A stretch of 44,188 bases of DNA from Bacteroidales bacterium. Its GTDB lineage: Bacteria > Bacteroidota > Bacteroidia > Bacteroidales > VadinHA17. Below, piece by piece: positions 1 through 44,188 of this stretch (within the stretch, counting starts at the first letter, position 1; every line of letters begins with the position of its first letter). The notes below the pieces were generated by a model that saw only the letters and a list, made by a program, of their open reading frames with translations, was not told where the DNA came from and made no database searches. The stretch lies in assembly GCA_003152835.1 (NCBI GenBank), contig PMBC01000195.1, positions 1-44,188 of the forward strand, in the 5' to 3' direction. The translations under genes were made by a program, and so were the position numbers.

Positions 1-200
1 TTTTCAATTTCCGAATCAGCAAGGCTTCTCGACAGTCCCACAAGTATCTCATGCAGTTTATAAGCATATGGTCTCAGCCTGACGATCTTGTCCTGTGCCC
101 TCCTGAGCTTGGCGGCAGAAACCATCTTCATGGCAGCAGTGATCTGTTTGGTAGATTTAACAGATGCTATCCTTATCCTTATCGCCTTAAAATTAGCCAT
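1..200 (-). CDS. atpG: ATP synthase F1 subunit gamma, N-terminal fragment (cut by window edge)
   Basis: Reading the minus strand from an ATG at 198-200 gives a protein beginning [20 protein letters not shown], then [13 protein letters not shown]. This is the conserved N-terminal helix of the F1 gamma subunit, the rotor shaft that turns inside the alpha3beta3 head. About 66 codons are visible before the frame leaves the window, so the 3' part lies outside. It follows atpA by 34 bp on the same strand, as in standard atp operons (atpB-E-F-H-A-G). Identification rests on the recognisable N-terminal motif and on operon position. Confidence 0.93.
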
Positions 201-234
201 CTTCGTCTTAATTGTTCATCCCCGGTCATTAATT

Positions 235-1815
235 TCACGGCTTGTATTTTATTGCCAGTTCGACAGCAACTTCCTGAAGCACTTTTGTGATTTCCTCATT
301 TAGAACGCCGTCGCGGAGCTTATCAAGGACATCTCTGTGCTTAAGGTCCATAAACTCTATGTAATCCTTTTCAAACTCCTTTACCTTATTTACCGGAATG
401 TCTTTCAGAAGGCCCATGGTACCGCAATAAATTATAGCAATCTGCTTTTCTACCGGAACCGGACAATATTGTCCCTGCTTAAGTATTTCAACGTTTCTCG
501 CTCCCTTGTTAAGAGTAGCCAGGGTGGTTGCATCAAGGTCGGATCCGAACTTGGAAAATGCTTCAAGCTCGCGGTACTGTGCCTGGTCAACCTTCAGGGT
601 TCCAGCGATCTTTTTCATCGATTTGATCTGGGCATTTCCCCCGACCCTCGACACTGAAATACCCACGTTGATGGCAGGGCGAACTCCTGCATTGAAGAGT
701 GCTGATTCGAGAAATATCTGGCCGTCTGTAATGGAGATCACGTTTGTCGGAATATATGCCGAAACGTCTCCGGCCTGAGTCTCGATTATAGGCAGTGCAG
801 TGAGCGAACCGCCGCCTTTTATCAAGTGCTTTATTGAATCAGGAATATCGTTCATCTGTTTTGCCACCTCATCCGATTCAATGATTTTTGCTGCTCTTTC
901 AAGAAGGCGTGAATGGAGGTAAAAGACATCACCCGGGTATGCTTCACGTCCCGGGGGACGGCGCAGAAGCAGGGAGACCTCCCTGTACGATACGGCCTGT
1001 TTGGACAGGTCGTCGTAGATGATGAGCGCATCGCGGCCAGTATCCCTGAAAAATTCACCGATAGCTGCTCCTGCAAAGGGGGCGTAGAACTGTGAAGCGG
1101 CAGGATCTGAAGCTGTAGCCAGAACGATTATCGAATATTCAAGCGCACCATATTCTTCGAGTGTCTTCGCAATGTTTGCAACGGTAGAGCCTTTTTGTCC
1201 TATTGCCACATAAATGCAATAAACAGGTTTTCCTTTTTCAAAATTGCTGCGCTGGTTTATGATAGCATCAATAGCGATAGCTGTTTTCCCCGTCTGCCTG
1301 TCACCGATAATAAGCTCCCTCTGACCCCGGCCAATGGGGATCATTGCATCAATAGCCTTTATACCTGTCTGGAGCGGCTGTTTTACCGGCTGGCGGAAAA
1401 TTACCCCCGGAGCTTTTCTTTCAAAAGGCATAATAAAGGTCTCACCGTTAATAGGTCCTTTGCCATCAAGAGGCTGCCCTGTCGGATTGATCACTCTGCC
1501 CAGCAATCCTTCACCAACGTTTATTGATGCTATACGGCCGGTTCTTTTGACTATGTCCCCCTCGTTTATTTCTTCTGTCGGACCGAGAAGAACAGCTCCG
1601 ATATTATCCTCTTCAAGGTTCAGGACAATGGCTTCCATTCCGTTCTCAAACTCTAAAAGCTCATTAGATTCAGCATTTAAAAGACCATAAATCCGGGCGA
1701 TGCCGTCACCAACCGTCAGGACTGTTCCAACTTCTTCGAGTTTAGTACCTGTCTGGATCCCCTCGAGTTGCTGCCGGAGAATTCCTGAAACTTCTGCTGG
1801 TTTAATATTTGCCAT
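235..1815 (-). CDS. atpA: ATP synthase F1 subunit alpha
   Basis: This is the non-catalytic nucleotide-binding subunit of the F1 head, 526 aa. Visible landmarks are the P-loop GDRQTGKT at residues 171-178, the Walker B stretch ALIIYDDL at 263-270, and the ISVSRVGG segment carrying the arginine finger at R390. It is slightly longer than the E. coli subunit (513 aa), with extra residues around 315-335 (an insertion near [20 protein letters not shown]). The start is an ATG followed by [13 protein letters not shown], a typical N-terminus. It lies between atpH (37 bp upstream) and atpG (34 bp downstream) in the same operon. Confidence 0.98.
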
Positions 1816-1852
1816 ATGTTTTTGCTTAAAATACTTTTTTAAATCCCTGCAT

Positions 1853-2401
1853 TTATGCCGTCAGTGAGCTCCCTTTAAGTTCTTTCTCAATCTTGCGCAG
1901 TTTACTCCTGACGCTTGCATCAATATAATTATCTTCAATTTTAAGAATAAACCCTCCAATTATATCTTTATCTACAATTTCTGAAAGCTCAACTTTTGTT
2001 TTAAATATTTCAGTAATCAGATCTGAAACCTGTTTCCTGATGCCAATGTTGACTTTTTCTGCGGTTGTCAAAACTGATTCTGTGATCCCTTTGTATTGTT
2101 TTGTCTCATGCTTAAATGCCCTTGCCATCGCCGGAAGAAAAACCTCTCTCTCATTTCGGACCACCAGGTCAATGAAGGAGAGAGTTATTCTTTCGACATT
2201 ATTTTCGGTTATCCTATGAAGTATATCAATCTTTTTTGAAGGAACAATTATCGGGCTATAGAGGAATTCCTTCATTTCCGGGATCTCGCACATTTCTGAA
2301 ATAAAGATCATGTCGTTATATACTTTATCAAGCATCTTTTTCTCGAGAGCCGATTCAAAGAGAGCGCGTGAGTATCTGACGGATATTTTGCTGTCGTTCA
2401 T
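1853..2401 (-). CDS. atpH: ATP synthase F1 subunit delta (OSCP)
   Basis: This 182-aa protein is the peripheral-stalk delta subunit linking the b subunits to the top of the F1 head. It begins with a helical bundle ([19 protein letters not shown]) typical of the delta/OSCP N-terminal domain. Its C-terminal part has the conserved pattern [20 protein letters not shown] near residues 143-162. The length matches the family. It is separated from atpF by 15 bp and from atpA by 37 bp, so co-transcription is very likely. Confidence 0.96.
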
Positions 2402-2416
2402 CTGTTAAGCAATGTG

Positions 2417-2932
2417 CTAATTCTTGTTGAGGTCAATATCCTTAAGATACTTATCTATAAGTTTTGACTGTTCGCCGGTCTTTAAAAGTTTTTCTCCGAG
2501 TATTTTGGAGGCAATATCAATTGAGAGGTTTGCCACCTGTTCGTGGATTTCCGAGAGGGCTTTATTCTTTTCGTTCTCAATTCCTGCTTTAGCTTTTTCG
2601 ACTATTTTTTCTGCCTCCAGGGCAGCTTTTCCCTTTGCTTCGCTGATAAGCTTATCGCGTACATCCCGGGCTTCTTTGAGGATGATTTCACGCTCTTCGC
2701 GCGCCTTCTTAAGGATAGCTTCATTATCGCTCTGGAGTTTAAGCATCTCTTCGCGTGCTTTTGCTGCTGAAGCCAGAGAGCCTTTTATCATTTCGTCCCT
2801 TGCCTTTACAGCAGAGAGGATCGGCTTCCAGGCAAACTTTGTCAGCAGGAAAAAGAACAGGCCGAAGATCAAAACTGACCAGAAGATCAGTCCTATTGCC
2901 GGGGAAGTAAGACTATTTGCCAGTAATATCAT
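2417..2932 (-). CDS. atpF: ATP synthase Fo subunit b
   Basis: This 171-aa peripheral-stalk subunit has one N-terminal membrane helix (about residues 8-30, FWSVLIFGLFFFLLTKFAW). A long charged alpha-helical coiled coil rich in Ala, Glu, Lys and Arg follows, the classical b-subunit design. It precedes atpH by 15 bp. A stem-loop lies between it and the upstream atpE gene. The ATG at 2930-2932 places the membrane helix at the expected position. A long antisense ORF on the plus strand across this gene is a codon-composition shadow. Confidence 0.96.
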   Translation of the reverse strand: MILLANSLTSPAIGLIFWSVLIFGLFFFLLTKFAWKPILSAVKARDEMIKGSLASAAKAREEMLKLQSDNEAILKKAREEREIILKEARDVRDKLISEAKGKAALEAEKIVEKAKAGIENEKNKALSEIHEQVANLSIDIASKILGEKLLKTGEQSKLIDKYLKDIDLNKN

Positions 2933-2962
2933 ATACGGTAAATTAAATCGTTAAAAACTAAA

Positions 2963-2994
2963 GGAAGACCTGCAACCAACCGTTGCAGGCTTCC
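2963..2994 (-). terminator. Stem-loop between atpE and atpF (attenuator, partial terminator or mRNA stabiliser)
   Basis: A strong hairpin lies in the atpE-atpF gap. GGAAG at 2963-2967 pairs with CTTCC at 2990-2994, and CCTGCAAC at 2969-2976 pairs with GTTGCAGG at 2982-2989. A single bulged A sits at 2968 and the loop is 5 nt. On the minus-strand transcript a T-rich stretch (TTTAGTTTTT) follows. It sits just after the c-subunit gene. A hairpin here could lower downstream transcription or protect the atpE 3' end. The structure is seen directly; the function is inferred. Confidence 0.7.
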
Positions 2995-3006
2995 ATGTTC
3001 CTTCTC

Positions 3007-3219
<213 letters not shown>

Positions 3220-3244
3220 TCAGATTTTTAGTTAAACAAAAATA

Positions 3245-4312
3245 TTAATGATGTTCTTCCGGCATGGCCATTCCGATGAACAGCGATGAAAGAAGAGTGA
3301 AAATATATGCCTGAAGGAATGCCACAAGAAGCTCGAGGCAATCCATGAAAATCACAAAGAATATTGAAACCGGGGCAATTGAAAGGGAGTCGAAAATAAA
3401 GATAAGGCAGATAAGGCTCAGGACAATTATATGACCCGCAGTGATGTTTGCAAAGAGTCGGATCATTAGTGCGAACGGCTTCGAGAAAAGACCTATGATC
3501 TCAACCGGGATCATAATGGGAAGGAGCCAGAAAGGTACTCCCGGAGCCGCAAAGATATGCTTCCAGTATGTTTTATTGCCGCTGAACTGTGTAATTAAAA
3601 AGGTACAGGCTGCCAGTACGAAGGTGAGCGCAATATTGCCTGTTACGTTTGCCCCGAATGGAGGAGGGAAAGGGATGAGTCCCATCACGTTGTTAATGAG
3701 AATAAAGAAGAAGACCGACAACAGGTAGGGCATATACTTTTCATAGTGATGTTCTCCGATATTCGGGATGGCGATATCATCACGCACAAAGAGAACTGCC
3801 GGTTCCAGGAAACTCTGGATTCCCTTAGGGTGGCTTATTCCGGTTTTCTTATAAGAACGGGAAAGTGAAATGAAGAGCCACATCCCGATAAGCGCAGCGG
3901 CAAGCATCCCGATAACTGTTTTTGTCATTGAAAAATCCAGCGGAAGATTCTTCGCATCTATTCCTCCTGCTTCATTCACCGACACTATTTTGCCCTTGAG
4001 ATCGCTTTCCTCTTCAACAACTTTATAGCCCTTATATTCCCTTCCGTCGGCCAGCTTTCTTGATGAAAAAATATTGAGGCCCTTCTCTTTGCTGTAAAGA
4101 ATTACAGGAAGGTAAATAGCTACGCCTTCTCCGTTCTTTTTCGTCAGGATATGCCACTCGTGAGAGTCGGCGATATGATCAAGGATAAATGAACTGGCAT
4201 CAAAGGCTGTTGTATCTTTATCCGAAGCTGCCCCTTCCCGGGCAGACATCGGAAGAGAAAATGCTGCAAGAAGAAAAATACAAAAAAGTCCTGTGACAAT
4301 CCTGGTTTTCAA
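3245..4312 (-). CDS. atpB: ATP synthase Fo subunit a with N-terminal extension
   Basis: This 355-aa protein is the Fo stator a-subunit that passes protons to the c-ring. It is about 100 aa longer than E. coli AtpB. The extra N-terminus has a signal-like hydrophobic stretch (residues 7-22), then a soluble region up to about residue 130 before the first TM helix, as is usual in Bacteroidota. The essential arginine is in the IRLFANITAGH motif. The start codon is TTG at 4310-4312: an in-frame stop lies two codons upstream, and the next ATG would remove the signal sequence. It is 12 bp downstream of an AtpI-like gene. Confidence 0.96.
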   Translation of the reverse strand: MKTRIVTGLFCIFLLAAFSLPMSAREGAASDKDTTAFDASSFILDHIADSHEWHILTKKNGEGVAIYLPVILYSKEKGLNIFSSRKLADGREYKGYKVVEEESDLKGKIVSVNEAGGIDAKNLPLDFSMTKTVIGMLAAALIGMWLFISLSRSYKKTGISHPKGIQSFLEPAVLFVRDDIAIPNIGEHHYEKYMPYLLSVFFFILINNVMGLIPFPPPFGANVTGNIALTFVLAACTFLITQFSGNKTYWKHIFAAPGVPFWLLPIMIPVEIIGLFSKPFALMIRLFANITAGHIIVLSLICLIFIFDSLSIAPVSIFFVIFMDCLELLVAFLQAYIFTLLSSLFIGMAMPEEHH

Positions 4313-4324
4313 AATTTATGTTTG

Positions 4325-4711
4325 TTATAAGATCCTGTGCCTCAATGTTTTCAATATAACAAATATTAAAAACAAAGTGAACGTTAAATATAAGACAAAA
4401 AATAATATCACAGCCGATAATCCGGTTTTTTTAGCAATAATAAACCAGAAGAAAACGAAGATCAATTCCAGGATGAATTTAAGGCCTACAGAAACAAGGC
4501 TGTGCATTACTTTTGAATCCGGCTCTTTTGATTGCCCCCTGAAAAAAATGGCCATGCTGATAAATATGATAGTCATAAAAACTAAAGCTGCAATTGCGAC
4601 TTCACGCGTTCTGAAGCCAGCGTTGAAGAGGTTATTTATAAGAAATGCCGCTGAAATGAGCAGGATGCCTAAAAGGATTAGCAAAATGGAATATTTTAAA
4701 AGCGGTTTCAA
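4325..4711 (-). CDS. Small four-helix membrane protein, AtpI-like
   Basis: This 128-aa protein is almost entirely membrane-embedded. Four hydrophobic helices fall at roughly residues 8-28, 38-58, 72-95 and 98-120, separated by short basic/polar turns (TREVA, RGQSKEPDSK). Size, topology and its place immediately before atpB match AtpI-type accessory proteins thought to help c-ring assembly or ion handling. Sequence resemblance alone is too weak to be certain. The start appears to be TTG (MKPLLKYSILL), 8 bp after the atpZ stop. It is probably translated from the same message as the ATP synthase genes. Confidence 0.7.
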   Translation of the reverse strand: MKPLLKYSILLILLGILLISAAFLINNLFNAGFRTREVAIAALVFMTIIFISMAIFFRGQSKEPDSKVMHSLVSVGLKFILELIFVFFWFIIAKKTGLSAVILFFVLYLTFTLFLIFVILKTLRHRIL

Positions 4712-4719
4712 GTGAAGGG

Positions 4720-4962
4720 TTACTTTATAAAATCCTTAACCGTAAAATAGATAGCGGCAAATACACCAAGAAGTGAAAGAATAATAGTGAAGACAGGTGT
4801 TTGCCATCCTGTCAGTTTATCGAGCTTGACTCCGCCCAGAGTGGGTAAAAGGATTAAAGCGACCATCTGGAATGCAAGGCCTGAATACCTGCCAAAGTCC
4901 TTGAAGCCCTTATTTTCCTGCTTTGTCAGGTTCTTTTTCTCTTGGGGTTCCTGCTCCTCCAT
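4720..4962 (-). CDS. AtpZ/AtpI family ATP synthase accessory protein
   Basis: This 80-aa protein has a charged N-terminal tail (EEQEPQEKKNLTKQENK) followed by two hairpin-forming membrane helices (about 27-44 and 54-76). The pattern GLAFQMVALILLPTLGGVKLD is typical of small AtpZ/AtpI-family proteins encoded beside Fo genes. The only sensible start is the ATG at 4960-4962, which puts the first 53 nt inside the 3' end of the upstream bactofilin gene in another frame. This overlap suggests translational coupling. The function is inferred from family and position. Confidence 0.78.
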   Translation of the reverse strand: MEEQEPQEKKNLTKQENKGFKDFGRYSGLAFQMVALILLPTLGGVKLDKLTGWQTPVFTIILSLLGVFAAIYFTVKDFIK

Positions 4963-5311
4963 TATTGACGTTTTCGCTCATTTTACAATTTCCCGTGAAC
5001 ATAGCTCCGGGTTCAATAGAAAGTTTTGATGTTACTATATCGCCAAGAATTTTTGAAGAAGCTTTAAGAATTAATAATTGAGTTACTGTGATCTTACCTT
5101 CGATAGTGCCGGATACTTCGGAGTTTTTACAGACGACTTCGCCTTTTACCTTTCCAGTCGGACCAATCACCACTTTGCCTTTTGTTGCCAGGTTGCCGGA
5201 AAGTGTTCCGTCAATCCTTATATCGCCTGTGGATTTTATATCTCCGGTAATATCGGTTCCGTTGCTTATGAGGTTAATTGCAGCTGTTTCAATCTCGTTG
5301 TATTTTGCCAT
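4910..5311 (-). CDS. Bactofilin (polymer-forming cytoskeletal protein)
   Basis: This 133-aa protein has the bactofilin core, a short right-handed beta-helix built from repeated Gly/Val/Ile turns (about residues 16-110; for example STGDIRIDGTLSGNLATKGK and VVIGPTGKVKGEVVCKNSEV). Disordered tails flank it, the C-terminal one rich in Asn, Gly, Pro, Glu and Lys. Bactofilins polymerise into filaments that scaffold cell-envelope enzymes. It is the first gene of the run leading into the ATP synthase genes and overlaps atpZ by 53 nt. Candidate promoter boxes lie just upstream at 5334-5357. Confidence 0.92.
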   Translation of the reverse strand: MAKYNEIETAAINLISNGTDITGDIKSTGDIRIDGTLSGNLATKGKVVIGPTGKVKGEVVCKNSEVSGTIEGKITVTQLLILKASSKILGDIVTSKLSIEPGAMFTGNCKMSENVNNGGAGTPREKEPDKAGK

Positions 5312-5333
5312 AGCGGTTAGAATTTATAAGATA

Positions 5334-5357
5334 CAAACTTAATAACTGACAAATATA
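5334..5357 (-). promoter_or_regulatory. Candidate Bacteroidota -7 boxes upstream of bactofilin/atp genes
   Basis: On the minus strand two boxes fit the TAnnTTTG consensus of Bacteroidota sigma-ABfr promoters: TAAGTTTG (plus coordinates 5334-5341) and TATATTTG (5350-5357). The first would place a transcript start about 15 nt before the bactofilin ATG. No well-spaced TTTG -33 box was found, so these are candidates only. Confidence 0.45.
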
Positions 5358-5384
5358 AAAACTATTGCAAAGAAAAATCCCTTT

Positions 5385-5457
5385 CAGCCCCTAAATCCCC
5401 TGAAGGGGACTTAAAAATTACTTCAATAAAGTCCCGCTTTGTGCGGGATTGTGGGGC
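5385..5457. repeat. Palindromic GC-rich intergenic repeat overlapping the fabH 3' end
   Basis: Two hairpins sit in A/T-rich sequence. TCCCC at 5396-5400 pairs with GGGGA at 5405-5409 around a TGAA loop. TCCCGC at 5432-5437 pairs with GCGGGA at 5443-5448 around TTTGT. Outer CCCC (5388-5391) and GGGG (5453-5456) flank them. The CCCCTGAAGGGG core recurs at 14083-14096 in a longer element. The fabH stop (5418-5420) lies inside, so the element encodes the last residues of FabH and may also act as its terminator. Confidence 0.6.
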
Positions 5458-6458
5458 ATCTTCTTCGGATCGTAAGCCCACTTGAGGTAAATTGATCCCC
5501 ATGTAAAGCCGCCGCCGAAAGCGGCAAGGATAAGTATGTCGCCCTTCTTCAGTCTTTTTTCATATTCCCATATGCACAATGGGATTGTTGCTGTCGTAGT
5601 GTTCCCGTAGTTCTGAATATTAATCATCACTTTTTCTGTAGGAAGACCCATTCTACGGCCGGTAGCGTCAATAATGCGCAGGTTTGCCTGGTGCGGAACC
5701 AGCCAGGCAATATCTTCAGATTTAAGATTATTGCGTTCCATTATCTCTGCAGCCACGTCAGCCATGTTAACCACGGCAAATTTGAATACGCTCTGTCCTT
5801 CCTGGTAAAGATAATGTTCCTTTGCGTCTATCGTTTCATGGGAAGCAGGCCTTACCGATCCTCCTGCCTTAAGATGCAGATATTTACGTCCCGACCCGTC
5901 GGTGTGAAAAATATAATCCATAATGCCATATTCTCCAGTAGTTGGCTCGAGCAGAACAGCCCCGGCTCCATCGCCGAAAAGCGGGCATTGTGTACGATCA
6001 GTATAATCGGTGATCGACGACATCTTGTCGGTTCCGACGACTATTACCTTCCTGTATTTGCCGGTCTCGACATATGAAGCTGCTGTCTGAAGGGCAAAGA
6101 GAAAGCCCGAGCAGGCGGCATTAATATCAAAGCTAAAGGCATTTTTTATTCCGGCCTTGTCAGAGATGATATTTGCAGTCGCAGGGAAAAGCATGTCAGG
6201 CGTGACTGTCGCACAGATAAGCAGGTCGATCTCTTCGGGCGCAGTTCCTGTCTTTTCAAGCAAACCCTTGACTGCTTCAAATCCCATATCGGAGCTTCCG
6301 AGGCCTTCACCCTTCAATATTCTCCGTTCCTTTATTCCGACGCGCTGCATTATCCACTCGTCGGAAGTATCGACCATTTTTGAAAGCTCATGGTTTGTAA
6401 GCCTGTACTCCGGAACCCAGGCATGTATTCCGGTAATGGCAGCACGTAATTTACCCAT
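5418..6458 (-). CDS. fabH: 3-oxoacyl-ACP synthase III (KAS III)
   Basis: This 346-aa enzyme condenses an acyl-CoA primer with malonyl-ACP to start fatty-acid synthesis. The catalytic triad is present: Cys116 in [11 protein letters not shown], His256 in VPHQAN and Asn286 in [11 protein letters not shown]. The conserved core ends near [13 protein letters not shown] (about residue 327). The last ~16 residues ([16 protein letters not shown]) look like an acquired tail encoded by a palindromic repeat. It is 2 bp downstream of plsX in the classic rpmF-plsX-fabH order. Confidence 0.96.
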
Positions 6459-6460
6459 AA

Positions 6461-7399
6461 CTAAATTGCCTCTTTAATCTTTTGAGCAAGGTTAACATGA
6501 ACGACCGCCCAGGTCTGAAGGATCATGTTCATGATAGCCTTTCTTTTTGAAATGCCGTGACCAATCACAACATTTGCATTTATACCGATTATCGGCGTTC
6601 CCCCAATACTTTCAAAATCAAGCCTGTCGAAATAGGCATCCTGAAGATTCCGTGTCTTGTAAACATAATGAAAAGCTTCAGTCTGCTTTAAAATGACATT
6701 CCCTACAAACCCATCACAGACAATTACATCAGCCATAGTCTCCCGGAAGAGCCCGTTAGCTTCGATGTTGCCTTCAAAATTAATACCCGGATGTTCCTTC
6801 ATCAGTTCATAGGCTGCCTTAACCGCCGGCGTACCTTTTGATTCCTCTTCCCCTATGTTCAGAAGCCTTACCCTGGGATTACTTACTTCAAGCACATATT
6901 TTGCAAATATGCTTCCAAGGATTCCGTACTGGAGAAGGACATCAGGCTTGCAGTCGATATTGAGCCCGACATCAAGGATTACTGCATTGCGGTCATCAAT
7001 GGCCGGCAGGATTGTAGCAAGAGCCGGACGGAGAACTCCGGGGATAGCACCTACCGTATAGGTGGCGCCCACCATCATTGCTCCGGTATTTCCCGCACTG
7101 CAAAATCCATCGATCTTCCCCTCCTTCAGCATACTATAGCCTACAGCAATGCTGGAATCCGGTTTCTGGGCATACGCTTTTGCCGGAATGTCTCCCATTC
7201 CGATAACCTGAGTAGTGTGCACTATCCTGAAACAAGATGGTTCTGTTTCCATTTCCTCCAGCTTTTTAAGAATGGAGGGCTCATCACCGATAAGAACCAG
7301 TTCATCTTCAGCATATAAATGTTGCAGGGAATCAACTGCGCCTTCTACTATTGCATCAGGCGCATAATCACCACCCATAACATCAAGGCCTATTTTCAT
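6461..7399 (-). CDS. plsX: Phosphate acyltransferase PlsX
   Basis: This 312-aa enzyme converts acyl-ACP to acyl-phosphate, feeding PlsY in phospholipid synthesis. The N-terminus [20 protein letters not shown] is diagnostic. [20 protein letters not shown] (about residues 98-117), [13 protein letters not shown] and [15 protein letters not shown] follow at the expected places. Length is typical (about 310-350 aa). It sits between rpmF (25 bp) and fabH (2 bp) on the same strand, a conserved cluster coupling ribosome and membrane-lipid synthesis. Confidence 0.97.
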
Positions 7400-7424
7400 A
7401 GTATTACCGGTTGGTTATACCTAG

Positions 7425-7610
7425 TCAGGCTGTCGCCTTCTTTTCAATGGCAAGCTTACCCCTGTAAAAACCGCACTCTGGACAAACCCTATGAAACAGG
7501 ACAGAAGATCCGCAGTTTGAACAAGTGGCTACAGTTGGAGCAGTTGCTTTATAGTGAGTTCTGCGCTTGGCTGTTCTTGTTTTCGAGTGTTTACGCTTGG
7601 GATTTGGCAT
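7425..7610 (-). CDS. rpmF: 50S ribosomal protein L32
   Basis: This 61-aa ribosomal protein has the usual basic N-terminus (MPNPKRKHSKTRTAKRRTHY). A zinc-ribbon with two CxxC knuckles follows, CSNCG at about residue 32 and CPECG at about 45. All four zinc cysteines are present, so it is the C+ form. It lies 11 bp after the DUF177 gene and before plsX, the usual arrangement. Confidence 0.97.
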   Translation of the reverse strand: MPNPKRKHSKTRTAKRRTHYKATAPTVATCSNCGSSVLFHRVCPECGFYRGKLAIEKKATA

Positions 7611-7621
7611 GTTTTCTCTTT

Positions 7622-8143
7622 TTAATTATTGTTCATTAATTTCTTTAATCCATCCCACCTGGGATCATTTATCTTTTCATCATCTGCGATATGCTCCCTC
7701 AGCTTTTTCAGCATCTCAGGATCACAGGCGGATTTCCCGCTCTTGTCGGCGGGATGTACTCTCTGAATCGGCAGAGCAAGAATTATGTACTCATACAAGT
7801 ACTGGCGAAGGTCAAGTTCATTCTCATCCGCCGGAAGAGTGATAATATCAGGGTCGTTGTCGTCGCTTACACGGCCGAAATTAACAAGGAGCCTGTTTTC
7901 ACAGCTTACAGCTTGCCGGAAAACTCCAAGACACCTGTCGCATGATATATTCACGCTTCCTTCAATTCTGAAAGTCAAGTCGATATGGGTTGTCAGCTTC
8001 TCGGCTTCAACCACCGCAGTCAGACTCCCTTCCTTTATCTCCGATTCTTCAAACTGGTCAAAAAACTTTTTATTAATCTCAAAATCATAACAGTGGCGTC
8101 CTTCTTTTAACCCGCTTATCGGTATGGTAAATAATCCGGACAT
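7622..8143 (-). CDS. YceD/DUF177 family protein
   Basis: This protein of about 173 aa belongs to the DUF177/YceD family, almost always encoded just before rpmF and implicated in large-ribosomal-subunit or 23S rRNA accumulation. Visible features are the N-terminal FTIPISGLKEGRHCYDFEI, a central NISCDRCLGVFRQAVSC segment and an acidic stretch before LRQYLYEYIILALPIQRVHP. I chose the ATG at 8141-8143; an adjacent GTG one codon upstream (8144-8146) is also open. A TATTTTTG -7 box is found at 8163-8170 on the same strand. Confidence 0.9.
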   Translation of the reverse strand: MSGLFTIPISGLKEGRHCYDFEINKKFFDQFEESEIKEGSLTAVVEAEKLTTHIDLTFRIEGSVNISCDRCLGVFRQAVSCENRLLVNFGRVSDDNDPDIITLPADENELDLRQYLYEYIILALPIQRVHPADKSGKSACDPEMLKKLREHIADDEKINDPRWDGLKKLMNNN

Positions 8144-8162
8144 CACTGCAAATTTTGGTCTG

Positions 8163-8170
8163 CAAAAATA
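8163..8170 (-). promoter_or_regulatory. Candidate -7 box for the DUF177-rpmF-plsX-fabH operon
   Basis: The minus strand reads TATTTTTG, a perfect TAnnTTTG box, about 20 nt upstream of the DUF177 start codon. No TTTG is found at the ideal 19-nt spacing upstream. It lies in the 180-bp divergent gap shared with the LiaI-like gene, which otherwise holds only A/T-rich sequence. Confidence 0.45.
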
Positions 8171-8293
8171 TGAAAGCTTCTTTAATTAAAAAAATTATCA
8201 ACAAAAAAGTAACACTTTCCGCTCTAAACAGCCAAATACCGTTAAAAATCCGTCATTCACCGATTTATAATAACTGATCCCTGCAGGGTGAAT

Positions 8294-8301
8294 TATTTTT
8301 G
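8294..8301 (+). promoter_or_regulatory. Candidate -7 box for the LiaI/LiaF-LytST operon
   Basis: The plus strand reads TATTTTTG, matching TAnnTTTG, 23 nt upstream of the ATG at 8324. A start site near 8308 would exclude the upstream TTG at 8318 as a good initiation codon. No clear -33 TTTG at 19 bp. Confidence 0.45.
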
Positions 8302-8323
8302 ATTCGGATATAAAATTTTGATT

Positions 8324-8695
8324 ATGACACACAAAGATAAATATTTGGGAATTCGGAAGGAGCATCATCCCGGGGTTAGTATAGGGCTATTTTTCATACT
8401 GCTCGGAGTTGCTCTCCTGGTTGCGACGAATGACATGCTTCACCTCGGAAGCGTAAAAGACTACTTTACTTGGGAGACAGCTATGGTATTCATCGGCGTT
8501 TTGCTTCTTCTTAACCTCCATTTTACAGGAGGATTGCTGCTCGTTGCAGGAGGTGCCTGGTTCCTGATGGACCATTATTACGGCGGAATTCCCGATGTAA
8601 TGAAAACCTTTTACTGGCCGGGCGTAATCGTTTTGCTAGGGTTATCATTTATAATTTCTTCCTTCTTTAAACGAAACCGTCAGAAAATTAATTAA
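8324..8695 (+). CDS. LiaI-like small membrane protein (DUF5668-type)
   Basis: This protein of 123 aa consists mostly of membrane helices (roughly 18-34, 45-60, 63-79 and 90-110). Its GLFFILLGVALLVATNDM and FYWPGVIVLLGLSFIISSFF segments match the LiaI/DUF5668 membrane family. I chose the ATG at 8324; two codons upstream lies a TTG (8318) that fits the promoter less well. It is the first of four genes in a tight operon with a LiaF-like protein, LytS-like kinase and LytTR regulator. Likely role: envelope-stress sensing. Confidence 0.75.
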   Translation: MTHKDKYLGIRKEHHPGVSIGLFFILLGVALLVATNDMLHLGSVKDYFTWETAMVFIGVLLLLNLHFTGGLLLVAGGAWFLMDHYYGGIPDVMKTFYWPGVIVLLGLSFIISSFFKRNRQKIN

Positions 8696-8716
8696 AAATC
8701 AAATAAATTTACAGCT

Positions 8717-9466
8717 ATGGAAACAAATAACGACTACAGAGGTGAGCATCGCTATCCCAGGCATGAACGTCATCATCTTACAAACAACAGGGTACTTATA
8801 GGAGTGGTCCTGGTCCTTGCAGGCATGTTCCTGGTTATCAGAAATACCGGGTTTTTCCCGGAATTCATTGATCATGTGATCTTCAGCTGGCCAATGCTTC
8901 TTATCACTATCGGTCTTATTATGACCCTGGGAGCTTCTGAAAAAACAGGAGGCATCATTGTAATGGCCGTCGGCGGGTTCTTCATGATTCCCCGGCTCTT
9001 TGAGGAAACATTTCACATGTACGACATGTTCTGGCCATCAATTTTCATTATCGTCGGTATAATCTTTATTGTCACCAAACGAAAGGGCTGGCATTCGGTG
9101 AGCATTTCCGGGACGTCGGGCGATGATTATATAGATTATGTTAATGTATTCAGCGGCGGCGAGCGCCAGATCCTTTCCGAAAATTTCAGGGGAGGCAAGA
9201 TTTCGTCAGTGTTCGGCGGTATTGAGCTTGATCTTACCAAAGCGAAGCTGGCCCCCGGCAGAAATGAACTCGAGATCGCGTGCGTTTTCGGTGGTGCCAC
9301 TATTATTGTCCCCGACAACTGGTATGTTACTATTGAAGTTACACCTGTCCTTGGAGGATTCAGCGACACCCGCAAAATTGCCCCGGGACGCCAAGTTGAC
9401 TCGGCAAGTCAGCTTGTGATCAAAGGCGCAGTGGTATTTGGCGGAGGTGAAGTAAAAAGTTATTAA
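8717..9466 (+). CDS. LiaF-like envelope-stress membrane protein
   Basis: This 249-aa protein begins with a His-rich cytoplasmic tail. A transmembrane half follows with about four helices (28-44, 52-68, 74-92, 96-114). The soluble C-terminal domain has repeated FGG turns (SSVFGGIELDL, CVFGGATIIV, PVLGGFSD, AVVFGGGEV), which form the beta-helical LiaF-type domain. In Firmicutes LiaF restrains the LiaSR two-component system. Here the next genes encode a kinase and regulator of a different (LytS/LytTR) class, suggesting an analogous arrangement. The gap to the kinase gene is 10 bp. Confidence 0.82.
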   Translation: METNNDYRGEHRYPRHERHHLTNNRVLIGVVLVLAGMFLVIRNTGFFPEFIDHVIFSWPMLLITIGLIMTLGASEKTGGIIVMAVGGFFMIPRLFEETFHMYDMFWPSIFIIVGIIFIVTKRKGWHSVSISGTSGDDYIDYVNVFSGGERQILSENFRGGKISSVFGGIELDLTKAKLAPGRNELEIACVFGGATIIVPDNWYVTIEVTPVLGGFSDTRKIAPGRQVDSASQLVIKGAVVFGGGEVKSY

Positions 9467-9476
9467 TCCTTAATAG

Positions 9477-10532
9477 ATGAAACATCCTGTCCTTGGCAAC
9501 AGGGTACGTCTGATAGTATGGTGGCTGGTCTGGCTTTTTCTTTCGCTGGGCCAGGCACTTTTATTTTACTATGCCTATGGCAGTTTTGTAAATATCAGCA
9601 TCATCGACTCCATAACGTCATTGCTTCTTTTTTCGGGAATTGCATTGTCGCTCTGGTACCCCTTCACCTTCTTCAACAAAAGCGAAGCAAAACCATCCTC
9701 TCTCATTATGAACCTTGTCCTCACCGGGGCCATCTCTGTGACTCTCTGGATAATAATCACAAAGCTGGTGATGATCCTGGTTCTTCCGCAGGAAAATAAT
9801 TACCAGCGGTACTGGGATGCCACTTTCCCTTACAGGGTGGGAACCGGGGTTGTCATCTATGCAATAATAATCCTTACATACTTCCTCTTTGCAAGCCTTA
9901 CAAACCTGTCAGAGAAGAGTGCCCGCGAGGCTAAGCTCGAAAGCCTGGTAAAGGAGACCGAGCTTAAAATGCTGAGGTCACAGATCAATCCCCATTTCCT
10001 TTTCAACAGCCTTAATTCAATAAGCTCCCTTACCGTTACCGATCCTGAAAAGGCCAGAAGCATGGTGATAAAACTTTCTGATTTCATGAGGTATGCCCTC
10101 TCAAGGAAGGATGAACAGCCTGTTTCTTTCAGGAGCGAACTTGATAACCTGAGGGTCTATCTGGATATAGAAAAAGTCAGATTTGGCGACAGACTTTCTA
10201 CTGAAGAACATATCGAAGGCGTAACACTGGAGGCAAAAATCCCCATGATGCTTCTTCAGCCGCTTTATGAGAATGCTGTTAAACACGGGGTATACGAAAG
10301 CACAGGCAGTGTCAGTATTGTAACAACTGCCGGAGTGTCCGAAGGTATACTTGCAATCACTATCAGCAATAGCTACGAGAACGGGGTCTCACCGGCAAAG
10401 GGAACCGGCACCGGGTTGCTGAATGTATCAAGAAGGCTCGAACTCACTTATGGCAACAGGGCTTCCGTCAGGACTGAAAAAAAGGATGGAGTGTTTACTG
10501 TGAACCTTTACATGCCGGCAGAATTTGCATAA
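9477..10532 (+). CDS. LytS-type sensor histidine kinase
   Basis: This 351-aa kinase has four N-terminal membrane helices (about 11-33, 42-62, 78-104, 123-143) without a large external domain, followed by a His_kinase/HATPase module. The phospho-acceptor is His173 in LRSQINPHFLFNSLNS. The ATP-binding parts include LLQPLYENAVKHG (N box) and GTGTGLLNVSRRL (G box). The compact membrane sensor resembles intramembrane-sensing kinases. The LiaF-like protein encoded just upstream is a likely partner and the LytTR regulator 21 bp downstream is the likely target. Confidence 0.93.
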   Translation: MKHPVLGNRVRLIVWWLVWLFLSLGQALLFYYAYGSFVNISIIDSITSLLLFSGIALSLWYPFTFFNKSEAKPSSLIMNLVLTGAISVTLWIIITKLVMILVLPQENNYQRYWDATFPYRVGTGVVIYAIIILTYFLFASLTNLSEKSAREAKLESLVKETELKMLRSQINPHFLFNSLNSISSLTVTDPEKARSMVIKLSDFMRYALSRKDEQPVSFRSELDNLRVYLDIEKVRFGDRLSTEEHIEGVTLEAKIPMMLLQPLYENAVKHGVYESTGSVSIVTTAGVSEGILAITISNSYENGVSPAKGTGTGLLNVSRRLELTYGNRASVRTEKKDGVFTVNLYMPAEFA

Positions 10533-10553
10533 ATAAATCTTCTCAATCATAAA

Positions 10554-11306
10554 ATGAAAAAATTAAAAACAGTTATAATCGATGATGAAGCTCCGGCGAG
10601 GGAACTACTGAAATATTATCTTAAAGATGCTCCCGTGATTGACATTATTGCAGAATGCGCTGACGGGTTTTCGGGTTTAAAGACTATCTCCGAATTAAAG
10701 CCGGATCTGGTATTTCTCGATATCCAGATGCCCCGGCTTACCGGTTTCGAATTAATTGAGGTCATGACTGAGAAGCCGTCAATAATCTTTACCACGGCGT
10801 ATGATCAGTTCGCAATCAAGGCATTTGAAATGAATGCTGTGGATTATCTCTTAAAACCCTTCCCGAAGGAACGCCTTTATGAAGCCATTGATAAAGTGAT
10901 TGCAAGGTCCGGTCCGGAAAAATCAGAAAGAATTGCCCCCTCCAGACTTCTCGAAAAAATGCCTGAACAAGCCGGTCTGATAAACCGGATTGTAGTCAGA
11001 AAGGGAAATGCAATAAATCTTATTCCTATAGACCAGGTGCGCTATATTGCAGCCGAGGACGATTATGTGATGGTTTACCATTCAACCGGAAAGGCTCTTA
11101 AGCAGCAGACAATGAAGTTTTATGAAGATAACCTTCCGGGCACTGATTTTGTTAGGGTGCACCGTTCATATATCGTCCGGATACAGGAGATCAACCGTAT
11201 CGAACCGTACGGAAAAGACAATCATATCGCAATTCTTAAGTCAGGCGACAAGCTGCCGGTCAGCAGAGCCGGATATAAGCACCTGAAGGAAGAGTTGAAC
11301 TTTTAA
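10554..11306 (+). CDS. LytTR-family response regulator
   Basis: This 250-aa regulator has a receiver domain (residues 1-120) with acidic pair Asp10/Asp11, phospho-acceptor Asp56 in LVFLDIQMP, Thr80-81 and Lys101 in DYLLKPF. A LytTR DNA-binding domain follows (about 147-248), with IRYIAAEDDYVMVYH-type and FVRVHRSYIVRIQEI motifs. All catalytic residues are intact. It ends the four-gene operon and is convergent with yidD, 40 bp away. Targets are not visible here, though autoregulation of the operon is common in this class. Confidence 0.95.
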   Translation: MKKLKTVIIDDEAPARELLKYYLKDAPVIDIIAECADGFSGLKTISELKPDLVFLDIQMPRLTGFELIEVMTEKPSIIFTTAYDQFAIKAFEMNAVDYLLKPFPKERLYEAIDKVIARSGPEKSERIAPSRLLEKMPEQAGLINRIVVRKGNAINLIPIDQVRYIAAEDDYVMVYHSTGKALKQQTMKFYEDNLPGTDFVRVHRSYIVRIQEINRIEPYGKDNHIAILKSGDKLPVSRAGYKHLKEELNF

Positions 11307-11346
11307 ATCATTCGTGGCAACCAGATCTTTAAAATATCTCTAGTTT

Positions 11347-11655
11347 TCATCTTTTCAGTCTATTTTCTTTTTTGCTCTTCAAAACCGATATTGAAAATGG
11401 CCTGTATCGCTTAACTCTGATTAGCGGTACCGGATCGTAGCCATGCGTTCCTCCCGGACGGCACCTCAGTATCCTATTGAGTCCCATGGCAAAACCCGCA
11501 AAAGGTCCGTGGATCTTAAGAGCATCAATCATATAATGAGAGCATGAGGGGACATGACGGCATGAAGGTCTTAAAAATGGAGAGATTGAGTACCTGTAAA
11601 AATGCACAGGCAGCGCAAGAAGAAAGGATAATATCTTTTTTATTTCTTTTGCCAC
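11347..11655 (-). CDS. yidD: Membrane protein insertion efficiency factor YidD
   Basis: This 102-aa protein carries the YidD signature: [20 protein letters not shown] near residues 20-39, followed by [13 protein letters not shown] and [17 protein letters not shown]. The three Cys and the RPGG turn are conserved. YidD assists YidC/Sec in membrane protein insertion. The start appears to be GTG (11653-11655). It is separated from rnpA, which lies at 38.3 kb in this window and is its frequent neighbour. A basic tail ([11 protein letters not shown]) extends the C-terminus. Confidence 0.95.
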
Positions 11656-11685
11656 CCCTCAAAGATAGCAAAAACGGAGTTTTTG

Positions 11686-12495
11686 TTATCTTCCTTCCAC
11701 TTCAAGCCACCTGGTGTACTTGTGAATTGACCTGATAATTGCCCAGATAATTACTGCGGCAATGAAGAGTATTAACCAGGTCCGGGTAAAGTATATCCGT
11801 TCTGAAAGATAGAAGTTCCTGAAAACATCGAGCACGAAAAAGATCACGAAGATGTTCACAAAACTGTTGTATTCCCTTTTGAGCACGTTGCGTACTGAGT
11901 ATGGAAGCTTTGACGGAATATATTTTATTGAAAAGGGAATAAATGACCCGACTTTCTCAGACCATTTATCGTAAGCATCTCCGAATTTTCTTCTCAGGAA
12001 CTGCTCCTCGGCAAACATTATCCGCTCATAATAGAGCCAGTAAACAAGACAGAAAACCACGATGAACCAGGCTGACCGCAGAAAAAGAACAGGGCCCAGC
12101 CACATGAAAAAATTGCCGACATAGAGAGGATGCCTTACTATGGAATAGACTCCTGTAACGTTCAGCTCGTCAGCAATCTGGCCAGCTTCAGTGTTGCGTC
12201 CTGATGTATTCTTCGGAGCAAAGCCGACAGTAATAATTCGCATTACCTCTCCCAGCAGGCTGATCCCAAGGAAGATCATCTCATCCCTCAGATCAAAAAG
12301 GATTGCCTGCCTGTTGCCCAGGTACATCATCACCAGGCCTGCGGCTATTAAAATTACCGGCAGCCAGCCTCTTCTTTTAAAGAGCCAGTTCCCGCTGTTT
12401 TCAAATTCGTGCACGAGTGCCATAAATACTAATATTGCTGCGGCAAAAGTAGAAAATTTCCAGAAACTCAGTTTTATGTGAATAAATGAGACCAT
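11686..12495 (-). CDS. Isoprenylcysteine carboxyl methyltransferase (ICMT)-like membrane protein
   Basis: This 269-aa protein has five or six membrane helices and the ICMT/PEMT-type motif YSIVRHPLYVGNFFMWLG (about residues 126-143), with EEQFLRRKFGDAYDKW further on. Such proteins methylate membrane substrates using SAM, but bacterial members have no proven substrate in most cases. An unusual C-terminal extension with two further hydrophobic stretches (about 209-226 and 236-256) follows the core. It sits 30 bp from yidD on the same strand. The substrate is unknown. Confidence 0.82.
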   Translation of the reverse strand: MVSFIHIKLSFWKFSTFAAAILVFMALVHEFENSGNWLFKRRGWLPVILIAAGLVMMYLGNRQAILFDLRDEMIFLGISLLGEVMRIITVGFAPKNTSGRNTEAGQIADELNVTGVYSIVRHPLYVGNFFMWLGPVLFLRSAWFIVVFCLVYWLYYERIMFAEEQFLRRKFGDAYDKWSEKVGSFIPFSIKYIPSKLPYSVRNVLKREYNSFVNIFVIFFVLDVFRNFYLSERIYFTRTWLILFIAAVIIWAIIRSIHKYTRWLEVEGR

Positions 12496-12641
12496 GACTT
12501 TTACTCAATGTCACTTTTCAGGCACTTATGAATTTTCGGATTAACCTCAAATTTTTCAAAAAACAAATATTTGAACTGGTTTGAACGTTTATTTTAGAAA
12601 GTATTTCTATCTTTATCAGTTGTACTTAAAACATTTATGCA
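12496..12641. other. Divergent intergenic region between ICMT-like gene and GH16-like gene
   Basis: These 146 bp are A/T-rich and contain no ORF. A TATCTTTA box at 12608-12615 is one base from the TAnnTTTG -7 consensus and could serve the plus-strand GH16-like gene. TTTG at 12580-12583 is too far (24 nt) for an ideal -33 box. Confidence 0.4.
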
Positions 12642-14057
12642 ATGGCAAGTCTCAAGTTTCTATTGGGTTTGATCCCGTCAACTGCTAAAATCGAACAGGC
12701 CGAGAAGGCTCTGACAACTGAATTTGACAAGCTCAGTGCTTTCGCCGGGTCAGATACCCTGAAAAAATTCACGGAACTAAAGGAATTAGTCACATCATCC
12801 TCATTCAATCAGAAAAAGAAAGAGATTGAATCCTTAAGCTTCAAGGGTTCTGAGGAGTATGCCAGGGAGAAAGAGTTTCTTTCTCTCCAGAAAGCAAAGG
12901 ATATAGTACTCTATTTCGGAACTATCGGCGGATCGTCCCTGAAGAAATTCCAGGAACTTGACGGATCTGAAAAAATTAAAGGATATGAATCCCTTGAAAA
13001 GCTTGTCCAGTCCCTGGAGTTCAGGCAAAAAGCAAAAGCAAAAGATTTCAGGGGGTCAGATGACGACAAGAAGCTCCAGGAATTCAACAGGCTTAAAACA
13101 AGTTCAGAGATTAAGGAATATTACGCCTTTAAAAAATCGAAGGAGTATTCGAACTTCCTGAATACCGATGGATCAACCCGCCTTGCCAGGTATAATGAAC
13201 TTAAGGAATATGTCGCTACTCCGGAATTCAAGGAAAAGAAAAACTATCTCCTCGATAAAAAAAGATTTGAAAAGAACGATATGTTCAAGAAGCTTCAGGA
13301 GTTCGACAAGCTGAAGAAGGATGAGGATATTCTATGGTACTTCAAAGTGAAGGATTCAAATAAATTTGATATTCTCAAGAACCGGGAGCTTACTTTCAGT
13401 GATGAATTTGACGGAGATAAGCTTGATGCAAAAATATGGCTTACAAACTATTACTGGGGTGATAAGATGCTGCACGATAATTATTCCGTTGAGAATGACC
13501 TTCAGGCTTATACCGAAAAAGATAATTTCGAGATAAGGAACAGCCTCCTCAAGATCATTACAAAACCTCAGAAAGTCCAGGGTAAAGTATGGACCAGTAC
13601 CGACGGTTTCAAATCAAAGGAATTCGCTTTCACTTCCGGGCTTATTAATACCGGGAAAAGCTTTAGGCAGAAATACGGAACATTCAGTGCAAAGATCAAG
13701 CTTGGCGATCCTTCAGCCAAATCAGCATTCTGGATGCTTGCCAATAAGATAACCCCGCATATTGATGTATGCCGGACAGCAAACGGCAAGGTGGCAGCAA
13801 ACTATTTTGCATCTGTCAATAAAAAGGTAAAGGGATCCGTCGCGGCAAAATTCGCAAATGATTTCTACATTTTCACCCTCGAGTGGAGCGCCGATAAGCT
13901 GGTATGGAAAATCAACGATACCGTCCTCCTTACACAGACATCAGATGTTCCGCAGGAGCCGATGTATATCCTGTTTTCCGGGGGTCTGGACAAACCTGTT
14001 AACAGCATGATCGCAATGGAGATCGACTGGGTGAGAGTATATCAGCCGAAGAAATGA
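12642..14057 (+). CDS. Helical-repeat protein with C-terminal GH16-like domain lacking catalytic glutamates
   Basis: This 471-aa protein has no evident signal peptide, so it is probably cytoplasmic. Residues 38-247 are Lys/Glu-rich helical repeats built on a pattern like LKKFTELKELV or LKKLQEFDKL, with recurring EFxxKK and IxxYF steps (about six short units, or three longer ones starting near 39, 99 and 180). Residues 248-468 fold like GH16: LTFSDEFDGDKLD, ENDLQAYTEKDNFEI, SAFWMLA and MEIDWVRVYQP. Active GH16 enzymes have ExDxxE; here the site reads HIDVCR (373-378), so both glutamates are replaced. It is most likely a non-catalytic carbohydrate- or protein-binding protein. Its gene stands alone, bounded 3' by a palindromic repeat that includes its stop codon. 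Confidence 0.82.
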   Translation: MASLKFLLGLIPSTAKIEQAEKALTTEFDKLSAFAGSDTLKKFTELKELVTSSSFNQKKKEIESLSFKGSEEYAREKEFLSLQKAKDIVLYFGTIGGSSLKKFQELDGSEKIKGYESLEKLVQSLEFRQKAKAKDFRGSDDDKKLQEFNRLKTSSEIKEYYAFKKSKEYSNFLNTDGSTRLARYNELKEYVATPEFKEKKNYLLDKKRFEKNDMFKKLQEFDKLKKDEDILWYFKVKDSNKFDILKNRELTFSDEFDGDKLDAKIWLTNYYWGDKMLHDNYSVENDLQAYTEKDNFEIRNSLLKIITKPQKVQGKVWTSTDGFKSKEFAFTSGLINTGKSFRQKYGTFSAKIKLGDPSAKSAFWMLANKITPHIDVCRTANGKVAANYFASVNKKVKGSVAAKFANDFYIFTLEWSADKLVWKINDTVLLTQTSDVPQEPMYILFSGGLDKPVNSMIAMEIDWVRVYQPKK

Positions 14058-14183
14058 CCCCCGTCCGTCAGCCGACGGACTGCCCCCTGAAGGGGGCCTA
14101 ATACTCAGATATCTAATTAATTATCTTATGTTTAGGATTTAACCCCCCTTTAGGGGGGAAGACGCTTAGCGTCTGGGGGGTCA
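14055..14183. repeat. 129-bp composite palindromic repeat
   Basis: The element runs from TGACCCCC to GGGGGGTCA, which are inverted ends. Inside are four perfect hairpins. GTCCGTC (14063-14069) pairs with GACGGAC (14074-14080). GCCCCC (14082-14087) pairs with GGGGGC (14092-14097). CCCCCC (14143-14148) pairs with GGGGGG (14153-14158). AGACGC (14160-14165) pairs with GCGTCT (14169-14174). The GH16-like gene's TGA stop (14055-14057) is the element's first triplet. The CCCCTGAAGGGG core also occurs at the fabH end. It fits a mobile or amplified intergenic repeat, and could terminate transcription. Confidence 0.72.
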
Positions 14184-14235
14184 GCTTTCTGTAACTTTTC
14201 AGGTTTTCAACCGTCTTTGCATTGTAATATGTTTT

Positions 14236-14721
14236 ATGACAGTCAGGGAATACAACATAGCTGTGGAGAAATTTGCCGATGCCGTGTATCGTTTTATCCG
14301 TGCTGACCTGAAGGATGATGACCGGGCAAATGATATCGTGCAGGACAGCTATGAAAAGCTCTGGCGTCATGTTGCTGAAATAGAATACAGAGTCGTAAAA
14401 TCATGGCTTTTTTCGACAGCCTATCATGCTATGATCGACTTAATCAGAAAGGAAAAAAGAGTTACCCAGCTCACGGAGTCGCATGAAGCAGATCTGTTAA
14501 TTAATTCACAGTACTCCGACCTGAATGAAATCCTTCATGCTGCGCTGTCGCGGCTTCCTGAACAGCAGAAATCGGTTGTCCTCCTTCGTGACTATGAAGG
14601 ATACAGCTATGAAGAAATTGGAGAAATAACCGGCCTTACTGAAGCACAGGTTAAAATTAATATTTACAGGGGCAGAATTGCCCTTAAGAGTTACATTGGA
14701 AAGATTGAAACTGTAATATAG
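14236..14721 (+). CDS. ECF (sigma-70 family) RNA polymerase sigma factor
   Basis: This 161-aa protein has region 2 (about 15-80; ANDIVQDSYEKLWRHV and VKSWLFSTAYHAMIDLIR) and region 4 (about 100-152; LSRLPEQQKSVVLLRDYEGY, YEEIGEITGLTEAQVKINIY). There is no region 1 or 3, as in ECF sigma factors. It recognises special promoters in response to an external or envelope signal. It is followed after 2 bp by a membrane protein with anti-sigma-like modules and then a beta-barrel gene. A TAACTTTT box at 14192-14199 is a weak -7 candidate. Confidence 0.94.
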   Translation: MTVREYNIAVEKFADAVYRFIRADLKDDDRANDIVQDSYEKLWRHVAEIEYRVVKSWLFSTAYHAMIDLIRKEKRVTQLTESHEADLLINSQYSDLNEILHAALSRLPEQQKSVVLLRDYEGYSYEEIGEITGLTEAQVKINIYRGRIALKSYIGKIETVI

Positions 14722-14723
14722 TC

Positions 14724-15806
14724 ATGAAGCCCGACAGATCAAACTACGAAACATGGTTAATCGACTGGCTCGACGGAACTCTCACCGCTCATCAGACGGA
14801 CGAGCTCATGGCTTTTCTAGATGAGAACCCTGATATCAGGGAAGAAGCAGATTCACTCATGCTTGCCAGGATCTCTCCTGCCAGAGATTCTTTTCCCGGG
14901 AAGGAAAAACTGCAGAGATCTTCTGCAGATATAATAACCTCACAGGTAGAATATCTATCTGCTGCATACCTTGAAGGTGATCTCTCAGCGGAGCAGGAAG
15001 CTGACCTGAGACAAAATATAGAAATGAACCCGAAGAACAGGATCATCTTCGACAAAATCCAGAGAACAAAGCTTGCGCCACCCGTGGTTCATTACATGAA
15101 CAAAAGCAGCCTTAAGAGAATTACACTAGCTGCAAAAATTGCAAGGTTCTCAGTGATCGGACTAAGTGCCGCAGCAGTTATATTATTTCTGATATTTTAC
15201 CATATGTTACTCCCGCGGCCTGCTGCAGAAAACAGCGCTGTGGTTGCTGCCACGACACCGGTAACGATTTACGTGCATCAGCCCGTTATCTTCAGTGACA
15301 GGAATAAAATTCAAACCCCGTCAAGGGCTGAAAAGATAGGTGTGAAAGCCGGCACGGATATTCTTTCTCCTGCAGCCATCCAAACTGCTGCTCTGCAAAA
15401 TTTACAGGATTCAATGGCAACTATGAAAAGAGCAGAGGGACCGGAGTCTATAGCCTTCACCAGCATGCCGGTAACCAGTATGCGCTCAGAAGATACTGAC
15501 CCGTCCCTGATTGCTTCAACAATAAATTATGCGGAACCTGTTTACGATGATGAAAGAAGCCGGCTAAGCAGGTTCATTGCCAGAACTTTCCGCGAAAAGA
15601 TCCTCAAAGAAAAGAAGATCAGCGATGAGCCCTTGAAAACGTATGAGGTTGCTGAGGCAGGTATCGACGGGCTTAACAAGCTGCTTGGCTGGCAGATGGC
15701 TCTCGTAAAAACAAATGATGAAGCAGGGGAACTGAAATCTGTTTATTTCAGTTCGAAAGCACTCAAATTCAATGCACCTGTCAGAAAAACTACTGCATCG
15801 CAGTAA
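14724..15806 (+). CDS. Probable transmembrane anti-sigma factor
   Basis: This 360-aa protein begins with two similar short modules. Residues 8-43 contain WLIDWLDGTLTAHQTDEL and FLDENPDIREE. Residues 75-110 contain AAYLEGDLSAEQEADLRQ and MNPKNR. This YLDG...NP pattern is common in anti-sigma factors of Bacteroidota. A single membrane helix follows (about 143-163), then a roughly 195-aa C-terminal region likely outside the inner membrane. It starts 2 bp after the sigma gene, implying co-translation and direct control of that sigma factor. No zinc-binding HCC motif is present. The binding function is inferred, not proven. Confidence 0.75.
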   Translation: MKPDRSNYETWLIDWLDGTLTAHQTDELMAFLDENPDIREEADSLMLARISPARDSFPGKEKLQRSSADIITSQVEYLSAAYLEGDLSAEQEADLRQNIEMNPKNRIIFDKIQRTKLAPPVVHYMNKSSLKRITLAAKIARFSVIGLSAAAVILFLIFYHMLLPRPAAENSAVVAATTPVTIYVHQPVIFSDRNKIQTPSRAEKIGVKAGTDILSPAAIQTAALQNLQDSMATMKRAEGPESIAFTSMPVTSMRSEDTDPSLIASTINYAEPVYDDERSRLSRFIARTFREKILKEKKISDEPLKTYEVAEAGIDGLNKLLGWQMALVKTNDEAGELKSVYFSSKALKFNAPVRKTTASQ

Positions 15807-15858
15807 CTTTTTCCCGCCCTCCACCGTCACAGCATAAGAAACATTTAAATTGATAATC

Positions 15859-16809
15859 ATGAAAAAAATTGTAATAACAGCGCTGCTTACGATTATACTT
15901 ATTCAGGGCTTCAGCCAGGTGTCTTCGGCTGAGAAAAAAGGAGACGGGAAAGCAGCAACTGCCGCAGATTCAAACAGCATAACAAAGGTGGTAGTCGGCC
16001 AGGACAGGCTTGCAATTGCAGATAATGGCAATAAAATTAATGTCAGGGTTGGCAACAGGGGATTGACTATCCTTGAATCGCTCGAAGGGAAACTCCCAAA
16101 AATTGAGGTTGAAAAATATAATGACAATTCATCATTTTATAAAGATCAGGATGATAATAAGGATTCAAAGGGACACAGAAGAACCCATTTCAGGGGTCAC
16201 TGGGCAGGATGCGAAATCGGATTTAACAATTATGTGACCGACAATTACAACTTTTCGCTGCCGGCCGGGATTGAATATATGTCGCTTAATTCCGGGAAAG
16301 CGATGAACTTCAACCTAAATTTTTCGCAGCTGAGCATAGGACTTGGAAGGCATATTGGTTTTGTGACCGGCCTCGGCCTTAACTGGAACAACTACAGGTT
16401 CGACGGGAATAATAACATTCTGAAAGATGCCAGTGGTAATATTATTAATGATCCTTATAGCGAAACGCTTAAAAAATCAAAGCTGGCTACCCTCTATCTT
16501 GACCTCCCGGTTCTGTTCGAGGTCCAGATCCCGACCGATCACCAGCGTATTAACATTGCTGCAGGACCTATAGGCGCTATCAAGATAAGCTCTCATTCCA
16601 AAATGGTATTTGAAAACGGCGACAAGGTAAAATCTGACGGCGATTTCAGCCTCAATATGCTTCGGTACGGGGCAACTGCACGTATAGGGTACGAGAATTT
16701 TGAGATCTATGGCACCTACTATATGACTCCTCTTTTCAAACATGGAAAAGGTCCGGGAGGAGTTGATCTCTTTCCGTTTGAGATCGGACTTGCATTCTCA
16801 ATTAACTAA
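15859..16809 (+). CDS. Outer-membrane beta-barrel family protein
   Basis: This protein of 316 aa has a signal peptide (MKKIVITALLTIILIQGFSQ) and a low-complexity linker with Asp/Asn-rich sequence (DNKDSKGHRRTHFRGHW). Its C-terminal half of alternating aromatic strands (NFNLNFSQLSIGLGRHIGF, LYLDLPVLFEVQI, IGYENFEIYGTYY) is typical of PorT/OmpA-like barrels. The ATG at 15859 is preferred over a TTG three codons upstream. It follows the anti-sigma gene by 52 bp and is probably part of the same regulon. Confidence 0.82.
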   Translation: MKKIVITALLTIILIQGFSQVSSAEKKGDGKAATAADSNSITKVVVGQDRLAIADNGNKINVRVGNRGLTILESLEGKLPKIEVEKYNDNSSFYKDQDDNKDSKGHRRTHFRGHWAGCEIGFNNYVTDNYNFSLPAGIEYMSLNSGKAMNFNLNFSQLSIGLGRHIGFVTGLGLNWNNYRFDGNNNILKDASGNIINDPYSETLKKSKLATLYLDLPVLFEVQIPTDHQRINIAAGPIGAIKISSHSKMVFENGDKVKSDGDFSLNMLRYGATARIGYENFEIYGTYYMTPLFKHGKGPGGVDLFPFEIGLAFSIN

Positions 16810-16834
16810 AGCATTGCATATTGCTATCAGAGTA

Positions 16835-16865
16835 TTTGATTCCTGCCATTTACAGAGTATCTTTG
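16835..16865 (+). promoter_or_regulatory. Bacteroidota-type promoter for the ThiF/MoeB-like gene
   Basis: TTTG at 16835-16838 and TATCTTTG at 16858-16865 are separated by exactly 19 bp. This matches the Bacteroidota -33 (TTTG) and -7 (TAnnTTTG) consensus. The transcript would start near 16872, 18 nt before the ATG. It is the clearest promoter in the window. Confidence 0.8.
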
Positions 16866-16889
16866 CAATGATCAACCTCAACTTGGAGA

Positions 16890-17675
16890 ATGGCAGGTGA
16901 AATTCTTACACAAAGGGAATTAAGAAGATACAGCAAACAGATAATGATCCCGGAAATCGGCACCGCCGGTCAGGAAAAGCTTAAAAAGTCAAAGGTCCTG
17001 GTCGTCGGTGCCGGCGGTTTGGGATGCCCGGTTCTCCAATACCTTGTTGCAGCCGGTGTCGGAAAAGTTGCCATAGCCGAATACGACATGGTCAGCGAGA
17101 CAAACCTGCAAAGACAGATCCTATATGGCTCTGACGACGTTGGCAAGCTCAAATCCATAATCGCAAAAAATCGGCTTGATCATCTCAACTCTCTTGTTGA
17201 GACTGAGATATTCAACCTCCGGCTTGATGCCTCCAATGCCCTGCGCATAATTAAAGATTTTGATATCGTTGTCGATGCAACCGACAATCCCGGGTCAAGG
17301 TATATCATCAATGATGCATGCGTTATTCTCAATAAACCAATGGTTCACGGGGCAATTTATAAATTCGAGGGACAGGTTTCCGTTTTTAATTTTGAAGGGG
17401 GGCCGACATTCAGGTGCTGCAACCCGGCAGTTAATAATAAGGAATTTCTGAATCCGTCTCCTGCTGAAGTTGGTGTAACAGGTGTTCTTCCGGGCATTAC
17501 AGGAACCTTTATGGCAAATGAAGTGATCAAAATAATTACTGGTTCAGGAAAAGTATTATCAGGGAAAATGCTGCTGTTCAATATCGCGGAGAATTCCTTC
17601 CGCCTGATTCATGTAAATAACATCCCTGGAAATCATAATATTACAGGCATGACGGCTAATCAGCCGGCAGGGTAA
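16890..17675 (+). CDS. ThiF/MoeB/HesA-family adenylyltransferase (E1-like)
   Basis: This 261-aa protein of the E1 superfamily adenylates the C-terminal Gly of a sulfur carrier such as MoaD or ThiS. The nucleotide-binding GAGGLGCP (40-47), NLQRQ (Arg75), Lys86 and DATDN (129-133) are intact. Features that differ from E. coli MoeB: the first zinc CxxC is a CC pair (Cys176-177), the C-terminal CxxC is absent, and the residue near the usual catalytic Cys is Ser190 (NPSPAEVGV). Adenylation is therefore plausible, but zinc binding and thioester chemistry are in doubt. MoaD/MoaE are encoded 24 kb away. It stands under its own promoter. Confidence 0.87.
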   Translation: MAGEILTQRELRRYSKQIMIPEIGTAGQEKLKKSKVLVVGAGGLGCPVLQYLVAAGVGKVAIAEYDMVSETNLQRQILYGSDDVGKLKSIIAKNRLDHLNSLVETEIFNLRLDASNALRIIKDFDIVVDATDNPGSRYIINDACVILNKPMVHGAIYKFEGQVSVFNFEGGPTFRCCNPAVNNKEFLNPSPAEVGVTGVLPGITGTFMANEVIKIITGSGKVLSGKMLLFNIAENSFRLIHVNNIPGNHNITGMTANQPAG

Positions 17676-17697
17676 TTACAATCTTATTCAAATAAAT

Positions 17698-17705
17698 TAA
17701 CTTTG
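17698..17705 (+). promoter_or_regulatory. Candidate -7 box for the AsmA-like gene
   Basis: TAACTTTG matches TAnnTTTG. It would start a transcript near 17712, so the in-frame TTG at 17703 cannot be the translation start. This supports the ATG at 17745. No good -33 box is seen. Confidence 0.5.
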
Positions 17706-17744
17706 GCACCGTTATCTGCCCTGCGAACAGTTAGGTGTTGGTTT

Positions 17745-20354
17745 ATGAAATTGTTATTTCGATTCCTTAAAATATTTGCCGTGATTATAATTACAGTCAC
17801 GGTTGCTCTCTTCACCGCTTCATTTTTATTGCAGGACCAGGTTACGGGAATGATCCTGAAATCCCTCAATAAGGATATCCAGACAAAATTTGAATTTGAG
17901 TCGTCACACCTCTCTTTCCTCCGAAAATTTCCAAAAGCATCGCTGGACCTTAAAGATGTGCTTGTTCACTCATCTCCCGGCTTTGATGCCGCGTCTTTTG
18001 GCAAAACGAATACCGACACTCTTTTATTTGCAAAGTCGGTTATCGCAGAATTCAGCATAACTGACATCATCCATGGCATTTACAACATTGACCGTATAGG
18101 TGTTAAGCAGGGAAGGCTGAATATCTTCACCGATACTGCAGGCCACGTCAACTATGAAATAAGTGCAGATACCGGCCAGGGTTCCAGAGATATTTTAACA
18201 ATAAATCTCGACAGGATAAATGCTTCTGATATATTCGTAAAATATTGTGATCTGGCCAAAAAACTGGTTATCAAAGGATTGGTTGATGACGGCAGGATGA
18301 AAAGCAAAATATCCGGTGATGATATTGATTTCACTGCCGTGGGTGATATGCGGATTGATAATTTCACTCTTTATGGTTTCACCATCAGCAGAAGCATAGA
18401 AGCTTCAATTGATGTTGCATTATATAGTTCGCCGAAGGGTATCCTTTTCAGTAAGGGGAGCCTGGTAATTGATAATATTGATTTCGGAGTGAGTGGATTC
18501 ATCTCAAAAGATGATATCCTTGACCTTGCACTTAATGGTAAGAATATCGATATCTCGGGCATTAAAAAGTATCTGCCTGAAAAGTACAATGAAAAGATTG
18601 CGGCTTATAATCCTTCGGGAATACTCAATCTCAGCAGCACAATAAAAGGGCCGATAACAAGAACTTTAAATCCCCTGATAAAAATAAATTTTGACCTTTC
18701 AAAGGGTCATGTTTCTTATCTGAATTCAGCACTTAACATAAACGCCCTCTCTTTCAAGGGCTGCTTCACCAATGGTGCGAAAATGGACCTGAAAACCAGC
18801 GCCGTCACTTTGAATGATATGACCGGGACACTTGGATCTGCTCAATACTCAGGGTCGCTGTCACTGGCGGATTTCCATTCACCCAACGGCAGCCTGCAGC
18901 TTAAGGGAAAACTTATTCCTTCAGAACTAAAGGAGTTCTTTGATCTCCGTGATATCTCCACTTCAAAGGGGAGCGTCGATTTTGTACTTTCGATAATGGG
19001 GAAAGTGCCTGCCGTGGAGAAATTTTCATTTTCGGATTTTCTTGCCCTTGATCCCATAGCTGATCTGCGTTTCAATTCATTCGGAATCGGTGTGCACAAC
19101 GACAAAATCATGGTTGACAATGTAAGCGGAAACCTTTTTGTGTCAGATACCGTTACAGCAAAAGATCTTAAATTCAGCTACCGCAAGCAGGATTTTAAGC
19201 TTAACGGCACTTTTATTAATCTTACCGGATGGCTGACCGGGAAACCTGTTATACTTGCTGCAGAGGCTGCCCTGACTGCCAAAACTATCAGGCCCGAACT
19301 TCTTTTTCCTTCACTTTCTGACACTTCTTCGGCAAAAACAGCCTATCTCCTCCCAAGGGATATTATTCTTGATCTTGATTTCGCCTTTGACAATTTTGAA
19401 TATAAGACTTTCAGCGCTGAAAAAATTAAGGGTTCAATGAGTTACAAGCCTGGGATCTTCAACTTTAAAGCTTTGAAATTAAATACAATGGAAGGGGCTG
19501 TCTCAGGTAATGGTTTTATACTTCAGAACAAAGATAAATCGTTTCTCGGGAGGGGCAGTTTTAATATTGAATCGGTTGATATAAACAAAGCATTTAATGT
19601 GTTCCATAATTTCGGTCAGGATTTCATTAAAGCTGAAAATCTCGCCGGGAAGATTTCAGGCAATACATCGGTTCTGATCCCGGCTGATTCGTTGCTCAAG
19701 CCAGCCATCAAATCAATATCCGCCGAAGGGAAATTCACAATGGAAAACGGGGCTCTAGTCAACTTTGAGCCAATACAGGAACTCTCTTCATTTATAGAAA
19801 TATCTGAACTGAAAGACATACATTTTCAAAAGCTTGAGAATGATTTTTTTATCAGGAATAATTTTGTTTATATTCCTCAGATGGATGTGAAATCATCGGC
19901 TGCCGATCTTGCGGTTAGCGGCAAGCACAGCTTCAACGACGATTACGAATATCATGTCAGGATCCTGCTGTCGGAAATGCTCAGTAAAAAAATCAGGAAA
20001 CCCAGGCCTAATACCACTGAATTTGGTGCTGTCACTGATGACGGGCTGGGTCGCACTTCTATGTTATTGAAAATCGTCAATAAAGGCGAAAATGCAAAGG
20101 TAAGCTACGATATCAAGGCTGCAGGGAGTCAGATAAAGAATGATATCAAAACGGAACGGAAGACACTTAAAACAATTCTTAACCAGGAGTACGGGTGGTT
20201 TAAAAAAGACACTGCCGCAACACCCAGGCAAACAACATCTGCTCCACGGTTTAAAGTTGCCTGGGGAGATTCAGATACCACAAAGGTTGAGGAGAAGGAG
20301 AAGCCCACGGAGAGCAAAGATTCTCCGATTAAAAATCTCTTCAGGAAAAAATAG
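17745..20354 (+). CDS. AsmA-family protein
   Basis: This large protein of 869 aa is anchored by one N-terminal membrane helix (about residues 7-30). The rest is a repetitive beta-rich body of the AsmA/TamB-like family with runs such as FEFESSHLSFLRKFPKASL, followed by a C-terminal AsmA domain. Such proteins bridge the periplasm and help move phospholipids to the outer membrane. The tail is Lys/Glu/Pro-rich (VEEKEKPTESKDSPIKNLFR). The start was set at ATG 17745 by the -7 box and the signal-anchor position. It is followed after 28 bp by a sensor kinase. Confidence 0.88.
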   Translation: MKLLFRFLKIFAVIIITVTVALFTASFLLQDQVTGMILKSLNKDIQTKFEFESSHLSFLRKFPKASLDLKDVLVHSSPGFDAASFGKTNTDTLLFAKSVIAEFSITDIIHGIYNIDRIGVKQGRLNIFTDTAGHVNYEISADTGQGSRDILTINLDRINASDIFVKYCDLAKKLVIKGLVDDGRMKSKISGDDIDFTAVGDMRIDNFTLYGFTISRSIEASIDVALYSSPKGILFSKGSLVIDNIDFGVSGFISKDDILDLALNGKNIDISGIKKYLPEKYNEKIAAYNPSGILNLSSTIKGPITRTLNPLIKINFDLSKGHVSYLNSALNINALSFKGCFTNGAKMDLKTSAVTLNDMTGTLGSAQYSGSLSLADFHSPNGSLQLKGKLIPSELKEFFDLRDISTSKGSVDFVLSIMGKVPAVEKFSFSDFLALDPIADLRFNSFGIGVHNDKIMVDNVSGNLFVSDTVTAKDLKFSYRKQDFKLNGTFINLTGWLTGKPVILAAEAALTAKTIRPELLFPSLSDTSSAKTAYLLPRDIILDLDFAFDNFEYKTFSAEKIKGSMSYKPGIFNFKALKLNTMEGAVSGNGFILQNKDKSFLGRGSFNIESVDINKAFNVFHNFGQDFIKAENLAGKISGNTSVLIPADSLLKPAIKSISAEGKFTMENGALVNFEPIQELSSFIEISELKDIHFQKLENDFFIRNNFVYIPQMDVKSSAADLAVSGKHSFNDDYEYHVRILLSEMLSKKIRKPRPNTTEFGAVTDDGLGRTSMLLKIVNKGENAKVSYDIKAAGSQIKNDIKTERKTLKTILNQEYGWFKKDTAATPRQTTSAPRFKVAWGDSDTTKVEEKEKPTESKDSPIKNLFRKK

Positions 20355-20382
20355 TTAACTTCATAAGATTAAATATCCTTGT

Positions 20383-21531
20383 GTGAACAAATACCGGTAC
20401 AATACCAACTGGATGCTTTTCATTTTCCTGTTCGCAATATTGACCGGACTTGGATCCCTGATATATACCCGCTTTCTTGTAAATATCCTGAAGGCTGAAG
20501 AAAGAATCAAGGTCGAACAGTGGGCAGAAGCCACAAGGCTCATTGCATTGCCCGATTCAAGCCATACTGAATTCCTTTCATCGATAATTGAAAACAACCT
20601 TAGTGTCCCCGTAATTCTTACCGACGAGGCCGATACAATTATCGGATCAAAGAATTTTGATGAACTCAGGATGCGCGATCCCGGTTATCTCCATTCGCAG
20701 CTTGAAAAGATCAAGAATAAAAATAAGCCCATTATCATTGATATCGGGAACGGCCACAGATCCATGATCTATTACAAGGATAGCATAATTCTCACACAGC
20801 TGAATTATTATCCATACGTTCAGCTTGCGATCATTCTCCTCTTCATTCTTGTTGCCTATCTGGCCTTCAACTCTTCGCGCAAAGCAGAAGAGAACCAGGT
20901 GTGGGTCAGCATGTCGAAAGAGACCGCTCACCAGCTTGGCACTCCGACATCATCTCTTGCCGGATGGGTTGAGATACTGCACAATAAATATCCCGAAGTG
21001 ACGCTTACAAATGAAATTGCGCAGGATGTTGCAAGGCTCGAAAAGATAACGGAACGATTTTCCAGGATCGGCGCAAAACCTCCGCTTGCAAAAGAGGATA
21101 TTGTCGGTATCATCTCCCGCACAATTGATTACCTGAAGACAAGATCGTCTTCCAAGGTGAGGTTTCTGCCTCTGTTTGATGATAAAAAAGTCATCTCTGT
21201 TCCTGTCAATGCCTCTCTTTTTGAATGGGTTATTGAGAATGTCTCAAAGAACGCTATTGACGCAATGGAGGGAAGCGGCGAGATCAGATTCAATATTTCT
21301 GAGACAGATAAAACCATTCTGGTTGATATAACTGATACGGGAAAGGGAATACCAAGGAATGCTTTCAAGAAGATATTCAACCCCGGCTATACAACGAAAC
21401 AGAGAGGCTGGGGACTTGGTCTTTCTCTTGCAAAAAGGATCATTGAGGAGTTCCATAACGGAAAGATATATGTGAGAAACTCTGAGGTTGGCATAGGTAC
21501 CTGCATCAGGATCGTTATGAACAGGGAATAA
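20383..21531 (+). CDS. Orphan sensor histidine kinase
   Basis: This 382-aa kinase has membrane helices at about 11-34 and 145-163 flanking a periplasmic domain of ~110 aa. The catalytic core has His183 in ETAHQLGTPTSSLAGW, an N box (IENVSKNAIDAM), DTGKGIP and GWGLGLSLAKRI. All ATP-binding and phosphotransfer residues are present. The start is GTG (20383-20385). No response regulator is adjacent, so the partner is elsewhere. It lies 28 bp after the AsmA-like gene and may be co-transcribed with it. Confidence 0.92.
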   Translation: MNKYRYNTNWMLFIFLFAILTGLGSLIYTRFLVNILKAEERIKVEQWAEATRLIALPDSSHTEFLSSIIENNLSVPVILTDEADTIIGSKNFDELRMRDPGYLHSQLEKIKNKNKPIIIDIGNGHRSMIYYKDSIILTQLNYYPYVQLAIILLFILVAYLAFNSSRKAEENQVWVSMSKETAHQLGTPTSSLAGWVEILHNKYPEVTLTNEIAQDVARLEKITERFSRIGAKPPLAKEDIVGIISRTIDYLKTRSSSKVRFLPLFDDKKVISVPVNASLFEWVIENVSKNAIDAMEGSGEIRFNISETDKTILVDITDTGKGIPRNAFKKIFNPGYTTKQRGWGLGLSLAKRIIEEFHNGKIYVRNSEVGIGTCIRIVMNRE

Positions 21532-21540
21532 TTTAATCCT

Positions 21541-21548
21541 TATATTTG
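21541..21548 (+). promoter_or_regulatory. Candidate -7 box for the U32 gene
   Basis: TATATTTG matches TAnnTTTG, 20 nt upstream of the U32 gene ATG at 21569. No TTTG -33 box at 19 bp. Confidence 0.45.
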
Positions 21549-21568
21549 CAGCCCGCAAGTTTTAGTCA

Positions 21569-22825
21569 ATGAACAGGAAGGATATTGAGGTAATGGCCCC
21601 GGCAGGGTCGTATGATTCGCTTTCGGCAGCGATCCAGGGTGGTGCTGATTCAGTTTACTTTGGTGTCGGGCAGCTCAATATGAGAGCTGGATCAGCAGAC
21701 AGTTTTTCGCCCGACGACCTCCGTAAAATTACCGGCATCTGCAGGGAAAATGGCCTGAAAAGCTATCTTACCGTGAATGTAGTTGTTTACGACAGCGAGA
21801 TCGGCCAAATGCAGAATATCATTGATACTGCTTCCGAAAGCGGTATAACTGCAATAATTGCCTCTGACCTTTCAGCCATAGAATATGCTTTCAGAAAAGG
21901 AGTAGAGGTACATCTCTCCACACAGCTCAATATTTCAAATTCCGGGGCACTGAAATTCTACTCAAAGTGGGCTGATGTCGCCGTTCTCGCAAGGGAGCTT
22001 AACCTTGACCAGGTAAAATATATCTACGAATCAATCAGGAGCCAGGATATCCTGGGGCCGAAAGGAGAGCTTGTCAGGATCGAGATGTTTGTTCACGGGG
22101 CTCTCTGCATGGCCATCTCCGGTAAATGTTACCTCAGCCTTCACGAAAACAATGCTTCGGCAAACCGGGGCAGCTGTTACCTGACTTGCCGGAAGCCATA
22201 CCTGGTCACTGAAAAGGAATCAGGCTACCAGCTCGAAATTGACAATGAATTCATAATGTCGCCAAAAGACCTTTGCACTATAGGGTTTATCGATAAGATG
22301 ATCGATGCCGGCGTAAGAATATTTAAGATTGAAGGTAGGGCCAGATCGGCTGAATATGTCAGGGTTGTCACATCGTGCTATGATGAGGCTGTAACGGCGG
22401 TTTTTGACGGCACCTATTCGGAAGAGAAAATTGCAGGATGGCGTAACAGATTATCATCGGTATTCAACAGGGGCTTCTGGGATGGCTATTACCTTGGACA
22501 GAAGCTCGGGGAATGGAATACCAGGTATGGTTCAAGCGCCACAAAAAAGAAAGTTTACCTTGGAAAGATCACTAATTATTTCACTAAGCTGAATGTCGCC
22601 GAGATAAAGGTCGAAAACGGGGATCTCTGCAAGGGAGACACTATATTGATAATGGGCCCGACAACAGGGGTAATAGAGTACAGTGCAGGAGAAATACGTG
22701 TTGACCTTCAGCAGACAGATACAGCTAAAAAGGGAGAACTCTGTTCCATCAAAATTGATAATTACCTGAGAAGGTCCGACAAGGTATATAAATGGGTCGA
22801 TTCCGATGATCTTAAAAACCAGTGA
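21569..22825 (+). CDS. U32 family protein, TrhP-like tRNA U34 hydroxylase
   Basis: This 418-aa protein carries the U32 signature around residues 172-190, FVHGALCMAISGKCYLS. Additional cysteines at 203, 207 and 236 suggest an Fe-S cluster. Family length and a C-terminal domain (FTKLNVAEIKVENGDLCKGD) fit the YegQ/TrhP branch, which makes 5-hydroxyuridine at tRNA position 34 using prephenate, rather than the shorter UbiU/UbiV or longer RlhA proteins. It is not a true peptidase by current understanding. It is convergent with selU, which also acts on U34. Assignment to TrhP is inference. Confidence 0.85.
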   Translation: MNRKDIEVMAPAGSYDSLSAAIQGGADSVYFGVGQLNMRAGSADSFSPDDLRKITGICRENGLKSYLTVNVVVYDSEIGQMQNIIDTASESGITAIIASDLSAIEYAFRKGVEVHLSTQLNISNSGALKFYSKWADVAVLARELNLDQVKYIYESIRSQDILGPKGELVRIEMFVHGALCMAISGKCYLSLHENNASANRGSCYLTCRKPYLVTEKESGYQLEIDNEFIMSPKDLCTIGFIDKMIDAGVRIFKIEGRARSAEYVRVVTSCYDEAVTAVFDGTYSEEKIAGWRNRLSSVFNRGFWDGYYLGQKLGEWNTRYGSSATKKKVYLGKITNYFTKLNVAEIKVENGDLCKGDTILIMGPTTGVIEYSAGEIRVDLQQTDTAKKGELCSIKIDNYLRRSDKVYKWVDSDDLKNQ

Positions 22826-22848
22826 ATAAGCCAGTTCACCAGCTTATT
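22825..22848. terminator. Possible bidirectional terminator between U32 gene and selU
   Basis: AATAAGC at 22825-22831 pairs with GCTTATT at 22842-22848 across a 10-nt loop, ending in a T run. It lies at the convergent junction of the two genes and overlaps the selU 3' end. The stem is short (7 bp), so confidence is low. Confidence 0.4.
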
Positions 22849-23879
22849 TTACCTGCTGCTTCAAGCACTTTCAAGGTATTGTTTTCAATATCATCAGTTT
22901 CGGTTTTTATGCAGATGATATTCTTCTTCGGTTTTTGTCCGATCCCAAACATGTAAGCTTTATCGTAATACTTCAGGGTTATCTCAATTGCTTTTGCAAA
23001 ATCGCCTGCCTCAACTGCGCTGATCGCACCCCTGGTATTGTCTCCCCCGAGCCGTTTGCTGATTCTTTTGATTGATTCTATAAGGTGTTCCGGCGGATAT
23101 GTCGAATATTCCGCAATAAGTCTCGGCAATCTTATCCCGATATCCATCAAAAGAACAATTGTGGGAGATGCCTGCATGTTGGAATAAAACTCATCCGGCA
23201 TAAATACGGTTCCGATGTTTCTGCTTTCATCCTCAAGCCAGACCGGGAAATTATCATCAACTTTTTTCCATTGATCAAAGAGGAGGTTTGCGAAGTGTTC
23301 AGTCGATGGCTGGGGAAGCTGTCCAAGGGCTCCGAAAGCAGAACCTTTATGGTTAGCGATACCTTCAAGATCTATAGTCTTGTGCCCGAGTTTTTTAATC
23401 TGGTGAAGAATCTGCGTCTTGCTGCTCCCTGTCATCCCTCCCAGGACTACCGTTTTTCGTCTTTGGGAAAGAGATGCGAGAATATGATGCCTGTAGGATT
23501 TATAGCCGCCGTCAAGCACTTCAGTGTTCAGATCGCCCAGTGAAAACAGCCATGCCATAGCCTCTGATCGCATCCCTCCGCGCCAGCAATGAACAAGTAT
23601 TCTGCCCTCCCTGGCAATTTTAAGGGCCTCCCTGAGCTTTTCATGCATTAAGGGACCCGTCAGTTCCAGTCCGGATATAATTGCGCTGCTTCTGCCCTCT
23701 TTCCTATATTTTATCCCAACGGCTTCGCGTTCCTTATCATTAAAAAGCGGGATATTGAAAGCGCCGGGGATATGTCCCGCAGCAAATTCTGAAGGAGATC
23801 TTACATCGGCAATCGGAATTGTCTCAGCCATTTTCAGAAACTCTGCCGCTGAAGTTTTTTTCAAAACCTGTAATGCCAT
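22836..23879 (-). CDS. selU: tRNA 2-selenouridine synthase
   Basis: This 347-aa protein (SelU/MnmH) replaces sulfur with selenium at the 2 position of U34 in some tRNAs via a geranylated intermediate. It has an N-terminal rhodanese domain (1-130) with active Cys98 in LVHCWRGGMRSEAMAW. A P-loop ATPase domain follows from about residue 143. The Walker A reads GMTGSSKT (148-155), so the Gly normally before Lys is Ser153 (AGC), a deviation from GxxxxGK[ST]. Selenophosphate synthase is not in the window. It lies next to the U32 tRNA-modification gene. Confidence 0.9.
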   Translation of the reverse strand: MALQVLKKTSAAEFLKMAETIPIADVRSPSEFAAGHIPGAFNIPLFNDKEREAVGIKYRKEGRSSAIISGLELTGPLMHEKLREALKIAREGRILVHCWRGGMRSEAMAWLFSLGDLNTEVLDGGYKSYRHHILASLSQRRKTVVLGGMTGSSKTQILHQIKKLGHKTIDLEGIANHKGSAFGALGQLPQPSTEHFANLLFDQWKKVDDNFPVWLEDESRNIGTVFMPDEFYSNMQASPTIVLLMDIGIRLPRLIAEYSTYPPEHLIESIKRISKRLGGDNTRGAISAVEAGDFAKAIEITLKYYDKAYMFGIGQKPKKNIICIKTETDDIENNTLKVLEAAGKISW

Positions 23880-23922
23880 CTGCCCGGAAGATTAAATGCC
23901 TTGTGAAACGATCCTGTTTTTG

Positions 23923-26745
23923 TCAGCTCTTGCTGAAATGTTTCGCAAAGAGATTTTTCAGATCATCTATCCTGACTGGCTTAGGGATAAACTCCCTGAT
24001 GCCGGATAATTCTGCCTTTCTTCTTGCGTCGGGCATATTATCTGCGGTAAATGCCACGATGAGCACTGATTTGTCACCAGCGAGTATTTTCCTCGCTGAA
24101 TCATAACCATTCATTTCGGGCATTATAAGATCCATGAAAATGAGGTCATATTTTTTATTTTTCGCCAGTAAGAAGCCTTCATGACCGTCATCAGCAATAT
24201 CGTATGAGTACCCCAGCGACTTAAGCATTGTGCCGATAACCTTCTGGTTCATTTTATTGTCTTCGACAACCAGTATCTGAAGATCGCTTTTAATATTACC
24301 TGCATCTGCCAGCAGAGAGAGCGTTTCTATATAAGGGAAACCGTCACGGACAGCATTAATAAGTTCATTATCGTCAAAAGGCTTGACAAGATAATGATCA
24401 ACTCCCATTGTAATGCATTTCATGTAATTCCCCTTCTGGTCGTTTGAGCTGATCATGAACATTACAAAGTTGCCCGACAGATTGTTTTCCCATATGGCAT
24501 GAGCAGCATCAAACCCGTTAAAATCCTCATCATCAGTAATTACAACAAGGTTGTATCTGTCGTGGTCCTGGCTCAGGTTAGTCTTTATCTGTCCGGTAGT
24601 CGATTTCTGGTAAGTTGTGACCGATACGCTTAGCCCCAGCCTGTGCAGAGAGCTCAGTATATCCTCATCGCGGTTATGCGAGCCGGAAATGATAAGGGCT
24701 TTTATCTTGTCAAATGAGGTGATTTTCCCCTGGTCAAGGTTCTTTACCAGCTTGTCGTTTGAATATGCGGTTATGGTGAAAGATATCTTTGTCCCCTTGT
24801 TTCCCGGAAGACCGGAAGGACTTTCGGCTGTAAGTTCTCCACCCATCATTTCAACAAGCTGTCTTGCAAGGATTGTCCCGAATCCCGATTCATCACTTCC
24901 CCACGATGCCTTGGATTCAACATTAATATAATCCCCGAAGATCTTTTTAAAGCTAGCCTTATCAAAGCCTGTACCGGTATCGAGCAGCTCAAAGCCGAGC
25001 GTTATTATCCCGTTCCTGTTGTTTTTCATTATGCAGTTCAAAAGTATCTCCCCCTTCTGGGTATTGGAGGCAGAATGGTTTATCAGGTTAGTAAGAACCT
25101 GCCGTAACCTGAAGGGGTCAGCAATTATGCTGCCGGGAATATTCTCGTCGATATTATATTTAAAAACAACATCATTATCGGCAATATATGTCTTGGCGAG
25201 ATCGGAGCAGTAATTTATTTCTTCACTCAGGCTGAACGGAACCTCATCAAGGATCATTTTCCCGGTTTCAATCTTTGAAAAATCAAGGATGTCGTTTATA
25301 ATGTTAAGAAGAACCTCTGTGGACCGGCGCAGCAGTTTTATTATCTCTTTCACATCATCCGGTGTATCCTTCCTGTTAAGGATGTCCGTCATGCCGATGA
25401 TCCCGTTTAGCGGTGTCCGGATCTCGTAACTCATTCGCGCAAGGAACTCCGATTTTGCCTCATTTGCCTTTGCTTCCTGCTTGCGCGCAGATTCAAGCAT
25501 CGTAACATCTATAAGGATCTCCATCGTTGCCTCTTCACCCATGAACACGACAGGTATGCTGTTCCTGTAAAGCACAATTTCACCAATTTCTTTTTTGATA
25601 ATGACGAACTGGTCGGGGTTGAATGCCCCTCCAAGGTTCTTCGAGAAATAATCATTTCCTTCCGGATGCGTTGTTTCAGGGAAGATCTTTCCTCTCATTT
25701 CCGCTTCTCCGGGATATGAGTACTGATTTGCAGCTACCTTGTTGGCCTTTATTATTTCCCTGTTCCTGTTGTGAATTATAACACCCACAGGCATCTCCTC
25801 AATAAGCATGAAAAGCATCTTTTCGGATTCGCTCAGCCGCTTCGTCTCCGATTTTTGTTTACTGAGATACCTCATGAAAATAGAGATAAGTAACTGTATC
25901 AGAAGAAGCGTTCCGGTCACAATTAATATGGAATTCCGGATAATATATTTTTGGAATAGTTCGGTAGGCGCGGTGAAAACAAGGCAAAGGTTTCTCTGAA
26001 GAAGCTGCGTAGGATAAAAGGATGATATTACTTCTTTTGATACGCCATTGATTTCAGCCGTGTGAATAAGGTTGCTAATTGTCCCGTTATCAATAGCTGC
26101 AGCAATGGTCAATATCTTTGAGTAGGTTATTTTGCTGCCGCTGTTGTTGAAAATTATATCCCCCGAATCGCTTACCACCCATTGCCATTGGTAATCCTTA
26201 AGATTGAACTCCGAGAAAATCTCCTTGAAGTAGTTCTGGTAATCAACCGTAACGACAATATCGCCGATTGCAACATTGTTTTCATAGATAGGAAGATAAT
26301 AATTGAATTTTTTGTTTTCTTCAACCAGCTTCTCCCGCTCGGCAATTTCACCCTGCACATGAAGCACGTACGGCGGCTGCTCCAGCCAGTCCCCCTGTTC
26401 ATCTTTTTTTAATGTAAATTCATTCCGGTTGTGGTCGAAGATTTTGATGCCGGTCACAAAATCCTTATATTTTGAATAGAATAATTTCATCCTTTCAGTA
26501 ACCTGGTATCGCTGGTCTTTATCAATGAAAAAAGAAACCATATCTCCCGGAAGCATTACCTGATTAAGGTCGCTTGTAAAATAGTTATTTGTACCGTCAA
26601 CGGAAAGCCCCACTATCTGGACCTGCCGGTCGAGAAGGGCGGTAATGTAATTTATCTGTTTATTATAGAGGCTTCTATAATAGAAAAAGTTTGCCAGCAT
26701 TATTATGACGAAGGCTGTATAGACAAAGATCAGGAGTTTTTTCAT
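23923..26745 (-). CDS. Hybrid sensor kinase with degenerate kinase core
   Basis: This 940-aa membrane protein has TM1 at about 4-22, an external sensor domain (about 30-265, Cache-like by size and position), TM2 at 271-292, a PAS-like domain (about 308-415), HisKA, HATPase and two receivers. The HisKA motif reads [12 protein letters not shown]: Tyr440 (TAC, 25426-25428) replaces the phospho-accepting His. The N box is altered (NLINHSASN) and G2 is weak (ESGFGTILA), although DTGTGF remains. Receiver 1 (680-803) is degenerate. Receiver 2 (about 822-938) is canonical, with Asp872 in [12 protein letters not shown] and Lys922. It may be a pseudokinase relaying through receiver 2, or the His codon may be a mutation or sequencing error. 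Confidence 0.9.
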
Positions 26746-26810
26746 CAGGTTTCTCGTTTGCCGGCAAATGGCTGGTAAAGATATGTTAAATAGAAATAAA
26801 TTCTAATGTA

Positions 26811-27737
26811 CTATCGATATTTACGGTTATTGTCTTCGAGGATATTGACATAGCTCCTGTACCTCAGGTGGTTTATTGTACCGCTTTCGACAGCAGCCCT
26901 GACTGCACAACCGGGTTCGTCGAGATGAAGGCAATTATAAAAACGGCACTCTTTTGAGCTTTTAAAAATCTCAGGGAAGAAATGGTATATTTCATTCCTG
27001 GCCATATCAAGCACTCCAAAACCCCTTATCCCGGGAGAATCAATGACAAATCCGCCGAAAGGCATAGGGTGCATTTCAGGGAAGGTTGTGATATGTTTTC
27101 CCTGTTTATGATAATCTGAGATTGCTTCGGTTTTCAGATCAAGCCCGGGGCTTAATTCATTTATCAGTGTTGTCTTCCCTACTCCGGAATTGCCGGCAAG
27201 AAGATTAATCTTATCCTTCATCTTTGTTTTCAGAAGGTCAATGCCCTGGTTTTTGTTGATCGAAAGGCGAAGGCATTCATATCCTATTCTGGTGTAAATC
27301 GACTCAAGATATTCCATCCTGTTAATTTCAGTTTCTCCATAAAGATCTGTCTTGTTGATTATTATTGTCGCCGGTATCCTGTATGCCTCAGCCGTTATAA
27401 GGAATCTGTCGATAAATTCCACCGGCGTTTCGGGAAGCATTATTGTTATCATCAGAAAGAGGCGATCGATATTGGCTGCAATTATCTGGGACTCCCTTGA
27501 GAGGTTTGTTGCTTTCCTGAGAATATAGTTCCTGCGGTCGAGGATCTCTTTAATAATCCCTGTATTTCTGTTTGCCTCAAACTCAAACATCACGTTATCT
27601 CCTACCGCAACAGGATTAGTGGTACGCAGATTTTTCTCTCTGAATTTTCCCCTGATAACGCATACGGTAATTTTACCGTCACCATGCAAAACCCTGTAGC
27701 GGGAACCGGTTGACTTTATGACAATTCCCTGTTCCAA
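26811..27737 (-). CDS. rsgA: Ribosome small subunit-dependent GTPase RsgA
   Basis: This 308-aa circularly permuted GTPase acts in 30S maturation. An OB-fold N-terminus (VIKSTGSRYRVLHGDG) is followed by the permuted motif order G4 NKTD (128-131), G1 GNSGVGKT (182-189) and G3 DSPG (233-236). A C-terminal zinc knuckle follows (Cys264, Cys269, His271, Cys277). The start is TTG (27735-27737), which reproduces the usual family N-terminus. It is 76 bp downstream of pfkA on the same strand, with a strong hairpin between. Confidence 0.95.
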   Translation of the reverse strand: MEQGIVIKSTGSRYRVLHGDGKITVCVIRGKFREKNLRTTNPVAVGDNVMFEFEANRNTGIIKEILDRRNYILRKATNLSRESQIIAANIDRLFLMITIMLPETPVEFIDRFLITAEAYRIPATIIINKTDLYGETEINRMEYLESIYTRIGYECLRLSINKNQGIDLLKTKMKDKINLLAGNSGVGKTTLINELSPGLDLKTEAISDYHKQGKHITTFPEMHPMPFGGFVIDSPGIRGFGVLDMARNEIYHFFPEIFKSSKECRFYNCLHLDEPGCAVRAAVESGTINHLRYRSYVNILEDNNRKYR

Positions 27738-27757
27738 AACTAAATTTTGTAAAAATG

Positions 27758-27788
27758 TGTAGAGACGCGTTTTTTGCGCGTCTCTACA
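27758..27788. terminator. 12-bp perfect hairpin between pfkA and rsgA
   Basis: TGTAGAGACGCG (27758-27769) pairs with CGCGTCTCTACA (27777-27788) over a 7-nt T-rich loop. It is stable and symmetrical. On the minus strand a short T-rich stretch follows, so it may terminate pfkA transcription before rsgA. The GTAGAGACGCG palindrome is, from memory, a recurrent intergenic repeat in some bacteria, so it could instead be a repeat copy. Confidence 0.65.
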
Positions 27789-27813
27789 AAATTATCAATA
27801 TAATAATTACATC

Positions 27814-29016
27814 CTAGGTGTCGGATGCCATTAGAAGGAACGGCTTCATTTCGAAGCTATGGTAATATGGCCTCAGCCTCTCGATATTGTAGTGTTCAGA
27901 GACCTTTACTATTTTCTTCGATGACGTGATAACATCAATCGGAACATTGTCATAGCGTCCGTTCTTCAGGACGACAATTCTTCCGTACATCCCTTTCAGT
28001 ATCAGGTCAAGCGCCAGATTGCCGTATGCCATTGGAACAATTGAATCAAGGAAATCAGGATCACCGCCGCGAACCATGTAGCCAAGCTTCTGGTTGATGA
28101 CATTGATTGTTTTTCCGCCATTGTATTTCGCTGATATCTCTTTCAGTTTCTGGGAAACAACATCTCCTATACCTCCAAGTTTGGCGTGGCCATAAGCATC
28201 TCTTTCGCTGTCGGAGAAAATCATTTCTCCACCTTTGAACATAGCTCCCTCTGAAACAAGAACTACTGAATATTTACTGGGGTTAAGATTCCTGTCCTCA
28301 ACAAGAAGTTTTGCAAGAAGGTCTATATCAAATTTATATTCAGGAATGACACATCTGTTCGCCGATCCGGCCATTGTCGGGAGCATGGCAGTAAAGCCGG
28401 CATATCTTCCGAACACCTCTAATACAAGAAACCTTTCGTGTGATCCTGCTGATGTCCTCAGACTGTTAGTCATCTGAATTGTTCTTGTTACGCATGTGCT
28501 GAATCCGATGCAATAGTCTGTTCCGGGAACATCGTTGTCCATCGTTTTAGGGATGGCAACAACCTTCACTCCCATCTTGTACAGATGAACACCATAGCTG
28601 AGTGTGTCATCGCCGCCTATCGGGATAAGATAATCCACACCAAGCCATTCGAGGTTCTTGATAATTTCGGGAGTTATGTCATTCACTTCCGCATTATAGG
28701 TCCCCTTCAGGTGATCAGGCACACTATCCTTAGACATATGGCTGGGACGAGTTCTTGAAGTATGAAGGAAAGTTCCACCGGTACGTCCGGCTTTGTTTAC
28801 TATATCGTCGGTAAGGATCTGGAAGCAGTTACTATTGTTTGCCTTGTTATCGCGGATTATCTCCGATATTCCTGCCCATCCCCTGCGCAAGCCGATTACC
28901 TTGTATCCTTCGCGGTTGGCACGGATTGTCACCGCGCGTATTGCTGGATTTAGACCCGGCACATCGCCACCTCCTGTCAAAATTGCAATTACACCCTTTG
29001 TCTTTGGTATTATCAT
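27814..29016 (-). CDS. pfkA: 6-phosphofructokinase, probable pyrophosphate-dependent type
   Basis: This 400-aa phosphofructokinase phosphorylates fructose 6-phosphate. GGDVPGLN lies near residue 16, IGGDDTLS at 133-140 and PKTMDND at 156-162. In this superfamily an Asp after GGD (Asp137, where E. coli Pfk has Gly104) and a Lys before TxDND (Lys157, where E. coli has Gly124) mark PPi-using enzymes; ATP-using enzymes usually have Gly at the first site. PPi use is therefore likely but not proven. Upstream (29017-29185) lies 169 bp of A/T-rich sequence without a clear TAnnTTTG box. Confidence 0.9.
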   Translation of the reverse strand: MIIPKTKGVIAILTGGGDVPGLNPAIRAVTIRANREGYKVIGLRRGWAGISEIIRDNKANNSNCFQILTDDIVNKAGRTGGTFLHTSRTRPSHMSKDSVPDHLKGTYNAEVNDITPEIIKNLEWLGVDYLIPIGGDDTLSYGVHLYKMGVKVVAIPKTMDNDVPGTDYCIGFSTCVTRTIQMTNSLRTSAGSHERFLVLEVFGRYAGFTAMLPTMAGSANRCVIPEYKFDIDLLAKLLVEDRNLNPSKYSVVLVSEGAMFKGGEMIFSDSERDAYGHAKLGGIGDVVSQKLKEISAKYNGGKTINVINQKLGYMVRGGDPDFLDSIVPMAYGNLALDLILKGMYGRIVVLKNGRYDNVPIDVITSSKKIVKVSEHYNIERLRPYYHSFEMKPFLLMASDT

Positions 29017-29185
29017 GATTTTTTGCTTTTTATTTGATACAATATTGTTTTTTGAGACCCCTAAAGTATAACTTTTAAAATTTAATACATGGATTCAGAA
29101 GCAAATTTTACCTGCCTTAATGGGATTTCTTTATAATCTATGCAAAAGACTGATAAATGATTAATGGCTTGAAAATTTGTTTATT

Positions 29186-29872
29186 TCAGCCCCTTTTTGA
29201 AATGCTTTCAAGCTTCTCTATGTCAACTATTTCAATTGTCTTTCCGAACACCCTGATGATTCCGTCACGTTTGAAATCGGATAGAGTCCGGATGACATTG
29301 GCTGTGCTCATGCCGATATAATCGGCGATCTCTTTCCTTGAGACTGGAAGGTCGAAGACCCTTGAGTTATAAATATCCTTCGTGAAATAAAGCAGGATGA
29401 AGGCGACTCTGCCAATAAGGTTTTTCTGCCTTATATCAAGAGTCTGACTAATTATCTTATCGTTGATTTTTGATATTTTTGTTAAAAGCCCCATTGCAAA
29501 TCCCCCGTTTTTCAGGAAGAGAGCCTTGATAAAATCCAGGTCAACTGTGCACACAACAGAATCTTCAACGGCAGAGACAGAATACCGGTAACGATCTTCA
29601 GAAAAGATATTCATATTGCTTACGAACTCGAAAGGCTTGGTAATTGTAATTACCTGTTCGTCGCCCGAAGGAGTTCGTCTGTAAAGCTTAACCAGGCCGC
29701 TCTTGAGATACTTGAAGCTTGTGATCTTCTCTCCCTCGTGATTTATTATTTCGCCTTTCCTGAAAGCCTGTTCCTCCTTATTATTGCATAATTCCCGTAC
29801 AGTTGCTTCGTCAAGATAAGCAAATACGATGTCTCTGAATTCGCAGTTCTCACATATACAATTTGAATTCAT
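29186..29872 (-). CDS. Crp/Fnr-family transcription regulator, FNR-like
   Basis: This 228-aa regulator has a cyclic-nucleotide-binding-like beta-roll domain (about 20-140; FRKGEIINHEGE, GDEQVITITKPFEFV), a dimer helix and a C-terminal HTH (about 175-205; VSRKEIADYIGMSTANVIRT). Cysteines at 5, 7 and 10 (CICENC) and Cys108 in SVVCTVDLDF line up with the FNR cluster: Cys108 matches the position of E. coli FNR Cys122. An oxygen-sensing Fe-S cluster is plausible. Cys spacing at the N-terminus is tighter than in FNR. The recognition helix (STANVIR) lacks the Glu and Ser of E. coli FNR (E209, S212). It faces the GH127 gene divergently. Confidence 0.88.
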   Translation of the reverse strand: MNSNCICENCEFRDIVFAYLDEATVRELCNNKEEQAFRKGEIINHEGEKITSFKYLKSGLVKLYRRTPSGDEQVITITKPFEFVSNMNIFSEDRYRYSVSAVEDSVVCTVDLDFIKALFLKNGGFAMGLLTKISKINDKIISQTLDIRQKNLIGRVAFILLYFTKDIYNSRVFDLPVSRKEIADYIGMSTANVIRTLSDFKRDGIIRVFGKTIEIVDIEKLESISKRG

Positions 29873-29897
29873 TTCGTTCCCGGGTGAAGATTTTCTG

Positions 29898-29905
29898 CAA
29901 ATTTA
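29898..29905 (-). promoter_or_regulatory. Candidate -7 box for the FNR-like regulator
   Basis: The minus strand reads TAAATTTG (TAnnTTTG), about 26 nt before the regulator ATG (29870-29872). Together with the plus-strand box at 29931 it makes back-to-back promoters only 25 bp apart. Confidence 0.5.
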
Positions 29906-29930
29906 CATTTTCCATTGCAGAAACTAATGA

Positions 29931-29938
29931 TATCTTTG
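29931..29938 (+). promoter_or_regulatory. Candidate -7 box for the GH127 gene
   Basis: TATCTTTG matches TAnnTTTG and gives a start near 29945, about 44 nt before the ATG at 29989. It is downstream of an in-frame ATG at 29863, which is therefore unlikely to be used. Confidence 0.5.
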
Positions 29939-29988
29939 AAATAGTAATTAGTGTCAATCTTACACTTAATCCTAAAAACCCATCTGTC

Positions 29989-32346
29989 ATGCTGAAAATT
30001 GGGAAGGTTTTATTACCAGGAATTATTATTTTCAATTCGCTTTCCGGTTGCACAACACATTATGAAACCACTGTCAAAACAGGCGGTCCTGAAATCGTGT
30101 CATTCAGAGCTCTTCCCTTCTCTCTTTCTGACGTTAAGCTTCTCAGCGGGCCATTTCTGCATGCAACTGAATTGGATATGAATACCCTGTTAAGCTATGA
30201 ACCCGACAGGCTCCTTTCAAAGTTTTATTCCGAAGCCGGACTCAAGCCCAAAGCCGAACACTATATGGGATGGGAAGATGAGACAATTGCAGGGCATAGT
30301 CTTGGTCATTACCTCAGCGCATGTTCGATGATGTACCAGACCACCGGCGACAAGAGGTTCCTCGAGAGAGTCAATTATATCGTTGACGAGATGAAAAAAC
30401 TTCAGGATACTGACGGGGATGGCTATCTGGGGGCATTCCCGCATGGCAAAAAAATCCTTGAAGAAGAGGTCGCAAAAGGGAACATCCGGTCGCAGGGATT
30501 TGACCTTAATGGTATTTGGGTTCCGTTTTATACTGAACACAAAATGATGGCCGGGCTGAGGGACGCTTATCATCTTTGCGGAAACAACACTGCGCTTGAA
30601 GTTGAGAGGCGTTTTGCCGACTGGCTTGACGGTATTGTGTTTCCGCTCACTGATGATCAGGTGCAAAACATGCTGCGATGTGAACATGGTGGAATAAGTG
30701 AAACGCTTGCCGACCTCTATGCAGACACAAAGGACGAAAAGTACATGAGACTCTCAAAAATATTCTATCAGAAAGCCGTACTCGACCCGCTCAAGGAGGG
30801 AAAAGACATTCTGCCCGGGAGACATTGTAATACAAATATCCCCAAGCTTATTGCTTTGTCGCGCCTTTATGAACTGACTGGCGATACGTCGGACAGAAAA
30901 GCTGCAGAATTTTTCTGGAATACGGTAGTATATCATCATTCTTATGTTACCGGGGGAAATGGCAATAATGAATACTTCGGCCCTGCAGACAAACTAAAGG
31001 ATCAGCTGGGAGAGAATACCACAGAATCATGCAATGTGTACAATATGCTTAAGCTCACCGAACACCTCTTTGAATGGGAAGCCTCGGCCAATGTCGCTGA
31101 CTTTTACGAGAGAGCGCTCTTTAATCATATACTTTCGACTCAAAACCCTGTCGACGGACATGTCGTGTACAACTTGTCGCTCGATATGGGCGGGTTTAAG
31201 TATTTCCAGGATCCGCTCGACTTCACCTGCTGCATTGGCACGGGAATGGAAAATCACTCTAAATACGGAAGAAACATTTTTTACCATAACGACAATGAAC
31301 TATTCCTCTTTCAGTTTATCGCCTCAGAGCTAAGCTGGAAAGAAAAGGGAATTGTAGTAACACAGAATACAACTTATCCCGAAGAGCAGGGGACCACCCT
31401 GGAATTCAAATGCGATAAGCCCCTGAAGCTTACGCTGCAGGTCCGCTATCCTTACTGGGCAACCACAGGGATCAGGATAAGTGTGAACGGGAAAGAAATA
31501 CATATCAAAGGAGATCCCGGAAGCTTTATCCCTGTTGAGAGAACCTGGAAAACCGGAGATAAAGTCGAAGTAAAACTGCCATTTACGTTGCGTCTCGAGT
31601 CAATGCCTGACGACAGCAGCCGGGTGGCAGTTATGTATGGCCCGCTTGTTATGGCCGGAGACCTGGGTCCTTTGAAAGATTCCGCCTCAAACGATGCCAT
31701 GTATGTACCGGTCCTGATGACAGAAAAGAGGGATCCCGCATCATGGATGAAGCCTGTCGATGGAAAGCTAAACACGTTTGTGACTGTTAATGCCGGAAGG
31801 CCACGCGATGTTGAAATGAGACCATTATATACTTTTTATGACAGGCGTTATTCGGTTTTCTGGGATATGTTTACCGAAGAAGGATGGGCTGCAAGGCAGG
31901 CTGATTACAAAGCTGCGCAAGAGCAGATGAAACAAATAAAAGAAGCTACAATAGATTTTGTAAGGCCCGGGGAGATGCAACCAGAGCGCGATCATAGCTT
32001 CAGGGGTGAAAAAACCACGCCCGGAAGTTTTAAGGAACGTGCAAACAGGGAATCGCGGGGAGGATGGTTTTCATTCGTTTTGAAAGTGAACGGAAATATC
32101 CCAAATGCACTGGCTGTTGAATACTGGGGAGGATTTCCCGGGGCAAAAACATTCGATATTCTTGTTAATGACAAGCTTATTGCTGCTGAAAATATCACAA
32201 ATAAAAAAGACGGGCAGTTCATTATGGTTCAATACGATATCCCCCGGGAAATAACTAAAGGGAAATCAAGGGTGACTGTGAAATTCCAGGCTCATCCCGG
32301 TAATATGGCAGGGCCCGTTTTCGGGATAAGAACGATTAAAAAATAA
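29989..32346 (+). CDS. GH127-family glycoside hydrolase, lipoprotein
   Basis: This protein of 785 aa begins with a lipoprotein signal whose lipobox is LSGC (Cys21). It is probably anchored facing the periplasm or cell surface. The body matches GH127 (beta-L-arabinofuranosidase family; older DUF1680), a Cys-nucleophile enzyme with bound zinc. Expected residues are present: Glu346 and Cys348 in TESCNVYNM, and Cys414-Cys415 in FTCCIGTGMEN. Glu328 in NNEYFG may be the third acid. The ATG at 29989 is chosen over 29863 because it gives the lipoprotein signal and follows the -7 box. No SusC/SusD neighbours are present, so it is not in an obvious polysaccharide locus. Confidence 0.92.
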   Translation: MLKIGKVLLPGIIIFNSLSGCTTHYETTVKTGGPEIVSFRALPFSLSDVKLLSGPFLHATELDMNTLLSYEPDRLLSKFYSEAGLKPKAEHYMGWEDETIAGHSLGHYLSACSMMYQTTGDKRFLERVNYIVDEMKKLQDTDGDGYLGAFPHGKKILEEEVAKGNIRSQGFDLNGIWVPFYTEHKMMAGLRDAYHLCGNNTALEVERRFADWLDGIVFPLTDDQVQNMLRCEHGGISETLADLYADTKDEKYMRLSKIFYQKAVLDPLKEGKDILPGRHCNTNIPKLIALSRLYELTGDTSDRKAAEFFWNTVVYHHSYVTGGNGNNEYFGPADKLKDQLGENTTESCNVYNMLKLTEHLFEWEASANVADFYERALFNHILSTQNPVDGHVVYNLSLDMGGFKYFQDPLDFTCCIGTGMENHSKYGRNIFYHNDNELFLFQFIASELSWKEKGIVVTQNTTYPEEQGTTLEFKCDKPLKLTLQVRYPYWATTGIRISVNGKEIHIKGDPGSFIPVERTWKTGDKVEVKLPFTLRLESMPDDSSRVAVMYGPLVMAGDLGPLKDSASNDAMYVPVLMTEKRDPASWMKPVDGKLNTFVTVNAGRPRDVEMRPLYTFYDRRYSVFWDMFTEEGWAARQADYKAAQEQMKQIKEATIDFVRPGEMQPERDHSFRGEKTTPGSFKERANRESRGGWFSFVLKVNGNIPNALAVEYWGGFPGAKTFDILVNDKLIAAENITNKKDGQFIMVQYDIPREITKGKSRVTVKFQAHPGNMAGPVFGIRTIKK

Positions 32347-32365
32347 TAAGTAAATAAGATAAAAC

Positions 32366-32866
32366 ATGAGAAAAAGGAAGTTGACCATCATGTTTTTTCT
32401 TCTGCCTTTAATTTGCCTGAATAGTTACCCGCAGTATAAAAAGAATGCGGTAGTAATTGAATTGCTTGGGAAATCTTGCTACTATTTTGACATTTCCTAT
32501 GAAAGAAACCTGACGGAAAGAATCCATATTGGAGGTGGCATCGGAACTTCCGGGATAGATCATTTAGATTTTAATGGCGGAACGTTTAACCGTCTGAATT
32601 TTTCGATTCCTTTGTACGGAGCATACTCTTTCGGACTAAAAAGACATCGTATTATTTCTGAAATTGGCATGTCAATATTGGGAAATACAACTCCGTATAA
32701 CTTTTTGAGCCTTTCAGATGTGACCCCGTTTATCTCAGTTGGGTATGAATATAAGGGAGAGCATTATGTTTTCAGGGTGCCGGTATATTTTGCCTATATC
32801 GGGAGAAATGAGTTTTTCCCTTCAGTAATGCCATGGATCGGAGTAAGTTTCGGCAGACTGTTTTGA
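32366..32866 (+). CDS. Small outer-membrane beta-barrel-like protein, unknown function
   Basis: This 166-aa protein has a signal peptide (residues 1-23, LTIMFFLLPLICLNSYPQ) and aromatic, alternating beta-strands (VVIELLGKSCYYFDISYERN, RIHIGGGIGTSG, YGAYSFGLKRHRIISEIGMS, VPVYFAYIGR). It resembles small outer-membrane proteins of Bacteroidota but I recognise no specific family. It sits 19 bp after the GH127 gene, so may be co-transcribed. Its A/T content is slightly higher than its neighbours. Confidence 0.7.
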   Translation: MRKRKLTIMFFLLPLICLNSYPQYKKNAVVIELLGKSCYYFDISYERNLTERIHIGGGIGTSGIDHLDFNGGTFNRLNFSIPLYGAYSFGLKRHRIISEIGMSILGNTTPYNFLSLSDVTPFISVGYEYKGEHYVFRVPVYFAYIGRNEFFPSVMPWIGVSFGRLF

Positions 32867-32888
32867 TTGGAATAATTCTTGCTTCTGC

Positions 32889-33449
32889 CTAAGCCAGAAC
32901 ATGCTCGAGGAATATCTTTATCCCGATGGCTATAAGAATCAACCCGCCAATTATCTCAACTTTTTGACCAAGCCTTTCACCTGCCGACTTGCCAATCCTG
33001 ATCGCTATCATTGAAGCAAGAAAAGTGACTGTACCAATAATGATGCCTGCGATCCATATCTGTACATCAAGAAGAGCAAAGCTTATTCCCACAGCAAAGG
33101 CGTCAATGCTGGTTCCAAGGGCCAGTGTCACGAGGACCATCATTTTAGTATAGTCTAACGGTTCCTTTTCGTCTTCCTTTTTCAGGCCCTCGATTATCAT
33201 CTTAATGCCCAGCGCTGAAAGCAATCCAAGAGCTACCCAGTGGTCGACAGCCTTGAGTGCCTCCGAAAAGAATGAACCAAGAAAAAAGCCTGCCACGGTA
33301 AGCCCTCCCTGGAAAATGGCGAGTATTATAGCCACGCGCATCGCCTGGCGGAAGAGTATCTTGTATCTTACCACACCCATTGAAAGCGATACCGCAAATG
33401 TGTCGAAACAGAGTCCGGCAGCTATGGCAAAAATTGTGAAATAATCCAT
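32889..33449 (-). CDS. mntP: Manganese efflux pump MntP
   Basis: This 186-aa membrane protein exports Mn2+. It has six helices and the conserved pair of motifs FDTFAVSLSMG (about residues 13-23) and GTSIDAFAVGIS (about 106-117), each with an acidic residue important for transport. The frame stays open upstream, but the ATG at 33447-33449 gives the normal length and N-terminus (MDYFTIFAIAAGLCFD). The 93-bp divergent gap to dtd is too short for a yybP-ykoY manganese riboswitch. A TATATTTG -7 box is seen at 33469-33476 on this strand. Confidence 0.93.
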   Translation of the reverse strand: MDYFTIFAIAAGLCFDTFAVSLSMGVVRYKILFRQAMRVAIILAIFQGGLTVAGFFLGSFFSEALKAVDHWVALGLLSALGIKMIIEGLKKEDEKEPLDYTKMMVLVTLALGTSIDAFAVGISFALLDVQIWIAGIIIGTVTFLASMIAIRIGKSAGERLGQKVEIIGGLILIAIGIKIFLEHVLA

Positions 33450-33468
33450 TGGCATTCTATAACACGGG

Positions 33469-33476
33469 CAAATATA
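33469..33476 (-). promoter_or_regulatory. Candidate -7 box for mntP
   Basis: The minus strand reads TATATTTG, matching TAnnTTTG, about 20 nt before the mntP ATG. It is back-to-back with a TATATTTG box for dtd at 33516-33523. No -33 box of ideal spacing. Confidence 0.45.
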
Positions 33477-33515
33477 ATATAAAACATCATTTTCAGCTTT
33501 TTGATTTTGATTGCA

Positions 33516-33523
33516 TATATTTG
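33516..33523 (+). promoter_or_regulatory. Candidate -7 box for dtd
   Basis: TATATTTG on the plus strand, 19 nt before the dtd ATG. TTTG motifs nearby are at unsuitable spacings. Confidence 0.45.
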
Positions 33524-33542
33524 AAATCCTGAAAATGTTCAT

Positions 33543-33995
33543 ATGAGGGTTGTAATACAACGCGTAAAAAGGGCTTCCGTCACAATCGGAAACAAGATCA
33601 CTGATGAAATCGGATCCGGAATTCTTGTTCTTGCCGGGATTGAAGAAACAGATGATATGTCCGATGTCAATTGGCTCAGCAGCAAGATCGTACAACTCCG
33701 CATATTCAATGATGAAGCAGGAGTAATGAACCTTTCGGTCATGGATACTGGCGGAAGTATAATGGTCATCAGCCAGTTCACCCTTCATGCAAAAACAAAA
33801 AAAGGAAACAGGCCTTCATACATAAAAGCAGCCAGGCACGAGATTGCAATCCCGCTTTATGAAAACTTAATCAAAAAGCTGTCAGAACTTACGGGTAAAA
33901 AAGTTGCAACTGGTGAATTCGGTGCAATGATGGATATCAGTCTGATTAATGATGGCCCCGTTACCATAATAATCGATTCAAAAGAGAAGGAATAG
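33543..33995 (+). CDS. dtd: D-aminoacyl-tRNA deacylase
   Basis: This 150-aa enzyme removes D-amino acids from tRNA. Diagnostic motifs are MRVVIQRVKRASVTIG at the start, ISQFTLHAKTKKGNRPS (about 79-95) and the NDGPVTIIIDS active-site turn at the end. Length is typical. It is followed by an MFS gene after 3 bp, so the two probably share a transcript although their functions are unrelated. Confidence 0.96.
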   Translation: MRVVIQRVKRASVTIGNKITDEIGSGILVLAGIEETDDMSDVNWLSSKIVQLRIFNDEAGVMNLSVMDTGGSIMVISQFTLHAKTKKGNRPSYIKAARHEIAIPLYENLIKKLSELTGKKVATGEFGAMMDISLINDGPVTIIIDSKEKE

Positions 33996-33998
33996 ATT

Positions 33999-35414
33999 AT
34001 GACATCCCTGGCTGCCAACCTTCCGGACGAAAAAGCAATAAAGAGTCAGAAACAGGCCGTTTTGCTGGTTTCTGCTTTTGCGGCTTTCCTGGTGCCTTTT
34101 CTGACATCGGCAATAAATCTTGCCCTCCCGGCAATAGGGAATGATCTTCATGTCAATGCAATAAGCCTCTCGTGGGTCGTAAGCAGTTCCCTGCTGGCAA
34201 CAGCTATCTTTCTTCTCCCTTTTGGAAAACTTAGTGACATTATCGGAAGGAAGAAGATCTTTACTCTCGGAATAATTCTTTTTACTATCGCAACTCTGCT
34301 AATCGTATTCACGAACAGTCTTGCTTCGCTAATCGTGCTGAGGACAATCCAGGGCTTTTCAAGCGCAATGATCTTCGGAACCAGCCTTGCTATTCTCACT
34401 TCCGTTTTCCCTGCAGGTGAGAGAGGCAGGGCTATGGGAATACAAGTGACAGCCACCTATCTAGGCCTTTCCACGGGTCCGGTAATTGGCGGAATATTAA
34501 CTCATTCCCTTGGTTGGAGAAGTATTTTCGTTTTTCTCTTCCTTATCGGCCTTATCAGCATCTATCTTGTTTTCACTAAAATGAAATCTGAATGGGCGGA
34601 TGCACGGGGTGAAACGTTTGACTGGAAAGGATCGGCAATTTACGGAGTTTCACTGTTTGGTGTCATGTACGGTTTTTCAAAGCTTCCTTCTGTCACAGGA
34701 TGGATATTTCTGGCATCGGGGATATCAGCCGGGATAATTTTTCTGCTTTTCGAAAGGAGAATTGAACACCCGGTATTTGATGCAAAGCTTTTTCTTACGA
34801 ACAGGGTGCTGGCATTATCAGGCCTTGCGGCCCTGATAAATTATTCAGCCACAAGCGCGATTGGCTTTTTCATGAGTCTGTACCTTCAGTATGTGAAGGG
34901 GCTTGATCCGCGCAGTGCCGGTCTGATAATGATATCTCAGCCCCTGGCAATGGCACTTCTTTCGCCCATGGCAGGCAAGCTTTCCGACCGGAAGAATCCG
35001 GGGGTGATTGCATCGGTGGGCATGGGAATTACCGGAGCAGGGTTGGTCCTTCTCTGCTTTATTAATGCCACAACACCTTTTTACCTTATCATTTGCCTTC
35101 TTATTCTGATGGGTATCGGTTTCGCCCTTTTTTCTTCACCAAATACAAATGCCATCATGAGCTCTGTCGAAAATCGATACCTCGGAATTGCTTCAGGAGT
35201 AGTGGGAACTATGAGGATGATCGGACAGATGACAAGCATGGGCATTGCCATGATGCTCATCTCGCTTTATATCGGGAAACAGACTATTAATCCCGAAACA
35301 CATACCGGATTCCTGGCAGCCATGAAAACCGGGTTTGTTATTTTCTCTTTCCTGTCACTGTTTGGGGTCTTCGCATCACTAGCAAGGAATAATAAGCTGG
35401 AAAATAAAATTTAG
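33999..35414 (+). CDS. MFS drug-efflux-type transporter (14 TM, DHA2-like)
   Basis: This 471-aa protein has about 14 membrane helices. Conserved signatures are LPFGKLSDIIGRKKIFTLGI (motif A, about 68-87) and GSSPVIG-like TYLGLSTGPVIGGIL (motif C, about 151-165), which is characteristic of exporters (antiporters). An extra pair of helices in the middle places it in the DHA2 group. Substrate cannot be predicted. It follows dtd by 3 bp. Confidence 0.92.
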   Translation: MTSLAANLPDEKAIKSQKQAVLLVSAFAAFLVPFLTSAINLALPAIGNDLHVNAISLSWVVSSSLLATAIFLLPFGKLSDIIGRKKIFTLGIILFTIATLLIVFTNSLASLIVLRTIQGFSSAMIFGTSLAILTSVFPAGERGRAMGIQVTATYLGLSTGPVIGGILTHSLGWRSIFVFLFLIGLISIYLVFTKMKSEWADARGETFDWKGSAIYGVSLFGVMYGFSKLPSVTGWIFLASGISAGIIFLLFERRIEHPVFDAKLFLTNRVLALSGLAALINYSATSAIGFFMSLYLQYVKGLDPRSAGLIMISQPLAMALLSPMAGKLSDRKNPGVIASVGMGITGAGLVLLCFINATTPFYLIICLLILMGIGFALFSSPNTNAIMSSVENRYLGIASGVVGTMRMIGQMTSMGIAMMLISLYIGKQTINPETHTGFLAAMKTGFVIFSFLSLFGVFASLARNNKLENKI

Positions 35415-35474
35415 TTTCTTCAGGGTTATTTCCACTTCTTGTAATAACAACTTAAATTCATAAATAAAATAATT

Positions 35475-35555
35475 ATGAAAACAAAAAGCATTATATTGAA
35501 CCCGTTCTTTTTCCTCGTTATGATCTGGCTTTTTATTTTAAACAGTGCTATATGA
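35475..35555 (+). CDS. Small 26-codon membrane-like ORF overlapping deoC start
   Basis: An ORF from ATG 35475 to TGA 35553-35555 encodes 26 residues: a basic start (MKTKSII) then one hydrophobic segment (FFFLVMIWLFILN). Its stop overlaps the deoC start as ATGA, a classical translational-coupling junction. An A/T-rich leader (AAATAAAATAATT) precedes the ATG, as for other genes here. It may be a real small membrane protein or a leader peptide controlling deoC. It could also be chance; there is no homology evidence. Confidence 0.45.
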   Translation: MKTKSIILNPFFFLVMIWLFILNSAI

Positions 35556-36424
35556 CAAAACTATATCAGAAACTCATTAAAGCTTGTCCCTCAGAATCTG
35601 AAATAAAGAAAGAGCTTAAAAAAGCTGCATCTTCGGGTCCGGGAGAGCCTGATAAGCATTTGCTGATGGGCATTCTGAACATGATCGACCTTACCAGTCT
35701 GAATACCACAGACAACAAGAGCAATATTATTAACCTTACCGGAAGGGTAAATAGTTTCCAGAGCAGGTTTACCAATATCCCAAACGTTGCTGCAATCTGC
35801 GTTTATCCGAATTTCGTTTCAGTTGTAAAAGAAAAACTTAGTGCCAAAAACGTAAAAATAGCTTCTGTCGCAGGAGCATTCCCAACTTCACAGACTTTCA
35901 GGAGCATTAAAGTGGCTGAATGCAAAATGGCGGTTGATGCGGGAGCTGATGAAATTGATATTGTTATCCCGGTAGGCGCATTTCTCGGGAATGATTACGC
36001 TATGGTTGCTGACGAGATCCGGGAGATTAAGGGAGCTATTGGGAATAAACAATTAAAGGTGATTGTTGAGTCGGGACTCCTTGGCAGCTATGAATCTATA
36101 TTCAAAGCATCGATGATAGCTATGGATGCCGGGGCCGATTTTATTAAGACATCCACAGGGAAAGTACCTGTCTCTGCAACACCTGAAGCTGCATATGTTA
36201 TGTGCCATGCAATTTCAAATTTTTATTCCGAAACGGGCATCAGGGTAGGGTTCAAGGCTGCAGGAGGAATTGCATCAATTCAGGAAGCACTTACTTATTA
36301 CAAAATCGTTAGTCATTGCCTTGGTGATGAATGGCTTAACAACGCATATTTCAGGATCGGGGCAAGCCGGCTTGCAAATAATATTTTATCCGGGATCGCC
36401 GGTGAAAAGAATGAACACTTCTGA
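35552..36424 (+). CDS. deoC: Deoxyribose-phosphate aldolase
   Basis: This 290-aa class I aldolase splits 2-deoxyribose 5-phosphate in nucleoside catabolism. The Schiff-base Lys199 is in ADFIKTSTGK and the helper Lys235 in VGFKAAGG. GADEIDIVIP matches the conserved Asp region. It is somewhat longer than E. coli DeoC (259 aa), with an N-terminal helical extension of ~40 aa. Its start overlaps the stop of a small ORF and its end overlaps the DUF4271 gene by 14 nt. Confidence 0.95.
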   Translation: MTKLYQKLIKACPSESEIKKELKKAASSGPGEPDKHLLMGILNMIDLTSLNTTDNKSNIINLTGRVNSFQSRFTNIPNVAAICVYPNFVSVVKEKLSAKNVKIASVAGAFPTSQTFRSIKVAECKMAVDAGADEIDIVIPVGAFLGNDYAMVADEIREIKGAIGNKQLKVIVESGLLGSYESIFKASMIAMDAGADFIKTSTGKVPVSATPEAAYVMCHAISNFYSETGIRVGFKAAGGIASIQEALTYYKIVSHCLGDEWLNNAYFRIGASRLANNILSGIAGEKNEHF

Positions 36425-37427
36425 TCAGGAACAGGATATTCAGTTACGTGATACAGCAAAGCATAAGGCAGACACTTCTGTTCATGCTCTTATATCAACA
36501 ACTGAGACTGCCAGGGTTGCTGATACAATTCCCCGAAAAAAAATCCATATTCTTTCCGTAAAACAAATATCATTCCCGGCAGATACTACTTCCGTGTGTG
36601 CCAGGAATGTCATTTATGATGTAACTTTTTACGATTCCTTAAATATAATTACCCGGATTAATGAAGCGGAACAGAACCGTGTCCCATTTCTTTTCAGAGA
36701 AAAAAACAGGAATCGGGAAAACGCTGCAAGGATGGTGCTTACAAAACATCTTAAGGATGGTAAAGATCTCCCTGTAAGGCTGTTTCATGAAGATTGGATT
36801 ATTTTAATCGTTCTTGTTGCAGCATTTCTTTACTCCTCAATCCGGACTTTCTCAAAAAATTTCTCTCCCGAGGTTATCCGGTTTTTCTCCTTCAGGGGAG
36901 TCGGAGACCCGGTATCAGGGGACATTGGCGAGGTATTTCACTGGCAGTCGACGATCGTCAACCTGATTTCATTCTTCAATTTAGCGCTGTTCGCATATTG
37001 CGCAGCATCATATTATAACTTCATCCCTGAAAGCATATCCGGGATCCTCTTCTGGGCTATTGCATTCGCAATAGTGGCTTTCCTGATTACCATAAGGCAC
37101 CTGATCTGCTTCGTCACGGGAGGCATAAGCGGCCAAAAGCAGATTTTCAATGAATATATGGTCACTGTTTACCAGTCTTTCCGGTATACTGCGCTTATCC
37201 TGTTCGTCCTTATCATCCTTCTCTCATATACTGAAATCTTTTCAGCCCAAACAATTTTCATCATTGGTTTAATTGCTCTCTCAGCACTGTACCTGATGCG
37301 CATAATTAGGCTTCTTTTAATTTTTATAAAAAGGAGTGTTTCTGTTTTATATTTGATTTTGTACCTTTGTGCGCTGGAATTTCTGCCTGCCCTTGTCACA
37401 GTGAAATATTTGACAGGCTTGTTTTAA
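36411..37427 (+). CDS. DUF4271 membrane protein
   Basis: This protein of 338 aa has a soluble ~130-aa N-terminus and five or six membrane helices (about 126-141, 183-201, 210-232, 256-280, 285-303, 308-335). The helical half matches the DUF4271 family, commonly found next to hemD in Bacteroidota. Function is unknown. The ATG at 36411, overlapping deoC by 14 nt, is chosen over an in-frame start at 36270 that would overlap deoC by 155 nt. Confidence 0.82.
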   Translation: MNTSDQEQDIQLRDTAKHKADTSVHALISTTETARVADTIPRKKIHILSVKQISFPADTTSVCARNVIYDVTFYDSLNIITRINEAEQNRVPFLFREKNRNRENAARMVLTKHLKDGKDLPVRLFHEDWIILIVLVAAFLYSSIRTFSKNFSPEVIRFFSFRGVGDPVSGDIGEVFHWQSTIVNLISFFNLALFAYCAASYYNFIPESISGILFWAIAFAIVAFLITIRHLICFVTGGISGQKQIFNEYMVTVYQSFRYTALILFVLIILLSYTEIFSAQTIFIIGLIALSALYLMRIIRLLLIFIKRSVSVLYLILYLCALEFLPALVTVKYLTGLF

Positions 37428-37471
37428 GTGGTGAAGTATTACCTGAGAAGTAATAATTAAACTGTAAGAAG

Positions 37472-38224
37472 TTGAAAATAAGGAAGATTTTAGTATCGCA
37501 GCCAGAACCGATGAATCCGAAATCTCCATATTTCGACCTGGCAAAAAAATACAATCTTAAAATAGATTTCAAACCGTTCAACCAGGTCGAGGGGGTCGCA
37601 TCAAAGGACTTCAGGCACCAGAAAATCAACATTCTCGATTTTACTGCTATTATTTTTACAAGCAAGACCGGGATAGATCATTTCTTCAGGATATGCAACG
37701 AACTGCGCGTCATAGTGCCTGATACAATGAAATATTTCTGTATCACCGAGAATGTTGCCTTCTATCTCCAGAAATATATTGTTTACAGGAAGCGAAAGAT
37801 CTTCCATGGCAAAGCTAAATTCCAGGATCTTATTGATATTATCATAAAGCATAAAGAGGATAATTTCTTTGTCCCCCTCTCAGAGCCGCATAATGCTGAA
37901 ATCCCTGAACTGCTGGGTAAAAATGGCATTAAGTATACCGTCGGGACCATGTACAGGACCATCAGCAGCCGTTTTACAAATGAGGCCGAATTTGATTATG
38001 ATATCCTTGTCTTCTACAGCCCTTCGGGTATCAAATCGCTAAAGGAAAATTTCCCTGATTTTGTTCAGGGCGACATTAAGATTGCAGCTTTCGGCCCCAC
38101 AACTGCCTGCGCAGTTGAACAGGAGGGACTGAGGCTCGACATAAATGCTCCCAATCCAAAGGCGCCATCCATGACCATGGCTCTTGACTTTTACCTGAAG
38201 GAGTACAATAAAATCCTGAAGTAA
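37472..38224 (+). CDS. hemD: Uroporphyrinogen-III synthase
   Basis: This 250-aa enzyme cyclises hydroxymethylbilane in haem synthesis. It has the two-domain HemD layout, with IFTSKTGIDHFFRIC (about residues 66-80) and VFYSPSGIKSLKENFP (about 181-196) among recognisable parts. The start is TTG (37472-37474), giving the MKIRKILVSQPEP N-terminus usual for this phylum. It lies between the DUF4271 gene and rnpA. Confidence 0.93.
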   Translation: MKIRKILVSQPEPMNPKSPYFDLAKKYNLKIDFKPFNQVEGVASKDFRHQKINILDFTAIIFTSKTGIDHFFRICNELRVIVPDTMKYFCITENVAFYLQKYIVYRKRKIFHGKAKFQDLIDIIIKHKEDNFFVPLSEPHNAEIPELLGKNGIKYTVGTMYRTISSRFTNEAEFDYDILVFYSPSGIKSLKENFPDFVQGDIKIAAFGPTTACAVEQEGLRLDINAPNPKAPSMTMALDFYLKEYNKILK

Positions 38225-38298
38225 TTTCTTCAATATATTAATCCGCCCGGCACTCCGCGGAATAATTTTGCGCTTCTGTCCGTTTCAATTTTTTATTC

Positions 38299-38700
38299 AT
38301 GGATACAGGTATCGGGAGGTTCAAAAAATCAGAAAAGCTTTGCAGCAAAAAGATAATCTCTTCACTGATAGATGAAGGGGATTCCTTTTTCCTGCCTCTG
38401 TTTAAAGTAATATTTCTGAAAAATCCTGCCCAGCTCCCTTTCCCTGCCCAGGTTGCATTCAGCGTATCTAAAAAAGGATTTAAAAAAGCTGTCACCAGAA
38501 ACCTTTTAAAGCGCAGAATGAGAGAGGCTTACAGAAAGAATAAATACCTGCTTTATAACCGGCTTCAACTGGCCGGTGCCTGCATTGCTTTTATTATCGT
38601 TTACAGGCAGAATTCGGTTGCCAGTTACCCGGAAATTGAAAAAGCAATGGTCGAAACAATAGAAAGGCTGGCTTCCATTGCCACCAGGAGCGCTAATTAA
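38299..38700 (+). CDS. rnpA: Ribonuclease P protein component
   Basis: This 133-aa protein is the RNase P protein subunit for tRNA 5' maturation. The RNP-binding motif is KKAVTRNLLKRRMREAYRKN (about residues 56-75), preceded by AFSVSKKGF. In most bacteria rnpA is next to yidD; here yidD lies 27 kb away, and an S41 protease gene follows after 89 bp. The start is the ATG at 38299. Confidence 0.95.
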   Translation: MDTGIGRFKKSEKLCSKKIISSLIDEGDSFFLPLFKVIFLKNPAQLPFPAQVAFSVSKKGFKKAVTRNLLKRRMREAYRKNKYLLYNRLQLAGACIAFIIVYRQNSVASYPEIEKAMVETIERLASIATRSAN

Positions 38701-38789
38701 TGTTAAAGTTGTCTTAATTAAACCCTTAGCAGGCGCTTTGCCAATTATTATATATATTTTCGTCGTTCAATTTTAAGCTAGTACCAGAT

Positions 38790-40535
38790 ATGAAAAAGAT
38801 ACGATCAGGCAGGTTAGCAATTGTTTTGAGCCTGTTGATTTTCGGAGGAGTTTGTGCCGGATTCTTTGCCACACAGGAGACCCGCGATTTCAGGATTGCA
38901 AAAAATCTCGACATCTTCTATTCACTCTTCAGGGAACTGAATACTTTTTATGTAGATGAAATCAATCCCGATAAAGTGATTAAAACAAGCATTGACAATA
39001 TGCTTAAAAGTCTTGACCCGTATACTGTCTATTACCCCGAATCGGAAGCTGATGATTTTACATTCATGACCACCGGGAAATACGGTGGAATAGGATCCCT
39101 CATAAGGGGCGGAGGTGACTATGTGACAATAAGTGAAGTATACAAGGGTTTTCCGGCCGACCTCGCAGGCATTAAACCCGGAGACCTGCTTAAGAAAGTT
39201 GACGGAGTCTCTTTAAAAGGAGTCTCAAATGATAAGGTAAGCGACAAGCTTAAAGGAAACCCGGGGACCGACATTTCTGTTACCATTGAGAGGAACGGCA
39301 AGGAGTTAGATTACAAAATGAAGAGGGAAAAAATTGTCATTCCCCCGGTTCCCTACTATGGAATGATCGATTCAAATACAGGTTATATAAGGTTCACCTC
39401 ATTCACTCAGGGTTGCAGTCAGGATGTAAAAAATGCTCTTGTTGCATTGAAGGCTGACAACCCTAAACAGATAATTCTTGACCTCCGCGGCAATCCTGGT
39501 GGACTGCTCACAGAATCTGTCGAGATAGTAAACCTGTTTGTGGGATCAGACAATGAGGTAGTGTCAACTAAAGGGAAAGTGAAGCAGTCCAATGAGGTTT
39601 TCAAAACGACCAGGGCAGCATTAGATGACAAGATCCCGGTCGCCATACTTATCAACAGCGGCACGGCTTCAGCGGCTGAAATAGTTGCAGGTGCCATCCA
39701 GGACCTTGACAGGGGTGTCATCGTGGGGCAGCGTTCCTATGGGAAAGGACTTGTGCAGGTTACCCGGCCATTAAGTTATAATACCCAGCTGAAAGTGACA
39801 ACTGCTAAATATTATATCCCCAGCGGAAGATGTATTCAGGCGCTCGATTTCTCGCATCCTAACGCAGACGGCAGCGTGGGAATTATTCCGGATTCCCTTA
39901 TCTCGGAATTCAGGACAAGGAACGGAAGGATCGTCAGGGATGGCGGGGGCATCACTCCCGATGTGGTAATATTGCCCGAGACATTGAGCCAGGTCTCATC
40001 TGAACTCTTCATCAGGAACCTGATATTTGATTTTGCAACGCAGTATTACTGGGCTCATCCGGATATCAAAAGCCCGTCTCAGTTTATTTTCACCGACCAG
40101 GATTATACCGATTTCCGCAATTTCCTTCTGGGCAGGAAATTCGACTATAAGACTGGGACGGAACAGTCTCTGAATGAGCTTATAAACAATGCCAAAAAAG
40201 AGAAATACTACGACCTTCACAAGGATCTTTTCAACGAGATCGAAAAAGATATTACCCACTCACTTGATCAGGATCTGTCGATATTCAAGCCTGAAATAAA
40301 AGAACTCCTCGAAGAGGAGATAGTTGGACGTTATTTTTATGATGAAGGTGCCATTGCCTGGACAATTAAAAATGATGATCAGGTAAACAAGGCCATTGAG
40401 GTTTTGAACAATAAGGACAAATACAGTTCAATACTGAGCGGAAAAACAGGATCACAGTTAATCACACAAAAGGATACTCCTGCTGCCAGCCAGAAGAAGA
40501 TTCAGAATAAAGGTGTATTTTCAGCACCTGTTTAA
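38790..40535 (+). CDS. S41-family C-terminal processing peptidase
   Basis: This 581-aa periplasmic protease has a signal-anchor (residues 8-26) and a helical N-terminal domain. A PDZ domain follows (about 90-180; GIKPGDLLKKVDGV), then the Ser/Lys protease core with Ser294 in NSGTASAAEIV and Lys319 in RSYGKGLVQ. The C-terminal ~200 aa are helical and charged, as in the tail-extended CtpA group. It is convergent with moaE, overlapping it by 4 nt. Confidence 0.94.
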   Translation: MKKIRSGRLAIVLSLLIFGGVCAGFFATQETRDFRIAKNLDIFYSLFRELNTFYVDEINPDKVIKTSIDNMLKSLDPYTVYYPESEADDFTFMTTGKYGGIGSLIRGGGDYVTISEVYKGFPADLAGIKPGDLLKKVDGVSLKGVSNDKVSDKLKGNPGTDISVTIERNGKELDYKMKREKIVIPPVPYYGMIDSNTGYIRFTSFTQGCSQDVKNALVALKADNPKQIILDLRGNPGGLLTESVEIVNLFVGSDNEVVSTKGKVKQSNEVFKTTRAALDDKIPVAILINSGTASAAEIVAGAIQDLDRGVIVGQRSYGKGLVQVTRPLSYNTQLKVTTAKYYIPSGRCIQALDFSHPNADGSVGIIPDSLISEFRTRNGRIVRDGGGITPDVVILPETLSQVSSELFIRNLIFDFATQYYWAHPDIKSPSQFIFTDQDYTDFRNFLLGRKFDYKTGTEQSLNELINNAKKEKYYDLHKDLFNEIEKDITHSLDQDLSIFKPEIKELLEEEIVGRYFYDEGAIAWTIKNDDQVNKAIEVLNNKDKYSSILSGKTGSQLITQKDTPAASQKKIQNKGVFSAPV

Positions 40536-40972
40536 GCCAGGCTGTTTTCCTTCCACCCGGTGCTGCTGTCTTCAAATATCTCTTTTTTCCACACCGGAAG
40601 GCTTGCTTTGATCATTTCAATAGCTTTGGAGCACGCATCTATTGCATGACGCCTGTGCCCCGCTGAAACAAGCACAAAAAGAGAGGCTTCGCCAGCCATT
40701 ACCACGCCCCTGGAATGTAAAATATCCATTGATTGTACATCATTGTATTCAGATAATATTAAGCCTTTGATTTTGCCTGCTTCCGCCTCAACCATATTCT
40801 CATATGCAGAATATTCAATGGCCTTAACCCGCTTTGCACCTTTAACATCTGCCCTTACCTGACCAATGAAAACCGAATGGCCGCCACTGTCGGTATTTCC
40901 AGCCAGCGCAGCAAGACAGGAGGAGATCATCTCCTGAGTTATAGGGCCGTTTATTAGTGTTTTTTGTGACAT
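40532..40972 (-). CDS. moaE: Molybdopterin synthase catalytic subunit
   Basis: This 146-aa subunit transfers sulfur from MoaD to precursor Z. Conserved lysines are Lys122 (MIKASLP) and Lys129 (VWKKEIF). HRRHAIDACSKAIE and the FIGQVRADVKGAKRV N-terminal region are also family-like. It follows moaD by 11 bp. Its last 4 nt overlap the end of the S41 gene. Confidence 0.95.
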   Translation of the reverse strand: MSQKTLINGPITQEMISSCLAALAGNTDSGGHSVFIGQVRADVKGAKRVKAIEYSAYENMVEAEAGKIKGLILSEYNDVQSMDILHSRGVVMAGEASLFVLVSAGHRRHAIDACSKAIEMIKASLPVWKKEIFEDSSTGWKENSLA

Positions 40973-40983
40973 TTTATTTTTCT

Positions 40984-41217
40984 TTATCCGCCGGCAAAAG
41001 GCGGCATGTATGCTATTTCGTCACCATTTTTAAGTACAGGATCTTCATTTATAAGTTCATTATTCACTGCTATCCGGAAGTTATAATGAGCAATCTCAGG
41101 AAAATCGTCCCCAATCCTCATTTTAAGATCAGCAAATGATGTGACGCCTTTGTAATGCTTAAAGGCGGTTTGTGTCACCTCAGCCAAAACCCCGAAAAAG
41201 AGTACCTGAATTTCCAT
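40984..41217 (-). CDS. moaD: Molybdopterin synthase sulfur carrier subunit
   Basis: This 77-aa ubiquitin-fold protein ends in PPFAGG, the free di-glycine that is adenylated and thiocarboxylated by an E1 (MoeB). It lies just before moaE. The window's E1-like protein at 16890-17675 is a candidate activator. Confidence 0.95.
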   Translation of the reverse strand: MEIQVLFFGVLAEVTQTAFKHYKGVTSFADLKMRIGDDFPEIAHYNFRIAVNNELINEDPVLKNGDEIAYMPPFAGG

Positions 41218-41242
41218 CTGTTTAAATTTTAAATCACTTTTC

Positions 41243-41266
41243 CCGGTAGCCGGTCACCGGTAGCCG
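41243..41266. repeat. Short heptamer tandem repeat downstream of polA
   Basis: Three 7-bp units, CCGGTAG, CCGGTCA, CCGGTAG, then CCG, form a GC-rich run ending one base before the polA stop codon. It may be a degenerate microsatellite. A different tandem repeat lies on the other side of polA. Confidence 0.6.
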
Positions 41267-41267
41267 C

Positions 41268-44075
41268 TCAATGCGCTTCGAACCAGTTCTTTCCTGTGCC
41301 CCAGTCAACCTTAAGTGGCACATCAAGACTGGCGGCTCCTGACATTTCAGCTATTACCATTTCCCTGAGACTGTCAAGTTCAGATTTAACGGTTTCAAAA
41401 ATAAGTTCGTCGTGAACCTGAAGTATCATTTTTGATTTGAAACTCCCCGATTTCAGCTTATCATTTATCCTGATCATCGCTATCTTAATAATATCGGCGG
41501 CGGAACCCTGTATAGGGGCGTTTATAGCATTCCTTTCTGCGTTTCCCCGCACCACCTGATTTCGCGAATGTATATCGCGGAGGTATCTTCTCCGTCCGAA
41601 CATTGTGGTTACATACCCTTTGTCCCTGGCTTTCATTATGCTCTCATCCATGTATGTTTTTACACCTGGATATGAGTTGAAATATCCATCGATCAGATCT
41701 TTGGCCTCTTTCCTCCCGATATTAAGCCTCTCCGATAAACCGAATGAGGAGATCCCATAAATGATTCCGAAATTTGCAGTCTTAGCCCTCCCTCTCATCT
41801 TCCGGGTAACATCTTTGATATCGACACCGAAGATTTTTGATGCTGTGGCAGCGTGGATATCGTTACCTGAAAGGAAATCAGCAATCATGCTTTTATCTTT
41901 GCTAAGGTGAGCCATCAGCCTGAGTTCTATCTGAGAATAGTCTGCGGACAGGAATATGCATCCGGATGCAGGAATAAATGCTTTACGGATTTCCCTTCCT
42001 CTCTCATCCCTTACCGGGATGTTCTGAAGATTGGGATTATTTGAGCTTAGGCGTCCGGTAGCAGCAACAGCCTGATTGAATGATGTGTGTATTCTTCCTG
42101 TCCTGGCATCTACCAGCAGCGGAAGCGCTTCAACATAAGTTGATAAAAGCTTTTTCAGTCCCCTGTATTCCAGAACCTTGTCGACAATCGGATGCTTGTG
42201 GGCAAGCCGCTGCAGTATTTCTTCGCTGGTAATGAACTGTTGTGTTTTTGTCAATCTCGCCTTATCGTCAAGCTTTAGCCGCACGAAGAGAATATCGCCA
42301 AGCTGCTTTGGTGATGATATATTGAATTCCGTACCGGCAAGAACATATATCTCCTTCTCAAGGGCGATAATATCCTCCCTGAGCCCGGATGTAATTTTCT
42401 TCAATTCTTCGGTGTCGAGTATCACTCCGTTTCTCTCCATCAGGGCAAGAACAGGAATGAGCGGCATCTCGATTTCACTGGCCAGCGGCGCAAGACCTGC
42501 AGCCCTGATCTTTGGTTCAAATATCTCTTTGAGCTGCAGAGTGACGTCGGCATCCTCAACTGCATATTCTTTCAATTTTTCATCAGGAACCGACCGCATG
42601 TTCTTCTGAGATTGCCCTTTTTCACCAATAAGAGACTCGATATGAACCGGTGAATAGGAGAGGTAAACTTCCGATAAAAGGTTCATATTGTGGCGCATGT
42701 CCGGCTCAAGAAGATAGTGGGCGATCATAGTGTCGAAGAGATTTCCCCTTACTTCAATGCCGTAGTTTGCAAGGACCTGGATATCAAATTTAATGTTCTG
42801 CCCAATCTTGAGTATGGCCGGATTTTCAAGCGGCGGCCTGATAATTTCAAGAAACTTCATTGTCTCTTTTTGCGATTCAGAAAAGCGGAAAAGGTAGCCC
42901 TTCCCCTTTTCCCACGACAATGAAATAGCAACTATCTCAGAGTTGAGGGGATCAATGCTGGTGGTCTCGGTATCAAAGCATATCTCCTTCTGCTTTTGAG
43001 CTTCCCTGATCACCTCCGTGAGCTGATTGGTGTCAGCTATCAGCACATAATTATGACTGATGTTGCTGATATCCGATTTTGGAGCAGCCTCTTCCCAGGG
43101 CGGAACATCAGGGCCGGAAAAAAGATCCCCCTGAATTGATTGTTCCGGAGCCGGTTCTGGCCTCACTTCCTGCGATTTTGCCTTTCCTTCCACCTCCGAA
43201 AGTATTCTTGCAGCAACATTCTTGAATTCAAGCTCATCGAAAAGAACCTTAAGCTTTGCTGCATCCGGGACTTCAGTAATCAGTTTCTTTTCATCAAGTT
43301 CGACAGGAACATTGAGTTCTATTGTTGCAAGCTTCTTTGAGAGTTCTATTTTATCCCTGTTGTTTTCGATTATCTCTTTCAGCTTTCCCTTCAGTTCCGA
43401 TGTGTGTTTGAAAAGCTCCTCAACAGAATCGTATTCAGAGATAAGCTTCATTGCTGTCTTGGGCCCTACACCAGGAGCTCCCGGGATATTGTCGGAGCTG
43501 TCGCCCATGAGGGCAAGTATGTCAATTACCTGTTCTGGCCGCTTAACGGAGAATTCCCTTTTAATATCCTCAACGCCCCATTTAACGGACTCATTGCCAC
43601 TTCTCGACGGCTTAAACATGAAAACATTATCTGAGACGAGCTGTGCATAATCCTTATCGGGTGTCATCATATAGGTTGTGAAACCATTAACAGATGCCTT
43701 TTTGGCGAGGGTTCCAATGACATCGTCGGCCTCATAGCCAGGGCAGTCAATGACCGGAATCTTATATGCTTCGATAAGCCTTTTTATGTATGGGACAGAC
43801 TTTATGATGTCTTCCGGTGTTGCGTCCCTGTTTGCCTTATACTCCTTGTACATTTCATGACGGAATGTAGGTGTGGGAGTATCAAATACAACGGCAATAT
43901 GTGATGGCTTCTGTTTTTGAAGCACCTCTTCAAGGGTAAGTAGAAATCCGAATATGGCGGAGGTATTTAAACCTTTTGAGGTTATTCTTGGGTTCTTTAT
44001 AAATGCATAATAGGCCCTGAAAATAAGGGCGTAGGCATCAAGTAAGAATAGTTTTTTAGGGTTATTATCATTCAT
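41268..44075 (-). CDS. polA: DNA polymerase I
   Basis: This 935-aa enzyme has all three activities. The 5' nuclease (1-300) includes IFRAYYAFIKNP and VVFDTPTPTFRHEMYKEYKA. The 3'-5' exonuclease (about 340-530) has DTETTSIDP, NIKFDIQVLA and YAVEDADVTLQL, so its metal-binding acids are intact and proofreading is likely. The polymerase domain (about 560-935) has DYSQIELRLMAHLS, KTANFGIIYGIS and VHDELIFE. Length is typical. A tandem repeat lies 45 bp or more upstream of the start. Confidence 0.98.
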   Translation of the reverse strand: MNDNNPKKLFLLDAYALIFRAYYAFIKNPRITSKGLNTSAIFGFLLTLEEVLQKQKPSHIAVVFDTPTPTFRHEMYKEYKANRDATPEDIIKSVPYIKRLIEAYKIPVIDCPGYEADDVIGTLAKKASVNGFTTYMMTPDKDYAQLVSDNVFMFKPSRSGNESVKWGVEDIKREFSVKRPEQVIDILALMGDSSDNIPGAPGVGPKTAMKLISEYDSVEELFKHTSELKGKLKEIIENNRDKIELSKKLATIELNVPVELDEKKLITEVPDAAKLKVLFDELEFKNVAARILSEVEGKAKSQEVRPEPAPEQSIQGDLFSGPDVPPWEEAAPKSDISNISHNYVLIADTNQLTEVIREAQKQKEICFDTETTSIDPLNSEIVAISLSWEKGKGYLFRFSESQKETMKFLEIIRPPLENPAILKIGQNIKFDIQVLANYGIEVRGNLFDTMIAHYLLEPDMRHNMNLLSEVYLSYSPVHIESLIGEKGQSQKNMRSVPDEKLKEYAVEDADVTLQLKEIFEPKIRAAGLAPLASEIEMPLIPVLALMERNGVILDTEELKKITSGLREDIIALEKEIYVLAGTEFNISSPKQLGDILFVRLKLDDKARLTKTQQFITSEEILQRLAHKHPIVDKVLEYRGLKKLLSTYVEALPLLVDARTGRIHTSFNQAVAATGRLSSNNPNLQNIPVRDERGREIRKAFIPASGCIFLSADYSQIELRLMAHLSKDKSMIADFLSGNDIHAATASKIFGVDIKDVTRKMRGRAKTANFGIIYGISSFGLSERLNIGRKEAKDLIDGYFNSYPGVKTYMDESIMKARDKGYVTTMFGRRRYLRDIHSRNQVVRGNAERNAINAPIQGSAADIIKIAMIRINDKLKSGSFKSKMILQVHDELIFETVKSELDSLREMVIAEMSGAASLDVPLKVDWGTGKNWFEAH

Positions 44076-44104
44076 TTATTAATCCTGTTTTTAAATCAAT
44101 ATTT

Positions 44105-44188
44105 TGAGTTTGGAGTGCCTGGAGTACTTAGAGTTATTCCTTTCAACTTTAGTCACTTCAAACTTTAGCTCACTTTAAGTACTCCTTT
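44105..44188. repeat. Degenerate 9-mer tandem and inverted repeat upstream of polA, cut by window edge
   Basis: GAGT recurs at about 9-bp steps (GAGTGCCTG, GAGTACTTA, GAGTTATTC). Then related units containing AACTTTAG and CACTT repeat. GGAGTACTTAGAGT (44121-44134) is an imperfect inverted copy of ACTTTAAGTACTCC (44172-44185), with 13 of 14 bases matching. The tract runs to the end of the window. No gene is seen in it. Confidence 0.55.

Follow-up and report, generated by a model that had tools for sequence, protein, structure and literature searches.

Repeat-fused GH16 domains without a catalytic pair form a conserved family in Bacteroidales, with a possible scaffold role

Introduction

The GH16 family is best known for secreted enzymes that cut glycans. 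A stretch of 44,188 nucleotides from a Bacteroidales genome (contig PMBC01000195.1, the whole of which is called the window here) contains a gene for a protein that ends in a GH16-like domain, but carries HIDVCR in place of the catalytic motif ExDxxE, lacks a signal peptide and begins with an array of helical repeats. This locus raises the question of whether such a protein is a broken enzyme, an unusual but active one, or a protein that has taken on another role inside the cell.

The gene and its product

The gene and the main parts of its product are the following:
12642..14057, forward strand: gene of the pseudo-GH16 repeat protein, ATG start, 471 amino acids, coordinates including the stop codon
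12642..12698, forward strand: conserved N-terminal motif M..LK.LLG.IP.T.KIE, residues 1-19, not a signal peptide
12681..13373, forward strand: helical repeat region, about residues 14-244, a series of short helices broken at Ser residues
13374..14054, forward strand: catalytically dead GH16 (beta jelly-roll) domain, residues 245-471, assigned with Pfam, Foldseek and VIA-align 2

An export signal is usual in GH16 enzymes, although it does not strictly define them, and it is absent from this protein. Only four open codons (NIYA) lie upstream of the ATG, which leaves no room for a signal peptide, and the N-terminal hydropathy is low, with a 12-residue maximum of 1.62 compared to a median of 2.55 in ordinary GH16 proteins. 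The original prediction had seen no signal peptide in this frame and had considered that a different start might add one; the first point stands, and the second possibility is ruled out by the same two observations. The start codon context MAxLK is kept among orthologues, and within the N-terminal motif T14 and E18 are invariant and G9 and P12 nearly invariant among 21 members. An N-terminal amphipathic helix for membrane targeting was also considered and rejected, as the hydrophobic moment of 0.36 does not rise above the background of 0.44. Judged from these sequence features, a cytoplasmic location would be the simplest reading.

Homology and fold of the C-terminal domain

The C-terminal 227 residues match the GH16 family PF00722 at 6.4e-10 (39.2 bits, curated cut-off 22), in agreement with the original assignment of this domain to GH16. 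The nearest solved structures are those of laminarinases, with 4dfs found at 3.5e-6 from the single sequence and at 1.4e-19 from the family profile. The domain model matches 3azy at 4.4e-14 in Foldseek and superposes on the 3iln laminarinase with a Z of 23.8 and an rmsd of 2.5 over 205 residues in VIA-align 2. However, the evidence for the fold leans on the sequence matches, because the AF2 full-length model is of low to moderate confidence (pLDDT 59.9) and was built on an alignment that included seven GH16 sequences of viral-contig origin; the predicted fold is thus partly inherited from GH16 enzymes.

Compared to the GH16 laminarinases and endo-beta-1,3(4)-glucanases (3azx, 4dfs, 3iln, ZgLamA and SCLam), the domain has the same beta jelly-roll at about 21-26 % identity and a Z of about 22-24, but it lacks ExDxxE, the loop before the motif is shortened, the protein is basic and has no signal peptide, and helical repeats stand in front. 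Since the defining ExDxxE (or ExDxE) was looked for and is absent, the domain can be counted under the GH16 fold but not under the GH16 enzyme family. The C-terminal part also resembles PF03935 (SKN1/KRE6/Sbg1), membrane proteins of fungal beta-glucan synthesis, but this likeness is confined to a weak profile match (E 0.0023, 16.9 bits) under the curated cut-off of 30.

Loss of the catalytic motif

The site of the catalytic motif was located by alignment with active GH16 domains and by a tally over the family:
13758..13775, forward strand: HIDVCR, residues 373-378, replacing catalytic ExDxxE

HIDVCR aligns residue by residue with laminarinase GEIDIME, so the nucleophile Glu is replaced by His and the acid/base Glu by Arg, while the middle Asp is retained; the replacement of both glutamates had been read correctly from the single sequence. 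The tally covered loci encoding both repeats and a GH16 domain, with the motif read from a profile alignment, and yielded 106 distinct proteins in which the motif could be read; a few of these may be truncated copies of one and the same gene. Intact ExDxxE was found in 0 of these 106 homologues with the same domain pair, in none of which the two catalytic glutamates occur together: 13 retain the first, 4 the second and 89 neither, with no overlap. The first position is occupied by His in 70, Gln in 17 and Glu in 13 proteins and the second by Arg in 49, Lys in 37 and Glu in 4, giving a Lys or Arg at the acid/base position in 86/106; the middle Asp is kept in 80/106. Reducing the set to 64 clusters at 70 % identity leaves this picture unchanged. 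By comparison, ExDxxE is present in 39 of 41 repeat-free GH16 domains (38 EIDxxE and one EFDIVE), the remaining two being L003, a weak match with an unaligned motif, and L136.

Four divergent members (L155, L156, L157 and L164) have kept the second Glu (SLLE, TLVE, NLLE and TLLE) and lost the first, and members with PEIDIFK show the reverse pattern.

On sequence grounds, the loss of catalysis in this family is firm. A bacterial GH16 fold without detectable hydrolysis has a precedent in the inactive GH16 beta-1,3-glucanase Rv0315 of Mycobacterium tuberculosis; however, in Rv0315 both Glu-171 and Glu-176 are retained, a signal peptide is present and the inactivity was ascribed to an open groove (PMC4606783).

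The helical repeats

The repeat region, of about 245 amino acids, consists of 18 % Lys and 11 % Glu and has a pI of 9.2. Autocorrelation of longer homologues reveals a period of 69-73 amino acids plus a sub-period of 12, and units of the form S..[LI]..[YF]..[FL].. can be recognised by eye. The description of the N-terminal half as a Lys/Glu-rich repeat array thus holds. AF2 applied to this region alone predicts about 15 short helices and nothing but helix (pLDDT 74.9). The number of repeats varies: close relatives have 471 or about 540 amino acids, the shortest open frame has 328 and the longest 901, and the length changes in units of ~70 amino acids.

The repeats have no Pfam match in six members and no PDB sequence match up to E 10. 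Foldseek and VIA-align 2 on the moderately confident repeat model gave no significant fold match (best E 0.26, Z 6.9), which does not prove a new fold. A profile of the repeats alone retrieves just the pseudo-GH16 gene from its own genome and the same gene from 52 of 198 genomes of the order, with no case among these 198 genomes of repeats joined to other domains. Repeats and domain are thus obligately paired. One repeat-only frame of 231 amino acids (G200:C112) was considered as a stand-alone repeat protein and is taken as a fragment, since a contig end in the same genome cuts through a copy of the gene (G200:C87).

Distribution, descent and selection

The combination of repeats and a dead GH16 domain occurs in 86/117 genomes of the same family and in 66/247 genomes and 50/166 genera of the order. 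Outside the order, 392 phylum-wide genomes searched at E 1e-15 contain GH16 domains without the repeats only. The oddity noticed in a single gene, a cytoplasmic GH16-repeat protein, therefore extends to an order-wide conserved family.

A tree was built from 102 GH16 domains; its root is not fixed and its active rows were picked for their EID motif. In it, the pseudo-GH16 family forms one side of a single branch with a support of 100/99, with 1 change compared to 30.8 in shuffles. Since the clade sits on one branch, the repeat fusion and the catalytic loss probably happened once. The reading frame is intact in nearly all genomes, and a dN/dS of 0.07-0.15 relative to the two nearest orthologues, in both halves of the protein, indicates purifying selection. 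Both the catalytic loss and the conservation of the family are well supported. A defence or phage origin of the gene was considered and dropped, as there was no PADLOC match and no convincing PHROG match.

Genomic surroundings

Upstream of the pseudo-GH16 gene lie a methyltransferase-like gene and yidD, on the opposite strand. Downstream, a unit at 14236-16809 comprises genes for an ECF sigma factor, for a conserved protein that matches no Pfam family and may be an anti-sigma factor, and for an outer-membrane beta-barrel protein. The ECF sigma factor unit is usually found 3' of the pseudo-GH16 gene within the family, while in five other genomes the housekeeping gene fmt follows it. The gene order is common to family members only, so that no conserved operon partner exists beyond the family and the neighbourhood indicates no partner for the protein.

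Between the gene and the ECF unit, positions 14058-14190 are dense in GC-rich palindromes, namely CCCCCTTTAGGGGGG and then gaagacgcttagcgtctgggggg. For CCCCCTTTAGGGGG, 11 exact copies occur in the own genome compared to 0 for a reversed control. The palindromes are possibly a REP-like intergenic element or a terminator.

The carbohydrate-related genes in the window are:
29863-32346: GH127 beta-L-arabinofuranosidase with DUF6805, adjoining a CRP-type regulator, with an MFS transporter not far away
33999-35414: MFS transporter

The original prediction had stated that no carbohydrate-uptake genes lie nearby. This is true in so far as none adjoins the pseudo-GH16 gene, but the GH127 and MFS transporter genes lie 16-20 kb off within the window. 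The compared neighbourhoods contain no conserved sugar genes near the gene. In two related genomes (L111 and L112), a divergently oriented glycogen branching enzyme gene and an alpha-amylase-family gene adjoin upstream.

The remodelled cleft and possible functions

The cleft was compared between 64 non-redundant pseudo-GH16 clusters and 38 EIDxxE enzymes. The family has lost the conserved Asn 284 and His 409 as well as the WP within GLWPAFW, and the WPxxG loop, the stretch that separates Pro372 from the motif, is missing. Trp 364, 415 and 422 are conserved. Two further elements are specific to the family:
13590..13610, forward strand: loop W317-x4-G322-F323, an insertion relative to active GH16
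13662..13670, forward strand: FRQ, residues 341-343

In the inserted loop, W and G are present in 100 % and F in 96 % of the 64 members, at positions that are a gap in 81-84 % of the active enzymes, and the FRQ positions (F 92, R 84 and Q 85 %) are variable in active GH16. With the old residues lost and others newly fixed, the old cleft is unlikely to bind beta-glucan in the ordinary way.

The reading somewhat favoured here is that of a cytoplasmic pseudoenzyme, fused to repeats and kept as a non-hydrolytic binding or scaffold protein. In this view, an ancestral glucanase-type GH16 domain lost both the catalytic pair and the signal peptide, acquired an array of short helices by fusion and was retained as a non-hydrolytic binding module. 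The helical array, with a length in whole units of ~70 amino acids, would probably form a long spacer or a surface for interactions. The basic GH16-fold domain would bind a partner, which could be another protein or, in preference to neutral beta-glucan, an anionic ligand, and the protein would thus act as an adaptor or scaffold inside the cell. Binding, the type of ligand and scaffolding are what we infer from these features; a scaffold or adaptor is placed first because repeats and domain are inseparable, the glucan cleft has been dismantled and the repeat length differs by whole units. Of the original proposal, the cytoplasmic, non-catalytic GH16-fold repeat protein stands and a scaffold is possible, while sugar binding in the usual GH16 cleft is opposed by the loss of the cleft residues.

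The second reading, placed there because of the charge inversion, takes the partner to be anionic, either a polymer or a ligand (nucleic acid, polyphosphate, phospholipid or nucleotide sugar), bound through the basic domain and the Lys-rich helices. The median pI of the domain is 8.84 compared to 4.51 in active relatives, next to 9.16 for the repeats, and the basic residue found at the acid/base site in 86/106 proteins points the same way. However, pI is a coarse measure, and since the active comparison set is secreted, the basic pI may merely accompany a cytoplasmic location. Furthermore, a known nucleic-acid-binding fold was not recognised and the test for a membrane-targeting amphipathic helix came out negative, and this reading seems unlikely.

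Somewhat less probable still is an intracellular lectin, in which the GH16 cleft would bind a glycan, such as a storage glucan or an envelope precursor, without cutting it. Insect beta-GRP/GNBP proteins contain a GH16-like domain that lacks the catalytic pair and serves recognition; they share the dead GH16 domain with the family described here, but are secreted, eukaryotic and equipped with another, carbohydrate-binding, N-terminal domain. The retained fold, the three conserved tryptophans and the glycogen branching enzyme and amylase-family genes upstream in two related genomes would also suit a lectin, while the loss of the WPxxG loop, WP, Asn 284 and His 409 and the lack of conserved sugar genes nearby speak against it. 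The laminarinase SCLam holds its glucan via Y52, N53, W129, W139, H163, H169 and W240, among others (PMC7961093), and W139, as judged from its distance to E144, would sit in the loop that is deleted from the pseudo-GH16 family. A link to glycogen by co-occurrence was considered as well but is uninformative, because the glycogen synthase family PF08323 is present in 197/198 genomes of the order.

An active enzyme with displaced catalytic residues is very improbable: the middle Asp persists in 80/106 proteins and one of the two glutamates in 17, but the nucleophile and the acid/base Glu never occur together, cleft residues are lost, and none of the residues newly fixed in the cleft comparison is a carboxylate. 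Finally, a pseudogene or functionless relic, suggested by the lost catalytic motif with its variable sequence, is hardly credible, as it is already contradicted by purifying selection, by the frame kept intact in nearly all genomes and by residues that are invariant across the order.

Implications

That many related bacteria keep the dead form argues that the pseudo-GH16 protein is probably a binding or scaffolding protein and not the product of a broken gene. A broader and more tentative view is that of an undescribed, order-wide group of cytoplasmic GH16 pseudoenzymes in Bacteroidia, in which a formerly secreted glucanase fold would have come to reside in the cytoplasm, with an inverted charge, a cleft remodelled about newly invariant residues and a new class of 12/70-residue helical repeats that differ in length, acting as a ruler-like scaffold or receptor. 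The literature search found no paper on GH16 pseudoenzymes of this repeat kind. The repeats constitute an uncharacterised helical family, and since their length differs between close relatives, the idea of a spacer or ruler is directly testable. Automatic annotation would name these genes beta-glucanases, and carrier genomes may therefore be over-counted as glucan degraders. For the family itself, the finding represents a re-use of a fold, not described in the literature searched: a conserved GH16 clade that has neither an export signal nor catalysis and is still under selection.
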